Assembly (NCBI RefSeq): GCF_012516395.1
Contig: NZ_CP051206.1
Location: 2,524,501-2,588,500 of the forward strand
From: Dolichospermum flos-aquae CCAP 1403/13F
GTDB lineage: Bacteria > Cyanobacteriota > Cyanobacteriia > Cyanobacteriales > Nostocaceae
Direction of reading: 5' to 3'
Length of the DNA: 64,000 nucleotides
The notes below the pieces were generated by a model, which searched no databases, was not told the origin of the DNA, and was given only the letters and a program-made list of their open reading frames with translations. A program made the translations under genes and the position numbers. Below are positions 1-64,000 of this stretch, piece by piece (position 1 is the stretch's first letter; each line of letters opens with the position of its first letter).

Positions 1-597
1 TCTGACTATTGTGAAAAAATCAATGCCGTTAAAGATGAAGTCAAATCTACTGTAGAAAAAGGTGATAAACCCCTAGTTTTAACAGAAGGAGAAACTGACC
101 CAATTTATATTAAAACTGCTTTAGAATTACTAGGAGAAAAGGAAATTTTAGCACAAGTTGATATTGAATGGGTAGGAATTTCCATAGGTAAAGGAAAAAG
201 TATAAATACTGGTGATGGTGGTTTAAAAAATACCAGAGATGTTCTGATTTCCAACCCTAAATTCTTAACTAGAAAAGTATTATTAATTTATGACTGTGAT
301 ACTGATAAATCTAATGAAGATCATGAATTATTGAAAATCAGAAAAATCCCTCAACAAAAGAATCGAAAAGTCAAAAAAGGGATTGAAAATCTATTTCCTG
401 ATCATTTATTTACAGAAGAATTTTATTTACCAAAAACCAAATATGGAGATTATGGAGAAGAAAACCAAATTCAAGAATTTCAAAAAATGAAATTTTGTAA
501 ATGGATATGTGAAGAAAGAAGAAAGGCTGAGGATTTTGTTGATTTTAAGATAATTATTGAATTTATCAAAGATTGTTTAGGAACAGTTACTTATTAG
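1..597 (+). CDS. C-terminal part of a TOPRIM-domain protein (5' end outside window)
   Basis: The frame is open from base 1 to the TAG at 595-597, giving 198 residues with no start in view, so only the C-terminus is present. Two TOPRIM-type acidic motifs are visible: LTEGETD at about bases 79-99, and YDCDTDKS at about 289-312, preceded by a hydrophobic strand (KVLLIY). This Glu then Asp-x-Asp order matches TOPRIM nucleases attached to AAA ATPases (OLD-like), where it binds the metal for phosphoryl transfer. The ATPase part would lie left of the window, so the full architecture is unknown. Restriction, defence or repair roles are all possible. The region is AT-rich. Confidence 0.6.
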   Translation, partial: SDYCEKINAVKDEVKSTVEKGDKPLVLTEGETDPIYIKTALELLGEKEILAQVDIEWVGISIGKGKSINTGDGGLKNTRDVLISNPKFLTRKVLLIYDCDTDKSNEDHELLKIRKIPQQKNRKVKKGIENLFPDHLFTEEFYLPKTKYGDYGEENQIQEFQKMKFCKWICEERRKAEDFVDFKIIIEFIKDCLGTVTY

Positions 598-665
598 AAG
601 AGCCTTTCAAAACTATCTCTTGTTATAGACTAGAAGTAGATATGATTTCCAAATTAATCTTTTTC

Positions 666-708
666 TTCCTTTGCGTCTTTGCTCCTTTGCGTCTTTGCGC
701 GAAACACT
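666..708. repeat. CTTTGCG-type dispersed repeat
   Basis: A short iterated element built on CCTTTGCG/TCTTTGCG and ending in GCGCGAAACA. Further copies in the window are at 2023-2061, 4304-4336 (reverse sense, GCAGAGG version), 32254-32285, 61473-61510 (reverse) and 62094-62133. All lie between genes, and several sit directly after a stop codon. It is a small dispersed cyanobacterial intergenic repeat of unknown function. Confidence 0.7.
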
Positions 709-737
709 AAATTTAACAAACCAAAATCGTATAACCA

Positions 738-1955
738 ATGAAGAAAATATTCTTAAAATGGCAGCGTCAAACTAAAAAACTAGGATTTTTAGCAACTATG
801 ATGACCGTGAGTATGGTTGCTTTCCTCATGCTATCATTCCCCTTAAATGCTCAAATTCCTAAATCCACAGAATTACGGGGAGTATGGTTAACAAATATTG
901 ATAGTGATGTTTTATTTGAAAGTAATCGTCTAAAACAAAGTTTACGAACATTACAACAACTCAACTTTAACACCGTTTATCCTGCCGTCTGGAATTGGGG
1001 ATATACACTTTATCCTAGTAAAGTCGCAGCCAAAGTCATTGGTAAAGCAGTTGACCCTACCCCCGGACTGCAAAAGCGAGATATGCTCAAAGAAATAGTC
1101 ACCGAGGGACATAAACAAAATTTAACAGTAATTCCCTGGTTTGAATTTGGCTTTATGGCTCCTGCTGATTCCCTTTTAGCTAAAAATCGTCCTACTTGGT
1201 TGACAAACCGCAGAGATGGCACAAAAATAGTCAAAGAAGGAACACATAACCGAGTTTGGTTAAATCCCTTTCGTCCCGAAGTGCAAAAATTTATTCAAGA
1301 TTTGATAGTCGAAATAGTCAAAAACTATGACATTGATGGGATTCAATTTGATGATCATTTCGGACTACCATCAGAACTAGGATATGATGCCTACACAACA
1401 GCATTATACAAAAAAGAACACCAAGGTAAACTTCCCCCCGCAGACTTCAAAGATCCAGAATGGGTAAATTGGAGAGCGAACAAAATTACCGAATTTATGA
1501 AGCGAGTCTTTACAGCAATTAAAGCAAATAAAAAATATTGTATCGTTTCCGTTGCGCCTAATCCCCAGCGGTTTTCCTACGAATACTTCCTTGCAGATTG
1601 GCAGAAATGGGAAAGAATGGGAATAATTGAAGATTTAGTTTTACAGATTTATCGAAATGATTTAAACGTCTTTATCAGCGAATTAGAATATCCCGAAGTC
1701 AAACAAGCCCAAACTCATATTCCCGTCAGCATTGGCATTTTAAGTGGGTTAAAAAATCGTACAGTTCCCATGGAACAAATCAAAACCCAAATAGAAAAAG
1801 TCCGAGAGAGAAAATTTGCCGGCGTTTCCTTCTTCTTCTACGAAACCCTCTGGAACATGAGCCAAGAAAAACCCCAAAAACGCCAACAAACATGGCAAAA
1901 AATATTCCCCACACCCACAAACTACCCCAACCTATTAGCAGATTGGAAACCCTAG
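738..1955 (+). CDS. GHL10 / family 10-like glycosidase, exported or membrane-anchored
   Basis: A 405-residue protein. Residues about 15-38 form one hydrophobic segment ending in LNAQ, consistent with a signal peptide or membrane anchor. The mature part opens with ELRGVWLTN (residues 45-53), the hallmark start of the GHL10 (former DUF187) TIM-barrel family. It carries IQFDDH at 202-207, where acidic residues of the family's active site are expected. Such proteins are thought to act on envelope glycans, but substrates are largely unknown. Length is normal for the short cyanobacterial form. The gene stands alone, with a dispersed repeat on each side. ATG start chosen because it directly precedes the basic signal region. 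Confidence 0.85.
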   Translation: MKKIFLKWQRQTKKLGFLATMMTVSMVAFLMLSFPLNAQIPKSTELRGVWLTNIDSDVLFESNRLKQSLRTLQQLNFNTVYPAVWNWGYTLYPSKVAAKVIGKAVDPTPGLQKRDMLKEIVTEGHKQNLTVIPWFEFGFMAPADSLLAKNRPTWLTNRRDGTKIVKEGTHNRVWLNPFRPEVQKFIQDLIVEIVKNYDIDGIQFDDHFGLPSELGYDAYTTALYKKEHQGKLPPADFKDPEWVNWRANKITEFMKRVFTAIKANKKYCIVSVAPNPQRFSYEYFLADWQKWERMGIIEDLVLQIYRNDLNVFISELEYPEVKQAQTHIPVSIGILSGLKNRTVPMEQIKTQIEKVRERKFAGVSFFFYETLWNMSQEKPQKRQQTWQKIFPTPTNYPNLLADWKP

Positions 1956-2022
1956 AAAATTGGTAAAGAAAATCTGGCGTTGCAGAATTAAAGGATGAAA
2001 GTGAAAAATTTAAAAGCATAAA

Positions 2023-2061
2023 CTTTGCGCCTTTGCTCCTTTGCGCCTTTGCGCGAAACAT
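2023..2061. repeat. CTTTGCG-type dispersed repeat
   Basis: Second copy of the family first seen at 666-708. It lies between the convergent GHL10 and site-2 protease genes and shares the terminal GCGCGAAACATAATTC with the copy at 62094-62133. Confidence 0.7.
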
Positions 2062-2084
2062 AATTCTATGCAACGCCAAAATTC

Positions 2085-3572
2085 CTAACTACCGATACCC
2101 AAACGCCCAGCTAAAGCCGGAGTTAAAGGTAAAAGAGTAGCAATCATTAAAAACAAAGCCAAAAGACATAAAGCCGCTCTAGCATCATCTGGTTCACTGA
2201 TTTCATTCAAACTAGGACGTTCTAAATCCCGTTGTAAAAACAAAATCACAATTGCCCAATACATCGCCAAAGGATTACCTAATGATACGATAGCCAGTAA
2301 AACTATCGTCGCAAAGGTGGTTCTCCCTGCGGTTTTGCGTCCATAAATCGCTTGTACAATCCTCCCCCCGTCCAATTGTCCAGCGGGCATTAAATTCAAC
2401 GCAGTGATAACTAATCCTAACCAACCAACAATTACCAAAGGATGAATATTCACCAACGGAGATTGTAAAGCCGAACCGAGGACAACTCGTGCCAAGCTAC
2501 CGACTAAAATTGAACCTTGGAAAAACTGATTGGGTAATTGAAATAAACTGCCTGGGTGGGACAGTAGCAATCCTATTACCAGTAATAGCAGGGAAGTAAT
2601 CCCCCCAAAAGCCGGTCCAGCCAAAGCAATATCAAATAAAGCATTACGGCTAGGGACAAGGGACTCAAACCGAGTAATTGCCCCAAAAGAACCAATTTGC
2701 ACTGCTGGTAAAAAGAATGGCCAACTTAATTTGACTTGGTGACGACGCGCTAATAGCCAATGTCCCACTTCGTGAGAGATCAAAATTACCAATAAACCCA
2801 AGGCAATAGGTAAGGTTTCTGCAAAGCGTTCGGGGTTACTGAATAAATCGAAATTCTGTAATATACCCCCCACTTCTAAGCTGGTAGCGATAGTTGCTAT
2901 GAACAAGATCACCGCAAAAGCTTTTTGTGCTAACTGGGTGCGTTGGGGGTCTGTGCGGCTAGGGAGAACAATCATCACAGGTTTACTGTCAGTATCTTCT
3001 ACCAAAAACAGCCGATATTTATCATCTAACCGTTCTTGTAAAGTTTTCGTCAGTCGGTTGTGAACGGCTTCTGGTTCTCCGCGCAAGTTGCCTTTAAAAA
3101 CTACTCCTTCTTGGTAGGGAATAGTTTCGGTGGCAAAAAATGTGTCAATGCCAAAAATGCCTCTAATTAGGCTTAAATCTGCTTCAGGTATGGGTGTTGG
3201 TGCTAATTGCAGTTCTGATACTACGACTGAACTGTCTTTATCACCTTCGCTTGCAGTTTGGGCAGCGAGTCGCTCTGTTGCCCGTTGTTTGAGAATAGCA
3301 TCTTGTCCCGCGTCCCGTAATTTTCTACCCAGGAAAATATACAATCCAGCGGAAGCTACAACTAAGAACAAGATACCAACGATGTTGATATAAATCCCAG
3401 CGGCAAATAATCCAAAGAACAAAAGCCAGGGAGTCATTAAAACGAGGGATTGTAACCAGGCTAAGATGCCTAGTTTACCAAAAGGTCTGGCGCGATAAAA
3501 GCCCCAGCCTAAAATGCCGGACGCTATCAGCACAATGGCTGCAATTATAGGAGTTTCCGATGAAGTCAACAT
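2085..3572 (-). CDS. Site-2 protease family (M50) membrane metalloprotease, EGY-like
   Basis: A 495-residue polytopic membrane protein. The zinc motif HEVGH is at residues 267-271 inside a hydrophobic helix. The second M50 motif NLMPAGQLDGGR, which supplies the third ligand Asp, is at 393-404. The N-terminus has two hydrophobic helices (about 8-25 and 45-80), then a soluble region of about 140 residues before the catalytic core. That layout matches the cyanobacterial and chloroplast EGY1-type intramembrane proteases rather than PDZ-bearing RseP. The likely role is cleavage of membrane-spanning substrates in regulated proteolysis, but no substrate is suggested by neighbours. All catalytic residues are present. 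Confidence 0.92.
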   Translation of the reverse strand: MLTSSETPIIAAIVLIASGILGWGFYRARPFGKLGILAWLQSLVLMTPWLLFFGLFAAGIYINIVGILFLVVASAGLYIFLGRKLRDAGQDAILKQRATERLAAQTASEGDKDSSVVVSELQLAPTPIPEADLSLIRGIFGIDTFFATETIPYQEGVVFKGNLRGEPEAVHNRLTKTLQERLDDKYRLFLVEDTDSKPVMIVLPSRTDPQRTQLAQKAFAVILFIATIATSLEVGGILQNFDLFSNPERFAETLPIALGLLVILISHEVGHWLLARRHQVKLSWPFFLPAVQIGSFGAITRFESLVPSRNALFDIALAGPAFGGITSLLLLVIGLLLSHPGSLFQLPNQFFQGSILVGSLARVVLGSALQSPLVNIHPLVIVGWLGLVITALNLMPAGQLDGGRIVQAIYGRKTAGRTTFATIVLLAIVSLGNPLAMYWAIVILFLQRDLERPSLNEISEPDDARAALCLLALFLMIATLLPLTPALAGRLGIGS

Positions 3573-3617
3573 CTCTAAACCTTTGCTATTGAGACCGAAG
3601 CTAGTACCGCAGTGCGG

Positions 3618-3648
3618 AATTAAAAATTAAAAATTAAAAATTAAAAAA
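3618..3648. repeat. Heptamer tandem repeat (AATTAAA)
   Basis: About four consecutive copies of the heptamer AATTAAA follow CTAGTACCGCAGTGCGG, in the 335-bp gap between the site-2 protease start and the next small gene. This is a short tandemly repeated repetitive (STRR) sequence of the kind common in Nostocales. Nothing else in the gap 3573-3907 looks coding. Confidence 0.75.
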
Positions 3649-3907
3649 GCAGATTACACAAGCTTTTGTCAAATTTTTAATGGTTGATTGACTTACGCCG
3701 TTGTGTACTAGTACAAGTCTGTTTTTCTATATATTTTACCATTTTTGAGGATAAAATCAATAAATAAGTTGATTTGTTTTCTGCTCAAATTGCGCTATGT
3801 TGTGGTGACACTACACGCAGTTATCAGGCTTTAAGTAATATTCTTTTGTCAAAGAATTGACAAAGTGCAATTTTTATGATTTGAAAATTCGCTACAAAAG
3901 GACAGTA

Positions 3908-4165
3908 TCAAAGTTCTGATGCTGTTTCAGGGGCAATAATTTCTCCAGCACCCAGTTTTAACATTATATCCTGATCGGTAATCAATTCTTTGAGTTCTTT
4001 AACTTGCAAATTCATTTTTTCACAAGCTTGGCGTAATTCTTGAGCAAATGTATTAATATCATCCCCATAACCACACTGACACGCAGCGGTTTCTATTCCC
4101 TGGTTAGCGTTTGCTCTAGCACAATCTACTAATTCTGTATCATGTAATGGTTTTGGAGATGCCAT
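3908..4165 (-). CDS. Small conserved-looking hypothetical protein
   Basis: 85 residues, soluble, mixed charge, with no membrane segment. Two cysteines (CQCGYGDD, about residues 29-36) and a later CEKMN could bind a metal or form a disulfide. The C-terminal half, with QELRQACEKMNLQ and the region around DQDIML, is predicted helical. No recognised domain and no obvious operon partner: the neighbours are a divergent ligase gene and the distant site-2 protease. The initiator MASPKP has only a weak ribosome-binding site. Composition looks like a real protein, but function is unknown. Confidence 0.55.
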   Translation of the reverse strand: MASPKPLHDTELVDCARANANQGIETAACQCGYGDDINTFAQELRQACEKMNLQVKELKELITDQDIMLKLGAGEIIAPETASEL

Positions 4166-4303
4166 AAGTGGATTTTTTAGTATTTATCTATTTCCATTTT
4201 GCGATTATCTTAGTTATTAAATATTTATTCATCTCTCTTTAGTCTGAATTTTTTAGTAATTAATATGGCATTTGTTTGTGTGGCGGACTGTATTTTTTTA
4301 AAC

Positions 4304-4336
4304 TAACCGCAGAGGCGCAGAGGTCGCAGAGGTGGA
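4304..4336. repeat. CGCAGAGG dispersed repeat (inverse CTTTGCG family)
   Basis: Iterated GCAGAGG units (CCGCAGAGGCGCAGAGG and onward) upstream of the PGM1-type ligase gene. A short open frame spanning this repeat (4276-4467) is not considered a gene. Confidence 0.6.
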
Positions 4337-4447
4337 GAATGAAGAGATGGAGATTTTTATATTTAACAAAACGATACATTTACAATCTTTATTTGCACTC
4401 TCTCTTGGGGTATATATTAGGTAAGGAAGTAGTATGGGTATGGGGAT

Positions 4448-6052
4448 ATGGTGACACTAAATATTGATGATTTTCAGGAAGTTGATAAATTTCGGAGTTT
4501 ACAATTAACTTTACGCGATCGCTGGAAAACTAGCGAGTTATTCGATAATAGTGAAGCGGATATTTTAATTATTCCTTCTTTGAGTATAGATCAGCGGGAA
4601 TTGCTCAAGGTGGAAGGATGTGAGCATTATGAGGAAAGGTTACTTTTTTCGTTAATGCGGTTACGAAATCCCCGCACTAGGTTAATTTATGTGACTTCAA
4701 TGCCGCTTCATCCTAGCATTATTGACTATTATCTGCAATTACTTCCTGGTATTCCTTTTTCTCATGCTCGTCATCGGTTATTATTACTTTCTACTTATGA
4801 TTCTTCTTTAAAACCTCTGAGTCAAAAAATATTGGAACGTCCTCGCTTATTAGAAAGAATTCACAAGGCTTTGCGGTTAGATAAGGCTTTTATGGTCTGT
4901 TATAATTCTACTTTTTGGGAATCGGAATTATCTCTAAAGTTGGGTGTACCTTTATATGCTGCTGCACCAGATTTACAAATTTGGGGAACAAAAAGCGGCA
5001 GCAGACAAATTTTCAAAGAAAGTGATGTCCCTCTTCCCGACGGTAGTGAGTTAGTCAGAAATACCAAGGATCTAGCCAATGCTGCGGCTGATTTGTGGGA
5101 ACGTCAACCCACATTACAAAGAATGGTAATTAAGTTGAATGAAGGGTTTTCAGGAGAGGGAAATGCACTCTTAGATTTAAGACAAATAATGGATTTTGCA
5201 CCGGGAAAAGCTGATCATATTCACAGGGTAGCAGCTATTAGCGATCGCTTTCTAAATTTACGCTTTCAATCTTTACAAGAAACCTGGGCAAATTTTTCCC
5301 AACGCATTCCCGAATTAGGGGCAATTGTTGAAGCTTTTATCGAAGGAGAAATCAAAAACTCTCCCAGTGTTCAAGGCAGAATTACACCCAATGGAGAGGT
5401 AGAAATTATTTCTACCCATGACCAAATTTTAGGGGGTCCAGACGGGCAAATTTATATAGGTTGTCGTTTTCCTGCGGATGCAAATTATCGCTGTGAGTTA
5501 CAGGAATTAGGTTTAAGAGTTGGCAAAAAATTAGCAGAGAAAGGAGCTTTGGAAAGATTTGCAGTTGACTTTGTGACTGTTGATAAAGGTGATGGTAAAT
5601 GGGATATTCAAGCCATTGAAATTAACCTTCGTAAAGGGGGAACAACTCACCCATTTATGACTTTAAAATTCCTCACTAATGGTCGTTATGATTTATCCAC
5701 GGGTTTATTTTATAGTCAACAAGGTAGACCAAAATATTATATTGCCACAGACAATTTGCAAAAAGCTAGTTATCAGGGATTATTACCTAATGATTTAATG
5801 GATATTATCGCCCACCATAGACTACATTTTGATAGTGGCATGGAAACAGGTACAGTATTTCATCTTATGGGTTGCCTTTCCCAGTTTGGTAAATTAGGAT
5901 TAACAAGTATTGGTGATTCTCCCCAAGAAGCCCAAGACATTTATCACAAAGTTATTGAAGTTCTTGATCAAGAAACTAGCAGCGATTATACTAATCGTGC
6001 TATGTTTTCTGATGACAATTTTCCTCTAACTGGAGATGGATATAGTTGTTAA
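4448..6052 (+). CDS. Peptide ligase PGM1-related ATP-grasp protein
   Basis: 534 residues. The central region has an ATP-grasp fold: a nucleotide-loop motif NEGFSGEGNA at 231-240, and a metal-binding EIN triad at about 391-393 followed by RKGGTTHP. The N-terminal 150 residues and the C-terminal tail (from about 430) match the layout of cyanobacterial PGM1-related ligases. The namesake, pheganomycin ligase, joins peptides through an acyl-phosphate intermediate; the substrate here is not known. ATG follows GGGGATATG with little ribosome-binding signal. The gene ends 15 bp before a membrane histidine kinase, so the two are probably co-transcribed. No peptide precursor gene is visible nearby. Confidence 0.8.
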   Translation: MVTLNIDDFQEVDKFRSLQLTLRDRWKTSELFDNSEADILIIPSLSIDQRELLKVEGCEHYEERLLFSLMRLRNPRTRLIYVTSMPLHPSIIDYYLQLLPGIPFSHARHRLLLLSTYDSSLKPLSQKILERPRLLERIHKALRLDKAFMVCYNSTFWESELSLKLGVPLYAAAPDLQIWGTKSGSRQIFKESDVPLPDGSELVRNTKDLANAAADLWERQPTLQRMVIKLNEGFSGEGNALLDLRQIMDFAPGKADHIHRVAAISDRFLNLRFQSLQETWANFSQRIPELGAIVEAFIEGEIKNSPSVQGRITPNGEVEIISTHDQILGGPDGQIYIGCRFPADANYRCELQELGLRVGKKLAEKGALERFAVDFVTVDKGDGKWDIQAIEINLRKGGTTHPFMTLKFLTNGRYDLSTGLFYSQQGRPKYYIATDNLQKASYQGLLPNDLMDIIAHHRLHFDSGMETGTVFHLMGCLSQFGKLGLTSIGDSPQEAQDIYHKVIEVLDQETSSDYTNRAMFSDDNFPLTGDGYSC

Positions 6053-6067
6053 AATTTTGAGGGTGCT

Positions 6068-8449
6068 ATGTTACAAATATCACAAATGTATAAGCAACTG
6101 AACTTACCTAAGTATTTTATAGTTGTATTATGGTTTTTATTATCACTGATGGGAGTGGTAATCTTGTTGGGAACGTTCCCACCTACTAACACTAATAATC
6201 CCTTAGAAACAAGCAATACCGTAGTATTACATGATCAACAAAAACAATATAAATTAGGGAAATATCTGGAAATTTTCCAAGATCCAACCCAACAGTTAAC
6301 AATAGCAGATGTTAGTCAACAGCCACAAAAATTTACCCCCAGTCAAACAGATATCCCGAATATGGGCTTCTCTAAATCTGCAATTTGGGCTAAGGTAAAG
6401 TTACAAAATCATAGCACTGTCACCTCAGAATGGTATCTTCAAGGCGCACCTAATAATGTGGATCAGGTGGAATTATATATTCCTCAAGGAAATACCTGGA
6501 TTAAAAAACAAATTGGTCGCTTACTGCTTTTTTCTAATCGTGAACTGTCAGATCGTAAGCTTATATTTATCCTCCCTTTAGCTGTAGATGAAGAAAAGAC
6601 TATTTATTTGCGATATACCAGTCAGGGAACTATAGCCATTGATGTCATTCTCTGGACACCTCTTGCTTACTATAAAAGTAGTTCTACCCAGCAACTATTA
6701 CTGGGTGGATTTTATGGGATTTTATTGAGTTTTGTAATCATAAATTTACTGCTGGTTTGCTTATTAAAAGATGTCGTTTACCAATACTACGTTCTTTTCC
6801 TAATTGGTCTGACTGGTCAGTTTTTTATCAGATATGGTTTGGCCTTCCAATATCTATGGCCAGAATTTCCTGGATATAACATTCCTGTTTTATTAATATT
6901 TCTATGCATTATTCTAGTAGGCTGTTCCAGCTTCTTTATCTCATTTTTGCAAGTGCGTGTTTATAGTCATCAACTCTACAAACTCATGAATTGGTTTCGC
7001 TGGACTAGTGTGGGATGTACTTTATTTAATTGGTATTTTCCTGTTCGTAATAGCATCATTATTATTATGTTGTTGTTGATAATTATGTCTATAGTGATGA
7101 TTTATGCTAGTTTCTACATCTGGTCTAAAGGTTTTACTCCGGCTCGATTTGCTATTTTAGCATTTAGCTGCTTTTTATTAGGTACAGCTATGTTGTGTGC
7201 TACCAACCTTGGTTGGTTCTCTGTCAATCCATTGACTGAAGAATTTATTCGTCTTCAAGTAATTGGCTTATTATTTTTTTTAGCCATAGCTTTAAGCGAT
7301 CATATTAATTTATTGAAAAAAGAACGCAACAAACTAGCATCAGAACAACAAAAACTAGCCATGATAGTGGAAAATAGTTCAGAATTTATTACTATTACTA
7401 ATCTTAATGGAGAAACAATTTTTATGAATGATGCGGCGAAGAAAATGATCGGTTTAATTGGTGAAAATTATGATTCAGAAGTAAATATATTAGATTATCT
7501 TTGTCCAGAGGAGCGAAATTTATTTGAATCACAGATTTTGCCAACTGTATTAGAAATAGGAAGTTGGGAAGGAGAATTAAAATTTTGTAACTTGAAAACA
7601 GGAACAATCATTTATAGTATCGCTTATTTTTTATTAATCAAGGATCAGCTAACAGCAAAAACCACTAGTTTAGCATCTATTATTAGGGATATATCTCCAA
7701 TTAAACAAGCTAAAAATGAGATAATTGAGGCACTAGAAAAACAAAAGGCTATTAGCGAAATGAAATCGCGCTTTATGACAATGTCATCCCATGAGTTTCG
7801 CACACCTCTAACCATTATCTCCTCATCTACAAGCATTTTACAAAACTTTGGCGATCGCCTCACTTCAGAAAATAAACAGGGACACCTAGAGACTATCCAA
7901 GAAACTATTACTCGGATGATTCAACTTCTAGACGATGTCCTCACTATCAACCGCACCGAAGCTGAAAAAATAGAATTTAACCCAGAATTAAGTGATATAA
8001 TTGCTTTCTGTCATGATCTCAAAGAGAAAATAGAAACTACTTGTCAGCACCATACCATTGACTTTTCTTGGAACTTAGGCGCAGGAGTTACAGACAGTTC
8101 TCTAATTGTTAATTTTGATCAAAAACTCTTGCATCAGATTCTGACTAATTTACTGACTAATGCCATTAAATACTCACCTGGAAAAACTTTAGTTGATTTT
8201 AATTTAACAAAAGAAAATGACCAACTGATCTTTAAAATCACCGATAGTGGCATCGGTATTCCTGAAAAAGATCAGGTTAATTTATTTACATCTTTTTATA
8301 GAGCCTCTAACGTCGGTTCGATTTCTGGCACAGGTTTGGGATTATCCATAGTGAAAAAATGTGTAGATTTGCACAAAGGCAAAATTATCTTAGATAGTCA
8401 AGTAGGACAAGGAACAACATTTACAGTAATTATTCCCTGGGAACAGTAA
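6068..8449 (+). CDS. 7TMR-DISM type membrane histidine kinase with PAS domain
   Basis: 793 residues. One N-terminal membrane helix (about 18-36) precedes an extracellular beta-rich sensor resembling 7TMR-DISMED2 (about 55-200). Seven membrane helices (about 208-415) follow, then a short coiled coil and a PAS domain (about 425-550). The transmitter has H575 in SSHEFRTPL, an N-box NLLTNAIKYS near 695, DSGIGIPE near 730 and GTGLGLSIVKK near 755, so it should be an active kinase. The DISMED2 sensor family is linked to carbohydrate or small-ligand sensing. No response regulator is adjacent, so it is an orphan kinase in a likely operon with the PGM1-type ligase 15 bp upstream. Confidence 0.92.
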   Translation: MLQISQMYKQLNLPKYFIVVLWFLLSLMGVVILLGTFPPTNTNNPLETSNTVVLHDQQKQYKLGKYLEIFQDPTQQLTIADVSQQPQKFTPSQTDIPNMGFSKSAIWAKVKLQNHSTVTSEWYLQGAPNNVDQVELYIPQGNTWIKKQIGRLLLFSNRELSDRKLIFILPLAVDEEKTIYLRYTSQGTIAIDVILWTPLAYYKSSSTQQLLLGGFYGILLSFVIINLLLVCLLKDVVYQYYVLFLIGLTGQFFIRYGLAFQYLWPEFPGYNIPVLLIFLCIILVGCSSFFISFLQVRVYSHQLYKLMNWFRWTSVGCTLFNWYFPVRNSIIIIMLLLIIMSIVMIYASFYIWSKGFTPARFAILAFSCFLLGTAMLCATNLGWFSVNPLTEEFIRLQVIGLLFFLAIALSDHINLLKKERNKLASEQQKLAMIVENSSEFITITNLNGETIFMNDAAKKMIGLIGENYDSEVNILDYLCPEERNLFESQILPTVLEIGSWEGELKFCNLKTGTIIYSIAYFLLIKDQLTAKTTSLASIIRDISPIKQAKNEIIEALEKQKAISEMKSRFMTMSSHEFRTPLTIISSSTSILQNFGDRLTSENKQGHLETIQETITRMIQLLDDVLTINRTEAEKIEFNPELSDIIAFCHDLKEKIETTCQHHTIDFSWNLGAGVTDSSLIVNFDQKLLHQILTNLLTNAIKYSPGKTLVDFNLTKENDQLIFKITDSGIGIPEKDQVNLFTSFYRASNVGSISGTGLGLSIVKKCVDLHKGKIILDSQVGQGTTFTVIIPWEQ

Positions 8450-8653
8450 AAACTTATTTACCGCTTAATTATACTCCAATGATTAACATTAACGCTAACA
8501 ATACAAATACACTATACTAATCATGTGTTAACATTAAACATGGGTTGAGCATTCTGGAAAATAGTTAATAACTTGATTTTAAATGCTCCAAAGCCGATAA
8601 TTAGTAGTTGTGAGAATTGATTGATTTTTATATTTTAATCTTTAAAAGCCTTA

Positions 8654-10336
8654 ATGGACGGTTGCTTCTCGGTTCACTGCATAAATCCCCATTGTCAACG
8701 TCCCTATCCTCAACCCTGGGGAAACAAATTCTGTAACAGTTGTGGCGCACCGCTGCATCTGTTAAATCGCTATTTCTCTCTTAAACCTCTCGGTGCGGGG
8801 GGATTTGCCCAAATTTACACAATTTGGGATGAAAAGACACAGACAGAAAAAGTGCTGAAGGTGCTGGTAGAAACCTCACCCAAGGCGCTGGAATTATTCA
8901 AGCAAGAAGCGGAAGTTTTAAGTAGTTTCCGTAACTCTGGCGTACCTACAGTTGATGCTGACGGATATTTTCAAATTAATTTGGTTAACCCTAAACCCTA
9001 TCAATTACCATGTTTGGTGATGGAAAAAATCAATGGCTACACTTTAGAGGAAGTATTAATAAATTCTCCTCAAGGTTGTTCCGAAGATTTGGTAATAGGT
9101 TGGTTTATTCAAGCTGTACAGATTTTACAGGAATTACATCAACGCCAAATTATTCACCGAGATATAAAACCTTCTAATTTAATGTTGCGTACTTCTACAC
9201 CCGCAACCCCTGGGAAGGATGATAAATTGGTGCTAATTGATTTTGGCGGCGCTAAACAATTTAGTGGTTCAGTTTTGCGATCGCATCCCACATCTACACG
9301 CTTGTACTCCTCCGGTTATAGTCCTTACGAACAAATTCGCGGTGGTAATGTTGGCCCAGCCGCAGATTTTTATGCTTTAGGACGGACTATAATTCAACTA
9401 CTAACAGGTAAGTATCCGCCAGACTTAGAAGATAGTCTGACAGGTAAATTACGCTGGCGTAATTACCGACAGATTAAATCAGATTTAGCGGATTTAATTG
9501 ATGAGATGGTACAGGATGATCCGAAATTTCGTCCAGCGGATGCAGCTATTATTCATAAGCGATTAATCAAGATTGCTTCTTTACGTCCACACAAGGGGTT
9601 ATTGATCAGCGCAGGTCATTGTGTTGTAACATCAATTACTGATATTACTCAATTCATAAGTAATACTACTGTATTTATAATTGAGGGAATATATAAATTT
9701 TTATTAGCTTGTTTGGCGACTATTTGGGTGATGATTCTGACAAGTATCTGCGCGGGAATCGGGACTATAATTGGTTTTGTCCTGGCTTACCATACCAGTT
9801 TAGGCGATCGCTGGCTAGAATTACTAACCTATCCATTACCAACATTAGTCCAAAAACAACCTTATATAGCCGCAGAAACTATAGTTTATGGTTTTGCAGG
9901 TTTGGGAACAGGTTGGGGATTAACCTTATCAGGCTGTTTTGGACAAAAGCGGCGGTTTCTGATCACAGCTTTAATGGGCTTAATTGGCTACAGTTTAGGC
10001 TGGATAGCTTGTCAATTCATCACCACTCCAAATCCGGCGGAAAGCTTAGTCACATGGATTTTAATCTCACTTCCCCTCTTAACCCTCGGCTTAGGTCTTC
10101 GCAGTCATCAAATCGCTTATGCTGTCATTGCAGGTTTAGGTAGCGCCAACTTGATAGCCATTTTCGTGCGGTTAGGATTGAGACTGCATTTATTCCATTT
10201 TTCCAGTCAACCACAAGGGCTTGATGTATTTTCACCCATAGGTTTTTTTAGTTTAGTGAGTATCTTAATTAGTTTTTCCTTGAGTATAAGCTATTACCTA
10301 GTTGTCCCTTGCTTACGCTGGTTAGGTTGGCGATAA
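8654..10336 (+). CDS. Zinc-ribbon Ser/Thr protein kinase with C-terminal membrane helices
   Basis: 560 residues. An N-terminal zinc ribbon is formed by C9, C14, C27 and C30. A Hanks-type kinase domain follows: glycine loop LGAGGFAQ at 46-53, K69, catalytic HRDIKPSN at 168-175 and DFGGAK at 196-201. After residue 305 there is no extracellular sensor; instead about five to six hydrophobic segments (roughly 340-555) anchor the protein. This 4-Cys kinase plus membrane bundle is a cyanobacterial architecture. All catalytic residues are present, so it should phosphorylate proteins at the membrane; targets are unknown. It is monocistronic, with a palindromic repeat just downstream. Confidence 0.9.
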   Translation: MDGCFSVHCINPHCQRPYPQPWGNKFCNSCGAPLHLLNRYFSLKPLGAGGFAQIYTIWDEKTQTEKVLKVLVETSPKALELFKQEAEVLSSFRNSGVPTVDADGYFQINLVNPKPYQLPCLVMEKINGYTLEEVLINSPQGCSEDLVIGWFIQAVQILQELHQRQIIHRDIKPSNLMLRTSTPATPGKDDKLVLIDFGGAKQFSGSVLRSHPTSTRLYSSGYSPYEQIRGGNVGPAADFYALGRTIIQLLTGKYPPDLEDSLTGKLRWRNYRQIKSDLADLIDEMVQDDPKFRPADAAIIHKRLIKIASLRPHKGLLISAGHCVVTSITDITQFISNTTVFIIEGIYKFLLACLATIWVMILTSICAGIGTIIGFVLAYHTSLGDRWLELLTYPLPTLVQKQPYIAAETIVYGFAGLGTGWGLTLSGCFGQKRRFLITALMGLIGYSLGWIACQFITTPNPAESLVTWILISLPLLTLGLGLRSHQIAYAVIAGLGSANLIAIFVRLGLRLHLFHFSSQPQGLDVFSPIGFFSLVSILISFSLSISYYLVVPCLRWLGWR

Positions 10337-10360
10337 CAATTAAAAATTCTTGAAACCCTT

Positions 10361-10388
10361 GTAGAGACGTTCCATGGAACGTCTCTAC
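10361..10388. repeat. 28-bp perfect palindrome, left copy bounding the NACHT island
   Basis: GTAGAGACGTTCC followed by its exact reverse complement, centred on CCATGG, within a longer conserved block beginning TTGAAACCC and ending AGATGTCT. The same block recurs at 17352-17379, so the ATPase/NACHT pair is bracketed by direct copies. As RNA it would form a strong hairpin and could end transcription of the kinase gene. The family looks like a small non-autonomous dispersed repeat. Confidence 0.85.
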
Positions 10389-10525
10389 GATCTTTTTAGG
10401 AGATGTCTTTTGTAATCCCCCTAGTGGAATATTTTTATTTTTATATAAGATTCCTACGGGCAAAAACAATACTAAAATAAAGATAATACCCTAAAACACA
10501 GCTTTTTGCCCAGTTTATCACTAAT

Positions 10526-11827
10526 ATGAGTAATACCAATTTTTGGAAACCTGCTTACCAGCGATTCAAACCAGAAGAACCTCTGGCTACATCTGAAGAG
10601 TTGCAAAATTTCTACGTCCCCAGAGATAATAGTCCTGTAGACCAGCTTGTTAGTTTATTGGAAATGGAAGATGATCCAGTAAAATTTTTACTTGCAGGTC
10701 ATCGAGGAGGCGGTAAAACTACTGAACTGCGACGACTAGAACAAAAATTAGCGAATACACATACTGTTATTTGGATAGATACCCAAACAGCGTTAGATAG
10801 ATATAACATTGGCTATGCTGAAGTTGTAGTTTTGATTGGTTTGCAAATTGCACAGCAAGCTATTAAATCTAATTGGTTATTTAAAAAAGATAAATTATTA
10901 ACAAGACTACAGGACGCACTCAAGACAGTAGTTTATCAAGATAAAGGTACTCAAACTGAAGGTTTGGGAATGCCAGAATTTATCGAAAAAGCAGGATTAA
11001 TTCTCAAACGTGGCTTAACTAGAGAAATCACTAAAACCGTTAATGTCCGTCCAAAATTAACGGAAATTATTGATAGCGTTAATGAAATTATTATCGCTGC
11101 TGAAAAAGAAAATAACCAAAAATTATTTATTATTGTTGATGGACTAGATAGACATGATTTAGTTACAGCTTTGGATATGTTTTCTAGTTCATTGCTGACA
11201 GAATTAAGCTGTCATATTATCTATGCAATTCCCATTGCTTTGCGATATTCGCCGAACTTTAGACAACCAATGGAAAGCTTTCAAAAATGTTTGGATTTGA
11301 ATAATCCTCCCGTTTTTGAATGTGATAATAATCTATGTCCTACAAATAACCCTGATCATATAGGCAGACAAACTCTCGTGAATATAATTAATAAACGTCT
11401 CGATAGCTTAGGCTATGATTATCAAGGTTTATTTACACCTGATGCTTTAGAACTGATTTGTGAAAAAAGCGGTGGTGTGATTCGAGATTTAGTGAGATTG
11501 GCGCGGACTGCTTGTGAAATTGGACAGCGGAAAAAATTGAAGTTAGTAGATTTGGACATTGCAAAAGAAGCTGTGCAAGAAGTCCGCAGAGAATATAATT
11601 TAGATGATTATCAATATCCCGAAATTCATTCAGTACATATTACTGGAAAGTTAACCTCTAAAACCCACAGTTTACCAAAAAAAGGCGAATTTATTATTTG
11701 TGATGAGCTTTTACAAAACAAACTCGTTTTGGGTTATTACAATTCTAGACAAAAATCTTGGTTTGATATTAATCCTATTTTGATAGAGGATTTACAACGT
11801 TGGCAAGAAGCTAACAATTTTCTATAA
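10526..11827 (+). CDS. AAA-type P-loop ATPase paired with NACHT-TPR protein
   Basis: 433 residues, soluble. Walker A GHRGGGKTT is at about 58-66 and a Walker B strand LFIIVDGLDRHD at about 200-211. The remainder looks like an AAA winged-helix lid (QEVRREYNLDDYQY near 365). The N-terminus (WKPAYQRFKPEEPL) resembles ATPases that are encoded next to STAND-type proteins in multicellular bacteria. The C-terminal 60 residues form a small beta-rich tail. It lies 48 bp upstream of the NACHT-TPR gene in the same direction, so the two are probably one operon. The likely role is an ATP-driven partner or loader for that protein; no enzymatic effector is visible. Role is inference. Confidence 0.75.
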   Translation: MSNTNFWKPAYQRFKPEEPLATSEELQNFYVPRDNSPVDQLVSLLEMEDDPVKFLLAGHRGGGKTTELRRLEQKLANTHTVIWIDTQTALDRYNIGYAEVVVLIGLQIAQQAIKSNWLFKKDKLLTRLQDALKTVVYQDKGTQTEGLGMPEFIEKAGLILKRGLTREITKTVNVRPKLTEIIDSVNEIIIAAEKENNQKLFIIVDGLDRHDLVTALDMFSSSLLTELSCHIIYAIPIALRYSPNFRQPMESFQKCLDLNNPPVFECDNNLCPTNNPDHIGRQTLVNIINKRLDSLGYDYQGLFTPDALELICEKSGGVIRDLVRLARTACEIGQRKKLKLVDLDIAKEAVQEVRREYNLDDYQYPEIHSVHITGKLTSKTHSLPKKGEFIICDELLQNKLVLGYYNSRQKSWFDINPILIEDLQRWQEANNFL

Positions 11828-11875
11828 AAACGTGACTATTTTGGAAAGATTACTAATTATCAACTGGTGCTAACT

Positions 11876-14800
11876 ATGCTTTCTGATGACTCCAATTATA
11901 TTTTGACCGAAGCTGATAAAGAAGAATTAGAAAAATTAGTCAGCATCTTAGAACTTTCCAGTGGAACAACAATTATTTTTGCTGTTGCACCAGAAAGTAG
12001 TCCTCAACATTTGGTTGTGCAACAGCTACAAGAAGATTTAAAAAAATGCGAAGAAAAATTTACTTTTGACAACTTTTTTTATAGTGAAAATTCTTTTCAT
12101 AACTTCTTATATAGTTTAGATAAAAATCTGCAATCAGAACGTAAATTAATTATGGCATTTGGTCTTGATCAATTGCCTGCAGATAGATTGGTTAGAGAAA
12201 TGCAGCGTTTAAACTTAGGACGAGAAGAGTTATTTGGTAGAAACTTAATATTAATTTTTTGGTTAAATCAAATAAACTTTCTAGATGAATTTCGTCAGCG
12301 TGCGCCGGATTTTTGGGATTGGCGAGAAAAGGTAGTACAATTTGAAACTCGTAATCCCTTACTTTATCCTTATTTAGAATGGTTAATTGCTGAAAACTCC
12401 TATCTCAAAATGAGTGGGGTAATGCAAGTAAATCGTCAAGTTGATATTTTCCTTGACCAGATTTATGTTTCTCTGCAAGCACAACGACGACAAGAAATCA
12501 TTGATACTTCTGAAAGTAGAGAAATTGAAGCAGTAACTGTTTTAAAATCTCCCTCTAATTTTAGTAGAGGTAAAGGAACAGGAATTGATTTCGATGATAG
12601 GGATGAAACTGAATATTATCAACCTGTACGAGAAAAAATCACATCCATATCTAGTACCAAAACCATTACCGAAAAGGTTGAATTATCCCAGGCAGTAAAA
12701 GCAAATTCTTACAGCGTCATTTTAGGCGCTCCTGGTGCGGGTAAAACTACTCTTTTACGTTATTTAGCTCTGCATTTTGCCACAGCTAAAAGGGATGATC
12801 AAGAAACGGTAATTGGTGGGGAAGCAAAGGAAGATTTAGGAAAAACTCTCCTGCCTATTTTCTTTCGTATTGCTGATTATGCAGAGAAACTAAAACAACA
12901 ACCAAATTTAACTTTAACTGAATATTTACGCCAATTTTATCGTCAGTGGGAAGCTCATTTTCAAACACAAAGAAAAATGGGAACTGAGGGAGCAACATTT
13001 TTATTAGATGCTGCTATGAGTGAAGGAAAATCCTTAATATTGCTAGATGGTTTAGATGAAGTATTTGACCAAGAAAGCCGGAGACAAATTGTAGAATCTA
13101 TTAATCAGTTTGTTAATGATTTTTCTAATAATAAATATGTAATTACTAGCCGCATTGCTGGTTATCGTGATGTGCAATTAAGCAGCCGTTTTGCTGAATA
13201 TATGATTGAAGATATGAGCAGCGAAAAGGTAGAACAGTTTTTATATCGCTGGTGTCGCACAGTAGAAAAAGCACAACAACCAGATGCTAATGAAGAACAA
13301 ATAGAAAGAAAAGGAAATGAGCAAGCAGCAAATATTTTAAACGCAATTCAAGAAAATGAAGGTGTGAAGCGTTTAACCGCAAATCCCCTATTGTTAACTA
13401 TTTTGGCACTGATTCACCGCAATGGGGAACGTTTACCTAACCGTCGGGTGAGGTTATATGAGTTAGCAGTGCAAACTTTGATAGAAGATTGGCAACTTAG
13501 TAAAAAATTACCAGATGCTCCAAAAGTCGTATTAAGAGAAACTGAAGTAGTAGAACTTTTAGCACCTTTAGCATATTGGATGCACGAAGAAAAACCTTCT
13601 GGTTTAGTAACAGAAACGGAGGTACAAGAACAACTAGCAACCAAAATGGCAGAACTGAATGATGCTGAACCAGAATCAGATTTAGTGCGTCAAGCTGTGG
13701 GAGAATTTTTGCGGAAAGTGAGGGAAACAACAGGTTTATTTGTGGAACGCGCACCTGGTGTTTATGGTTTTATGCACCTCACCTTTGAAGAATATTTTGC
13801 GGCTCGTTATATTGCAGATAATGACCAAAGTAAAATTCAAGAACTAATTCAACAACATCTCCATGAACCACGCTGGAATGAGCCAATTCTGTTGTCTTTA
13901 GGGTATTACGGAATTCATCTGCCTGGACAAGTTAAGAAATTAATAGATCAATTATTTAGTAATTTACAAGATTATCAACCTCTACTACAATATGGCGATA
14001 TAAAAATAAAAACCTCTGTTGCTGATAATACAATTATTATTTACTTAAAAGCAGAAGATGATTCAGCAGAAATATTAAAGAATGTAGAATTTAATTTGCA
14101 AGATTTATTTTTTGCAGGACAAGTTATTGCTGAAGTTGAAGTTAGTAATATTTTCCGCAAAAATGTTATTGAAAAATTAGTTATTACTTACATTGGTATA
14201 GATGATGATTTTGATAATGATCTAATTAAGCAACTTTTGCGAACATTACGGAAAATTGAGCTATTTTATCAGAAAGGTGAAGTCATAGCCAAATTAACAG
14301 CAGTAGCTAATGATGTAAGTCTATCTCAAGAAATGCAGATTAAAGCGAAAACAGCTATTTTGTATGTTGCTTGTGGTCAATCATTAGGATTAGATAATTA
14401 TGTAACAGAAATTGTTAATCAATTAGAATCTTCGCTTTTTGATAGTATTAGAAATTTGGTAAAAGAACTGGGTGAAGAAATGACACCTAACCTAGAAATT
14501 AGCCGTCAATTTCATAATCATGAAGAAGGTTATAAAATGGCATTAATTTTTATCACTGCGATGTCTTATGTCAGAAAAGAAAATTATGATAAAGCTATTA
14601 CAATTTTTGAAGATATAGACCAAAAATCAAATAATAGTCTTAAATCATTTATTTATTGGTCTTTGGCTATATGTTATGAAGAGAAAGAAAATTATGATAA
14701 AGCTAATGAATATTATGATAAATGCAAAATAGCTGATGATAATCTATCAAATACATCATTTATTTTTTGGAGAAATTGGGGTTGGTGTCAGAAATCAAAC

Positions 14801-17287
14801 AACAAACATGAACAATCACTTGATTACTACCAAAATGCACTAAATATTATTAATAAAATTCAACATTTCAAATATAAAGCAAGCTGTCTTTTCAGTATAG
14901 GCAGAGTTTATCAAGATTGGGAAAAATACGAACAGGCAATAAATTACTACGAACAAAGTCGGGAACTTTATCAACAATTAGATAAAGAGAAAGATGTAGC
15001 TGATTTGTGGTATTGGATAGCTGTTTGCTATAGAGAATGGGGAAAATATCAACAAGCTGTTGATTGTCAAAACAAAAAATTAGCAAAATATCAGCAGTTA
15101 GAAGACCAAGATAGAATTGCTCTTGCTTACTATCAACTAGGAACGATTTATCAAGGTTGGGGTAAATACGAACAAGCGATAAGTTTCCATGAACAAAGTC
15201 GGGAACTTTATCAACAATTAGGTAAAGAAAAAAATGCAGCTAATCAGTGGTATTGGATAGCTGATTGCTATAGAGAATGGGGAAAATATCAGCAAGCTGT
15301 TGATTGTAAAAATCAAGATTTAGCGATTCTTCAGCAGTTAAATGACCAAGATAGAATTGCTCTTGCTTACTATCAGCTAGGAAGAATTTATCAAGGTTGG
15401 GGTAAATACGAACAGGCAATCAGTTACTACGAACAAAGTCGGGAACTTTATCAACAATTAGATAAAGAGAAAGATGTAGCTGATTTGTGGTATTGGATAG
15501 CTGTTTGCTATAGAGAATGGGGAAAATATCAGCAAGCTGTTGATTGTGAAAACCAAGATTTAGCTATTCGTCAGCAGTTGAATGACCAAGTTAATATTGC
15601 TGATGCTTACTTTCAGCTAGGAAGGATTTATCAAGGTTGGGGTAAATACGAACAGGCAATCAGTTACCACGAACAAAGTCGGGAACTTTATCAACAATTA
15701 GATAAAGAGAAAGATGTAGCTGATTTGTGGTATTGGATAGCTGTTTGCTATAGAGAATGGGGAAAATATCAACAAGCTGTTGATTGTGAAAACAAAAAAT
15801 TAGCTATTCGTCAGCAGTTGAATGACCAAGTTAATATTGCTGATGCTTACTTTCAGCTAGGAAGGATTTATCAAGGTTGGGGTAAATACGAACAGGCAAT
15901 CAGTTACCACGAACAAAGTCGGGAACTTTATCAACAATTAGGTAAGGAAAAAAATGTAGCTAATCAGTGGTATTGGATAGCTGATTGCTATAGAGAATGG
16001 GGAAAATATCAGCAAGCTGTTGATTGTGAAAACCAAGATTTAGCTATTCGTCAGCAGTTGAATGACCAAGTTAATATTGCTGATGCTTACTTTCAGCTAG
16101 GATGGATTTATCAAAGTTGGGGTAAATACAAACAAGTAATAAGTTACTACGAACAAAGTCGGGAACTTTATGAACAATTAGATAAAGAGAAAGATGTCGC
16201 TGATTCGTGGTATTGGATAGCTGATTGCTATAGAGAATGGGGAAAATATCAGCAAGCTGTTGATTGTGAAAACCAAGATTTAGCTATTCGTCAGCAGTTG
16301 AATGACCAAGATAGAATTGCTCTTGCTTACTATCAACTAGGAAGGATTTATCAAGGTTGGGGTAAATACGAACAGGCAATAAATTACCACGAACAAAGTC
16401 GGGAACTTTATCAACAATTAGATAAAGAGAAAGATGTAGCTGATTTGTGGTATTGGATAGCTGTTTGCTATAGAGAATGGGGAAAATATCAGCAAGCTGT
16501 TGATTGTGAAAACCAAGATTTAGCAATTCGTCAGCAGTTGAATGACCAAGTTAATATTGCTGATGCTTACTTTCAGCTAGGATGGATTTATCAAAGTTGG
16601 GGTAAATACAAACAAGTAATAAGTTACTACGAACAAAGTCGGGAACTTTATGAACAATTAGATAAAGAGAAAGATGTCGCTATACGGTTTCGACAAATTG
16701 CTTACTGTCAAATCTTATTAGCCAAAAATACCAAAAATACAATAGAAGCTGCTGAGTTACTGGTACAAGCTGAGAAAAATATCCACCAAGCTATAGAAAT
16801 CAATACTCTAGGACAATATCAAGAAAATCTTGCTTACGATTACACTACACTCAGTTTACTTTACTCAGCAGATCTACATCTTTTACCTGTTGATAACTCT
16901 TCAATACAGGAAAAGATTGGTTTATTTGAGGAATCCTATCACAAAGGCTTAACTTATTTTGATGAACTGGGACAAATAGTAAATAAGGCCGAAGAAGCTT
17001 TAGATATAGCTCGTGTTTACCTAGAGGTAGAAGTTCTAGAAAATCTTGCCCGTAGCGAAGAAATAGCTCAAGGATGTTTAGAAATATTTCAAGATTACAA
17101 CCGCCAAAAATTGACAGCTTCAGCATACAAGCTGTTAGGGGAAATTCACCTGAAACGGACACAGCAAAATCAGCCTGATAATCAAGTTATTGCTCATCAG
17201 TTTTTAACTCAGAGTCTACAAATTTACCAAGATTTAGATTTACAGAAACAAGTTGGAGAGATAAGCATGATACTGGATAATGTATAA
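11876..17287 (+). CDS. Giant NACHT NTPase with degenerate N-terminal NTPase-like domain and TPR array
   Basis: 1803 residues from ATG 11876; an in-frame GTG three codons upstream (11867) is possible but neither has a clear ribosome-binding site. Residues 1-170 look like an NTPase fold that has lost its P-loop (strands TTIIFAVAP, RKLIMAFGLD, RNLILIFWL). A NACHT domain follows, with Walker A GAPGAGKTT near 285 and Walker B LILLDGLDEVFD near 388. A helical region extends to about 870, then TPRs. From about 1005 to 1605, 80-residue double-TPR units repeat eight times, nearly identical even in DNA. This is the STAND architecture of NLR-like sensors: the TPRs bind a signal and NACHT oligomerises. 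No effector domain is recognised at the N-terminus. An antiphage or self-recognition role is inferred. Confidence 0.85.
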   Translation: MLSDDSNYILTEADKEELEKLVSILELSSGTTIIFAVAPESSPQHLVVQQLQEDLKKCEEKFTFDNFFYSENSFHNFLYSLDKNLQSERKLIMAFGLDQLPADRLVREMQRLNLGREELFGRNLILIFWLNQINFLDEFRQRAPDFWDWREKVVQFETRNPLLYPYLEWLIAENSYLKMSGVMQVNRQVDIFLDQIYVSLQAQRRQEIIDTSESREIEAVTVLKSPSNFSRGKGTGIDFDDRDETEYYQPVREKITSISSTKTITEKVELSQAVKANSYSVILGAPGAGKTTLLRYLALHFATAKRDDQETVIGGEAKEDLGKTLLPIFFRIADYAEKLKQQPNLTLTEYLRQFYRQWEAHFQTQRKMGTEGATFLLDAAMSEGKSLILLDGLDEVFDQESRRQIVESINQFVNDFSNNKYVITSRIAGYRDVQLSSRFAEYMIEDMSSEKVEQFLYRWCRTVEKAQQPDANEEQIERKGNEQAANILNAIQENEGVKRLTANPLLLTILALIHRNGERLPNRRVRLYELAVQTLIEDWQLSKKLPDAPKVVLRETEVVELLAPLAYWMHEEKPSGLVTETEVQEQLATKMAELNDAEPESDLVRQAVGEFLRKVRETTGLFVERAPGVYGFMHLTFEEYFAARYIADNDQSKIQELIQQHLHEPRWNEPILLSLGYYGIHLPGQVKKLIDQLFSNLQDYQPLLQYGDIKIKTSVADNTIIIYLKAEDDSAEILKNVEFNLQDLFFAGQVIAEVEVSNIFRKNVIEKLVITYIGIDDDFDNDLIKQLLRTLRKIELFYQKGEVIAKLTAVANDVSLSQEMQIKAKTAILYVACGQSLGLDNYVTEIVNQLESSLFDSIRNLVKELGEEMTPNLEISRQFHNHEEGYKMALIFITAMSYVRKENYDKAITIFEDIDQKSNNSLKSFIYWSLAICYEEKENYDKANEYYDKCKIADDNLSNTSFIFWRNWGWCQKSNNKHEQSLDYYQNALNIINKIQHFKYKASCLFSIGRVYQDWEKYEQAINYYEQSRELYQQLDKEKDVADLWYWIAVCYREWGKYQQAVDCQNKKLAKYQQLEDQDRIALAYYQLGTIYQGWGKYEQAISFHEQSRELYQQLGKEKNAANQWYWIADCYREWGKYQQAVDCKNQDLAILQQLNDQDRIALAYYQLGRIYQGWGKYEQAISYYEQSRELYQQLDKEKDVADLWYWIAVCYREWGKYQQAVDCENQDLAIRQQLNDQVNIADAYFQLGRIYQGWGKYEQAISYHEQSRELYQQLDKEKDVADLWYWIAVCYREWGKYQQAVDCENKKLAIRQQLNDQVNIADAYFQLGRIYQGWGKYEQAISYHEQSRELYQQLGKEKNVANQWYWIADCYREWGKYQQAVDCENQDLAIRQQLNDQVNIADAYFQLGWIYQSWGKYKQVISYYEQSRELYEQLDKEKDVADSWYWIADCYREWGKYQQAVDCENQDLAIRQQLNDQDRIALAYYQLGRIYQGWGKYEQAINYHEQSRELYQQLDKEKDVADLWYWIAVCYREWGKYQQAVDCENQDLAIRQQLNDQVNIADAYFQLGWIYQSWGKYKQVISYYEQSRELYEQLDKEKDVAIRFRQIAYCQILLAKNTKNTIEAAELLVQAEKNIHQAIEINTLGQYQENLAYDYTTLSLLYSADLHLLPVDNSSIQEKIGLFEESYHKGLTYFDELGQIVNKAEEALDIARVYLEVEVLENLARSEEIAQGCLEIFQDYNRQKLTASAYKLLGEIHLKRTQQNQPDNQVIAHQFLTQSLQIYQDLDLQKQVGEISMILDNV
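14900..16690 (+). repeat. Eight 240-bp in-frame tandem repeats encoding TPR pairs
   Basis: The motif TAAATAC(G/A)AACA recurs about every 240 bp, near 14925, 15165, 15405, 15645, 15885, 16125, 16365 and 16605. Each unit encodes a TPR beginning IYQGWGKYEQAI and a second beginning CYREWGKYQQAV. The inner units are almost identical at the nucleotide level, including third codon positions, so they were copied recently or are kept alike by recombination. The first and last units are more divergent. Variation is concentrated at a few codons, for example DLWYWIAV versus NQWYWIAD, and NDQVNIADAYF versus NDQDRIALAYY. Confidence 0.95.
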
Positions 17288-17351
17288 TTAATTACTAATG
17301 ATTATTAATAAACACTTGGTGAGAATTAAATGTGCGTGGTTTGAAACCCGT

Positions 17352-17379
17352 GTAGAGACGTTCCATGGAACGTCTCTAC
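17352..17379. repeat. 28-bp perfect palindrome, right copy bounding the NACHT island
   Basis: Identical in its 28-bp core to the repeat at 10361-10388, and similar in flanks (TTGAAACCC before, TTTTTA and AGATGTCT after). It lies 65 bp past the NACHT-TPR stop and is followed by six T residues, so on the + strand it can also act as an intrinsic terminator for that operon. Confidence 0.85.
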
Positions 17380-17418
17380 TTTTTTACCAGATGTCTAATT
17401 ATCAGTTCCCCAAAACAC

Positions 17419-17459
17419 AGATACCCCTGGTTCATTTTTGTTGTGAACCAGAGGTATCT
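17419..17459. other. 16-bp stem-loop
   Basis: Arms 17419-17434 and 17444-17459 (AGATACCCCTGGTTCA and its complement with one mismatch) around a 9-nt loop. There is no T-run after it. Possibly a second dispersed repeat or an RNA-processing hairpin. The rest of 17288-17730 is AT-rich and I see no gene there. Confidence 0.5.
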
Positions 17460-17730
17460 CATAATTGGTAGACTATAAATCTTTCGGTATACTGAAGTTG
17501 AAACCAATATACACTCTTTATTCCCATTTGCATAGTTCTGTAATAACAATTTATTTAAGTTTTGTATACTTTTAATTATTTCTTTATATTTAAGATTAAT
17601 TAAGCCAGCAAATATCCTGTTTTTCTTCCCTTGTACTAGCAGCATTTTGGTGATAAATACCGCCTAAATCAGCTAATTCGGCACTTAATGATCGGAAATT
17701 AAGTTATTCTGAAGCTTATTTGCAAAAAAT

Positions 17731-17847
17731 ATGGAAACATTGAATATGGAACGCGCTATTTCATTTTTAGGCATTTGTGTTTTCATCGGTATATGCTACG
17801 CCCTGTCCGTGAATCGTCAAGCTGTGCGTTGGCGGACAGTCGCCTAA
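17731..17847 (+). pseudogene. N-terminal fragment of a NupC-like nucleoside transporter
   Basis: A 38-residue frame, probably initiating at the internal ATG 17746 (MERAISFLGICVFIG). It runs through ALSVNRQAVRWRTVA and then hits TAA. A hydrophobic first helix followed by NRxAVRWRTV is the characteristic beginning of concentrative (Na+/H+-coupled) nucleoside transporters, which normally have about 400 residues. No continuation is seen in any frame over the next 150 bp, so the gene appears deleted after its first helix. It could instead be an independent small membrane protein, but the match to the family's start makes truncation more likely. Confidence 0.5.
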
Positions 17848-18007
17848 TGATGCCTTGCTGTTTTCCTAAGGGAACAGGGAACAGTTGTTACCAAAACTGT
17901 AACGATTGAGGATTTATGAATCTGTGGATGAGATAGTGAACAATTAGTACATTAGCAACGTCTTTTGCAATAGACACCCGAAAATCTGGAGTAATTGAGG
18001 TAAAAGG

Positions 18008-18205
18008 ATGAATTCTATCACAACCAATTTTCTGCAACGACGTTATGGAGTAAGTTTGGGCAGACGTTATGTTTTAGCAGCCGCTGGTGTTATGATATTA
18101 GGTGCGTTTGCTTATTCCCCGATAGATAACAGCAATAACGTCTTTACTAGATCTCATCTACCCAATACAGAACTAGGCTTTTTACCGGACGATAATCTAC
18201 TTTGA
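18008..18205 (+). CDS. Small single-pass membrane protein, unknown
   Basis: 65 residues. A basic N-terminus (NFLQRRYGVSLGRRY) is followed by one hydrophobic segment (about 22-37, VLAAAGVMILGAFAY) and a polar C-terminal tail ending LPDDNLL. A good ribosome-binding site (GAGG about 8 bp before ATG) supports a real gene. It lies convergent with the AI-2E-type transporter 23 bp away. The tail resembles targeting peptides of small thylakoid proteins only superficially. No family recognised. Confidence 0.55.
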   Translation: MNSITTNFLQRRYGVSLGRRYVLAAAGVMILGAFAYSPIDNSNNVFTRSHLPNTELGFLPDDNLL

Positions 18206-18228
18206 GAGCAGTATGGCGGATGAGTATG

Positions 18229-19389
18229 TCATGAAATACTCAAAGAATTATTAGGCTCTATTTTTGGAGATGCTTCTGGTGTCATAGGTGTGGCTATATC
18301 ATCCAGAGAAGAGTCTTCTGGATCAAAACTCAGTGCTGAGGGACGAATAGCGCTGATGATGCTTTTAATGACAACAGCGCAGGGGACAGCCACAATTACT
18401 CCTAAAAGTCCGCCAATTCTCGCTCCAGTTAAGACAGAAATTAAAATCCAAACGGGGTTTAAACCCGTAAAACTGCCTAAAATTCGGGGTGCAATCAGAT
18501 TTTCGAGAATTTGCTGCACAATTACGGCAGCTATTAAGACCCTCACCCCCATAGAAACATCTTGGAGTGAAACCAAGGAAGTTGTCAAAGCGATACCCAC
18601 AGAACCGCCAAAGGGGATAAGTGCCATGACTCCAATAGTTAACCCAAATAATAGACCAAAGGGAACTTTCAGCCATAAAAAGGTAGGAATCAGCGCGGAA
18701 GCCATGCAGGTTGATAAAATTAATTGGGTGATAAAAAAGTTTTGAAAGCTTAAACGGACTGTTTTGGAAAAGGGAGCGCGAAATTTAGAAGGTAGCCATT
18801 CTACTAAACTTTGCCAAAGTTCACCGCCATGCTGTAATAAATAAAACGTTAATACCATTGTTAGTAGGAAATCCAACAAACTGGTAACAGTGATCACGGC
18901 TAGATTTAGCACCTGTCCAGCTATGGACTGTAATTGTCCTTTGACGCGATCATTGATTTGTGCGGCTAAAGCATCTAAGTTAATGGGTAAACCTACACTT
19001 TCTGCCTTGCCATTGAGTATCATTAATTGTGAACGTCCTGAATCAATTAAGTCTGGTAAACGCGCCACCAGTTGTTGGGCTTGAGTCAGGGCGAGAGGAA
19101 ACAGGGTGACACCTAGAGCTAATAAAATGGATAATGCTAACAAAAATACGAGGATGGCTACTTGCTCTCGTTTTGCTCCGTGATTTTCCATCCAACTTAC
19201 TGGATAGTTGAGTAAAAATGCTATTACCGAAGCTCCGACTAAAATAACGATCAGGGAGTGAAAATAATTGAAAATTGCGGCAATAGCCCAACCATTGAGA
19301 ACTAATAACGGTGCAAGTAGCGCGATCGCTAAGTATCTCGCTATAGGTGTCAATGTTTGCCACCAATTGAGTAGCTTACGTGTTTGCAT
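18229..19389 (-). CDS. AI-2E family transporter (UPF0118/PerM-like)
   Basis: 386 residues with about eight membrane helices. N-terminal helix pairs lie near 17-75 and a soluble insert (about 100-165, LPDLIDSGRSQ, AAQINDRVKGQL) follows. The conserved C-terminal half has LIPFGGSVGIALTT and QILENLIAPRILG, typical of the AI-2E exporter/PerM family. Members export small molecules or ions; the AI-2 assignment holds for few. The last 40 residues are a polar cytoplasmic tail (DPEDSSLDD). The gene is alone on its strand. No motif is missing. Confidence 0.9.
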   Translation of the reverse strand: MQTRKLLNWWQTLTPIARYLAIALLAPLLVLNGWAIAAIFNYFHSLIVILVGASVIAFLLNYPVSWMENHGAKREQVAILVFLLALSILLALGVTLFPLALTQAQQLVARLPDLIDSGRSQLMILNGKAESVGLPINLDALAAQINDRVKGQLQSIAGQVLNLAVITVTSLLDFLLTMVLTFYLLQHGGELWQSLVEWLPSKFRAPFSKTVRLSFQNFFITQLILSTCMASALIPTFLWLKVPFGLLFGLTIGVMALIPFGGSVGIALTTSLVSLQDVSMGVRVLIAAVIVQQILENLIAPRILGSFTGLNPVWILISVLTGARIGGLLGVIVAVPCAVVIKSIISAIRPSALSFDPEDSSLDDIATPMTPEASPKIEPNNSLSIS

Positions 19390-19552
19390 TTTTAGGTAAT
19401 TACACTATAGAACTAAATTAATTTCTTCTTGACAAAGTATTAATCCCATGGAAGTTGGTCATTGGTAATTGAAATTGTTAATTGCCCCTACCTAATTAGC
19501 AACTTAGGTTATTATCTCTAACTTAATGACTATTATTCACCATCTCTAGTTT

Positions 19553-19933
19553 ATGATCACATCAACCACTATGGATAAATTGCCAGCAAAAGATACAGAT
19601 ATCTCAAAAACACAACTTATTTTATATTTGATTCCCATTATCGGCTTTTTTCCCTCGCTGTGGACTCTCTACCAGCGTCAGGGTAGCCGGCAACAAGTTA
19701 CTGCCAGCCGTTTATCTATTACCTTGGCCTTTATCTGGATGTTAGGTTATTTCATGTTAACTACTGGAGCAGCAACAGATTTTTTGACACTGCGCTTGTT
19801 AATTCTCAATAGTTTTCTGACTTCTGGTTACTTTTTAGTCAGTGTTTGGTTGATTTTCCGGGTCATTCAAGGCAAATCTTCCCATTTACCAGGATTTAGC
19901 AACTTGGCAGAGCGACTATGGCATAAGTATTAA
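19553..19933 (+). CDS. Small three-helix membrane protein, unknown
   Basis: 126 residues with three hydrophobic segments at about 22-40, 53-75 and 80-105, and a cytoplasmic tail (NLAERLWHKY). The spacing and the phrase YLIPIIGFFPSLWTLY are similar to small DUF4870-like membrane proteins, but I cannot assign a family. Two ATG codons, at 19553 and 19571 (MDKLPAKD), are possible starts. It sits between the AI-2E-type transporter and the LCP gene, 250 bp upstream of the latter. Confidence 0.65.
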   Translation: MITSTTMDKLPAKDTDISKTQLILYLIPIIGFFPSLWTLYQRQGSRQQVTASRLSITLAFIWMLGYFMLTTGAATDFLTLRLLILNSFLTSGYFLVSVWLIFRVIQGKSSHLPGFSNLAERLWHKY

Positions 19934-20183
19934 ATAGCAAATCGGAAAATCATAGAAATTATCGCAGCCCGTTACAGATTGCCGGAAGTATAAATTTGAA
20001 ATCAAAATCTCAAGATTAATAAAAAGGCTTTCACCCCTAACTCCTGGTTTGTGAATTCTGTTGTATATTCGGAGGTTTATTATAGCAAATTTGATGAGAA
20101 GTTAGCTATTATAGTCTGATTTGTTGGGGATGTATTGAGTCGGCAAATTTACTTTATTTAAAATCGTAGGTGAGAGGAAGTCT

Positions 20184-21608
20184 GTGACTAGTCAAAAAAC
20201 ATCAGCAGCACAAAAAAGAGCCGCAAAAGCTAAATATAAGGGTAAAGGGCAAAATTACCGCCCATCAAAATTAGGACGGTGGCTATGGTTTGCGGTGGGT
20301 ATGGGTGGGATTGCCCTAGTATCTGGACTTGCAGGGGCGTTGTTGGCGGTTTCTTGGGAAAGTACGCCTTTGCAACAAGCTCAACTCAGTCCCCAGGAGG
20401 AAGCGGTATTTGATGGGGATAGTATTTCTGGCAATGGGTTACAATTTTCCCAACTAACTCGTCCTGTTAATATCCTGCTAATGGGGATGAGCGTACTGCC
20501 TCCAGATGTCCAAAACCCCCCTTCTGACAGCAAAAATCTGAGTTATTTACCCCAAATTAATTCTTTTGACGGTCTTTCTGATGTCATGCTGTTGATCAAA
20601 TTTGATCCAGAGACAAAAAAAATAGTCATGCTTTCTGTGCCTAGAGATACCCGTGCAGAAATTGAAGGGTATGGAGTGAAAAAAATTAATGCGGCTAATG
20701 CAGAGGGTGGACCAGCGTTAACGGCGAAAACCGTTAGTAATCTTTTAGGTGGAGTAGGAATTGATCGCTATATTCGTATTAATGTTTTGGGCGTTAGTAA
20801 GCTAATTGAAGCTTTGGGGGGAGTGAATATTTATGTCCCCAAAAACATGAAATATCGGGATGATTCCCAGCATTTATACATTAATTTAAAAGCGGGTCAA
20901 CAACATCTCAATGGTGAACAGGCATTGCAATTACTCCGCTATCGTCATGATGAACTGGGAGATATTGGTCGAATTCAGCGCCAGCAAATGGTGTTGCGGT
21001 CTTTAATTGAACAGACTCTGAACCCGACAACCATCACGAAATTACCAGACATTCTCAATGTTGTTAAGGAAAATATTGATACTAACTTATCTGTTGAGGA
21101 ATTAGTAGCGCTGGTTGGTTTTGGCTCAAAAATCAATCGCTCGAATATGCAAATGTTAATGCTACCTGGACGCTTTAGCGACAATCATGAGTTTGATGCC
21201 AGCTACTGGGTTCCAGATGGGCGGAATATTGCTAAAGTAATGACGCAGCATTTCGGTTTAGAAGCGAAGACGGCAGAAATATCGTTTGCTGAACCTAGTC
21301 ATCTGCGTGTAGCTATTCAGGATAGTACAGGGAACAATCGCTCTCAATTGCGTCCCCTAATTAGAACATTGGAAAAAGCTGGATATAAAAATATCTTTGT
21401 CTCCAAACCCTGGGGACAACCCCTGGATATAACTCACATTGTGGCACAACAAGGAGATGGAGATAGTGCCGAATCAGTCCGTAGTCTCTTGGGATTTGGG
21501 GAAGTACGCGTAGAAAGCACTGGTAATATCGGTTCAGATATTACTATCCAGATAGGAAAGGATTGGTTTCAAAACCAGGCTATTTTCCAAAACTCCACCA
21601 GTCCGTAA
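20184..21608 (+). CDS. LytR-CpsA-Psr (LCP) family glycopolymer ligase with LytR_C domain
   Basis: 474 residues from a GTG start, chosen because GAGAGGAAG lies 5-12 bp upstream. A basic cytoplasmic tail (residues 1-32) and one membrane helix (about 34-57) precede the LCP domain (about 92-300). The domain has the typical strands DVMLLIKFDPETKK and SVPRDTRAEI (catalytic Arg region) and RYRHDELGDIGRIQRQQ. A LytR_C domain occupies about 368-455. LCP enzymes transfer undecaprenyl-linked polymers to peptidoglycan; cyanobacterial members probably attach surface polysaccharide. Monocistronic. Key arginines appear intact. Confidence 0.93.
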   Translation: MTSQKTSAAQKRAAKAKYKGKGQNYRPSKLGRWLWFAVGMGGIALVSGLAGALLAVSWESTPLQQAQLSPQEEAVFDGDSISGNGLQFSQLTRPVNILLMGMSVLPPDVQNPPSDSKNLSYLPQINSFDGLSDVMLLIKFDPETKKIVMLSVPRDTRAEIEGYGVKKINAANAEGGPALTAKTVSNLLGGVGIDRYIRINVLGVSKLIEALGGVNIYVPKNMKYRDDSQHLYINLKAGQQHLNGEQALQLLRYRHDELGDIGRIQRQQMVLRSLIEQTLNPTTITKLPDILNVVKENIDTNLSVEELVALVGFGSKINRSNMQMLMLPGRFSDNHEFDASYWVPDGRNIAKVMTQHFGLEAKTAEISFAEPSHLRVAIQDSTGNNRSQLRPLIRTLEKAGYKNIFVSKPWGQPLDITHIVAQQGDGDSAESVRSLLGFGEVRVESTGNIGSDITIQIGKDWFQNQAIFQNSTSP

Positions 21609-21755
21609 GCCCTATTGATTACAAACATCTTTACTGAACTTAAAATTTCACAAAAGTCAGCAGTTATGGATTAGAGTCCAAAGAGACAAAATCAGCAATT
21701 ATCCTCAAGAATGAATCATTAAAAGCAAAGTTGGATTCCGTTCTTCTTGCCAAAA

Positions 21756-22886
21756 TTATGATTGTTTGATCTTGATGAATAAATCTTCATACTCTTTCAT
21801 AACTGCTGGAGGTAAGGGGAGTATAAATTCACTTTTGGCCAGAATTTCAGCATCAGTTAAGAATAAATTCTGTAACTGTTTCTGAATATCCCCTACGACC
21901 ATAGCATTGTCCACAGGAGAATTGCTTTTAGTTAGTAAGGCAATTTGTTTAGAGGTATTGGGTTGTAAACAAAAATCTAACCATTGATATGCTAAACCAT
22001 CATTACTAACACCTGTAGGACTTACCCATAAATCAGTCCAAATTGCTGTTCCTGATTGGGGAACAACTGCGGCAAATTTTTGATAACGACTGATTACCGG
22101 AATAATATCATGAGACCAACCAACTGCTAACCAAGTATCCCCAGTAATTAATGGTTCTAGATAGTTTTGAGAATCATAGAATTTGACTTGTTGATTTAAT
22201 GCTTGTAATTCTGGTTTTAGTGCAGAAATTTGCTTGATATTTTCCGTGTTATAAGATTTTCCTAATTTCTTCAAAACTAAACCAATTACTTCTCTGGGAT
22301 GATTAAGTAAAGAAATCCGATTTTGTAATTCACTCCGCCATAAATCACTCCAATCTGTTGGTTTCCAACCTAATTGTTGAAACTTTTCTTGATTATAAAT
22401 AATTACTGTATTCCCCCACCGATAAGGAACACCCCAAATTTTACCTTCTTGATCACGCTTAATTAGTTGTTGCCATTTTTCATTTAAGTTAGCTAAATTT
22501 TTGATATTTGTTGTTGCTAATGGTTGAATTAGTTTTTGATCAATTGCTGCTTGTAACCAATAATCACCCAAGGTAACTAAATTAGCAGTCGGTGATTTTT
22601 GATTTTGATTAAATGGTAAATAACGAGTCCATTCTTGCTGATTATTAGTTGGCGGTTGTTGCCAAGTCTGTAATAATTTAAATAACTCCTGAAGCTGATT
22701 CACTGGGGTAAATTTCAATTTTCCCCCTTGAGTTACAGTTTTCCGAAACTGATTAACTACCTGACCAGGAATAGAATTTTTTAATAGCTGTACATTTAAG
22801 GGGGGTTGCTGGTTTGTTCCGCATCCTGTGATCAATTGAGAAAGTGTTAAGGTACTTATACCCAATAAAAAAGATCGTCTGTCCAT
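21756..22886 (-). CDS. Lipoprotein extracellular solute-binding protein (PotD-like)
   Basis: 376 residues. The N-terminus MDRRSFLLGISTLTLSQLITGCG has a twin-arginine-like RR and a lipobox with C22, so the mature protein is an acylated periplasmic lipoprotein. The body has the two-lobed binding-protein features of the polyamine/iron group: IWGVPYRWGNTVIIYN (about 150-165), GDTWLAVGWSHDI (about 248-260), and WVSPTGVSNDGLAYQWLDF. The cyanobacterial relatives are annotated as spermidine/putrescine-type binding proteins. No permease or ATPase lies nearby, so partners must be elsewhere. Ligand is inferred only. Confidence 0.85.
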   Translation of the reverse strand: MDRRSFLLGISTLTLSQLITGCGTNQQPPLNVQLLKNSIPGQVVNQFRKTVTQGGKLKFTPVNQLQELFKLLQTWQQPPTNNQQEWTRYLPFNQNQKSPTANLVTLGDYWLQAAIDQKLIQPLATTNIKNLANLNEKWQQLIKRDQEGKIWGVPYRWGNTVIIYNQEKFQQLGWKPTDWSDLWRSELQNRISLLNHPREVIGLVLKKLGKSYNTENIKQISALKPELQALNQQVKFYDSQNYLEPLITGDTWLAVGWSHDIIPVISRYQKFAAVVPQSGTAIWTDLWVSPTGVSNDGLAYQWLDFCLQPNTSKQIALLTKSNSPVDNAMVVGDIQKQLQNLFLTDAEILAKSEFILPLPPAVMKEYEDLFIKIKQS

Positions 22887-23592
22887 TGATTTTACAGTTG
22901 GTGAATATAGCCATCCTCAATCATAGCTTGAGTTTGATGGGGCAATTTTACATATTGAGCTAGAATAGATAAATAAAAATTTACCGCTTGCATCAGCCCT
23001 GAAACCCAACAAATGCGTTGGGTTGTGCTGTCGCTTAACCCAACCTGCAAAAAATGGCTAAGGTATTGAAACAAGTTGACACTCTCAGGGAAGACAGCCA
23101 CTGAGATTCTACTGACAGAATTAAATTAAGAGTTTAGCTCAATCTAATCTCGCTGCGACCGTCAAACGCCGCCTAAACGCTCAAAACAACTGCCAATCAA
23201 GGTGTCGAAATTGCGCTTACTTTTATGGTTTTCAGTGTTTTTAGAATCCATCACTAAGCCAAGACGCGGTACGCTCCACAACCTGCCATTACTCGCTCTT
23301 TCAAGTCAATACTGCCGTTAGGACTTAAACCTAACCGTTGTTTCATAGGAGCCGGAATTTCTCCGTACTAGGATGCTTCAACACGTAGATGTTTTTTGTT
23401 CTTACTCACAATTTAATTCTAACATACCACAGGGATTAAAATCCCTCGTGCCGTTTCCCTCTCAGGTCTAAAGACGCGCTCGTTTCCCACTTACCGCGAG
23501 GTCTTATGAAAAGTTAAATAATCCATAAGTATATCGAAGATCCTCAGTAAAGTGAATAACATAGAGACAATATTTTTTGGTGCAGGTATTAA
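22887..23592. other. 706-bp gene-poor interval with decayed mobile-element sequence
   Basis: Three things are visible. At 23055-23068, TGGCTAAGGTATTG with an upstream GTTGGG pair belongs to the AAGGTATTG repeat family also at 30425-30438 and 50372-50460. At 23431-23446 a small hairpin GGGATTAAAATCCC occurs. At about 23465-23480 the minus strand carries GCGTCTTTAGACC, the loop of the TnpB-type right ends at 34927-34957 and 38394-38419, and minus-strand translation at about 23240-23410 gives a gene-like but stop-broken stretch (KNKKHLRVEAS, APMKQRLGLSPNGSIDLKERV). I read this as a degraded element. The open frame 22892-23101 (minus) may contain the tail of a lost gene (MIEDGYIHQL) but is not called. 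Confidence 0.45.
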
Positions 23593-23940
23593 ATGGAATC
23601 TTTAGAAAAACAAATTCTTACGTTAAGCCAGAAAGTTGATGCTATCTATGAAGTGATTGAAAGGCTTGATATGCGGCTATCTCAAGCTTTGTCAGATTCA
23701 TCTTTAGATAAGTTACCAGTCATAGAACATTATCTAGAAAAGAAACAGCCAGTGCCTGAGTTAAAAGAATTGAAGCATAAAGATATTTTGTTAGATGGTA
23801 TTGTAGAAATGAATTATCAGACGACAGATAAACAAATAACACCAGAAATCCAAATTCAACGGCTAACAGCTCAGTTAACCGCTGCATATCATCGGATTGC
23901 TGCTTTGGAAGAACAGTTACTCAGACAGAGAGCTTATTAA
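23593..23940 (+). CDS. Coiled-coil hypothetical protein
   Basis: 115 residues, soluble, largely helical. Residues 1-35 (EKQILTLSQKVDAIYEVIERLDMRL) and 85-112 (RLTAQLTAAYHRIAALEEQLL) have heptad patterns suggesting two coiled coils joined by a polar linker. No domain recognised. It ends overlapping the CobT-type gene by 4 bp in convergent orientation. ATG is 10 bp after GGTGCAGG. The size and heptads suggest a scaffold or adaptor, but nothing more can be said. Confidence 0.6.
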   Translation: MESLEKQILTLSQKVDAIYEVIERLDMRLSQALSDSSLDKLPVIEHYLEKKQPVPELKELKHKDILLDGIVEMNYQTTDKQITPEIQIQRLTAQLTAAYHRIAALEEQLLRQRAY

Positions 23941-25037
23941 TTGCGGCTAAGTTCTTCAAGTTGGGCTTCAATAGCTGCTAATAATTGATTTTGTTGCCAA
24001 TTTTGACTTAAAGAGGCAGCTATACAAGCCGCACCAGCACCAATACCTTCTTTGACAAAACCCCGTTCATAAGCTTGAAGTTGAGGATATCGAGAATTAG
24101 CAAAACTCAATTGTGTAGCTAACAAGGGAGGGATGCTATTTTTGTCTAAACTTTGGGCTAAATCAACTGTTGCACCTGTGGGATCTTCTGCTACCCAACG
24201 GGTTGTGCCGATGACAATTTCTGCGGGTTGCCAAGATAAAGAATATGTGTAAGCGATCGCTTGAATTAAAGCATAAACTGCTAACATTTGTGTACCTCCA
24301 CCCAATAATACCCCACAACTCCGACTCGCGGCGATCGCCATTCCTGCTACTACCACCTGCATGGGATCACCTACTGCGGCCACCAGTTCTAAAGGATCAA
24401 CTGACGGGGGCATTTTTGCCAATCCCGCTTGCACCAAATCCCATTTCTGTCCGTGATTACACACAGGATGGCTACTATTAACTTTACCAACAGCATCAAT
24501 GCCCAAACCAGTTAAAATTGCCAAGGCTGTTGTTGTGCCACCGACAACGCACTCGCTGAGAATTAAATACCCATGAGAACTTAATTCAGAACTTAATTGA
24601 TCACCCCAACGCAATCCTTGTGCTAATAAATGTTTGACAGTATCTATATCCATAGCTGCACCCTGACTTAAACACTTCGCCGGCGCACCACCCAAATCAA
24701 TTAATGGTACAGGTGGAGTATGGGGTAATCCCGCATTAAACAAGTACACAGGGATATTTAAATTAGCCACCACCGCCCGCGAAATCAGCACAGGAGAAGC
24801 CCCGGAAGTCAAAGGAGGGAGAGGGTACTTGGGTTGATGTTCAGCACCGTAATAGAGAAATTCTCCATCAGCACAAGCTGTATATTGGCGATCCTGTGGA
24901 GTCAACCCAGCGGCAGAAATACCAGGAATTAAACCCGTTTCTGTAAATCCCAAAATACAGGCAAATATAGGTAATTTACCCCGATAACGATGAAGCCATG
25001 CTTTGCCCTGGGGAACTTGTGTGTAAATATTAATCAT
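23937..25037 (-). CDS. cobT: Nicotinate mononucleotide-dependent phosphoribosyltransferase, CobT-like
   Basis: 366 residues, matching the cyanobacterial/archaeal CobT-like group (distinct from enterobacterial CobT). Recognisable stretches are FACILGFTETGLIPGISAAG near the N-terminus and the glycine-rich GVLLGGGTQMLAVYAL near 240, with GTTRWVAEDPTGATVD later. The family activates the lower-ligand base of cobamides by transferring ribose phosphate from nicotinate mononucleotide. Cyanobacteria make pseudocobalamin, so adenine may be the base. It is downstream of a DUF2232 membrane protein on the same strand, separated by a 139-bp repeat-bearing gap; that pairing suggests cobamide-related transport, which is inference. 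Start MINIYTQVPQG is the usual family start. Confidence 0.85.
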   Translation of the reverse strand: MINIYTQVPQGKAWLHRYRGKLPIFACILGFTETGLIPGISAAGLTPQDRQYTACADGEFLYYGAEHQPKYPLPPLTSGASPVLISRAVVANLNIPVYLFNAGLPHTPPVPLIDLGGAPAKCLSQGAAMDIDTVKHLLAQGLRWGDQLSSELSSHGYLILSECVVGGTTTALAILTGLGIDAVGKVNSSHPVCNHGQKWDLVQAGLAKMPPSVDPLELVAAVGDPMQVVVAGMAIAASRSCGVLLGGGTQMLAVYALIQAIAYTYSLSWQPAEIVIGTTRWVAEDPTGATVDLAQSLDKNSIPPLLATQLSFANSRYPQLQAYERGFVKEGIGAGAACIAASLSQNWQQNQLLAAIEAQLEELSRN

Positions 25038-25080
25038 ATCTAAACTGTGATTTTTCTGATTTTTCTGATTTTCCTGATTA

Positions 25081-25173
25081 ATTAATCATCTTTATCAAAT
25101 TAATCAAAAAAATCATAGTTATGACTTTTACAATTAATCATCTTCATCAAATTAATCAAAAAAATCATAGTTA
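25081..25173. repeat. 41-bp direct repeat, two copies
   Basis: Copies at 25081-25121 and 25133-25173 differ by one base (ATTAATCATC followed by TTT/TTC, then ATCAAATTAATCAAAAAAATC and onward). They fill the gap between the DUF2232 and cobT genes. A shorter upstream run of TTTTTCTGATT units at 25050-25076 makes the gap almost wholly repetitive. Confidence 0.85.
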
Positions 25174-25176
25174 GGA

Positions 25177-25887
25177 CTACTCATAATCCATCAACACTTG
25201 CAACCAATGAGGTGGACGGGGAATGGGATTTCCTAAGCGATCCAAAAGTAACAAAGCAGTAAGATGGACTATAAACAAGTAAATAAAATTATTAAGAACA
25301 ATGAAAGCGATCGCTCCTAATTGAATTAATAATAAATTGGGAGTCATTAACAATTCCAACTTTAAAAAAATCCATTCAATAATTTCTGTCACTTGGTTAA
25401 TCACATAAACCCACAAATCTTCCCCCGATAGCACAGACAAAAACCACAGCCGAAAAAACACCCCCATAGTCCCCAATAACGTCCCTAAAGTCATCGAAAC
25501 AATCCAGGGGACACGACGATACCAAGTCACCCCCAATAGCACACCCATCAAGCCAAAAGGCATGACAAATAACAAACTGCGGAATGGACCCATCAACACA
25601 GACAACAGCAATCCAGAAGTCACCGCTGCCATCCAAGCTGCCCGTTTACCCCAACGTAAATAAACCAAAGCAATAGGGATAGGAAAAAATACCCGCAATA
25701 CAGGACCCAAAGGAAAATAAAAATTAATAAACCAAATTAAACTCGCCGTACTTGCTAAAAAAGCCGTTTCCACCATCCTCAAGGTACTCTCAACTTTAAG
25801 AGGTTGGTACTGTAATTGACTTTGGGGAAGAGATTCAGGAGATGAATCTTTCTCTGGTTCTTCTGGGAGCAAATCAACAATACTCAT
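25177..25887 (-). CDS. DUF2232 family polytopic membrane protein
   Basis: 236 residues from ATG 25887 (MSIVDLLPEEPEKD); a longer frame to 25965 exists but overlaps the regulator fragment and lacks typical character. After a polar N-terminus (about 1-45) there are six to seven hydrophobic segments. PIPIALVYLRWGKRAAWMAA is the diagnostic DUF2232 region, similar in layout to S-components of energy-coupling (ECF) vitamin transporters. Together with the downstream cobT gene, a role in uptake of a cobamide precursor is conceivable but unproven. The C-terminus is RPPHWLQVLMDYE. Confidence 0.8.
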   Translation of the reverse strand: MSIVDLLPEEPEKDSSPESLPQSQLQYQPLKVESTLRMVETAFLASTASLIWFINFYFPLGPVLRVFFPIPIALVYLRWGKRAAWMAAVTSGLLLSVLMGPFRSLLFVMPFGLMGVLLGVTWYRRVPWIVSMTLGTLLGTMGVFFRLWFLSVLSGEDLWVYVINQVTEIIEWIFLKLELLMTPNLLLIQLGAIAFIVLNNFIYLFIVHLTALLLLDRLGNPIPRPPHWLQVLMDYE

Positions 25888-25951
25888 GCAGGCAACTAAA
25901 TTAAACGATGGTTTTTTCCAAAGCTGACCAATCGGGAATATGAATTCTATC

Positions 25952-26179
25952 TTAATCTCTGACAATCAAACCCTTTTTTTCTAATTTTGTCAGCACTCTT
26001 GTCACAGTTTCCCGTGCCAATCCACTTAAACTACTTAACTCGCGGTGGGGTAAATTAGGAATTTCCGTGCCTGTATTCTCTTGTTTGCTTTGCCCCTCTG
26101 CCAAAAATAGCAACGTATCCGCCACCCGTGACTGACTATCTGATTCCCGTAACCGCAATTTTCTGTTAACTTGTCGCAA
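25952..26179 (-). pseudogene. Crp/Fnr family regulator reduced to its winged-helix domain
   Basis: 75 codons. The stretch RESDSQSRVADTLLFLAEG, then NLPHRELSSLSGLARETVT and KLEKKGLIVRD, is the helix-turn-helix of a Crp/Fnr-type regulator. The family's about 130-residue cyclic-nucleotide-binding barrel is absent: the frame upstream meets a TAA within four codons, and no ATG is available (TTG 26179 only). The C-terminus also stops right after the wing (GLIVRD), earlier than usual. It lies directly upstream of the DUF2232 gene. Most likely a remnant; a stand-alone DNA-binding protein cannot be excluded. Confidence 0.6.
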
Positions 26180-26249
26180 CCCATTAAATTACAACCACCT
26201 TTAATAGAGATTGTCTGAGATTACACCAACTATGTTATAAAAATTTCAG

Positions 26250-26309
26250 AGGGAACAGGAAAAACTCATGTTTAAGTTCCCTGTTCCCAGTTAAGAGTTC
26301 CCTGTTCCC
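26250..26309. repeat. GTTCCC direct and inverted repeats
   Basis: AGTTCCCTGTTCCC occurs twice (26275-26288 and 26296-26309), and its complement GGGAACAGG lies at 26251-26259, giving a possible stem-loop. It sits in the 309-bp gap 26180-26488, which otherwise holds only AT-rich leader sequence for the next gene. Confidence 0.6.
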
Positions 26310-26488
26310 TTGTCATAACGACAATTTTTAACGCCAACCTACTTAGAAGTATTATTTGATTTTCCTGTATCCCTCACGAGAGTGCGTCAATAACCCCACA
26401 CAATCGCGTAGACTGCGCTCTGCGCTTAAAAACTACCTAAACCTGAATCTTCTAAAATTTTGTACATTTTTAACTAAGGTAATTTAAC

Positions 26489-29400
26489 GTGACTTCCCAT
26501 ATTGATGAAATTCACCAACTAATTGCAGATATTGATCACTTACTGTCTCACACAGCTAAAGGCCTTTCTAAGTTCCTGTCTAACCAAGGACAACAGGAAA
26601 AAGACGTTTTACAACGAGTGCATAACTTCTTGGTGCGACTGAGTGAGGAAGAAGTATCAAAAGATGATGTCCTACCAGAAACTACAAACCCACTTCCCAC
26701 ACCAAAATTTTCATCTCTCTTGACACAATTTAACCAAGAGGTTAATGTTCCATCTGTATTTGAGTCTGGTTCGCATCAACCAGAGCTTAGTAGTATTGAA
26801 ACAGGACAAATCAAACAAGAATTAATGGTCTTAATTCAGCCTTTACAAGCGGAATTATCCAGGCTGTTAGCAGAAAGAGCCGATTTGATTCAGGAAATTA
26901 GGCAACTAGAGCAAAAGCGACTGCAAAACCATTCATTAAGTCAGCAGTTAGCGAACCAAGACGAAATGATTTCTGAATTTTTAGAAGTCCTCATGGGTCG
27001 TTTAGTGCCACATCTAAAATCAAATTCTGCGGTAATAATTAACCCTGATTTACAGAATTTAGAAGCAATTACTTCTGCCATTCAACCTATTTTAGAATCA
27101 GCAGAACGGGTAGAACAGTTAGCAAATTTGGCTCGGAATTTAGATCAACACTTACTGTCTCTAGATGGAACTGTTAATACTATTTTTGAAGCCCTAGAAC
27201 GGAATATTAACGCCTATTATCAATCCTTATCCCAAGCATTAGCTAAAATGCACAATGAGGGGATGCAAGGTGAACAATTGATGGCGAAGTTTCTCAATAA
27301 TTTGACTCAATATTTACAACAACAAGTCTTGATTAATGAGTCTTCTATTTCTGATGTCAACACTGAAATAGTTTCGGCATCACCATTATTAACTGAGTCC
27401 TCTGTTGTTGAACAATTAACACCTTCAGAAAATGTATCTAGAGAACTTCCGACTGCGGCATCACCATTATTAGCTGAGTCCACGGTTGTTGAACAATTAA
27501 CACCTTCAGAAGATGTACTTGTAGAACTTCCTGCTGCGGAAATATTGCCAATTGATCTGGATACAGAGTTGTTACAAGAGCCAACACAATCTGCAAAAGA
27601 TTTACAATTAACAAATACTGATGAAGTAGCTGAACTTTATGCCAGTTTCTTTAATACTGAAATTTCTTCACCGCTAAGTTTCTCATTTTCTTCTGATATT
27701 TTGCTGAAGGAAGATGAAAATTTATCCATTGCTTCTGAAGTGGTTAATCATGATTTATCAGCATTAGAAATTAACAGTTCGACAGTTCCTGGTCTAGCTG
27801 ACAGCACTACGTTAGCAGAACCAAATTCTGTGGATACAATTACAGTTCTGACTGATTTGTTAGTAGATACGACTCATGAACAAGTACCAATAACAGTTAT
27901 CAATCAATCAGATAATTCCCACATAGAACCCGAAAATCAGGATATAGCTTTAGATAACTGTCAGGAAGTAGATTTAAGTTTGACAACTCAGACATATATA
28001 GAAGCAGAAAAAGAAGATTTTCCTCAAGCTTCAATTACCAGTGAGCAAACTCCAATTACCAGTCCTCAACCCTCAATTCCCAATGATGAAAATAATCATC
28101 TTGTCCCAGAGGATACTTTAAATACGACTTGGTATTTAGGAATTGATATTGGTACGACAGGAATTTCTGCGGCTTTATTAAATCACTCTAAATTGGTAGT
28201 TTATCCAATTTATTGGTCAGCAGAAAATCAAAGTGGTGATGCTTCCTTTCAGCAATCATTCCGGTTACCAGCAGAAGTTTATTTACCGACGAATTCAACT
28301 TCTCATCAGGTGAAAAATGGACAATCAGAATCTTCCCCTCATCTTTATTCAGCACAGTTAAAGCCTTATTTACAAATAGCAGTTCCCTACCAGCAAGAAC
28401 GACAAAAATGGGAACCAATGCTGCAATTAAATGAGTTTTCCGCAGGTCCATTGATTTGGGTAGTGCGATCGCTCTCTAAGCTACTATCAACTCTCAGAGC
28501 TAGTCAAACTAGTACCACACCAGCTTTAATTGCTAATGCTGTGGGAATGAATATACCAACTTTTTCCAAGGTAATTAAGAATATCGCTGGTGTCATCTGT
28601 ACTTGTCCTTCCAGTTGGACTGAACAATATCGCTTTAACGTTCGAGAAGCGATTGTGACTAGCGAACTTATCTCTCATCCTCAACAAGTCTTTTTTGTGG
28701 AAGAAGCGATCGCCAGTTTACTGCCAGAATTAGACAGTGCCAATGGTCAATCTATCCAAATCAGCGAAAAGCAGGGTTTACAGGCTTTAAAAACTAGCAA
28801 TTATCTCCTGGTAGGTAACACTTTAGCAATTAATATTGGGGCAACGTTAGTAGAAATGACCTTGGTAGATATACCAGCAAATCTGGAAGAATTGGTACAT
28901 AAAAACTTCATGCTCCACAATTTTGCCTACTCTGGTAAAGGCATTGAACAGGATATTATTTGTCAGTTACTACTACCACCAAAATCCCGCCAACTTCGCC
29001 AACCTGGACAATCTCATCATGAAGGAGCGAATGCTAATCCTTGGCATTGGCAACCCTCAATTCCCGGTTTAGACCAAATGCAATTCTCTAATTTGGGTTT
29101 AGAAGGACTGGTACTACCCAAAGTTGGAGAACCAGATACACAAGCACGGATTCGTCTCCAGCAACGTCTAGAAAGTTCTCTCCTGGGACAAGCCTTATTA
29201 GATGCAGCATTGGCATTAAAGTTAATTTTACAGCACCAAGAAACCTTTACCCTAGAATTCGCCGACCAACGTTGGGTATTACAGCGCCGAGATTTGGAAA
29301 GTCAAGTCTTTGTTCCCTTTGTCCGTCGTCTCAATCGAGAGCTTAACAAATTATTAGTAGCCCGTGGTATTCCCACCGAAGCTATTAATCAAGCTGTCCT

Positions 29401-29989
29401 CAGCGGTGGTGTGGCTTCCGTCGGCACTATTAACCGTTGGTTACGGCAAAAATTGCCTAATGCCAAAATTATTCAGGACTTATACCTTGGTGAAAACGGC
29501 GCTCCTAATTGCAGTCGAGTTGCATTAGGTTTAACTATGTTACCGTTGCATCCCCAAGTTTTAGACATACCTAAACAACAATACACAGATTATTTCCTAT
29601 TCTCTGAATTGCTAAAACTATTGCCCAACCGTTCTTTAACCTTTGGTGAAGTCTTGCAGTTATTTGAAAGTCGTGGTATCAATACCCGTATCTGTCAACA
29701 GCGGTTATTGGCTTTCCTAGAAGGTGAACTACCACCAGGCTTAATTCCTGCGGCTTCAGATCACCTTTGGCTGACCCATCACTCCCAGGAAAATCTCGAC
29801 TACAAAGCAATTGATTCCCTCAAAGCAGGCATAAACTCTCCACCACTATTTGAAAAGCAAGGCAATCTCTCCTATCGTCCCAATTTACAACAAGTCCAGT
29901 TATTACTACGTTATTTAGATGCCATTAAATCTAGTACCGTGCAGTCCCTAGAAGAACCATATAGTTACCTTTTACATAGTCAAGTATAG
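26489..29989 (+). CDS. Coiled-coil protein with C-terminal Hsp70/actin-like ATPase domain
   Basis: 1166 residues from a GTG start. Residues about 10-300 are helical with strong heptads (VLIQPLQAELSRLLAERADL). Residues about 300-545 are an acidic, Ser/Thr-rich low-complexity linker containing a 33-residue direct repeat (unit starts ASPLLTESSVVEQLTPSE at about 292, recurring near 325). From about 546, WYLGIDIGTTGISAAL is the phosphate-1 motif of the actin/Hsp70 superfamily. LAINIGATLVEMTL near 779 matches phosphate-2 and AVLSGGVASVGTI near 969 the adenosine motif. So it is a membrane-free ATPase with an N-terminal multimerisation arm. Function unknown; scaffold, chaperone-like or cytoskeletal roles are possible. 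Monocistronic. Confidence 0.75.
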   Translation: MTSHIDEIHQLIADIDHLLSHTAKGLSKFLSNQGQQEKDVLQRVHNFLVRLSEEEVSKDDVLPETTNPLPTPKFSSLLTQFNQEVNVPSVFESGSHQPELSSIETGQIKQELMVLIQPLQAELSRLLAERADLIQEIRQLEQKRLQNHSLSQQLANQDEMISEFLEVLMGRLVPHLKSNSAVIINPDLQNLEAITSAIQPILESAERVEQLANLARNLDQHLLSLDGTVNTIFEALERNINAYYQSLSQALAKMHNEGMQGEQLMAKFLNNLTQYLQQQVLINESSISDVNTEIVSASPLLTESSVVEQLTPSENVSRELPTAASPLLAESTVVEQLTPSEDVLVELPAAEILPIDLDTELLQEPTQSAKDLQLTNTDEVAELYASFFNTEISSPLSFSFSSDILLKEDENLSIASEVVNHDLSALEINSSTVPGLADSTTLAEPNSVDTITVLTDLLVDTTHEQVPITVINQSDNSHIEPENQDIALDNCQEVDLSLTTQTYIEAEKEDFPQASITSEQTPITSPQPSIPNDENNHLVPEDTLNTTWYLGIDIGTTGISAALLNHSKLVVYPIYWSAENQSGDASFQQSFRLPAEVYLPTNSTSHQVKNGQSESSPHLYSAQLKPYLQIAVPYQQERQKWEPMLQLNEFSAGPLIWVVRSLSKLLSTLRASQTSTTPALIANAVGMNIPTFSKVIKNIAGVICTCPSSWTEQYRFNVREAIVTSELISHPQQVFFVEEAIASLLPELDSANGQSIQISEKQGLQALKTSNYLLVGNTLAINIGATLVEMTLVDIPANLEELVHKNFMLHNFAYSGKGIEQDIICQLLLPPKSRQLRQPGQSHHEGANANPWHWQPSIPGLDQMQFSNLGLEGLVLPKVGEPDTQARIRLQQRLESSLLGQALLDAALALKLILQHQETFTLEFADQRWVLQRRDLESQVFVPFVRRLNRELNKLLVARGIPTEAINQAVLSGGVASVGTINRWLRQKLPNAKIIQDLYLGENGAPNCSRVALGLTMLPLHPQVLDIPKQQYTDYFLFSELLKLLPNRSLTFGEVLQLFESRGINTRICQQRLLAFLEGELPPGLIPAASDHLWLTHHSQENLDYKAIDSLKAGINSPPLFEKQGNLSYRPNLQQVQLLLRYLDAIKSSTVQSLEEPYSYLLHSQV

Positions 29990-30081
29990 GGCAGAGGAGC
30001 ATGGGGCAGGGGGATTTTACTTCTTCTTTTTTTCCTCCTGACAACTGACCTTTTGGGAACGTTACAGCACTTACTGGTGTT

Positions 30082-30150
30082 ATGAGGTACATATCTAGCG
30101 GGCAAGATGCCCGCACTACAAGAGTTTCATGATTCAACTTTGTACCTCAT
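30082..30150. repeat. Small inverted-repeat element with ATGAGGTAC ends
   Basis: Bounded by ATGAGGTAC (30082-30090) and GTACCTCAT (30142-30150), an exact inverted pair, with an internal perfect hairpin GCGGGCA-AGA-TGCCCGC at 30098-30114. This structure suggests a miniature dispersed element. It lies in the 536-bp gap 29990-30525, which has no convincing gene; an open frame at 30107-30316 starts inside the hairpin. Confidence 0.7.
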
Positions 30151-30364
30151 AAGAGCGGAAACCGCTGTAGATACATTAGAGCGATCACTAAATAGAGAAC
30201 TCAATGGCAAAACATCAGGATCTTCTTTCTTCCTAGAGAAGACATATAATAGGGTTTTCAGGCTTTTGGGTGGGATCATGGAAATGAATAGCAAAGTAAA
30301 AATAAAAATAAACTAACTTTAGTGCGTATATTCAGTTTCTAGAGATGATAATATCATCACAACC

Positions 30365-30438
30365 CGACGCTCATGTTGGGTAACATACGTCAACCCAACC
30401 TACAAATCAAGACTTTTTTCGATTTGGACAAGGTATTG
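30365..30438. repeat. GTTGGG / AAGGTATTG family repeat, partial copy
   Basis: Contains GTTGGGTAAC and CAACCCAACCTAC as an imperfect inverted pair and ends TGGACAAGGTATTG (30425-30438), the same terminus as the complete element at 50372-50460. The left terminus is missing. Confidence 0.65.
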
Positions 30439-30525
30439 ATATAACTGAAACTGGTGATTGGTGCATAAATCTCACAATTTGTCTAGTTGCTGGCATTATT
30501 GAAATTATTGACGGGAGGAGTGATC

Positions 30526-31290
30526 ATGAAATTATTAGTTCGTTGGAGCTTAACATTGGGTTTGGCTGGTAGTGTAATGTTTGCGGGAATCTTGGGAATA
30601 AATAATCTCCAAGCCCTAGCACTACCACAGGAACAGGTGGTAAAAACTTTACAAGAAGTACCAGTTTTTACACTAACTAATCCCAAAGGAGAATTTGTAG
30701 TTATCTCCAAAAAAAATCAATCTAAAACTATTTCCCAAATAGGCTTTTTTATTAGTAAGAAAGACGCTCAACTTTTCCTAGAAAATCGGCTTAAAAAAGA
30801 AAATCCCCAGTTAGCAAATACTATCCAAATCACACCAATTTCTTTAGCCGATTACTATAAATTAGTAGTAGAAAATAATAAGAAAAAAGACTCTGATGTA
30901 ATCTTAACTTTAGTTCCCACAAAACAGCAAGTGGATGTGGCCATAACTATGCTGAATACCAGTGGTAGCCCAGACAAAAAATTTAATGGTATTCCTTTGT
31001 TTGTGCCAAAATTCAAGAAAGATAATAGCTATCTCACCATTCCCCAGGGAAAAAATCGGTTGATTCCTTTCTATTTTGAAAAAGAACAAGCAGTAGCTCT
31101 TTTAGAAGCCTTCAAAAAGGCTAAACCACAGGAAGCAGCGAATACAGAAATTCAGGTATTAGATTTGTATAGAGTGATTGAAACACTCAGTAGTAGTAAT
31201 GATCCCAGCACCAATAAAATTTTCTTGTTTCCCTCACGGGAATCAATAGAATTTATTCGTTCTATAGTTCCAAATCAACCAAAAAAATAA
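30526..31290 (+). CDS. Tic22-like periplasmic protein
   Basis: 254 residues from ATG 30526, preceded by GGAGGAG; an upstream in-frame start is less likely. Residues 1-32 form a signal peptide ending QALA. The mature part is a Tic22-type repeat fold: VPVFTLTNPKGEFVV with a later parallel half GIPLFVPKFKKDNSYLTI. Between them are KKDAQLFLENRL and EKEQAVALLEAF, which are internally duplicated segments. In cyanobacteria Tic22 is periplasmic/thylakoid-lumenal and acts as a chaperone in outer-membrane biogenesis, being ancestral to the chloroplast import component. It is 22 bp upstream of prmC, so co-transcription is likely. Confidence 0.88.
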   Translation: MKLLVRWSLTLGLAGSVMFAGILGINNLQALALPQEQVVKTLQEVPVFTLTNPKGEFVVISKKNQSKTISQIGFFISKKDAQLFLENRLKKENPQLANTIQITPISLADYYKLVVENNKKKDSDVILTLVPTKQQVDVAITMLNTSGSPDKKFNGIPLFVPKFKKDNSYLTIPQGKNRLIPFYFEKEQAVALLEAFKKAKPQEAANTEIQVLDLYRVIETLSSSNDPSTNKIFLFPSRESIEFIRSIVPNQPKK

Positions 31291-31312
31291 AAAATAATCT
31301 TTACCTCCTGAT

Positions 31313-32212
31313 ATGTTAAAGGCAAATCAAATAGTTTCTGGATTAGAACTTTGGCAATGGCGAAAAACCGCAATTCAAACAGCTATAGCCTCGGACATAT
31401 CCCCAATGGAGGTAGATTGGCTATTATTAACAATAGCTAATTTAGACCGCTTGGCACTGCGTTTGGAGTCTTTCAAAACATGGCAGCAAATCCCCATAAA
31501 ATTGTCCTTAACAGAATTAGAGCAATTGTGGCAAAGGCGATTAGATGACCGTTTACCGGTTCAGTATATTGCAGGGACGACAGCTTGGCGGAAGTTTCAA
31601 CTCACAGTTTCCCCTGCGGTCTTAATTCCCAGACCAGAAACAGAAATATTGATTGATTTGGCCGTAACTGCTGCTAACGGTGAAGCCAAAGCAGGTCAAT
31701 GGGTGGACCTGGGAACGGGTAGTGGGGCGATCGCCCTAGGATTAGCTGAAGCATTCACAACCGCCACTATTCATGCTGTAGATATCAGTCCAGCCGCTTT
31801 AGCCATTGCTCAAACCAACGCTGAAGATTTAGGTTTTCGGGAACGGATTCAATTTTATCAAGGTTCTTGGTGGCAACCCCTAGAATCCCTCAAAGGTCAG
31901 TTTAGCGGCATGATATCAAATCCGCCCTATATCCCCAGTAATACCGTACTGACCTTACAACCAGAAGTAGTCAAACATGAACCTCATTTAGCCTTAGATG
32001 GTGGTGCAGATGGTTTAGACTATATTCGTCATTTAATTGATATTTCCCCTAATTATTTGCGTCCTGGTGGGCTGTGGTTAATTGAAATGATGACAGGACA
32101 GGCAGAAATGGTGCGGGAATTGTTGGAAAATAATGGTAATTATATCAATATTTCCATTCATGCTGATTTAGCCGGAATTAAACGTTTTGCAGTGGCTTCT
32201 AATTGCAAATAA
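31313..32212 (+). CDS. prmC: Release factor N5-glutamine methyltransferase
   Basis: 299 residues. The SAM-binding motif VDLGTGSGAIALGL is at about 131-144 and the catalytic NPPYIPS at 203-209. This motif binds the Gln side chain of the GGQ loop of RF1/RF2, which the enzyme methylates to help translation termination. The N-terminal helical substrate domain (1-95) includes YIAGTTAWRKFQL, usual for PrmC. Full length. It follows the Tic22-like gene by 22 bp, a cyanobacterial arrangement of unclear meaning. Confidence 0.95.
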   Translation: MLKANQIVSGLELWQWRKTAIQTAIASDISPMEVDWLLLTIANLDRLALRLESFKTWQQIPIKLSLTELEQLWQRRLDDRLPVQYIAGTTAWRKFQLTVSPAVLIPRPETEILIDLAVTAANGEAKAGQWVDLGTGSGAIALGLAEAFTTATIHAVDISPAALAIAQTNAEDLGFRERIQFYQGSWWQPLESLKGQFSGMISNPPYIPSNTVLTLQPEVVKHEPHLALDGGADGLDYIRHLIDISPNYLRPGGLWLIEMMTGQAEMVRELLENNGNYINISIHADLAGIKRFAVASNCK

Positions 32213-32253
32213 AAAATATTCTATGGCAACCACCTATTTTTCCTCCTTGCATT

Positions 32254-32285
32254 CCTCTTTGCGACTTTGCGACTCTGCGTGAGAC
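32254..32285. repeat. CTTTGCG-type dispersed repeat
   Basis: CTCTTTGCGACTTTGCGACT and a GCGTGAGAC end, between convergent prmC and aroC. A divergent member of the family at 666-708. Confidence 0.55.
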
Positions 32286-32365
32286 AAAAAAAGATTTTGG
32301 AAAAAAGAATATTTTGCTATTAGATAGGAGGATTCCAGATAAACACCCCATAAAATTCTCACTGC

Positions 32366-33454
32366 CTACAACACCTTACACTGCCCATAATGCCTTAATA
32401 AATGATCACATAAAACCAAAGCCACCATAGCATCAACCATTGGCACAGCGCGGGGTAAAACACAAGGATCATGTCTTCCCTTCCCAGATAAAAGAGTTTC
32501 TTCACCTTCCTTAGTTACGGTTTTTTGTTCCTTTCTAATAGTAGCCGTCGGCTTAAAAGCCACTCGGATAATAATATTTTCACCGTTGGAAATTCCCCCT
32601 TGAATTCCGCCCGAACGGTTAGTTACTGTTCTAATTTCGCCACTTTCATCAATATAAAATTCGTCGTTATGTTCAAAACCTGTTAACAAAGTTCCGTCAA
32701 AACCAGAACCGATTTCAAAACCTTTACTTGCTGGTAATGACATTACCGCTTTTGCTAAATCTGCTTCTAATTTATCAAAAACAGGTTCGCCTAAACCCTT
32801 GGGAACATTCCGCACCACACATTCAACCACACCACCGATGGAATTACCATCTCGACCGGTTTGTTCAATTAATGAAATCATGGTATTAGCAATTTCGCCA
32901 TCTGGACAACGGACAATATTGCTTTCGACATCTGCTAAAGTAACGGTATTCGGATCAACAACACCTTCTAAATCCTTAATTCGCTTGACATAAGCAATAA
33001 CTTCCACATTTGCCACTTGATGTAAAATCTTTTTAGCGATCGCACCAGCAGCAACTCTACCTATTGTCTCACGCGCTGACGACCTACCACCACCTTGCCA
33101 ATTTCTGAATCCATATTTAGCATCATAGGTAGCATCTGCATGAGAAGGGCGATATTTTTGCGCCATTTCATCATAATCTTCGGGACGAGTATTTTTATTT
33201 CTGACTAAAATGGCAATTGGTGTTCCCAGAGTTTTCCCCTCAAACACCCCAGATAAAATCTCACAGGTGTCCGCTTCTTTGCGAGGAGTCGTAATTTTAC
33301 TTTGTCCTGGTCGTCTTCTATCTAACTCAAATTGAATTTCTTCGGCAGAAATTTCCAGTTGTGGGGGACAACCATCAATAATAACTCCCACACCGCCGCC
33401 GTGAGATTCGCCAAAAGTAGTGATACGGAAAAGATGACCAAAAGTGCTGCCCAT
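32366..33454 (-). CDS. aroC: Chorismate synthase
   Basis: 362 residues, full length. The N-terminal signature [15 protein letters not shown] is at about 14-28. [20 protein letters not shown] lies near 122-141, and [14 protein letters not shown] and [19 protein letters not shown] lie further on, completing the three family signatures that bind reduced FMN and EPSP. The enzyme makes chorismate in the last step of the shikimate pathway, feeding aromatic amino acids, quinones and folate. It is monocistronic and convergent with prmC. Confidence 0.97.
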
Positions 33455-33557
33455 GATATTCAGGAAATACAGACCGGAATATTTATTTTACATGGAGTTG
33501 GGCGATCCTGCGAAAAATCAAAAATTCCCCATGACCGAAAATAATGGGATACAAGCC

Positions 33558-33583
33558 CCGTCCTTCTAGGACGGCTTTTTATT
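33558..33583 (+). terminator. Intrinsic-terminator-like hairpin at the left edge of the TnpB element
   Basis: Arms CCGTCCT (33558-33564) and AGGACGG (33568-33574) with a 3-nt loop, followed by CTTTTTATT on the + strand. It overlaps the stop codon of the minus-strand ribbon-helix-helix gene. It may be the left end of the element, or a terminator insulating it from aroC-side transcription. Confidence 0.55.
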
Positions 33584-33706
33584 AATTCTTAATTTTCTAA
33601 TCAATTCTCTAAGCACATCGGATTTGGTTCTCTCATTTTCTTGGCAGTAGTCTTCAAGATGTGTAAATTCTTCTTCAGTTAATCGAAAAAATATACTCTT
33701 TTTCAT
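33566..33706 (-). CDS. Ribbon-helix-helix (CopG/Arc-like) small DNA-binding protein
   Basis: 46 residues from ATG 33706 (MKKSIFFRLTEEE); a longer frame extends upstream through the operator and is less likely. The pattern is a beta strand (SIFFRLT), a first helix (EEEFTHLEDYCQE), a turn, and a second helix (TKSDVLRELIRKL). This is the canonical RHH fold, with ERTKSDVLREL matching the second helix of CopG-like proteins. It is divergent from the TnpB gene with 54 bp between start codons, and the gap holds a perfect inverted repeat. The obvious inference is that it represses itself and tnpB. There is no toxin partner. Confidence 0.7.
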   Translation of the reverse strand: MKKSIFFRLTEEEFTHLEDYCQENERTKSDVLRELIRKLRINKKPS

Positions 33707-33709
33707 TGC

Positions 33710-33734
33710 ATTGTATATTGATATGATATACAAT
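33710..33734. promoter_or_regulatory. Palindromic operator candidate between RHH gene and tnpB
   Basis: Arms ATTGTATAT (33710-33718) and ATATACAAT (33726-33734) are exact inverted repeats with a 7-nt AT spacer. The site lies 3 bp before the RHH start and 26 bp before the tnpB ATG, overlapping where both promoters must be. RHH dimers bind such symmetrical sites. Confidence 0.6.
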
Positions 33735-33760
33735 AATAGCAGATTTACAAAGAATAAGTC

Positions 33761-34948
33761 ATGAAAGCTAGATATCAGTATCGTTTTTACCCGACAATTC
33801 AACAACAACAGAGTTTAGCTCAGTTGTTCGGTTGTGTGCGTGTAGTGTGGAATGATGCTCTAGCTATCTGTAAACAAGCAGAAAAATTACCAAGTAATAA
33901 CGACTTACAAAAGTTAGTTATTACTCAAGCCAAGAAAACTGTTGAACGGGAATGGTTATCCGAGGTTTCTAATATTCCTTTGCAACAATCAGTTGCAGAT
34001 TTAGGCGTTGCCTATAAAAACTTTTTCGACTCCCTTAAAGGTAAGCGAAAAGGTAAAAAAGTTGAGAAACCTAAATTTAAAAAGAAAACAAATCAGCAGT
34101 CAGCACGATTTAGAATTGGTGGTTTTTTAATTAAGAATGATGGAGTTTATCTTGCTAAAATTGGAAGCGTGAAACCAATTTGGTCGAGAGAATTACCGTC
34201 TATTCCTAGTTCTGTAACGGTAATTAAGGATTGTGCTAATCGCTATTTTATTAGTTTTGTAGTAGAAGTTGAGCCTGTTAATATTGATGCTAAAAACCAA
34301 AGTATCGGTATTGATTTAGGGATCAAAACTTTTGCTGTTATGAGTGATGGAGAAAAAGCCCAAAGCCCTGATTACTCACAATTAGACAAGAAAATTCGTA
34401 AACTTCAAAAGAAATTAGCACGTCAAGCTAAAGACTCAAAACGCAGGAATAAAACTCGAATTAAAATTGCAAAATTGCATAATCAAATTACCGATATCCG
34501 TAAAGACTTTTTACACAAATTATCTACCAAGATTATTAGCGAAAACCAAGTTATCGTTTTGGAAGATTTGAATGTATCGGGTATGGTTAAAAATCGCAAA
34601 CTTGCTAGGTCAATTAGTCTACAAGGATGGCGACAATTTAGAGCTTTATGCGAGGGTAAATCGCAAAAGTTTAATAGAGATTTCCGTGTTATTAGTAGAT
34701 GGGAAGCAACAAGTCAAATTTGCTCTGAATGTGGATACAAATGGGGTAAACTTGATTTAAAAATTCGGTCAGTTAAGTGCCTAAATTGTGGGACTGAACA
34801 CGACCGAGACGAAAATGCTGCTAAAAATATAAATAAAGTCGGGATAGGGCATTGCCACGACTCTAAACGGGCGCAGAGACAGAGTAAGACCACTTCGGTA
34901 GCATCAGTCGGTGAAGCGTCAAGAATCACCGCGCCTTTAGGTCGGTGA
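33761..34948 (+). CDS. tnpB: TnpB, RNA-guided endonuclease (IS200/IS605-type OrfB)
   Basis: 395 residues, apparently intact. The RuvC catalytic residues are all present: D185 in SIGIDLGIKTF, E268 in VIVLEDLNVSGM, and an Asp in HDRDENAAKNI (348-350). A zinc ribbon is made by C321, C324, C340 and C343. The N-terminal helix-turn region (MKARYQYRFYPT) is the normal family start. TnpB proteins cut DNA guided by an omega-RNA made from the element's 3' end and help transposon retention. No TnpA gene is adjacent, so the element is non-autonomous. The last 35 codons overlap the guide-RNA region. Possible repression by the divergent RHH protein. Confidence 0.93.
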   Translation: MKARYQYRFYPTIQQQQSLAQLFGCVRVVWNDALAICKQAEKLPSNNDLQKLVITQAKKTVEREWLSEVSNIPLQQSVADLGVAYKNFFDSLKGKRKGKKVEKPKFKKKTNQQSARFRIGGFLIKNDGVYLAKIGSVKPIWSRELPSIPSSVTVIKDCANRYFISFVVEVEPVNIDAKNQSIGIDLGIKTFAVMSDGEKAQSPDYSQLDKKIRKLQKKLARQAKDSKRRNKTRIKIAKLHNQITDIRKDFLHKLSTKIISENQVIVLEDLNVSGMVKNRKLARSISLQGWRQFRALCEGKSQKFNRDFRVISRWEATSQICSECGYKWGKLDLKIRSVKCLNCGTEHDRDENAAKNINKVGIGHCHDSKRAQRQSKTTSVASVGEASRITAPLGR

Positions 34949-34957
34949 GTATGTCAA
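34838..34957 (+). ncRNA. Predicted omega-RNA scaffold and element right end
   Basis: It overlaps the 3' end of tnpB. The end is a hairpin with arms CACCG (34927-34931) and CGGTG (34943-34947) around GCGCCTTTAGGT, then AGTATGTCAA. The same layout (short G/C stem, CTTTAG loop, AGT..GTCAA) recurs at 38394-38421. In TnpB systems the scaffold RNA ends at the element boundary and the guide is the flanking host sequence, here starting about 34958. Exact 5' end unknown. Confidence 0.55.
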
Positions 34958-35095
34958 AATCAGTTATCTTAAAGACTCTCACCTTGTCCCCTGTCACCTG
35001 TTAATAATTGAGTTTGGCAGTTAAACTAGATAAGAAAACTGTAATTTCTAGATTTGACAATTTCACCAGAAAAACAGCCATAAAGGGTAACTATT

Positions 35096-37012
35096 ATGAA
35101 AAATTTGCACAAAAAGGCTTTAATGAAACAGCGTTTATCAAGTTCGTCTCAGCGTCATGTTTTAACTGGAGTTATAGCTGCTGGGTTGATGATGTTGCCG
35201 GGGCTAGTTGGTATTAGTCCCGTTTTAGCGCAGCAAAAGCCAGAGCGGAATTCTTTAACCTATGGGGAATTGATTCAGAAGGCAGATAAAGGAGAAATTA
35301 GAAAGGTAGAATTGGATCAAACTGAACAGATAGCTAAGGTTTATTTAGCTGGACAAAAGCCGGATACCATACCTTTACAGGTGCGCCTTTTAGATCAAAA
35401 TACCGAATTAATTAATAAACTTAAAGAAAAAAACGTTGATTTTGGTGAAGTTTCCTCCGCTGGTAATAGAGCCGCTGTGGGGTTGTTAATCAATCTGATG
35501 TGGATTTTGCCCTTAGTGGCTTTAATGCTATTGTTCCTGCGCCGTTCTGCAAATGCTTCTAACCAAGCCATGAGTTTTGGTAAATCTCGCGCTCGGTTTC
35601 AAATGGAAGCGAAAACAGGCGTAAAATTTAATGATGTTGCGGGAGTCAAGGAAGCAAAGGAAGAATTAGAAGAAGTTGTCACTTTCTTGAAACTTCCAGA
35701 AAAATTCACAGCGGTAGGGGCGAAAATTCCCAAAGGGGTGCTGTTAGTTGGACCACCTGGAACTGGGAAAACCCTACTCGCAAAAGCCATTGCGGGGGAA
35801 GCAGGTGTACCTTTTTTCAGTATGTCTGGTTCGGAATTTGTAGAAATGTTCGTCGGGGTGGGTGCTTCCCGTGTCCGGGATTTGTTCAAAAAAGCGAAAG
35901 ATAATGCGCCTTGTTTGATATTTATTGATGAAATTGACGCAGTAGGTAGACAACGGGGTGCGGGTATTGGTGGTGGCAATGATGAACGGGAACAAACCCT
36001 TAACCAGCTATTAACGGAAATGGATGGTTTTGAAGGAAATACGGGAATTATTATTATTGCTGCTACCAACCGTCCAGATGTCCTGGATTCGGCTTTATTA
36101 CGTCCCGGACGCTTTGACAGACAGGTAATTGTGGATGTCCCCGATTTGAAGGGAAGACAGGAAATTTTGACAGTCCACGCTCAGAATAAGAAGATTGATC
36201 CTAGTGTATCTTTGGAAGCGATCGCTCGGCGCACTCCTGGTTTTACAGGTGCAGATTTAGCCAATTTACTCAACGAAGCCGCTATTCTCACCGCCAGAAG
36301 ACGCAAAGAAGCTGTTACCGATTTAGAAGTTGATAATGCGATAGATAGAGTAGTTGCGGGTATGGAAGGAACTGCTTTAGTAGATAGCAAAAATAAACGC
36401 CTGATTGCTTATCATGAAGTCGGACACGCTTTGGTAGGTACGTTGGTTAAAGGTCATGATCCTGTGCAAAAAGTTACTCTCATTCCCAGAGGACAAGCAC
36501 TAGGTTTAACTTGGTTTACTCCCAATGAAGAACAGGGTTTAATTTCCCGTTCCCAAATTTTAGCCCGCATTGCCGCAACTTTAGGCGGTCGTGCAGCGGA
36601 AGAAATTGTGTTTGGGAAAGCGGAAGTCACCACAGGTGCGGGAAATGACTTACAACAAGTTACCAGTCTGGCTCGACAAATGGTCACAAAATTTGGAATG
36701 TCTGATTTGGGTCCAGTTTCCTTAGAAAATCAAAACAATGATGTATTTTTAGGGCGTGACTGGATGAATAAATCAGAATATTCTGAAGACATTGCTGCTA
36801 AAATTGATGCCGCAGTTCGAGAAATTGTTAACCGCTGCTATATTCAGGCTAAGGAAATAATCCAAGAAAATCGGTTAATTTTGGAACGAGCAGTTGATTT
36901 GTTGATAGAACAAGAAACTATTGAAGGTGATCTATTCCGCACAATGGTCGCTAACCATACTCAAGTTAAAGTTACTAATGAGCAGGTGTCTGTACCGATA
37001 CTTTTTTGCTAA
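35096..37012 (+). CDS. ftsH: ATP-dependent zinc metalloprotease FtsH
   Basis: 638 residues. Two membrane helices flank a lumenal/periplasmic domain (about 22-43 and 128-148). The AAA domain has Walker A GPPGTGKT at 219-226, Walker [11 protein letters not shown] near 275-284 and an SRH region RPGRFDRQ at 337-344. The peptidase has HEVGH at 440-444. Cyanobacterial FtsH hexamers degrade damaged membrane proteins, especially photodamaged D1, whose gene psbA is at 46566 in this window. The start follows a weak ribosome-binding site, and the long N-terminus ending ISPVLAQ looks like a cleavable or anchor signal. The last residues (VSVPILFC) stop 6 bp before the stop codon of a transposon fragment, so the C-terminal end may have been altered by that insertion. 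Confidence 0.96.
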
Positions 37013-37018
37013 CAAAAG

Positions 37019-37225
37019 TTAACAAATACATAAGTTGAGGTTTTCTCTCAACCAAGGCGTATCAACCAATGCACGGAGAAAAACTCCCCGCGCACCATTC
37101 AAATCTCTATGCATGACATTATTTGTGGATGGAGATTTTATGGTTTTAGAACCACCAAGATTCTTAACTATTTCACCAGTCCAACTAACTGTCTTTGAAG
37201 TATAGGTTTTATTGTTGTGACCTGC
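37019..37225 (-). pseudogene. C-terminal fragment of a TnpB
   Basis: The minus strand encodes 68 residues from GHNNKTYTSKTVSWTG through VMHRDLNGARGVFLRALVD to LRENLNLCIC and a TAA. This is the C-terminal end of an IS607-associated TnpB, including the last RuvC motif region (HRDLNGARG). Upstream the frame is cut by TAA and joins group II intron sequence, so about 330 residues are missing. It abuts the end of ftsH. Confidence 0.75.
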
Positions 37226-37235
37226 TTAATACTAG

Positions 37236-37504
37236 GTTGCTTTTCTAGGCTATATTTCACCGTGGGAACTCCCCATTAACGCCAGTGTCACCCCCCCCAC
37301 AACGGATGTCTGATTGCGTCTTCCAGCTTCGACCTCCCGAAACCGAGTCGGGTCATCGTGGGCAAGTAAGGAGTCATAGCTGAGTCTAGTAGATGGGACT
37401 TTCACCCACATCAGACCGAGAGTTCAACCTTTTTCCATGTTTGGATTGGGTTGGTTAGCTTATGTACGGGCTATAACCGTGATTCAGCTAACAACGAATC
37501 GCAC
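37236..37504 (-). mobile_element. 5' fragment of a group II intron (domain I region)
   Basis: Read on the minus strand it starts GTGCGATTCG, matching the GUGYG 5' consensus of group II introns. It continues with CACGGTTATAGCCCGTACA, a GTTGAACTCTCGG stretch and GGTGAAAGTCCCATCTAC, all typical of bacterial domain I. It ends near CAGCCTAG-like sequence without any intron-encoded reverse transcriptase or domain V, so it cannot splice. It interrupts the HTH of the tnpA fragment at 37505-37573, exactly after the codon for the second Arg of PNTLR. Confidence 0.65.
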
Positions 37505-37573
37505 CCTCAACGTATTTGGGTGCAATCCCAGAAATTCGACCGCTTTTCTGAGTGGTATGTATGCCATTGGCAT
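37505..37573 (-). pseudogene. N-terminal fragment of an IS607 serine recombinase (TnpA)
   Basis: Minus-strand translation from ATG 37573 gives MPMAYIPLRKAVEFLGLHP and then NTLR. This is the MerR-like helix-turn-helix start of IS607-family TnpA resolvases. It is cut after 23 codons by the group II intron start at 37504. The serine recombinase domain is absent. Together with the tnpB tail 37019-37225 it marks the two ends of one IS607-type element. Confidence 0.7.
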
Positions 37574-37724
37574 ACTATAGCATACGTGAAGGAAAATTAG
37601 CAAATAAGCAACTAGTTACTTGCGCTGTTAGAAAGTTTCCTTTTCCCTTTTCTCTGTAGAAAATGCGCTACTCTATGAATATGGTTTAGAGTAGAATTAG
37701 CAGTTACGCTAATATAAATCGCCA

Positions 37725-38060
37725 ATGGTGTTTGATCCTGACTTTTTACAAGACGACTCTGAGCAACACCCTAATCAACTTCTGAATGATCGCTTTGGGG
37801 AAAACCCAAATCAATTACTTAAATATTTACAGCATCAATCCCCCGAAGTTTTAGCCCGTGTCGCCCAAGCTGTCAGCCCTGAAATTAAACAAATCATTTC
37901 CCAGAATGTCCAAGGACTAGTGGGAGTGATACCGACAGAACATTTCAATGTCCAAATTACAACAGACCGGGACAATCTAGCGGGAATACTAGCATCGGCA
38001 ATGATGACAGGTTATTTTCTCCGCCAAATGGAACAGAGGATGCAATTGGAACATTTATAA
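37725..38060 (+). CDS. DUF760 family protein
   Basis: 111 residues, soluble and helical. Recognisable are NQLLKYLQHQSPEVLARVAQ and SPEIKQIISQNVQGLVG, followed by NVQITTDRDNLAGILASAMMTGYFLR, the conserved DUF760 core shared by cyanobacteria and plastids. The function is not established; plant relatives are chloroplast-located. The gene stands alone between mobile-element remnants, at normal length and with no damage. The gap 37574-37724 before it holds its promoter region only. Confidence 0.85.
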   Translation: MVFDPDFLQDDSEQHPNQLLNDRFGENPNQLLKYLQHQSPEVLARVAQAVSPEIKQIISQNVQGLVGVIPTEHFNVQITTDRDNLAGILASAMMTGYFLRQMEQRMQLEHL

Positions 38061-38214
38061 GGGAAATGCCGAAAACCCTTGAAGATGTAGCTGACTTAGG
38101 AAGCTACATCTGTTCTTTAGACAAGGGATGAAGGCTAGAGGCTTTCCTTTATCCTGCATTGACATTAATTGAAAAATTTGAAATAATCTCAAATTTTAAT
38201 CCATATTCGTGAGA

Positions 38215-38421
38215 CAATTAAATTGTCAGCAAAGACATTAAAAACCTACCGGGGGACTCTCGGAAAGTTATGCTTGTCAGAGATGATTCTGCCAGTAATG
38301 GCAAACAGGATCAGGGCAAGAACCCAAATATTTAAGGAACCCTGCCTGAAGCTGGGATAACTGAGAGATATAGACTGAAACTCTCTATAGAATCCCCGCG
38401 TCTTTAGACCGGGGAGTGTCA
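38215..38421 (+). ncRNA. Orphan TnpB-type right end / omega-RNA relic
   Basis: Ends with a hairpin (CCCCG 38394-38398, CGGGG 38410-38414) around CGTCTTTAGAC, then AGTGTCAA. This is the same terminal layout as the tnpB element at 34927-34957. The upstream part has structured, G/C-richer sequence (CTACCGGGGGACTCTCGG, CAGGATCAGGGCAAGAACCC) unlike its AT-rich surroundings. There is no tnpB gene beside it, so it is either a relic or a stand-alone structured RNA. Start of the feature is approximate. Confidence 0.5.
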
Positions 38422-38437
38422 ACCAATCAATAGGAAT

Positions 38438-38475
38438 CAGGAGTCACCGAGTCAGGAGTCACCGAGTCAGGAGTT
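38438..38475. repeat. 15-bp tandem repeat CAGGAGTCACCGAGT
   Basis: Two perfect copies (38438-38452 and 38453-38467) plus the start of a third, directly after the orphan right end. The gap 38061-38560 holds nothing else besides that right end and a purine-rich run. Confidence 0.8.
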
Positions 38476-38560
38476 CACAAAGAACAAAAAAACAAAGAAA
38501 GAACAAAAAGAAAGTTTCTTCCCCTCCTCCTGCTCCCCTCCCCCTATTCCCTGTTCCCCA

Positions 38561-39763
38561 CTATTGGAGATAATTTCCGGCACGGACTTTAAAGATTTGA
38601 GTTTTACCATTGCGGTTGACTTCTATTGCGAGAATGTCCCCAACGGTACTTGATTCAACTATCTTCTGGACTTGGGCAGAAATTTTTATTTGTTTGCCGT
38701 TAATCTTTTGAATCACATCACCAGGAAGTAATCCTCCTGTCTGCGCTGGTGATTTTTCCATAACTTTTCTAATGACAATTCCCACATCTGGCTGAATGTT
38801 TAGTTGATCTTCCTCTTTCAGTCGCTGTTTTGTAGTTGTGGAAATATCTATCATCTCAATTCCTAAAAATGGGTGAGCAACTTCTCCTTTGGTAAATAGT
38901 TCATTGGCTACACGGAAAGCGGTTTCAATGGGGATAGCAAAACCAAGTCCTTGAGCATCAGCACGGATAGCGGTATTCACACCAATAACTTGTCCTTGAG
39001 CATTTAAAAGTGGTCCTCCAGAATTACCAGGGTTAATTGCTGCATCTGTTTGGATAAAACTCACACGCTTATCAGGAACACCTACTTGGGCGCTAGTTCT
39101 GTCTGTGGCACTGATAATGCCAATAGTGACAGTATTATCTAAACCTAAAGGATTGCCAATTGCGATCGCCCATTGTCCAGGAATCAAATTTTGTGAATTA
39201 CCTAACTTGACTATCGGCAATTTATTCGCGGAAATTTTGACTGCGGCTATATCTGTTACCGTATCAACTCCTACCACCTTCCCTTGAAAAGTTCGCCCAT
39301 CTTTGAGGGTGACTTGAACTGTATCTGTGTCTGCTACTACATGAGCATTAGTTAGTAACTTACCATCTTCGGTCAGAATAAATCCTGAACCTGTCCCGCG
39401 CTCAATTTTTTCTGAGGGCATTAGTCGTTCATCCTCTTGGAAAAAATGCCGAAATAAGGGATTTTTAAAAGCTTCAGTCATCGGATTTGATATTTTCCGA
39501 ATTGCATTAATCCGCACGACCGCAGGGCCAACTTTGCTGACAGCAGTGGCGATAAAATTGACATTATCACCTCCAGAAGAACTGAGTATGCCATTGACAG
39601 GTTGGGGAACAACAGATTCAGCAGGTAAAGTTACCGCCACATTTTTTAACTGTTGAAATGAAAGATTGTGTGTCCAAAAATAACGACTAGCAAAGACACC
39701 ACCACCAGAGCCAATTACCACCAAACCTATATAAACAGCCAGTTGTTTCAAAGATAACTTCAT
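38561..39763 (-). CDS. HtrA/Deg family serine protease with PDZ domain
   Basis: 400 residues. One N-terminal membrane segment (about 8-27) acts as signal or anchor. The trypsin-like domain has the triad H141 (LTNAHVVAD), D171 (VTDIAAVK) and S248 (NPGNSGGPLL). One PDZ domain (about 300-395) has GIVIRKVMEKSPAQTGGLLPGD. Cyanobacterial HhoA/HhoB/HtrA paralogues degrade or refold damaged periplasmic and thylakoid proteins under stress. I cannot tell which of the three this is, so no symbol is given. Monocistronic. Confidence 0.93.
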   Translation of the reverse strand: MKLSLKQLAVYIGLVVIGSGGGVFASRYFWTHNLSFQQLKNVAVTLPAESVVPQPVNGILSSSGGDNVNFIATAVSKVGPAVVRINAIRKISNPMTEAFKNPLFRHFFQEDERLMPSEKIERGTGSGFILTEDGKLLTNAHVVADTDTVQVTLKDGRTFQGKVVGVDTVTDIAAVKISANKLPIVKLGNSQNLIPGQWAIAIGNPLGLDNTVTIGIISATDRTSAQVGVPDKRVSFIQTDAAINPGNSGGPLLNAQGQVIGVNTAIRADAQGLGFAIPIETAFRVANELFTKGEVAHPFLGIEMIDISTTTKQRLKEEDQLNIQPDVGIVIRKVMEKSPAQTGGLLPGDVIQKINGKQIKISAQVQKIVESSTVGDILAIEVNRNGKTQIFKVRAGNYLQ

Positions 39764-40020
39764 AATAATTAAGAATAATGGCGCTCAAGGACAGATGGAA
39801 GCTTATCTCTTTAGTGTAGTCAAGCAAACGTTCAGTGAACAGATCATTTGACATATAAATATTAGAAATTTGTCAGCATATTCGGGGATCATATCTACTT
39901 CTGGGATTTCATCATGAATTTACTCAAAATAGGTAGTAGAAAGATAGAGGAAAAACTTTATCCTATCTTTAACAATTCCCCACTAAAATCTAAAAATTAG
40001 CGATTTCTGGACTTATTTGC

Positions 40021-40908
40021 ATGAAATTTTCCTATTGTTCACTATGTTTTTTGAGCTTATTTAGCACTTTGGGTTTATTATCCATACTGCCACAGTCACA
40101 AAGCGTTAATGCTAGTCCAGGAAGTTGCCCGGTTCCCGCTTTAGCTCGTATCCAACGTCATCAAGTTAATCGTGGTGAAACTTTAGCAACTATAGCTAAT
40201 CGCTATAATTTAGCACCAGAAACAATTATTGGGATTAATCCATCCGTGAAGAATGGGGTAGTAAATCCAGGAACAGAACTGCAAATTCTCCCTTTCAATG
40301 GCATTGTTGTCGAAGTTCCTCGTAATCAAAACTGGAAACAAATAGCATCTAAGTATAAAGTCCGTCCAGATACAGTATTTGAAATCAATGGTTGTCAGAA
40401 AACCCCTAAATTTGTCTTTTTACCGATACTTCCAGGGGTAATTACTGCTCCTGCTGCTACTTCTGGGACAATTGCTACCGCACCTAGTACCCCGGCTGGA
40501 AACATTACTGGTTATCCCTTGCCAAGTAGTACAGATGTTGCATTAGCTTATGGTTGGCAAATTCACCCGATTACAGGAGATGTTTTCTTTCATAGTGGCG
40601 TAGATTTGTTAGCACCAGTAAGTACTCCTGTGACAGCGATCGCTCCTGGAATCATCGTCTTTGCCAAGGAACAAGGTAGTTATGGCAAGTTAGTCATTAT
40701 TAACCACGCAGGTGGCTTACAAAGCCGTTACGCCCAACTTGACAGCATCAAAGTTACTCTCGGTCAAACAGTCAACAAAGGCGATATTTTGGGAGCAGTC
40801 GGAACTACCGGACAACCAACCTCCACACAACCTCATCTTCATTTTGAAATGCGTTCTAACGGTTCCCTCGGTTGGGAAGCAAAAAATCCCAAAGAGTTTT
40901 TAAAGTGA
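40021..40908 (+). CDS. Secreted LysM and M23 family metallopeptidase
   Basis: 295 residues. Signal peptide about 1-31. Two LysM-like modules follow (RHQVNRGETLATIANRYN at 47-64 and a second, weaker one at about 97-140), then an Ala/Thr-rich linker. An M23 domain lies at about 175-292, with HSGVD (H191, D195) and PHLHFEM (H272, H274) as zinc ligands and catalytic His. It should cut peptidoglycan cross-links, or act as an activator of amidases if inactive, but the ligands are intact. Monocistronic with a repeat after the stop. Confidence 0.92.
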   Translation: MKFSYCSLCFLSLFSTLGLLSILPQSQSVNASPGSCPVPALARIQRHQVNRGETLATIANRYNLAPETIIGINPSVKNGVVNPGTELQILPFNGIVVEVPRNQNWKQIASKYKVRPDTVFEINGCQKTPKFVFLPILPGVITAPAATSGTIATAPSTPAGNITGYPLPSSTDVALAYGWQIHPITGDVFFHSGVDLLAPVSTPVTAIAPGIIVFAKEQGSYGKLVIINHAGGLQSRYAQLDSIKVTLGQTVNKGDILGAVGTTGQPTSTQPHLHFEMRSNGSLGWEAKNPKEFLK

Positions 40909-40915
40909 GGAGTTG

Positions 40916-40977
40916 AGGAGTATGGCTAACGCCACGCTTCGCTATCAGGAGTATGGCTAACGCCACGCTTCGCTATC
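40916..40977. repeat. 31-bp tandem repeat, two perfect copies
   Basis: Copies at 40916-40946 and 40947-40977 read AGGAGTATGGCTAACGCC and so on to CGCTATC, followed by the first bases of a third copy. It begins just after the M23 peptidase stop. A short ACAACGG triplication lies at about 41020-41042. Confidence 0.85.
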
Positions 40978-41105
40978 AGGAGTTCAGGGGTTAGAAGGAA
41001 GAATAAATTACCCAATGACAACGGACAACGGACAACGGACAACTGACCAATCCGATTAAAACTTCGGGACGCAAAATAGAATAATTTTCTGTTAAGGGTG
41101 TGATG

Positions 41106-41378
41106 TTAGTTGCGGCTGGTATTGGGTGTTCTCCTTGGGAATTGACCCTTGTCTAATTTGTGATCATCTGGGAAATTGAGAACAGGTAAGCGATCGCCTC
41201 GTAATAATTCTTCACTTGCTTCACCCAGTCCGATTAATGCCTCGCCCGTAGCTTTTTGAGCCATGAGTAGCATCAGTATAGATACTGTACCAACTTGTAA
41301 AAGACAAGCAGGGGAAATAGTGAATGCAATGCAATTTAATCCAGATTGAGAAAATGACTGTTGGTTTACGGATGACAT
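41106..41378 (-). CDS. Small membrane-associated hypothetical protein
   Basis: 90 residues. A central hydrophobic segment (about 16-42, IAFTISPACLLQVGTVSILML) could span the membrane. It is followed by an amphipathic stretch (KATGEALIGLGEASEELLRGDRLP) and a basic tail. No domain recognised. The hydrophobic plus amphipathic pattern resembles a small cyanobacterial membrane protein more than a random frame. Starts and neighbours give no further clue. Confidence 0.5.
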   Translation of the reverse strand: MSSVNQQSFSQSGLNCIAFTISPACLLQVGTVSILMLLMAQKATGEALIGLGEASEELLRGDRLPVLNFPDDHKLDKGQFPRRTPNTSRN

Positions 41379-41785
41379 TGTAATTTTCAGTAATTAGTAG
41401 ACGTTTATTTAGTCATCTTCAGATGACTTTTGCTATGAGACTGGGAATTTATTCCCAGGCGGGCTACGGTATATTACATCAATGTTAACAGTAGAAAAAT
41501 ATAGCAGGAAACGGGGAAAAAGGTTAAAACTATTTTGGTGTCTGATAGCACCGCATAATGTTGGTAATGTTTTATTTATCCCTTGCAGAAGGTATTGACT
41601 CCTTGGGCGCAGCGCCCCTACCTCCTGATTTCTAAATTCTTCGATCAGACTATTTTTGTCAATTTTGCAAGGTGCGAAGGTAACAAAATTGTTAAAAAAC
41701 GGCAAAATGTGATAATTCTATGATTCTAGTTGACAAATACAGGCGAAATTCCCCAATACAACCTTGCTGTTAAATTCCACCGCCC
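41379..41785. other. 407-bp intergenic region, no gene recognised
   Basis: It holds a small hairpin ACTGGGAATTTATTCCCAGG (about 41440-41459), similar in design to one at 56900-56917, and a GGGCGCAGCGCCCC palindrome near 41610. Short open frames on the minus strand (41433-41705) run through these repeats and are not called. The right end carries the leader of the next gene. Confidence 0.55.
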
Positions 41786-44700
41786 ATGAAAACAGTATTA
41801 CTTGATAATCGTCAAAATTCCTTAGTGCAATGGGTAAGCCAAGCAACAGGTATAAATACTTTCGGGGTAAAAGTCCGATTGCTAGGTAATGACCTACATA
41901 TTCTCTGTGAAAGCGTTGAATGTCCACAACGTTGGCAAACCTTATCGGAGTTACTGCAAGCGCTACAGCAAACCGATGTAGATACCCTTACCAATGACGA
42001 ACAACCGTCAATATACCAGATATTAATTTATGGTCGAAAAAAAGGGGAACACCGTCCCGAATGGTGTCATCGGGTGTACTTGAACCAACTAGAGCAACAT
42101 TTAGAACAGGTAGAACAGTCACTATTATCACAAACAGAAACGCCTATAAATCCCGGTGGCTCGTTAATTATCTCTAATGAGAGTCTGGCACGCCAAGGAG
42201 ATGCCGATGCCATTGCTCGCTATTTGAGCGAACATCTCAGCCATTTAGGGATAGCAGTACAGGTAAAAATTCAACCCTCTCCGGCGAAAAATAACTCTCA
42301 GATAGTCGTTAATCGTCTGTGGGTATTTTGTCAGTCTAGCTATAGCCCCGATCCATCATTACTGGCAGAAACGGTAGCCCAAAAGCTCAGATATTTGCAG
42401 CTTGTTGGTTATCAGGATGGGATCATTGTAGCCCAAGTTCGCGGGGAAACCGACCCAGATTGGCGGGTAAGAGTAGATTTAACACCTCCAGAGGTGATGT
42501 TAAAAGAATGGGCGCGGTGGGGAGATGTGCAAGCGATCGCTAAAATATTAACAGAGGAATTATCAGGGTTCAAAATAGCACTAGAAACTTCTCTCAGAGA
42601 ATCTACCTTACACATATTTTGTACTCCAGCTTTTGACCCCTTAGAAACCGCCCCTGCACCAGATAAAGAAACCGCGCTACAGTCCATTGTCCCCCTGCTA
42701 GAAAATATTGCTCCTCAAGCTATTATCTCAGCCGCCATATACGGACAAAAAACAGCGGATAAAAAACCAATTTGGATAGACTGGGTATCTTTACCAGCAT
42801 CCCAGCATCCCACCCTAGTGAGATCTGCTTGGGAACTTGCCCGTACAGGCGATCAACCAGCAATTATTTTTTTACTAGAGCGGTTGCTTAATCCTGACCT
42901 AGATTGGCGATTGAAAACAGGTGGTATTCGGGTATTACTAGTTTGCAAAGAATATTTATTACACATCATGTGTGATGCTCCCGTTTGTCCCACACGCCAT
43001 CAAGTTTCTCGGAAAGTGACTCAATTTATCCGCCAACTGAAAATTCATGGCATTACAGGTGTCCGTGTTTATGGTCGTCGTGCTGGTGATAAAGAACCCG
43101 TATGGCATCATGGAGTTGATCTAGAAGAACGTTCTCGATTAGTTCCCGAAGCAACACCAGAATTTGCTGCTACATCAGAATATGTAAATTCCCTGATGAT
43201 CGGTGAAAACGGTGAAGAAATTTTGCGTCCCGATTTAACAAATACAAAAGTACAAAGTTTTATCAAAGAAAAAACAAAAAATTGGTTAACAAATACCAAT
43301 AAAATCATTAGAAATTTACTTTTAAACAGTCAACTATTTACATCATCTAATCAAGAAATAGATGAAAATCCCGACCATCAAGGAATTAGCAGTGGAATGA
43401 TTTGGCTGGCATTAGGATTACTTCTCGCGTTACAAAGTGATTTCATGTTAGGCTATTTTGTCGCCCATACTATTAAGAATTCACCAAAAGCTACTAATAA
43501 TACTATTTCGCCCTTATCCTCACAAGCCCCAGCATCTTTACCATTACCAAATAATCAGAAAACATCATTTTTAAATCAATCAGGAACAACCGAATTACTT
43601 AATAAGAATCAAGCTGCCTTTAATGCTTCTGAATTTATCCATGAAAATGTTTCTCAATCAGGAAATTTACCAGCGGCACCATTAAAAGAAAAAGCTACAG
43701 CTACAGCGATTTTATTAGCAGCTAGATCACAAACGCCCAGTTTTAATGCTAGGCAATTAGATGAACAATTAGCCCTCTATAAACATCGTTTAAACACCAA
43801 AAAACGCCCACCAGATGTTTTGATTATTGGTTCTTCTCGCGCCCTTAGAGGAGTTGATCCTGTCGCCCTTTCTAAAGCTTTAGTCACCCAAAATTATAGC
43901 AATATTGATATATTTAACTTTGGTATTAATGGAGCAACAGCCCAAGTCGTTGACGTTCTTATCCGTCAGGTTTTGAAACCTGAAGAATTGCCAAAAGTGA
44001 TTTTATGGGCAGATGGTTCTCGCGCCTTTAATAATGGCAGAGAAGATATTACTTTCAAGGCAATTGAAACCTCACCAGGATACAAGGAAATATTACAAAA
44101 AGCCAAAACAACAGTCAAAAATAATGAAGTTCCTCATAACGCAGAAGATGGAAAAGAAAAAATTAGTAGTAAACCTAAGATAGAAGATATTAGTATCTAT
44201 CAAGTCGCTAACGATTCGTTAAATCAGTCTGTAGCTAATTTATCTGCTAGTTATAAAAACCGTGATCAAATTAAAATTCTTCTCCAAAAACAACTTCAAT
44301 ATCTACCTTTTAGCTATCAGAATCCCCCGATTAAATCAAAAATTAATCTCACCCATGATTCTGAAATAGACAATAATTTTTCTATCCCCGGAGTTGATTT
44401 TGATGGATTCTTACCTTTATCTATTCGCTTTAATCCCAGCACATATTATCAAAAACACCCCCAAGTTTCTGGAGATTACGACAACGATTATAAATCTTTC
44501 CAATTAGCAGGTAAACAAGATCAGGCATTCCATTCTATGTTAGAGTTTACCAAAAATAATAAGATATCCCTTGTCTTTGTCAATATGCCCCTTACTTCAG
44601 ATTATTTAGATCCTGTACGCACAAAATATGAACAACAGTTTCAAGAGTATTTATTAAGCTTTACCAATCATCCTCAATTTATATATCGTGATTTAAGTCA

Positions 44701-44818
44701 GCTATGGCCAAAAGCAAATGATTACTTTTCAGATCCTAGTCACCTCAATCGCTATGGTGCTTATGAAGTATCAAAAAAACTGGCTATAGATCGAATGATT
44801 AGCTGGCCAACAAAGTGA
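41786..44818 (+). CDS. Large repeat-module protein with DUF1574/SGNH-like C-terminal domain
   Basis: 1010 residues. The N-terminal half (about 1-465) contains about four copies of a 100-residue module that ends in a phrase like ILIYGRKKGEHRPEW, VRVYGRRAGDKEPVW or AAIYGQKTADKKPIW. One membrane helix lies at about 538-560. The C-terminal part (from about 670) has DVLIIGSSRALRG, with the nucleophile Ser region of SGNH hydrolases. Near 982 it has FSDPSHLNRYGA, with the Asp/His pair. This matches DUF1574, the AlgX/AlgJ-like O-acetyl transfer partner of MBOAT proteins. The MBOAT gene follows 74 bp downstream, so the pair probably acetylates a surface polysaccharide. The repeat modules are unexplained. 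Confidence 0.8.
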   Translation: MKTVLLDNRQNSLVQWVSQATGINTFGVKVRLLGNDLHILCESVECPQRWQTLSELLQALQQTDVDTLTNDEQPSIYQILIYGRKKGEHRPEWCHRVYLNQLEQHLEQVEQSLLSQTETPINPGGSLIISNESLARQGDADAIARYLSEHLSHLGIAVQVKIQPSPAKNNSQIVVNRLWVFCQSSYSPDPSLLAETVAQKLRYLQLVGYQDGIIVAQVRGETDPDWRVRVDLTPPEVMLKEWARWGDVQAIAKILTEELSGFKIALETSLRESTLHIFCTPAFDPLETAPAPDKETALQSIVPLLENIAPQAIISAAIYGQKTADKKPIWIDWVSLPASQHPTLVRSAWELARTGDQPAIIFLLERLLNPDLDWRLKTGGIRVLLVCKEYLLHIMCDAPVCPTRHQVSRKVTQFIRQLKIHGITGVRVYGRRAGDKEPVWHHGVDLEERSRLVPEATPEFAATSEYVNSLMIGENGEEILRPDLTNTKVQSFIKEKTKNWLTNTNKIIRNLLLNSQLFTSSNQEIDENPDHQGISSGMIWLALGLLLALQSDFMLGYFVAHTIKNSPKATNNTISPLSSQAPASLPLPNNQKTSFLNQSGTTELLNKNQAAFNASEFIHENVSQSGNLPAAPLKEKATATAILLAARSQTPSFNARQLDEQLALYKHRLNTKKRPPDVLIIGSSRALRGVDPVALSKALVTQNYSNIDIFNFGINGATAQVVDVLIRQVLKPEELPKVILWADGSRAFNNGREDITFKAIETSPGYKEILQKAKTTVKNNEVPHNAEDGKEKISSKPKIEDISIYQVANDSLNQSVANLSASYKNRDQIKILLQKQLQYLPFSYQNPPIKSKINLTHDSEIDNNFSIPGVDFDGFLPLSIRFNPSTYYQKHPQVSGDYDNDYKSFQLAGKQDQAFHSMLEFTKNNKISLVFVNMPLTSDYLDPVRTKYEQQFQEYLLSFTNHPQFIYRDLSQLWPKANDYFSDPSHLNRYGAYEVSKKLAIDRMISWPTK

Positions 44819-44892
44819 TTAAATAGGGAAGAGAAAAAATACTTATCTTCTTTCTTCCCAATCACAAATTCAAAATCATAAATTAATCAAAA

Positions 44893-46392
44893 ATGAAATT
44901 TATATCAATTTTTTACGGGCTGTTTTTGTTGAGTGTTTTAGGAATCTACTGGACTGTTAATTTAGCAAATATAAGATTATGGATACTGCTAATAGCCAGC
45001 CTTGTTTTCTACGCATCTTTGCACATTCAATATTTACCATTACTTTTAGCACTAACTTTTATTAACTTCCGTCTAGGTTTAGAAATTGGCAGCAATACTT
45101 CACCAGGAAAGCATTCTCAAAACTGGAATTTATCTAACGAAGAACGGCAATTTACTCAAGCTGACTGGAATCAACGTCGTCTCAAAGTATTGTCGATTGG
45201 TATAGGTTTTAATGTTTTTATTCTTTTAGGTTTTAAATACATAAATAATTTCCTAAATTTAGTTTTTAATCAGCCGACAAATTCACCAGAATCATTAATT
45301 AAGTTAGTTGCACCTTTAGGAATTTCTTTCTTTACATTTGAATGTATTGCTTATTTAATAGATGTTTATCGTGGCGCTACTGCTACTACTAAATTTATCC
45401 AATTTGCCACATATAAATTATTTTTTGCCAAACTAATTTCTGGGCCAATTACTCGTTACCATAATTTAGCAATTCAATTTGATACCCTAAGATTTCCCAG
45501 CATTGATAGAGTTGCTGAAGGACTGTGGTTAATTGCTAGAGGTGCGGTTAAAAAAGGTATTTTCGCTGATAATTTGGGTATATTTGTGGATTTATGCTTT
45601 GGTAACTTACAAAGAGCAGGTAGTACAGATTTGTGGTTAGCTACCTTTGCTTATGGCTTGCAACTATATTTAGATTTCAATGGTTATGTTGATATTGCTC
45701 GTGGTAGTGCTTTACTATTTGGTTTAGTTTTACCGGAAAATTTTGATTTTCCCTATTTCAGTACCAGTATTGCCGATTTTTGGCGACGCTGGCACATCAC
45801 ATTGGGTGATTGGTTGCGTAATTATCTTTATTTTCCTTTAGGTGGTTCTCGACGCGGATTAATGCGTACCTGCGGAAATTTATTAATAGTAATGCTAATA
45901 GCTGGTATCTGGCACGGTTCAGCTTGGGGTTTTATTATTTGGGGTGTATTGCATGGTATCGCTTTAGCTGGGCATCGTCTCATTAGTGTATTAAGCGATC
46001 GTTTGACAATTCTTAATTTATTTTGGAAAAACCCGCTAGGAATAATTTTTGCTTGGTTTTTGACACAAATCATGGTTTTTACATCTTGGATTTGGTTTCG
46101 TCTCCCCAACCTCCAAGACTCTGCTTTAGTTATTCAACATCTTTGGGGTCATGGGGGTGATCAACAATTTGCCGCAAAGGTCTATATAGAAGCTCTAAAT
46201 ATGAGTCAATATCAAATTTCTTATTTGCTGCTCGGCATAGCTTTGCTGATGAGTATTTCTTATGCTTTTAAACGAGAAATGAAATTAGAGTTTAGCTGGC
46301 CAATTAAAATTGTTTTTGTCCCTTTATGCTTTTATGCGGTTTGGTTACTAGCGCCTGAAGGCAGTTTACCTTATATATACTTTGATTTTTAG
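44893..46392 (+). CDS. MBOAT O-acyltransferase (AlgI-like)
   Basis: 499 residues with about 11 membrane helices. The MBOAT signature is clear: FSTSIADFWRRWHITLGDWL near 294-313, then LRNYLYFPLGGSRRG. GIWHGSAWGFIIWGVLHG has the invariant His residues near 341 and 353. AlgI-type enzymes carry acetyl groups across the membrane for attachment to polysaccharide by an SGNH partner, here the gene 74 bp upstream. A cytoplasmic insert (about 68-95) is polar. No damage seen. Confidence 0.93.
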   Translation: MKFISIFYGLFLLSVLGIYWTVNLANIRLWILLIASLVFYASLHIQYLPLLLALTFINFRLGLEIGSNTSPGKHSQNWNLSNEERQFTQADWNQRRLKVLSIGIGFNVFILLGFKYINNFLNLVFNQPTNSPESLIKLVAPLGISFFTFECIAYLIDVYRGATATTKFIQFATYKLFFAKLISGPITRYHNLAIQFDTLRFPSIDRVAEGLWLIARGAVKKGIFADNLGIFVDLCFGNLQRAGSTDLWLATFAYGLQLYLDFNGYVDIARGSALLFGLVLPENFDFPYFSTSIADFWRRWHITLGDWLRNYLYFPLGGSRRGLMRTCGNLLIVMLIAGIWHGSAWGFIIWGVLHGIALAGHRLISVLSDRLTILNLFWKNPLGIIFAWFLTQIMVFTSWIWFRLPNLQDSALVIQHLWGHGGDQQFAAKVYIEALNMSQYQISYLLLGIALLMSISYAFKREMKLEFSWPIKIVFVPLCFYAVWLLAPEGSLPYIYFDF

Positions 46393-46478
46393 GAGTGAAT
46401 TTGCGGCTGCAATTTCTGTAAACCTCATTACATTAGGAAAACATATAACTGATATAACTAATACTAATTCTAATTATC

Positions 46479-46507
46479 TTTACAAATTTAAACTTATCCT
46501 CTAATGT
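46479..46507 (+). promoter_or_regulatory. Candidate sigma-70-type psbA promoter
   Basis: TTTACA (46479-46484), a 17-bp spacer and TAATGT (46502-46507), 59 bp before the psbA ATG. Spacing is ideal and the boxes fit cyanobacterial psbA promoters moderately well. The transcript would begin near 46515, right before the leader hairpin. Confidence 0.45.
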
Positions 46508-46515
46508 TGTATACA

Positions 46516-46535
46516 GGTAGGCAAAACCACCTACC
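46516..46535 (+). promoter_or_regulatory. psbA leader stem-loop
   Basis: GGTAGG (46516-46521) and CCTACC (46530-46535) pair around an 8-nt loop in the psbA 5' leader. If the promoter at 46479 is right, the mRNA begins with this hairpin. No Shine-Dalgarno sequence precedes the ATG, so leader structure may matter for translation or stability. Confidence 0.5.
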
Positions 46536-46565
46536 AACATCATAAGAAAATAAAGCAATTATAAA

Positions 46566-47648
46566 ATGACCACAACCTTACAACAGCGCTCAACCGCTAA
46601 CGTATGGGATCGCTTCTGCGAGTGGATCACCAGCACTGACAACCGTTTATATGTCGGTTGGTTCGGTGTATTAATGATCCCTACCCTGTTAGCCGCTACT
46701 ACCTGCTTCATCATCGCTTTCATCGCTGCGCCTCCCGTTGACATTGACGGTATCCGTGAGCCAGTCGCAGGTTCTTTGATCTACGGAAACAACATCATCT
46801 CTGGTGCAGTTGTTCCTTCCTCTAACGCTATTGGTTTGCACTTCTACCCAATCTGGGAAGCAGCTTCCTTAGATGAGTGGTTGTACAACGGTGGTCCTTA
46901 CCAATTGGTAGTATTCCACTTCTTAATCGGTGCAGCTTGCTACTTAGGCCGTGAGTGGGAACTTTCTTACCGTTTGGGTATGCGTCCTTGGATCTGTGTA
47001 GCTTTCTCTGCACCTTTAGCAGCAGCTACCGCAGTATTCTTGATCTACCCAATTGGTCAAGGTTCATTCTCCGATGGTATGCCTTTGGGTATCTCTGGAA
47101 CATTCAACTTCATGATCGTGTTCCAAGCTGAACACAACATCTTGATGCACCCCTTCCATATGTTGGGTGTAGCTGGTGTATTCGGTGGTTCTTTGTTCTC
47201 TGCAATGCACGGTTCTTTGGTAACTTCTTCCTTGGTTAAGGAAACAACTGAAACCGAATCTCAAAACTACGGTTACAAGTTCGGTCAAGAAGAAGAAACA
47301 TACAACATCGTTGCAGCCCACGGCTACTTCGGTCGTTTGATTTTCCAATACGCTTCTTTCAACAACAGCCGTCAATTACACTTCTTACTAGCTGCATGGC
47401 CAGTATTTGGTATTTGGTTCACCGCTTTGGGCGTTAGCACAATGGCGTTCAACTTGAACGGTTTCAACTTCAACCAATCCGTCATTGATTCTCAAGGTCG
47501 CGTTATCGCTACTTGGGCTGACGTAATCAACCGCGCTAACTTAGGTATGGAAGTAATGCACGAGCGTAACGCTCACAACTTCCCCCTAGACTTGGCTGCT
47601 AGTGATGTTGCTCCTGTTGCAATGAGCGCTCCTGCAATCAACGGTTAA
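46566..47648 (+). CDS. psbA: Photosystem II D1 protein, Glu130 (high-light) form
   Basis: 360 residues, full length with the C-terminal extension after A344. Cofactor ligands are all present: Y161, D170, H190, H198, H215, H272-region, E333, H332 and D342. S264 in the QB pocket is the wild-type, herbicide-sensitive residue. Residue 130 is Glu, which marks the stress/high-light D1 variant rather than the Gln130 form. D1 binds P680, pheophytin, QB and the manganese cluster, and is the rapidly replaced subunit removed by FtsH. Codon use is C-richer and more biased than neighbours (TTC, AAC, TAC), as expected for high expression. A terminator follows directly. Confidence 0.99.
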
Positions 47649-47683
47649 TAATTAAAGCTTTGTTAATAGCTTAATTACAGAAT

Positions 47684-47715
47684 CACCCTCCAGAAATGGG
47701 GGGTGTTTTTGTTTT
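47684..47715 (+). terminator. psbA intrinsic terminator
   Basis: CACCCTCC (47684-47691) and GGGGGGTG (47698-47705) form an 8-bp stem with a 6-nt loop, followed by TTTTTGTTTT. It lies 36 bp past the psbA stop and separates psbA from the next gene. Confidence 0.85.
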
Positions 47716-47776
47716 AGCTACTAATCAGCTAGAATAGAATCTAAACTTAGAAGTTTATCAGAGTCTAAATTTTCAA

Positions 47777-49078
47777 ATGTATAGATTTATAACAAGTATC
47801 AAAAAGTGCGATTTTCAACTTCTTTACTCTAGTTCCCCCATTAATCAGAAACATCATATTTTGTCACAATTGGGACCATTACAGCAAGTGTTTAAAAAAT
47901 TTATTGAGACTGAACAAAATACTATACCACTAGAAAATACGGAGCTAATAGAATTATTTGATTCTTGTATGGACATTACAAAAGATGTAGAAGAACTGAC
48001 AGAAATCCTGCAAAAAATTGCCCCTGGAAACAAAAGAGTTGGCTTTCACCAAATAAATTTAATTGTGGATAACTTGCGAACAAGACTTAGAAAATATCTC
48101 CAATATAAGGGATATACTCTTGATCTAATTCCTCATGATCATGCGTTTGGTAGTGGAGGTGATTTTATTAAAACAATTCATGCAACTACTAGCGCATCTA
48201 TTGTTGTAGCTCCTCTAATGACTATGTGTAAGACTGGAACAATAAATGTAACTTCCTTACACGGAAGTGATCAAGCAATGACAGAAATTGGATATAACCA
48301 AATCTCCATTAAACCATATTTATTGAAAGACCTACTTGTTAAGTATAATTTCGCTTTTGTTTCATTGGGAGATATGGGACTTCCCTATTCAGATGTACTT
48401 AAGAAAGCTAGAAAAAAGCTATGGGAAAAGAATTTGGAGGAAATAAATTCTAGATATAGACCTGAAGACAATAATTGGCAAAAAGTTGTCAGAAATTTAA
48501 ATATACCTCAAGTTATAGACATTTTTAAGATTGTAGCTCCCAATGCACAGATATTAAATCCTGTTCATCATTCTACAGGTGTATGCCATTTAAAAATGAT
48601 TCCTTATATTATTGGTGTATATCTACACTTGAATAGTAGTGGTATAATTTGTCATTGTTATGACGGAATTGACGAAGTATCTAATGCGTCTGTCACTCTT
48701 TTGGGGGATAACCCCAATAATCTTATAGTCAAAATTGACTCGGAAAATATCACCATTGCAGAATTTTTACCAGAAGATATTGGTCTTGAAAGAGTAAGTA
48801 TAGAAGAAATTAAAGAAAAAAAGTTAGTCAGCGAAGAAATTAATATCTTTTGGCAGATTCTTGCTGGTGAAAAAGAATACTTCAAATCAAAGAGAGACTT
48901 TATTGTAGCAAATGCTGCTTTGGTACTTGTGGCTGGTAATAAAGTATCTAATCTTGATCAAGATATTATCAGTCAACTAAGAGAAGGGGTCAAAATAGCT
49001 GAAAATTTAATTGATTCAGGTAAGTCTTATAGGAATTTTAGTCAACTATTATTAGAGCTACAAAATCAATATGCTTAA
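47777..49078 (+). CDS. TrpD-fold (glycosyltransferase family 3) protein of unknown substrate
   Basis: 433 residues. An N-terminal helical domain (about 30-115) precedes AFGSGGDF at 123-130, the equivalent of the phosphoribosyl-diphosphate loop GTGGD of anthranilate phosphoribosyltransferase. TGTINVTSLHGSDQAM (about 153-168) corresponds to the KHGNR-SSKSGSAD region, and NPVHHSTGVCHLKMIPYI to the later family motif. The family's key basic Lys-His-Gly-Asn-Arg sequence is not kept, so it is probably not a true TrpD. TrpD paralogues of this sort occur in biosynthetic settings with unknown acceptors. Upstream psbA has its own terminator, and a convergent gene follows, so it is transcribed alone. 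Confidence 0.65.
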   Translation: MYRFITSIKKCDFQLLYSSSPINQKHHILSQLGPLQQVFKKFIETEQNTIPLENTELIELFDSCMDITKDVEELTEILQKIAPGNKRVGFHQINLIVDNLRTRLRKYLQYKGYTLDLIPHDHAFGSGGDFIKTIHATTSASIVVAPLMTMCKTGTINVTSLHGSDQAMTEIGYNQISIKPYLLKDLLVKYNFAFVSLGDMGLPYSDVLKKARKKLWEKNLEEINSRYRPEDNNWQKVVRNLNIPQVIDIFKIVAPNAQILNPVHHSTGVCHLKMIPYIIGVYLHLNSSGIICHCYDGIDEVSNASVTLLGDNPNNLIVKIDSENITIAEFLPEDIGLERVSIEEIKEKKLVSEEINIFWQILAGEKEYFKSKRDFIVANAALVLVAGNKVSNLDQDIISQLREGVKIAENLIDSGKSYRNFSQLLLELQNQYA

Positions 49079-49096
49079 GTAAAAAAACTATAATAT

Positions 49097-50224
49097 TTAC
49101 TCTAGGATAATAAATAAGTCTTCAGTTTTTGGATACTTACTTTTAATCAGGTTTTTTATAGAATCTGGTAAGTCATTTATAAATACATTTCTTGCCCTAA
49201 ATTCTTGTTGCTTGACTCTGATATTTATATCTTGCTTATTTGCAATCTCATTAAACAATGCTGAATTTTGTATATAGTAGCCTTGAGGATACTCAATATA
49301 CATAACATGATCATAGCTACGTTGAGTAATCCCTCCTTGTATAACTTCTACTTTTAAGTAAAGAAAATCCTCTAAAGTTATGCTTCTCATATCTTGCCAT
49401 ATCTCATCAAAACGTTCATTGATAAATCCACCCACAGGTGAATCAACTGGTAGTTTTAACTGCTTGCCCATAGTCGAAAGTTTACCAGAGCGAAAGAAAG
49501 TGACAAATAAGTGTGGTGTACACATATAAATAGCTAGAGAGGGGCTACTATTGTATAGTTTGACTTCTAATTGATTTACTTTTCCGTATAATTCTAATTG
49601 GCTATTAATGTTTTGTATTTCCCGTAAATTAATATAAATATTGTCTGCTACATTTATATTAATGAATTCTGGTGATGCGGTTTTTAATTCATTTGAACGT
49701 GCATCCACTAAATCTATATTATCTGGATTGAGTAGCAAAATTTGAATTTTAGAACTAGGATTTTTATCAATAAAATTTAAGATCGCATTTACAAATATTT
49801 CCTTGTATTTATCATCTTTTAATAAATCTGTCCAGGTTTCCATTATTCTAATTGAAACAATATTAATTTGAATTTGTTTTAATTGAGCAACTGTATTAAT
49901 AAATTCTATTTTATTAAAAAATTCTAGCTTAACTCCTTGTTGCTCGTCTATTTCTTTAAGTCTTATTAGAATAATTTCAAAAGCAATAAAAGTACATACA
50001 GTTCCTAGTAAGTTAAATCCGAGGTCTTGAGAAATGCTGTAAAAACTAAGTTTTTCTCCTCCTAAAGAGGACAATGCAATTAAAAATATTGATAATATAA
50101 AAAGAATAGAGCCAATCAAAAATGATGGATTACGAACAAGATTATTGAATCTTATCATTGTGAAACTAATATTTTTTCGCATTATTTTTATTTTTTTATT
50201 GGAGCTAATATTTGTACTTTTCAT
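49097..50224 (-). CDS. Two-TM protein with soluble domain resembling PLD/DUF5919-like effectors
   Basis: 375 residues. Two hydrophobic helices lie at about 35-53 and 70-88, and the rest is cytoplasmic. KIQILLLNPDNIDLVDARSNEL (about 155-175) and SLAIYMCTPHLFVTFFR (about 232-248) resemble strands of the phospholipase D-like fold in DUF5919-type proteins. The HKD catalytic motif is not visible. SPVGGFINERFDEIWQDMRS near 265 also fits that pattern. A membrane-tethered sensor or effector is possible. The gene is AT-rich and has no HIP1 site. It is convergent with the TrpD-fold gene, and I cannot name a family with certainty. Confidence 0.55.
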   Translation of the reverse strand: MKSTNISSNKKIKIMRKNISFTMIRFNNLVRNPSFLIGSILFILSIFLIALSSLGGEKLSFYSISQDLGFNLLGTVCTFIAFEIILIRLKEIDEQQGVKLEFFNKIEFINTVAQLKQIQINIVSIRIMETWTDLLKDDKYKEIFVNAILNFIDKNPSSKIQILLLNPDNIDLVDARSNELKTASPEFININVADNIYINLREIQNINSQLELYGKVNQLEVKLYNSSPSLAIYMCTPHLFVTFFRSGKLSTMGKQLKLPVDSPVGGFINERFDEIWQDMRSITLEDFLYLKVEVIQGGITQRSYDHVMYIEYPQGYYIQNSALFNEIANKQDINIRVKQQEFRARNVFINDLPDSIKNLIKSKYPKTEDLFIILE

Positions 50225-50371
50225 GATGTTTTTATTTTCACAAAAGATATTAATTTGTCCTTATTGATAGCATAATAACTATAGGACTAATATTTGATTT
50301 TTGGAATATACGCAGGGGGAGGCTTTTTCAATCTAAATTACTTAAATTTTTAATCATTTATGATTTCTGTA

Positions 50372-50460
50372 TCAATACCTTGTCCAAATTAGAAAAAGCC
50401 TTGATTTGTAGGTTGGGTTGAAGCATGAAACCCAACCTACAGGAAATGGATAAGGTATTG
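50372..50460. repeat. MITE-like element with CAATACCTT termini
   Basis: Terminal inverted repeats CAATACCTTGTCCA (50372-50385) and TGGATAAGGTATTG (50447-50460), one mismatch. Inside, a perfect 12-bp inverted pair GTAGGTTGGGTT (50408-50419) and AACCCAACCTAC (50429-50440). Partial copies are at 23055-23068 and 30365-30438. The gap 50225-50650 otherwise contains no gene. Confidence 0.8.
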
Positions 50461-50650
50461 CTGTAAAGGCACAACTATTCAAAATAATACTGGTACAAGA
50501 CGAAGTAAGTCAAGTAACCGGAACTGAGGAAATGAATGTAATATTTTACACTGTTACATTAGATATTTTCCTGATTTTTAATTTTTTATTCTGTCCTGCG
50601 GTACTCGTGTAAAGAGTAAGTAAAATGGGAATATCCGTAATTAAAACCTT

Positions 50651-51175
50651 ATGCCTAGTACCGCTAATTTTCTGCAATATACCCAATGGTCAGGTATTGC
50701 GACAATAGTATTTGCAGTCCTGACAATCTTAGCTTTCATTCTTAAATGGGGCTTTCGCTTTCGACTGGTGGGTGCAACTGGCTTTATGCTGGTACTGACA
50801 GGGGGATTATTTTCACTTTCCCTCGTTCCCCTGAGTCGCACAATTATTCCTGGTGCTGTCAAGTACAGCCTAGTTTATGATAACGGTTCTAACCAAACAG
50901 TAATTGCCGTCGCACCAGAAATTACTCCCACAGAATTAGAAGCAACTTTACGTCAAGCAGCTAGTAACCTTTATTCCTATGGTCGCTTAGGTACTGGTGG
51001 TAGTAAGGAAATGATAGTCCGCGCTCGCACTATTATCCACCCAGAAATAGGGTTATCTGTACCGCTGTACTTGGGTCAAGTAAATCGCACTTTGGTCAGT
51101 CGTGAAGACCCAGAAATGGTGGTAGAAGTTTATTTAGATAAATTTGCTTCATTACCAGAACCCACTGCTTCATAG
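50651..51175 (+). CDS. ycf51: Ycf51 family protein (DUF2518)
   Basis: 174 residues. Two membrane helices at about 14-32 and 38-58 are followed by a soluble domain with YSLVYDNGSNQTVIAVAP and ARTIIHPEIGLSVPLYLGQ, the DUF2518/Ycf51 core conserved in cyanobacteria and some red-algal plastids. The function has not been established. Full length and undamaged. The start ATG lies in a purine-poor leader with no strong ribosome-binding site. Confidence 0.85.
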   Translation: MPSTANFLQYTQWSGIATIVFAVLTILAFILKWGFRFRLVGATGFMLVLTGGLFSLSLVPLSRTIIPGAVKYSLVYDNGSNQTVIAVAPEITPTELEATLRQAASNLYSYGRLGTGGSKEMIVRARTIIHPEIGLSVPLYLGQVNRTLVSREDPEMVVEVYLDKFASLPEPTAS

Positions 51176-51346
51176 GTGACGGGGAATGGGTAATTGGGAA
51201 TGGGTAATTGGGAAGAAAAATATTCTCCTCTTCCCCCTGCCCCCTGCTTCTTTCTTGTTTGCACATTTTTTGGTCATCTATCATACAATAAAGATTATTT
51301 TAAAATTTGATTAAGAAATATCAATAGTTTTGGCAAAATCAAGATC

Positions 51347-52525
51347 ATGCCTAATCAACATTCTACTGAAACTTTGTCCACTCAAACCTCTAGTTCATTT
51401 TTCAGCCTTTCTGTTTCCCCTGGGAAAGTAATTCGCGGTGCGGGTGTGTTGTCAACCGTTGCGGGTGAAGTTGCTAATTTGGGAACTCGTCCCTTAATTA
51501 TTGCTGGAAATCAGACTCTCAATCTGAGTCAAGAGAGTTTACAATCTCTTTTCCAATCTCCAGAATTACATCCTTTGTCAGTTTCCTATGGTGCTGATTG
51601 TTGTGAAGCTAGTTTGAAAGCCTTACGCAAAGCCGCTAAAGAACATAAAGCTGATCTGATTATCGGTATTGGTGGTGGTAAAGCCCTGGATACGGCTAAA
51701 TTAGTCGCCCACCAATTGACATTACCAATTGTGACAATTCCCACTTCTGGGGCTACCTGTGCGGCTTGGACTGCCCTTTCTAATGTCTATTCAGAAACCG
51801 GGGCGTTTTTATATGATGTGGCTTTATCTCGCTGTCCTGATTTGCTGATTTTGGATTATAATTTAGTTCAGACTGCACCTCCAAGCACATTAATAGCAGG
51901 AATTGGGGATGCGATCGCTAAATGGTATGAAGCATCAGTAAGTAGTGGGCATTTGCAACAAACTTTAATTATTGCTGCGGTTCAACAAGCGCGAATTTTA
52001 CGCGATATTTTATTGCAAAAGTCTGCTGCTGCGTTACAGTCCCCAGGTACGGAAATTTGGCAAGAAGTTGTAGACGCAACCGTACTCCTAGCTGGAGTAA
52101 TTGGGGGACTAGGAGGGGCGCAATGTCGCACAGTCGCTGCCCATGCAGTTCATAATGGCTTAACTCATATTTCTGGACATGGTAGTATTCACGGGGAAAA
52201 GGTCGCTTATGGTATCCTGGTACAACTGCGGTTAGAAGAAATGATCCAGGGAAATCAATTAGCAGCGTCAGCAAGACAACAATTGTTGAAGTTCTATGCA
52301 GAGATTGGACTACCCCAAAAATTAGCAGATTTGGGATTAGGTAATATCACTCTGGGTGAGTTACAAACAGCAGCAGAAATTAGTTTAGAACCTAATTCTG
52401 ATATCCACCGTCTACCGTTTAATGTAGCGTTGGAACAATTGATGGCCGCAATGGTTTCTACCACTGCACCAATAGATGTTAATCGTGTTTCCACCAGGGG
52501 AATAAGTGACGAGGTGAAGGAATGA
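51347..52525 (+). CDS. Iron-containing alcohol/glycerol dehydrogenase family protein
   Basis: 392 residues. GIGGGKALDTAKLVA at 107-121 is the NAD(P)-binding glycine motif of the glycerol-dehydrogenase-like branch. IPTSGATCAAWTALS follows. Metal ligands are supplied by the Asp in GDAIAKWYE and the His residues in HAVHNGLTHISGHGSIHGE. Substrate is unknown; related enzymes oxidise glycerol or other polyols. The stop overlaps the start of the aminotransferase gene by 4 bp (ATGA), so the two are translationally coupled and may act in one pathway. Confidence 0.88.
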   Translation: MPNQHSTETLSTQTSSSFFSLSVSPGKVIRGAGVLSTVAGEVANLGTRPLIIAGNQTLNLSQESLQSLFQSPELHPLSVSYGADCCEASLKALRKAAKEHKADLIIGIGGGKALDTAKLVAHQLTLPIVTIPTSGATCAAWTALSNVYSETGAFLYDVALSRCPDLLILDYNLVQTAPPSTLIAGIGDAIAKWYEASVSSGHLQQTLIIAAVQQARILRDILLQKSAAALQSPGTEIWQEVVDATVLLAGVIGGLGGAQCRTVAAHAVHNGLTHISGHGSIHGEKVAYGILVQLRLEEMIQGNQLAASARQQLLKFYAEIGLPQKLADLGLGNITLGELQTAAEISLEPNSDIHRLPFNVALEQLMAAMVSTTAPIDVNRVSTRGISDEVKE

Positions 52526-53727
52526 GTTTGAGTTGGATTTCTCCCGCAGAACGGATACAAAAATTGCCGCCTTATGTGTTTGCCCGTTTGGACGAATTAA
52601 AGGCTAAGGCTAGAGAACAAGGGTTAGATTTGATTGATTTGGGTATGGGTAATCCTGATGGACCTACTCCCCAACCAGTGATAGAAGCGGCTATGGCAGC
52701 TTTGCAAAATCCCGCTAATCACGGTTATCCTCCATTTGAAGGGACTGCAAGTTTCCGTAAGGCGATTACTCAATGGTATCATCGCCGTTATAGTGTTACC
52801 CTTGATCCTGATAGTGAGGCTTTACCCTTACTCGGTTCTAAGGAAGGTTTGGGACATTTAGCGATCGCCTATATTAATCCTGGTGATACTGTATTAGTAC
52901 CTTCACCATCTTACCCTGTGCATTTTCGTGGACCGATTATTGCTGGGGGAGTTATCCATAATTTAATTCTCAAGGAAGAAAATAATTGGTTAATTGATTT
53001 AGCAGCTATTCCTGAGGAAGTGGCTAGAAAAGCGAAAATCCTCTATTTCAATTATCCTAGTAATCCTACCGCAGCCACAGCCCCCCGCGAATTTTTTGAG
53101 GAAATTGTGGCCTTTGCACGGAAGTATGAAATCCTTTTAGTCCATGATTTATGTTACGCAGAATTAGCTTTTGATGGTTATCAACCCACTAGCTTGTTAG
53201 AAATTCCTGGTGCTAAGGAGATTGGTGTCGAGTTTCACACTCTCTCTAAAACCTATAATATGGCAGGTTGGCGCGTTGGTTTTGTTGTCGGAAATCGTCA
53301 CGTTATCCAAGGTTTGCGGACTCTGAAAACCAATTTAGATTATGGCATTTTTTCGGCTTTACAAACAGCAGCAGAAACAGCTTTGCAACTTCCTGATTCT
53401 TATTTACATGAAGTGCAACAACGTTACCGCGTTCGTCGAGATTTTTTAGTAGATGGTTTGGGTAAGTTAGGGTGGAATATTCCCAAAACTGAAGCGACTA
53501 TGTATTTGTGGATAAAATGTCCGGTGGGAATGAATTCTACAGATTTTGCTTTGAATGTTTTACAGCAAACTGGGGTGGTTTTGACTCCTGGAAATGCCTT
53601 TGGTGTGGGTGGTGAAGGCTATGTGAGAATTAGTTTAATTGCAGATTGCGATCGCTTGGGTGAAGCTTTACAAAGATTCAAGGAAGCGGGGATTTGCTAT
53701 CAATCGGAAGTTTCTGTTTCTGCGTGA
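52522..53727 (+). CDS. Class I/II PLP-dependent aminotransferase (LL-DAP/aspartate aminotransferase-like)
   Basis: 401 residues. The PLP lysine is K243 in LSKTYNMAGWRVGF. NPDGPTP (45-51), the NYPSNPTAATA region (177-187) and VHDLCYAELAFDGY complete the fold-type I pattern. The sequence most resembles cyanobacterial aspartate/LL-diaminopimelate aminotransferase-like proteins that use the cue LIDLGMGNPDGP. The exact substrate cannot be told. Start ATG overlaps the dehydrogenase stop (ATGA), so the pair is an operon; a ketone-producing dehydrogenase followed by a transaminase is chemically consistent. Confidence 0.88.
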   Translation: MSLSWISPAERIQKLPPYVFARLDELKAKAREQGLDLIDLGMGNPDGPTPQPVIEAAMAALQNPANHGYPPFEGTASFRKAITQWYHRRYSVTLDPDSEALPLLGSKEGLGHLAIAYINPGDTVLVPSPSYPVHFRGPIIAGGVIHNLILKEENNWLIDLAAIPEEVARKAKILYFNYPSNPTAATAPREFFEEIVAFARKYEILLVHDLCYAELAFDGYQPTSLLEIPGAKEIGVEFHTLSKTYNMAGWRVGFVVGNRHVIQGLRTLKTNLDYGIFSALQTAAETALQLPDSYLHEVQQRYRVRRDFLVDGLGKLGWNIPKTEATMYLWIKCPVGMNSTDFALNVLQQTGVVLTPGNAFGVGGEGYVRISLIADCDRLGEALQRFKEAGICYQSEVSVSA

Positions 53728-53766
53728 TAATTAAGGTGAATACACAATCTCAAAAGAATTAAGATC

Positions 53767-54024
53767 ATGACGATTCTGGAAAAAGTAGTAACTACGATGC
53801 AGCAGTTACCTATAGATCAACAGCAGCAAGTTCTCCGTTTTGTTGAGTTTCTGGCATTTGAATTGGGTAATCATCAAGTTAATCAAGATTCTGAAAACTC
53901 AAATCTAAAAAAGCCTGAAGCTTCTCCTCATGATCTATTGAGAAAATGGGAAGGAGTTATTGAAGGTGGGGTAGACGATCTTTCTTTTAATAAGAAATAC
54001 ATGGAAGAATATGGGCAGAAATGA
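53767..54024 (+). CDS. DUF2281-like antitoxin
   Basis: 85 residues. The N-terminus TILEKVVTTMQQLPIDQQQQVLRFVEFLAFEL is the helical DUF2281 pattern. A polar linker (PEASPHDLLRKWEG) leads to a toxin-binding type tail (VDDLSFNKKYMEEYGQK). Genes of this sort stand just before PIN-domain toxins. Here it overlaps a truncated PIN start by 4 bp (ATGA), so the antitoxin has lost its partner. It looks intact itself. Confidence 0.7.
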   Translation: MTILEKVVTTMQQLPIDQQQQVLRFVEFLAFELGNHQVNQDSENSNLKKPEASPHDLLRKWEGVIEGGVDDLSFNKKYMEEYGQK

Positions 54025-54128
54025 ATCAGCAGATAATTCTTGATACTGGTGTTTTGGTTGCTTATTTCAGGAAATCTGATCGCTTTCATCAATGGGCTGT
54101 AACTCAATGGAGATATTATGAACGATAA
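54021..54128 (+). pseudogene. Truncated PIN-domain (VapC-like) toxin
   Basis: 35 residues: MNQQIILDTGVLVAYFRKSD and then RFHQWAVTQW, ending after five more codons in TAA. This is the first strand and helix of a PIN nuclease with its first catalytic Asp (D8 in LDTGVL). The remaining about 100 residues, with the other acidic residues, are missing. The frame runs into the next small gene, which begins 8 bp before this stop. Confidence 0.75.
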
Positions 54129-54333
54129 AATACAATATGAATTAGAAGATGACTTAAAAGAAGAATATGATTTAAGTCAACTAAAAAATCCTATTCAGGG
54201 TAAATATTCTCAACGATATCAAGAAGGATATAGTGTTACTATTCATCATGAAGATGGGACAACGACAGTAGAACATTTCCCTAAACAAAATGATATGATT
54301 ATTCTTGATCCTGATGTGAAACAATATGAGTAA
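54118..54333 (+). CDS. Antitoxin-like small protein
   Basis: 71 residues. The pattern EYDLSQLKNPIQGKYSQRYQ, ending DMIILDPDVKQYE, resembles a widespread cyanobacterial antitoxin-like family (LKGGVRGKY type ending in a LDPDV motif). The middle part, YSVTIHHEDGTTTVEHF, is an unusual insertion. It overlaps the truncated PIN stop upstream and the UPF0175 gene downstream by 8 bp, suggesting a translationally coupled operon. No toxin is visible. Confidence 0.6.
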   Translation: MNDKIQYELEDDLKEEYDLSQLKNPIQGKYSQRYQEGYSVTIHHEDGTTTVEHFPKQNDMIILDPDVKQYE

Positions 54334-54577
54334 ACTAATCTTAGAAATTCCTGATCAAGTAACTGAGGGATTACGTCTACCTCCTGATGAACGTCTGCAT
54401 CGCATCCGCACTGAATTAGCAATTAGACTTTATCAAAAAGGGATTCTTTCTTTTGGGAAAGCCCGTGAATTGTCGCAATTAAGTAAATGGGAATTTCATG
54501 AGTTATTGGGACAAGAAAATATTGATCGTAGTTATGATTTAGAAGAGTTAGAAACAGATTTAGAGACATTTTCATAA
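54326..54577 (+). CDS. UPF0175 family antitoxin-like protein
   Basis: 83 residues. LPPDERLHRIRTELAIRLYQKGIL followed by FGKARELSQLSKWEFHELLG is the helix-turn-helix core of UPF0175 proteins, which usually sit upstream of a PIN (DUF3368) toxin. No such toxin follows; instead a minus-strand gene overlaps its last 46 bp. It appears complete and its own role is unclear. The 8-bp overlap with the upstream gene suggests co-translation. Confidence 0.75.
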   Translation: MSKLILEIPDQVTEGLRLPPDERLHRIRTELAIRLYQKGILSFGKARELSQLSKWEFHELLGQENIDRSYDLEELETDLETFS

Positions 54578-54735
54578 GCCTCAATTATTGTTCTTAATGT
54601 ATCTAATAAATTATAAAGAGGATGTTCTTCATTAGTACCAATTTCATCAAGTAAATCATTTAATCTTGAAATTGCTTGTTCATATTCTTCTTCATGCAGA
54701 ATATCTTTAAACACTATTTGCGTTTTGTTATCCAT
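54532..54735 (-). CDS. HigA-like antitoxin N-terminal region without HTH
   Basis: 67 residues from ATG 54735 (MDNKTQIVFKDIL); a longer upstream start at 54762 is possible. HEEEYEQAISRLNDLLDE and PLYNLLDTLRTIIEAYENV match the helical N-terminal region of HigA-like XRE antitoxins, which is normally followed by an HTH. No HTH is present before the stop. It overlaps the UPF0175 gene on the opposite strand and the end of the 462-residue gene upstream (22 bp), so it may be translated with that gene. Confidence 0.5.
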   Translation of the reverse strand: MDNKTQIVFKDILHEEEYEQAISRLNDLLDEIGTNEEHPLYNLLDTLRTIIEAYENVSKSVSNSSKS

Positions 54736-56102
54736 ATAACCAACCAAACCAAAAGAGTCCATCCCAAGGTAGCAATTATGCTTAAAATTAATGAAGCTGA
54801 AAAGTAATTTTTTGGTAATAAAGGTGAGTTGATCTTATCTATGTGCGTAGTGATAATACCGGAAAATATAGCACCACCACCCAAACCTATACCTAATACT
54901 TGTACTGTTGTTTCTAAAGAGCGATCGCTTTTAGCTTGTTCTATTTCCACTATACCACGAATTGAGTTAATGGCTTGATCTAATAATTGTGAACCATGTT
55001 GAAAATAGCCTAAATCGGCTTGAATTTGCCGTTTAAAGGTGACACAATTCTTATTTAGGAAAATTTCTAGAAAATCTAAATTTTCACCGTTTAAATTATG
55101 TTTTATTTGTGCTAATTTATCGCTATAATTATCTGCATTAATCACAATTGTATTTTGGGAATCTTCTAAACTTAAAAGTAATCTGGTATATTCAAGTGCT
55201 AATCTAGGAAACGCTCTTAACTGGTTTTGTAATTTCTTTAAATCCTGTCTGGTTATATCTTGATTGTTTTTCAGTTCGAGAATTTTATTAACTTCAGATT
55301 CTATATCTCTATACTTTTTATCTAAGTCTTTATATATAGCCCGACTGTCTTTATAAGCTTTGATTATCTTGCTATGACGAAAAAACAAATCTAGTAATTC
55401 TGAACAAGATTGTTCAAATTTATTTCCAGTTTCTTGTTTTGTAAATAAACAAATTAAAACTTGTTGATCTTGACTAGATTGATTTGGTAAACCATATTCA
55501 AATATCGGACTACCAAATAATTCACCTTGACGATAAAAAGGTGGAATTGTATTTTGATTAGGGAAAATTTGCTTTAAACATTCATCAGCTATTTTTTGAT
55601 GATCATTTTGAATTTTAGCATTATTTATCCAAGCTGTAATTAAAATAGTTTGTCCCAGAAATAAAGGATTTAATGGTAAAATTAAGCAATTATTGGGATT
55701 TAAAAGTTTGAGAAAATCAGTTTCTACATCTTCCGTAGGTTGGTTATTTTCCTGTTCTGGACGACGTAAATTTAACCACAAACCGTAACTATCAGAAATT
55801 CGACAAGGATAAGCGAAACCTGTAATTAAAATATCTTGTTGAGGAATTGGGTTAACATTCCCCTCCAAATATACAGCTACTTCATTTTGATCATTCAGAA
55901 TATCTACTTTATTAAATCCCTCATCTTTTTTAACATCAATTTTTTGACTGAGTTGTAAATCTTGTTTGAGAACTTCTTTAATAATATCATTACCACGTTC
56001 CCAGATAAACTTTAAATCTTTACTATCTATATTATCATCAAAATTTGAGCCTTTATAAAGTTGAAAAGTGAAAACGTGAATATTAGGTGCATATATTTTC
56101 AT
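54714..56102 (-). CDS. Coiled-coil protein with two C-terminal membrane helices, unknown
   Basis: 462 residues. An N-terminal mixed domain (about 1-230) contains LEGNVNPIPQQDILITGFAYP and NPLFLGQTILITAW. A helical coiled-coil region (about 240-300, YRDIESEVNKILELKN) and further helices follow. Two hydrophobic helices lie at about 403-424 and 432-457, with a very short loop, ending ITKRK. The soluble body plus helical stalk plus two C-terminal TMs is CorA-like in outline, but there is no GMN selectivity motif. It is third in a same-strand cluster after the CHAT protease and a small helical gene, and may be a membrane effector. Function is inference. Confidence 0.6.
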   Translation of the reverse strand: MKIYAPNIHVFTFQLYKGSNFDDNIDSKDLKFIWERGNDIIKEVLKQDLQLSQKIDVKKDEGFNKVDILNDQNEVAVYLEGNVNPIPQQDILITGFAYPCRISDSYGLWLNLRRPEQENNQPTEDVETDFLKLLNPNNCLILPLNPLFLGQTILITAWINNAKIQNDHQKIADECLKQIFPNQNTIPPFYRQGELFGSPIFEYGLPNQSSQDQQVLICLFTKQETGNKFEQSCSELLDLFFRHSKIIKAYKDSRAIYKDLDKKYRDIESEVNKILELKNNQDITRQDLKKLQNQLRAFPRLALEYTRLLLSLEDSQNTIVINADNYSDKLAQIKHNLNGENLDFLEIFLNKNCVTFKRQIQADLGYFQHGSQLLDQAINSIRGIVEIEQAKSDRSLETTVQVLGIGLGGGAIFSGIITTHIDKINSPLLPKNYFSASLILSIIATLGWTLLVWLVIWITKRK

Positions 56103-56215
56103 AATTTAGCTATACCAAATACGACTGAAATGTGAATTTTGACAAGATTTAAAAAACAGTTAATTTAAGCCCCGGTAACTGAAAATCGCCGCTACACAAA
56201 CAAATTCCGCCCGCG

Positions 56216-56246
56216 CAGACTAAAAATCAAGGATTTGATTTTGTCT
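56216..56246. repeat. Stem-loop repeat between the two-TM and small helical genes
   Basis: CAGACTAAAAATCAA and TTGATTTTGTCTG form an imperfect inverted pair. The surrounding 56170-56270 block (CGCCCGCGCAGAC, TGTGTAGACGCG) has the look of a dispersed cyanobacterial repeat. No gene lies in 56103-56309. Confidence 0.55.
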
Positions 56247-56309
56247 GTGTAGACGCGATTTCTAACCACCAGTTTAACTTGTATAATCAACCGATTTATT
56301 CATTTTTAA

Positions 56310-56651
56310 TTATGGGTTTTGGGCTGGTGTCTTTTTTTCTTTCAGTTTTTCTACGTCCTTTTGTAAAAGTCGGTAGCGATTTTCTACGGTGTTTTCTTCA
56401 TTTTCTGGTTTAGTTCTAGGGACTCTACCAATTTCCCTTTCCCGTTCTTCTAAAAAGACTGCATTTCTAACTTTTTCATAGTCAAGATACCATTGACGGA
56501 TAGCTTCTGCAACTACTTCCGGAGGTTCAGTTTCTATACCAGCGATAGTTTTTTGTAATTCTGTGATAGCATCTAAAGAAACGTCGGAAAAAACATAATC
56601 TTGGTTTCTCACGACTTCGGTAAATGCTTGGATAATTTGATTAGCTTCCAT
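56310..56651 (-). CDS. Small helical protein, possible effector-associated adaptor
   Basis: 113 residues from ATG 56651 (MEANQIIQAFTEVV). The first 70 residues are predicted helices, with VSLDAITELQKTIAGIE and EVVAEAIRQWYLDYEKV resembling the compact helical effector-associated domains that occur beside CHAT and NACHT proteins in cyanobacteria. The rest (EEREREIGRVPRTKPENEE onward) is charged and probably a coiled coil. Recruitment of a partner is inferred from size, fold type and location between a CHAT protease and a two-TM protein. Confidence 0.55.
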   Translation of the reverse strand: MEANQIIQAFTEVVRNQDYVFSDVSLDAITELQKTIAGIETEPPEVVAEAIRQWYLDYEKVRNAVFLEEREREIGRVPRTKPENEENTVENRYRLLQKDVEKLKEKKTPAQNP

Positions 56652-56693
56652 AGGTTTAGTTTGTGAATTGATTAGTATTTTAGCTGATTTTAA

Positions 56694-56806
56694 CTCGTTC
56701 CCAGACTCTGGCTGGGAATGCAGTTTTTCAGGCTCGGCCTGAAGTAAAATGATATAGTGGAGGTAGAGCCTCTGCAATTCATTCCCGGTCAGAGACAGGG
56801 AACGAG
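56694..56806. repeat. 113-bp MITE-like element with CTCGTTCCC ends
   Basis: Bounded by CTCGTTCCC (56694-56702) and GGGAACGAG (56798-56806). Inside are CCAGACTCTGGCTGGGAATG, AGGCTCGGCCT and GAGGTAGAGCCTC, a series of nested inverted repeats known from many cyanobacterial intergenic regions. It lies in the 378-bp gap between the small helical gene and the CHAT gene. Confidence 0.8.
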
Positions 56807-56869
56807 GGAAAACGCACTCGCATAAACTAGAAAGTCAAAATTTATAAAAATTGATTCTAGGATTAATAT

Positions 56870-56887
56870 AGTCGGTTTTAACCGACT
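56870..56887. repeat. 18-bp perfect palindrome AGTCGGTTTTAACCGACT
   Basis: Exact palindrome, followed by a second small hairpin AGAGAATTTATTCTCT (about 56901-56916). Both are short dispersed motifs, also in the gap upstream of the small helical gene. The rest of 56807-57029 has no gene. Confidence 0.75.
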
Positions 56888-57029
56888 TTAGCTTTTAGAC
56901 AGAGAATTTATTCTCTGGCTTAAGAATACATCAATTTTCATTAATTTGACACTTACAATCACTGCTAAATCTCTACATGAAATAATACGAAATTTTTGAT
57001 AATGTTGGGTTTCACTTTGTCAACTCAAC

Positions 57030-59915
57030 CTACATTACAGGAGAAACGGCACAAAAAGCAGCCCAAAAATATGGTTGGTTAAATGGTTGATGTTCGGGTC
57101 TACATTGCTTAGATAATGAATTAATAATGTTCTCTTTTTGTTCCTCCTTTATTTCAGTTTTCTGCTTCAACCAATCAATGATTTCTACCTGTGTAGCTTT
57201 GCGTAACCATTCCTGGACTGTGTTTAATGCCAATGTGATATCCTGGGAATTATTGGCGATATTTTCATATAATTTAATCATTAAAATAGCGGTGTGAACA
57301 TCACTCACAGTCCACAAACTGCTAACAATATTAACTGCACCGGCTTTCATAAAACCACTGGATAAACCAATAAATTCATCACTGTTACTTCTAACATCAA
57401 TTACGCCGGTTTCGCAAGCAGAAAGACAAACAAGATAACATTGAGGGAGATTTAATTCTAAGATATCTGCTAATGTCAAACATTTTGATAAATCAATAGC
57501 AGTTTCTTCATTAATTCTCACATAACGAGATGAATATGTTGTCAAAAGTGAAGCATTAACTTCCGAATCAGCGAGTTGTAAAGCTGATTTTAATGGTGAT
57601 AATAAATTAAACTTACCGTGACAAGAAAAATGTAACCATTGGGAATTAGTAAAGTTATTAAATGTGGTAGTTTCTTGTAAATTGGCTTTGCTGGCCTCAT
57701 CATTTTTGAGGATTTGCTGGGGGTGGAAATTAGCTGCAATTGTTTCCACTTCAGTGTTAGTAAAAGGTAAATTGTTATTAGGATCTTGAATTGCAAATAG
57801 GTTACTTAATCTTGTTCTCTCTCCTTCTAGGAGAGAGTTAGACAGAGGTTCTAATCTTGTTCTCTCTCTTTGTAGAATAGGGTTAGAAAGACGTTCTTTA
57901 GCAATATTCAAAAGTTGACAACTGGGTGCATAACTGACACCACCAGGATATTTATCAAATAAATATTCTGAATTTGTAGATAAAGGAATAGCATGCAAAG
58001 GTAATAAGTGTAAATAACGGTGGGGAATGATAATTATTTTTTGAATATCCTTTGGAACTTGGGCAATTATTTGATTAATATGGAAAATTTCTGCAAGTTC
58101 GGTAAGTTGATAATTTAAATTATTTCGCCATTTCTTACGGTCGGAATAGTAAAGGGTGAGATATTTATTAATCCAATCTCTGAATTGATCTAAATCTTCC
58201 TCTGTAGATTTCCAAATTATTGGTTTATCGTTGTTTTTGGTAATAATGAAAGCCCGGAAACAATCATTAAAAATGTAAAATTGAATAATTGCAGTTTTCT
58301 CATCTAACAGATTTTGAATTTCTGAATATTCAATTGGTGTAAAATCAACCTTTTCAGCAATCAATTCTACTAAATTGCGGGTTTTACTGCGTTCAATATA
58401 ACTGATAGCTTCCCTTTCTTTACCCAGCACTAAACAAACTTCCACCATGCGTACAAAAAGTTGATTCCATTCTTCTGCTTGTTTGCGTTTACTTTCTTCC
58501 CCAGAAATAATTTCCCCCCGTATATCTTCAACTGTGACAAGGGCAGATTTAAAGGTATCGTAAGCTAAATCAAACTGTTGTGATTCTTGATAAAGAATAC
58601 CCAAATTGAATAAAGTTTGAGCATTTTCTACAGGAAAATCGGTGCGGGTACTCACTTCTAAAGCTTGCTCATAAGCTGCAATGGCATTTTCCCGATTATC
58701 CGCTTTATCTCCCCTGATTCTATCTCTGTAGGCATTCCCCAGATTATTTTGCGTACCTGCCCAATCTACAGGAAAATTGGTGCGGGTTCTCACTTTTAAA
58801 GCATTATTATAAGCTGCAATGGCATTTTCCAGATTATCCGCTTTATCTCCCCTGATTCTGAATAAGTAGGCATTTCCCAGATTATTTTGCTTACCTGCCC
58901 AATCTACAGGAAAATCGGTGCGGGGTTTCACTTTTAAAGCTTCATTATAAGCTGCGATGGCATTTTCCAGATTATCCGCTTTATCACCCCTGATTCTACC
59001 ACAGTAGGCTATCCCCAGATTATTTTGCGTCGTTGCCCAATCTACAGGAAAATCGGTGCGGGTTCTCACTTTTAAAGCTTCATTATAAGCTGCGATGGCA
59101 TTTTCCAGATTATCGGCTTTATCACCCCTGATTCTCTTAAAGTAGGCTATCCCCAGATTATTTTGCGTCATTGCCCATTGTACAGGAAAATCGGTGCGGG
59201 TACTCACTTCTAAAGCTTGAATATAAGCTGCGATGGCATTTTCCAGATTATCCGCTTTATCTCCCCTGATTCTATCTCTGTAGGCAGTCCCCAGATTATT
59301 TTGTAAATTTCCCCATTGTTCTGGAGAAGTTTCACGGGTGAAAACAGTGGCAACTATTTCATAACCAGTAATAGCAATTTCCACATTATCAGGTTTGTTA
59401 CCTAAAGGAAATTGCTGTATCAAATTACTAAAGTTACCTATCACTTCAGCGATGGATTTTGCTGTGTCTGGTTCTGCTTCTTCTAGTGTATTTGTTGCCC
59501 AAACCTGTAATAATTTAACAAAGGTGAGATTAAGTTTATCCGTATTTGCAGCCAGTAAAGGGTAAACTACCTGGGGATTAACTTTACTTTCTGCGGTTGC
59601 TTGTAATACTTCTAATAAAAATTGTAAATAGGTATCAAAATTTGCTTGATTAAGCGGCGTTTCTGGTTCTGGAGTATTCCCATTTGGGGGTATATCTAAC
59701 TCTTCACTGAGTTGAGAAGCTAACCCCAGCAACCAGTTAGCAGTATTTTCCTCTCCCTGTTGGGTAAAGGTCGCTGCTACCTCTACCACCACTTGTAAAA
59801 AATCAACATCGAGTAATTCCCTGTTAGCTTGTAATATAGCCGCTTCTTCACCATGGGGACAACTAAGCAGTTGTTGAATTAGCTGTTGATATGCCTGTAG
59901 ACGCTGTTCATTCAT
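57030..59915 (-). CDS. TPR-CHAT protease
   Basis: 961 residues from MNEQRLQAYQQL (ATG 59915); a longer frame to 59957 is unlikely because this start is conserved in the family. Residues about 200-450 carry TPRs: five 46-residue units with the repeated core RIRGDKADNLENAIAAY. The C-terminal third is a CHAT caspase-like domain: H766 in LHFSCHGKF and C834 in CLSACETGV, with FMKAGAVNIVSSLWTV following. Both catalytic residues are intact. CHAT proteases with TPR sensors cleave partner proteins in regulated cell death or defence (as in TPR-CHAT of type III-E CRISPR), but no CRISPR genes are here. It heads a same-strand cluster with a small helical and a two-TM protein. Confidence 0.92.
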   Translation of the reverse strand: MNEQRLQAYQQLIQQLLSCPHGEEAAILQANRELLDVDFLQVVVEVAATFTQQGEENTANWLLGLASQLSEELDIPPNGNTPEPETPLNQANFDTYLQFLLEVLQATAESKVNPQVVYPLLAANTDKLNLTFVKLLQVWATNTLEEAEPDTAKSIAEVIGNFSNLIQQFPLGNKPDNVEIAITGYEIVATVFTRETSPEQWGNLQNNLGTAYRDRIRGDKADNLENAIAAYIQALEVSTRTDFPVQWAMTQNNLGIAYFKRIRGDKADNLENAIAAYNEALKVRTRTDFPVDWATTQNNLGIAYCGRIRGDKADNLENAIAAYNEALKVKPRTDFPVDWAGKQNNLGNAYLFRIRGDKADNLENAIAAYNNALKVRTRTNFPVDWAGTQNNLGNAYRDRIRGDKADNRENAIAAYEQALEVSTRTDFPVENAQTLFNLGILYQESQQFDLAYDTFKSALVTVEDIRGEIISGEESKRKQAEEWNQLFVRMVEVCLVLGKEREAISYIERSKTRNLVELIAEKVDFTPIEYSEIQNLLDEKTAIIQFYIFNDCFRAFIITKNNDKPIIWKSTEEDLDQFRDWINKYLTLYYSDRKKWRNNLNYQLTELAEIFHINQIIAQVPKDIQKIIIIPHRYLHLLPLHAIPLSTNSEYLFDKYPGGVSYAPSCQLLNIAKERLSNPILQRERTRLEPLSNSLLEGERTRLSNLFAIQDPNNNLPFTNTEVETIAANFHPQQILKNDEASKANLQETTTFNNFTNSQWLHFSCHGKFNLLSPLKSALQLADSEVNASLLTTYSSRYVRINEETAIDLSKCLTLADILELNLPQCYLVCLSACETGVIDVRSNSDEFIGLSSGFMKAGAVNIVSSLWTVSDVHTAILMIKLYENIANNSQDITLALNTVQEWLRKATQVEIIDWLKQKTEIKEEQKENIINSLSKQCRPEHQPFNQPYFWAAFCAVSPVM
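58620..59310 (-). repeat. Five 138-bp in-frame tandem repeats in the CHAT gene
   Basis: The segment CCGCTTTATC(T/A)CCCCTGATTC recurs exactly every 138 bp, at about 58694, 58832, 58970, 59108 and 59246. Each copy encodes one 46-residue TPR unit. Nucleotide identity is high, and the variable residues cluster at the tip of the first helix (for example YRDR, YFKR, YCGR, YLFR after NNLGxA). Confidence 0.93.
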
Positions 59916-59989
59916 AAATTTGGACTGGGTTGGGGTAGCATTTAGATGATGCTTCAATAGTATTTTCCCATATTTCGGACAATATTATC

Positions 59990-60259
59990 CTAAAAATCCT
60001 CAAATCCTGGAAATCCTGATTCAGACAATTAATTATCCTGAAAATCCTCAAATCCTGGACATCCTGATTCTGACAATTAATTATCCTGTAAATCCTCAAA
60101 TCCTGGACATCCTGATTCTGACAAAAAAATCATCAGCCGGTGCGTCAGATGCGATTATTTAGTGATCATGAATAGATTTTCAATTCTGACGCACCCTACA
60201 AAATCCCTATCCTGTTAATCCTTAAATCCTGGACATCCTGATTCAGACAATTAATTATC
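59990..60259. repeat. 48-bp tandem repeats, three adjacent and one distant
   Basis: Units start at 59990, 60038 and 60086, and again at 60212 after a 78-bp interruption; the core is AATCCTCAAATCCTGGACAT. A GTGCGTCAG...CTGACGCAC inverted pair lies in the interruption (60139-60197). The region is part of the 441-bp gap between the CHAT gene and frmA, and has no gene. Confidence 0.85.
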
Positions 60260-60269
60260 CTGTAAAATT

Positions 60270-60334
60270 ATCCAAGGTGCGCGAATGGTAAGCACAAACT
60301 ATGATTATTTGGGTAGATATTAATCCCAAAAACG
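60270..60334 (+). other. Duplicated fragment of frmA upstream of the gene
   Basis: This stretch resembles the interior of frmA at 60963-61027: both read ATCCAAGG(T/G)GCGCGAATGG at the start and GTAGATATTAATCCCAAAAA at the end, with several differences in between. It ends 22 bp before the frmA start and probably derives from an old tandem duplication. It now lies in the frmA leader. Confidence 0.8.
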
Positions 60335-60356
60335 AACCTTAAAGGAGAATTGCATC

Positions 60357-61466
60357 TTGGAAGTTAAAGCAGCAATAGCATACACCGCAGGAAAACCCCT
60401 CACAATTGAAACCGTAGAATTAGCACCACCACAAGCAGGAGAAGTATTAATTGAGATTAAAGCCAGTGGGGTTTGTCATACTGATGCTTTTACCCTGTCT
60501 GGTGATGATCCTGAAGGTTTATTTCCGGCAATTTTAGGACATGAAGGCGCTGGTATAGTTGTCGAAGTAGGGGCTGATGTCAAAAGTCTCAAACCTGGAG
60601 ATCATGTAATTCCTTTATACACTCCCGAATGTCGGCAATGTGATTATTGTTTAAGTTTCAAAACCAATCTCTGTCAAGCAATTCGCGGCACACAAGGACG
60701 GGGATTAATGCCCGATGGTACTAGCCGTTTTAGTATCGGTGGAGACATGATTCACCATTATATGGGTACATCCACCTTCGCTAATTATACGGTATTGCCA
60801 GAAATCGCCGTTGCTAAAATTCGGGAAGATGCCCCTTTTGATAAAGTTTGTTATATCGGTTGTGGTGTGACAACAGGAATTGGTGCAGTTGTGAATACAG
60901 CTAAAGTAGAACCAGGCGCAAATGTGGTAGTTTTCGGTTTGGGTGGCATTGGCTTAAATGTGATCCAAGGGGCGCGAATGGTGGGCGCAAATAAGATTAT
61001 TGGTGTAGATATTAATCCCAAAAAACGGGCTTTAGCTGAAAAATTTGGCATGACACATTTTGTCAATCCCCAAGAAGTTGCAGGTGATTTAGTTCCTTAT
61101 TTGGTAGATTTAACAAACGGTGGTGCTGACTATTCCTTTGAATGTATTGGTAATGTCAATATCATGCGTCAAGCTTTAGAATGTTGTCATAAAGGTTGGG
61201 GTGTAAGTGTGATTATTGGTGTAGCTGGTGCAGGTAAAGAAATCAGCACTCGTCCCTTTCAATTAGTAACTGGCAGGGTTTGGAAAGGTTCGGCTTTTGG
61301 TGGTGCAAGAGGGCGGACAGATGTACCGAAAATAGTAGATTGGTATATGGATGGTAAGATTAATATTGATGATTTAATTACTCATGTGATGCCGATTGAA
61401 AAGATTAATGATGCTTTTGATTTGATGCACAAGGGGGAATCTATTCGGAGTGTGGTGACTTTTTAG
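60357..61466 (+). CDS. frmA: S-(hydroxymethyl)glutathione dehydrogenase / class III alcohol dehydrogenase
   Basis: 369 residues from a TTG start, preceded by AAAGGAGA at 9 bp; the first residues [10 protein letters not shown] match the family start exactly. Catalytic zinc ligands are C40, H62 and E63 (GHEGAG) with a later Cys in YIGCGVTTG. Structural zinc is bound by C92, C95, C98 and C106. [11 protein letters not shown] near 193-203 is the NAD motif. The enzyme oxidises the glutathione adduct of formaldehyde to S-formylglutathione. No esterase partner is adjacent. Non-ATG start and a duplicated leader are the only oddities. Confidence 0.95.
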
Positions 61467-61472
61467 GTTTTT

Positions 61473-61510
61473 GTTTCGCGCAAAGACGCTAAGGAGCAAA
61501 GGCGCAAAGG
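61473..61510. repeat. CTTTGCG-type dispersed repeat (reverse sense)
   Basis: GTTTCGCGCAAAGACGCTAA with AGGAGCAAAGGCGCAAAGG, starting 7 bp after the frmA stop. Inverse copy of the element at 62094-62133. Confidence 0.7.
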
Positions 61511-61553
61511 AAGAAGGGAGTTATAATTAATTCAACGTTACTAGGTTTTAATT

Positions 61554-62045
61554 ATGCAGTCACCAAGGGCGAAAGAATCCGCTGTCAACCTGAATCTTTA
61601 TGAAACGGATTTTTATGCCTGGACTCAACAACAGGCTAATTTATTACGTTATCAGCTATGGAATCAAGTTGATTTAGTTAATTTAATTGAGGAAGTTGAA
61701 TCTTTGGGGAGAAGGGAACGCCAAGAATTAAGAAATCGTCTGATTATTTTAATTGGACATTTACTCAAGTGGGAATATCAATCGTCAAAACGTAGTCGGA
61801 GTTGGTTAGCAACTATTCGGATTCAACGGCGGGATATCATAAAATTACTGAATGAAAATCCTAGTTTACAGTCTTCTCTAGAAGTAGCACTTGAGGAAGC
61901 TTATGAAAATGCTAGGGATTTAGCATCAGGAGAAACAAATTTACCTTTATCAACTTTTTCTCCGCAATGCCTATATTTATGGGAAGATTTAATTAACTTA
62001 AACTTTTATCCTGGTGACGTTGCAAATGATAATTTGATGCAATAA
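61554..62045 (+). CDS. DUF29 domain protein
   Basis: 163 residues, helical and soluble. LYETDFYAWTQQQANLLRY, VDLVNLIEEVESLGRRERQ and LLKWEYQSSKRSRSWLATI are the diagnostic DUF29 stretches. The family is greatly expanded in cyanobacteria and its function is unknown. Length is normal. The first codons (QSPRAKESAVN) precede the usual start LNLYETDFY, and a start further in is possible. It lies between the divergent-facing frmA and hemW genes with repeat copies on both sides. Confidence 0.88.
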   Translation: MQSPRAKESAVNLNLYETDFYAWTQQQANLLRYQLWNQVDLVNLIEEVESLGRRERQELRNRLIILIGHLLKWEYQSSKRSRSWLATIRIQRRDIIKLLNENPSLQSSLEVALEEAYENARDLASGETNLPLSTFSPQCLYLWEDLINLNFYPGDVANDNLMQ

Positions 62046-62093
62046 TCGGCATTGCTAAATTAAAATATAAAATTGGAAACTCACAAATTTCAA

Positions 62094-62133
62094 ACTTTGC
62101 GCCTTTGCTTCTTTGCGCCTTTGCGCGAAACAT
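62094..62133. repeat. CTTTGCG-type dispersed repeat
   Basis: Nearly identical to the copy at 2023-2061, including GCGCGAAACATAATTC at the end. It lies just beyond the hemW stop. Confidence 0.7.
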
Positions 62134-62139
62134 AATTCA

Positions 62140-63324
62140 TTATTCTCCTAACTCTTCAAACAACTTCGCTAACATCACATTAGAAAATATAAAACCATCG
62201 GGATCGCTAAAACGCAACCTATCCCCAACAATCTTCACCCAACCCTGAGCAAAGTATGGTTGCAAACAGCTTTGAATTCTCTCAACTTGATGGTTGCCAA
62301 AGTTTGTTGCTAAGGAATTTAAACTGACTCCTTCGGCTAACCGTAACCCTAACATGAGAGTTTCTAACAAAACATCTACCTGTGGTGTGATTTCACAATC
62401 AATGACAGCACCGTTTTTTAACCATTGGTAATATTCCTGGGTTTTGCGGGGACGGGTGAAGCGTTTACCTTGTATATAGCTGGCTGCACCCATACCAAAG
62501 CCATAATAGGGGCGATTTTGCCAATAAACTCGATTATGCTGGCATTGATGTCCTGGTTGGGCATAATTGGAAATTTCGTAATGTTCGTAACCAGCATCAG
62601 TTAAGGTTTTTTGCCCCAGTTGATACATTTTGACGGTGGTTTCATCTGTGGGTAAGGGATGATCTCCCGGTTTGTAATAACGATTGAAGGCTGTTCCGGG
62701 TTCAATGGTCAGGTCATAGATGGAAATGTGAGTTGGGGTGGCTGCTACTGCTTGGATTAAGGAATCTTGCCATTGTGCTAAAGATTGATACGGTAAGCCA
62801 GAAATCAAGTCTAAGCTAAATTCGGGAATCTCGACCTTGTGAATTAACTCTATAGCTGTAAATATATCTATAAGGGAATGCGATCGCCCAGCAGTTTTTA
62901 ACAATTCTTCTTGGAAAGCTTGGACACCCAAACTCACGCGATTTACTCCTAAGCTACGATAACCAGCGATATGTGCAAAATCAAACGTCCCTGGGTCAAT
63001 TTCCATAGAAATTTCTACCCCAGAGGCAATGCCAAATCGCTGTTCTAAGGTTGTCAATATAGATTGCAACTGTGCTGTTGATAATAGTGAAGGAGTACCA
63101 CCACCAAAAAAAATTGTTTCTAAAGGTTGACTATAAGTTGGTGCAATCCTGATTTCTTGACATAAAACTTCAACATATTCGCCAATTGTCCCAGAATTTT
63201 CGCCCCGTGAGTTATTCCCGACCACAAATACCGGAAAATCGCAATAAAAACATCGTCGCCGACAAAAGGGAATATGCACATAAGCAGAACTGGGAATCCC
63301 CCAACCAATATCTTTTTGACTCAT
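62140..63324 (-). CDS. hemW: Radical SAM heme chaperone HemW
   Basis: 394 residues from MSQKDIGWGIPSSAY (ATG 63324); a start three codons earlier (63333) is possible. The radical SAM cluster motif is C21, C25, C28 in PFCRRRCFYCDF. FFGGGTPSLL and SLGVQAFQEELLKTAGRSH are typical of the HemN/HemW group. The HemW-type C-terminal region (EYYQWLKNG and QPYFAQGWVKI) is present, and the extra features of true oxygen-independent coproporphyrinogen oxidase are absent. HemW inserts heme into acceptor proteins. Monocistronic. Confidence 0.9.
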   Translation of the reverse strand: MSQKDIGWGIPSSAYVHIPFCRRRCFYCDFPVFVVGNNSRGENSGTIGEYVEVLCQEIRIAPTYSQPLETIFFGGGTPSLLSTAQLQSILTTLEQRFGIASGVEISMEIDPGTFDFAHIAGYRSLGVNRVSLGVQAFQEELLKTAGRSHSLIDIFTAIELIHKVEIPEFSLDLISGLPYQSLAQWQDSLIQAVAATPTHISIYDLTIEPGTAFNRYYKPGDHPLPTDETTVKMYQLGQKTLTDAGYEHYEISNYAQPGHQCQHNRVYWQNRPYYGFGMGAASYIQGKRFTRPRKTQEYYQWLKNGAVIDCEITPQVDVLLETLMLGLRLAEGVSLNSLATNFGNHQVERIQSCLQPYFAQGWVKIVGDRLRFSDPDGFIFSNVMLAKLFEELGE

Positions 63325-63566
63325 TTTGAACAATAGTGAAGTTAATTTGATTTGAATATTAAAAATAATGAAAATGAGGAGTTTGTTTACAACTTTTTAT
63401 CCTTTTTCCCTAAAAATAAAAATAATATGCAGTAAAAACGCTTTAGTTATAATGTTGGCATATTCTGTCTGCCTGAGCAGCTAAGATGATTCCATCACTA
63501 AAAAGGACTCAAACAAGCATACTTTACTCTATCGAATAAATATCGTTGTAGGAACACAACATAACC

Positions 63567-64000
63567 ATGCTGGATGTCATTATTATTCTCTCATTTATCT
63601 TGGCAGCGGCGGGAATAGGTTATTTCAGCACTGATCTACTCCCCCCTGGTACTCTTAATGGAGTTAGTGATTTAGATGCCTTACGCCTAGTTTTCGCTGT
63701 CTTTGCTGCCATTATCGGTGGTGCAGTCGGGCTGAGTTTCCAGACTACATACCGTCGGCTAGAGTCACAAGTCCGGGAAATGCCCCTAGAAGTCATTCTC
63801 ACCCGTGCCATTGGCTTAGTAATTGGGCTATTACTCGCCAATCTGATGTTAGCCCCGCTATTTTTATTACCCATTCCCCCAGATTTTGGTTTTATCAAAC
63901 CTCTTGTTGCTGTTGTTGGCAGTATTATCCTCTCTGTTACAGGAATGAACTTAGCCGATACTCACGGACGGGGGTTGTTAAGATTAATTAACCCCAATAC
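63567..64000 (+). CDS. PIN/TRAM-domain membrane protein, YacL-like (3' end outside window)
   Basis: 144 residues are visible from ATG 63567. About four hydrophobic helices (MLDVIIILSFILAAAGIG, LVFAVFAAIIGGAVGLSF, AIGLVIGLLLANLMLAPLFL, PLVAVVGSIILSVTGMN) are followed by the start of the soluble part (ADTHGRGLLRLINPN). This is the N-terminal membrane module of YacL-type proteins. The PIN nuclease and TRAM RNA-binding domains, expected to follow, lie beyond 64000. The role in cyanobacteria is unknown; RNA metabolism is inferred. Confidence 0.8.
   Translation, partial: MLDVIIILSFILAAAGIGYFSTDLLPPGTLNGVSDLDALRLVFAVFAAIIGGAVGLSFQTTYRRLESQVREMPLEVILTRAIGLVIGLLLANLMLAPLFLLPIPPDFGFIKPLVAVVGSIILSVTGMNLADTHGRGLLRLINPN

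Follow-up and report, generated by a model that had tools for sequence, protein, structure and literature searches.

What does a P-loop ATPase contribute beside a giant NACHT-TPR protein that bears no recognised effector? The question is raised by two adjacent genes, here called A and B, of Dolichospermum flos-aquae CCAP 1403/13F. They lie in the window, the whole stretch of 64,000 nucleotides that we analysed, to which all coordinates refer unless a locus (L) is named. The initial annotation described a P-loop ATPase followed after 48 bp by an 1803-residue protein, and ORF calls, translations and the Walker motifs bear this out, with both genes on the plus strand. Their features are as follows.

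10526 to 11827, plus strand: gene A, a P-loop ATPase, KAP/STAND-like, 433 residues.
Gene A, motifs: Walker A GHRGGGKT at residues 58-65, Walker B LFIIVDGLDR at 200-209, invariant R291, and SGGxxR at 315-320.
Gene A, conserved C-terminal residues: Y404, W412 and P417.
11876 to 17287, plus strand: gene B, 1803 residues with its ATG at 11876, read as a putative sensor and adaptor protein.
11876 to 12493, plus strand: N-domain of B (residues 1-206), a predicted AAA+ domain without a P-loop, ORC/clamp-loader-like.
12704 to 13258, plus strand: NACHT NTPase core of B (residues 277-461), Walker A and B intact.
14900 to 16684, plus strand: array of near-identical 80-residue double-TPR units in B, seven full units and one partial.
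16823 to 17284, plus strand: C-terminal helical region of B, common to orthologues, TPR-like at best (TPR_12, E 0.002).

Gene A passes the KAP_NTPase model narrowly (21.3 bits, cut-off 20), and this model matches 37 of the 61 aligned A members at an E value of 0.001. KAP NTPases carry membrane segments inserted within the NTPase. The Pfam models nSTAND5 and AAA_16 also match gene A, both below their own cut-offs, and the likeness to the PADLOC candidate PDC-S20 (E 2e-5) and to NCBIfam ATPase_Sll1717 (E 1e-6, 28 bits and thus far below the cut-off of 75) is weak and lies in the P-loop region. In B, the intact NACHT domain and the TPR array of the initial annotation are confirmed by Pfam (PF05729, 43.7 bits against a cut-off of 26.7; TPR_12, E 2.8e-95), the NACHT domain having its Walker A, GAPGAGKTT, at residues 284-292 and its Walker B, LILLDGLDEV, at 387-396. 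At the DNA level the array appears inside B as a 240-bp tandem repeat of 7.4 copies with 91% matches (14907-16681). The motif FMHLTFEEYFAARYI, at residues 632-646 and 3' of the NACHT core, is one that we take to be of the winged-helix type. The NCBIfam model EruA, of the NACHT/antiviral STAND type, matches the window pair weakly, and neither A nor the B N-domain drew more than weak matches in sequence searches of the PDB.

The only GxxxxGK of B lies at residues 284-290, so there is no P-loop N-terminal to the NACHT domain, and no Pfam family covers the N-domain in the 73 members scanned, residues 1-235 of the window protein included. An AlphaFold model of middling confidence (mean pLDDT 76.5, pTM 0.63) finds its best Foldseek matches in ORC2/Cdc6 and clamp-loader AAA+ domains, with modest TM-scores of 0.34-0.47, normalised by query length, among the 50 matches listed. 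The predicted fold of the N-domain is therefore that of an ORC/clamp-loader-like AAA+ domain devoid of a P-loop, in line with the NTPase-like N-terminus first proposed. Profile comparison with A by hhalign returned a probability of 1% and an E value of 0.046, and common ancestry of the two is not shown by it. In an alignment of 72 of 76 N-domain stretches plus the window's (L153, two pieces of L168 and one of L171 were left out), R116 and D145 are invariant, together with an APDFWxW motif. On the fold comparison we reject an enzyme or effector, and in particular the predicted fold is not that of a metabolic enzyme. In place of the two roles originally offered for this domain, recruiting an effector in trans or being itself the output, the N-domain is best read as a putative docking domain for gene A, and not as an effector.

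If A is the partner, the two genes should be found together, and they are. The window's genome (G000, 5.2 Mb) holds seven copies of A, the window's included, by search with A, and for each of the other six the next downstream gene on the same strand bears the same kind of N-domain, giving six more pairs. Behind the N-domain there follow TPRs in four cases and, in two (L011, L013), TPR-like repeats, a STAND-type P-loop and WD40 repeats, the last assigned by Pfam and the remainder read from the sequence. Eight columns are invariant across these N-domains, and the six share only 18-24% identity with that of the window, a divergence that explains why a single-sequence search recovered only the window's own. 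The P-loop of A is kept in all seven copies and in 61 of 61 aligned members (the window's and 60 of 80 named loci, fetched partly with the P-loop pattern, with near-duplicates and broken copies left out).

Profiles built from the seven copies and run against the phylum found A in 32 of 117 genomes (117 places) and the B N-domain likewise in 32 (140 places), with both in 31 genomes. The N-domain lies downstream of A on the same strand within 3.5 kb at 100 of the 117 A places and within 1 kb at 98, with a median gap of 43 bp between matched stretches. Partial matches are among the 17 A places left without B, and one genome (G011) has a B that the profile missed (L200); stand-alone A genes also exist, for example L198 and L199. 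Conversely, 41 of the 140 B places are not the nearest B of any A and comprise tandem second domains, solo proteins of about 160-215 residues and the weakest partial matches.

Some solo N-domain proteins, of 165-172 residues and with no adjoining A, are at L183:4754-5260, L185:4747-5247, L187:4758-5261, L188:4771-5268 and L189:4742-5260. By eye, such genes often adjoin the same kind of neighbour gene; their products are possibly trans-acting regulators of the pairs.

Among the named loci with A, which are the best 80 of more and were found partly with the P-loop pattern, 73 have a downstream gene with the B N-domain; five of the other seven end within 270 bp past A, L102 has a broken A with no B found, and L108 has B upstream only. 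Some genomes occur twice among the loci (L092/L110, L093/L105, L082/L100, L101/L207 and L094/L106). The pair extends beyond the phylum to Archaea (three loci), Planctomycetes, Chloroflexi, Acidobacteria, Nitrospinota and Deltaproteobacteria; of 17 such loci inspected, those with a B match show, by eye, an N-domain followed by TPR-like repeats, some of them incomplete. Closer to the window, A is directly upstream of B in all 18 close orthologous loci from family genomes. Of 145 family genomes, 19 have an orthologue of A of at least 58% identity (20 places) and 18 have one of the B N-domain of at least 54% identity, the odd genome being G157, whose A has a stop. Two named Dolichospermum records carry an A 98% and 94% identical to the window's, and copies of A are often multiple in the cyanobacterial class genomes that have it; a search of phage records with gene A gave no match. 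This wide co-occurrence, in and outside the phylum, supports the initial view of the pair as one system in which A is the regular ATPase partner.

The two genes also diverge together. Distances of A and of the B N-domain correlate at 0.932 over 58 loci and at 0.895 when orthologues of the window's are set aside (45 loci), in both cases uncorrected for the species tree and with none of 2000 permutations reaching the observed value. Among the seven pairs of the window's own genome the correlation is 0.865, reached by 2 of 5040 random permutations; that these pairs share one genome makes the species tree unlikely as the whole cause. Gain and loss follow the same boundaries.

10340 to 17390, no strand: gain/loss unit of 7.05 kb, in which A and B are the only genes recognised.

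This unit is lacking in G247, where 31 bp stand between the aligned flanks, in G064 (690 bp) and in G072 (123 bp, for the most part undetermined bases); G249 has it between these two flanks, and G252 and G238 have it next to the left flank. Relatives of A are borne on plasmids in eight records, three typed conjugative and one mobilizable. A and B evolve and move as one unit. To the right of the module, about 2.1 kb present in G249 (L204) is missing at 17843-17869, including most of a gene for a 407-residue transporter-like protein.

Where, then, is the output? The window's own pair shows no recognised effector, as first noted, yet in some relatives output modules are joined to A. Of 172 family genomes, three carry an A-TIR fusion, and all three loci also hold a second A and two B N-domains. 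G024 has A first, A-TIR next and then a B with two tandem N-domains; the two other loci have the same arrangement, with the N-domains split over two frames in one. In each of these loci A and the N-domain are doubled together, which suggests one-to-one docking. The TIR-fused copies of A are divergent and lack the threonine of the P-loop, which is otherwise invariant, and the tail behind the TIR domain, EAD-like by eye, has no Pfam match at an E value of 1. One of the loci matches plasmid4 of Calothrix sp. NIES-4101 in coordinates and genes; on this plasmid, typed mobilizable, the A, A-TIR, B operon (L230:1552-11122, L232) adjoins partition-type genes. In a single further case, on a plasmid of Nostoc sp. 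C057, an A 67.8% identical to the window's forms the C-terminal part of a SAV_2336_NTERM protein and lies beside a VMAP gene and a MoxR-annotated ATPase. In VMAP systems the vWA component is the SAV_2336 protein; no vWA model matched. None of the 20 close A orthologues bears a TIR or SAV_2336 fusion. The likely answer to the missing effector is that output parts are joined to A in some relatives.

No third gene recurs within 200 bp downstream of B (86 loci, 36 same-strand neighbours), and a conserved effector gene in cis was rejected because the sole cluster of more than two members among these neighbours consists of broken pieces of B. A Ser/Thr kinase gene at 8654-10336 bears strong similarity to PADLOC PD-T4-6 profiles (E 2.8e-86). 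It is present in 16 of 16 genus genomes searched, and hence probably a core gene; this and its position outside the gain/loss unit rule it out as part of the module. A PADLOC scan of 10 window proteins other than A and B, this kinase among them, left eight without a match and gave one histidine kinase a weak match, and the location in a defence island that was to be checked is not supported by these proteins.

The reading that we favour, with slightly better than even confidence, is that of a conflict receptor split in two and NLR-like: B would sense and adapt, docking through its dead AAA+ domain, with A as the output arm. Its chief rival, which we consider unlikely and yet the most serious alternative, is a regulatory or assembly machine with no part in immunity, that is, a stress- or development-related A-B ATPase complex of large-genome bacteria whose TPRs pick clients. 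Such a machine would sit well with the make-up of most B proteins, an N-domain and TPRs with no effector recognised: in 50 of 51 C-terminal parts of B (a set that had skipped eight loci), 151 Pfam families were matched, and the 25 most frequent of these, which were inspected, are led by TPR (47), nSTAND1 (11) and WD40 (9). The lack of a recurrent third gene, the seven pairs in one genome and purifying selection on A (dN 0.009, dS 0.065 against G249) are equally in its favour. It accounts less well for the patchy, clean gain and loss within one genus, for the copies on plasmids, some of them typed conjugative or mobilizable, for fusions of A to TIR and at a VMAP locus, and for repeat arrays with fast turnover.

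This turnover is apparent from the array itself. The seven full 80-residue units of the window protein have a mean identity of 85%, against a mean of 61% between orthologues, and unit number spans 5 to 15 among the 22 rows that reach five, which represent 19 distinct proteins; a further four rows contain one to three, and several of the short ones end at contig edges. In comparison with three same-genus orthologues, conservation is lowest in the array (77-84%), whereas A, the N-domain, the NACHT domain and the middle region keep 92-98%; the C-terminal region of B keeps 80-91% in the two that cover it. The fungal NLR repeats are under concerted evolution, for which an array identity of 85% is the mark given in the available part of PMC4986451, and the pattern in B fits, by analogy, the regime described there.

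The filamentous habit of the host, which related Dolichospermum records suggest, adds to the case for a further alternative, strain self/non-self recognition after the manner of the fungal NACHT-repeat heterokaryon incompatibility genes. The array would then be a polymorphic recognition surface, as its identity, at the fungal mark, and its differing repeat number, up to 15 between orthologues, would allow; we think this improbable, given homologous pairs in archaea and planctomycetes and given that cell fusion is not known in these bacteria.

Two further features lie at the ends of the module.

10361 to 10388, no strand: perfect 28-bp palindrome at the left end, identical in sequence to the right-end copy.
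17352 to 17379, no strand: perfect 28-bp palindrome at the right end, identical in sequence to the left-end copy.

Both are present in G249 (L204) and neither in G252 (L207). That the two genes are neighbours merely through repeat-mediated mobility, the palindromes (24 exact copies in the window's genome) mobilising whatever they flank, is very improbable in view of the G252 module (L207, on the same contig as L101), which has the same left flank without palindromes and a B cut at its 3' end, of the co-divergence of A and B, and above all of their pairing across phyla, which largely refutes it. The palindrome may aid gain and loss of the module; as its general carrier it is ruled out by the same G252 module. 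It also occurs near other A-B pairs, exactly at L011:8957-8984, where it lies inside the B gene and is translated in frame as part of the protein, and with one mismatch at L012:2793-2820.

For the split receptor we propose the following course. B would rest with its NACHT domain closed until binding of an invader product to the TPR array opens that domain and lets B assemble, the NACHT NTPase acting as the switch. The dead AAA+ N-domain of B would dock one-to-one onto the live ATPase A, an arrangement that we liken to ORC or clamp-loader assemblies, which likewise combine dead with live subunits. Assembled N-domains would gather A subunits, and their ATP-dependent assembly would be the output or present one. 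The window's A may act alone or recruit an effector in trans, while in some relatives A bears TIR or is joined to a protein from a VMAP ternary system. The two-gene unit, its co-occurrence and co-divergence, the predicted fold, the conserved residues and the fusions rest on the results given above; the docking itself, the sensing, the direction of signalling from B to A and the conflict role with its antiphage purpose are inferred.

No description of the A-B pair was recognised in the open-licence literature searched. The closest published design found is the two-gene nSTAND2 system (Kaur et al. 2021, PMC8195603), which, in the part of the paper available, also pairs two neighbouring genes that each encode a STAND/AAA+ module; one module has eroded nucleotide-binding motifs and is fused to variable parts, and the system is likewise mobile and predicted to form a hetero-multimer. 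The same division of live and dead neighbours is found here, since A keeps its P-loop and the B N-domain, with its ORC-like predicted fold, has none. However, the nSTAND2 model PF20702, which is in the library, matches none of 61 A proteins (E 0.001) and none of 73 B N-domains (E 0.01). In contrast to the mostly GT4 or HEPN parts reported in that portion of PMC8195603, the dead domain here bears sensors (TPR, NACHT, nSTAND1, WD40), GT4 and HEPN not being among the 25 commonest families of the 50 C-terminal parts, and output modules, where seen, are on the live ATPase.

A catalytically dead STAND/ORC-Cdc6-like domain serving as sensor or adaptor at defence loci is also described, in the accessible parts of PMC7159879 and PMC12839542, for the MoxR-vWA ternary iSTAND systems and for BREX BrxB; unlike these, our module has no MoxR or vWA gene, its partner is a KAP-like ATPase and its domain is outside Pfam. 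With bacterial NACHT and antiviral STAND (Avs) proteins, B shares a central NACHT and variable C-terminal repeats. In the characterised ones effector, switch and sensor are usually one chain (PMC10907252, as far as its available text goes), whereas here the N-terminus is a predicted dead AAA+ domain with no recognised effector and the ATPase is encoded by a separate gene. Fungal NACHT-repeat NLRs share the array about 85% identical within one protein and the varying repeat number (PMC4986451, in its available part); the module differs in being bacterial and in two genes.

More broadly, and with somewhat less than even confidence, we suggest that such pairs form a new class of split NLR, widespread in bacteria and archaea, in which a dead AAA+ adaptor outside Pfam joins swappable sensors (TPR alone, NACHT-TPR or TPR-nSTAND1-WD40 behind the N-domain) one-to-one to a dedicated live ATPase, the output arm, onto which TIR-type effectors are grafted. 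The adaptor has had no Pfam model although gene A is present in 162 of 291 cyanobacterial class genomes searched and outside the phylum. If the proposal is true, a live/dead AAA+ pair would couple a sensor and an output arm made as separate proteins, a general plug-in way of exchanging sensors and effectors. The pair makes signal transmission by a catalytically dead AAA+ subunit testable, and would do so in immunity.
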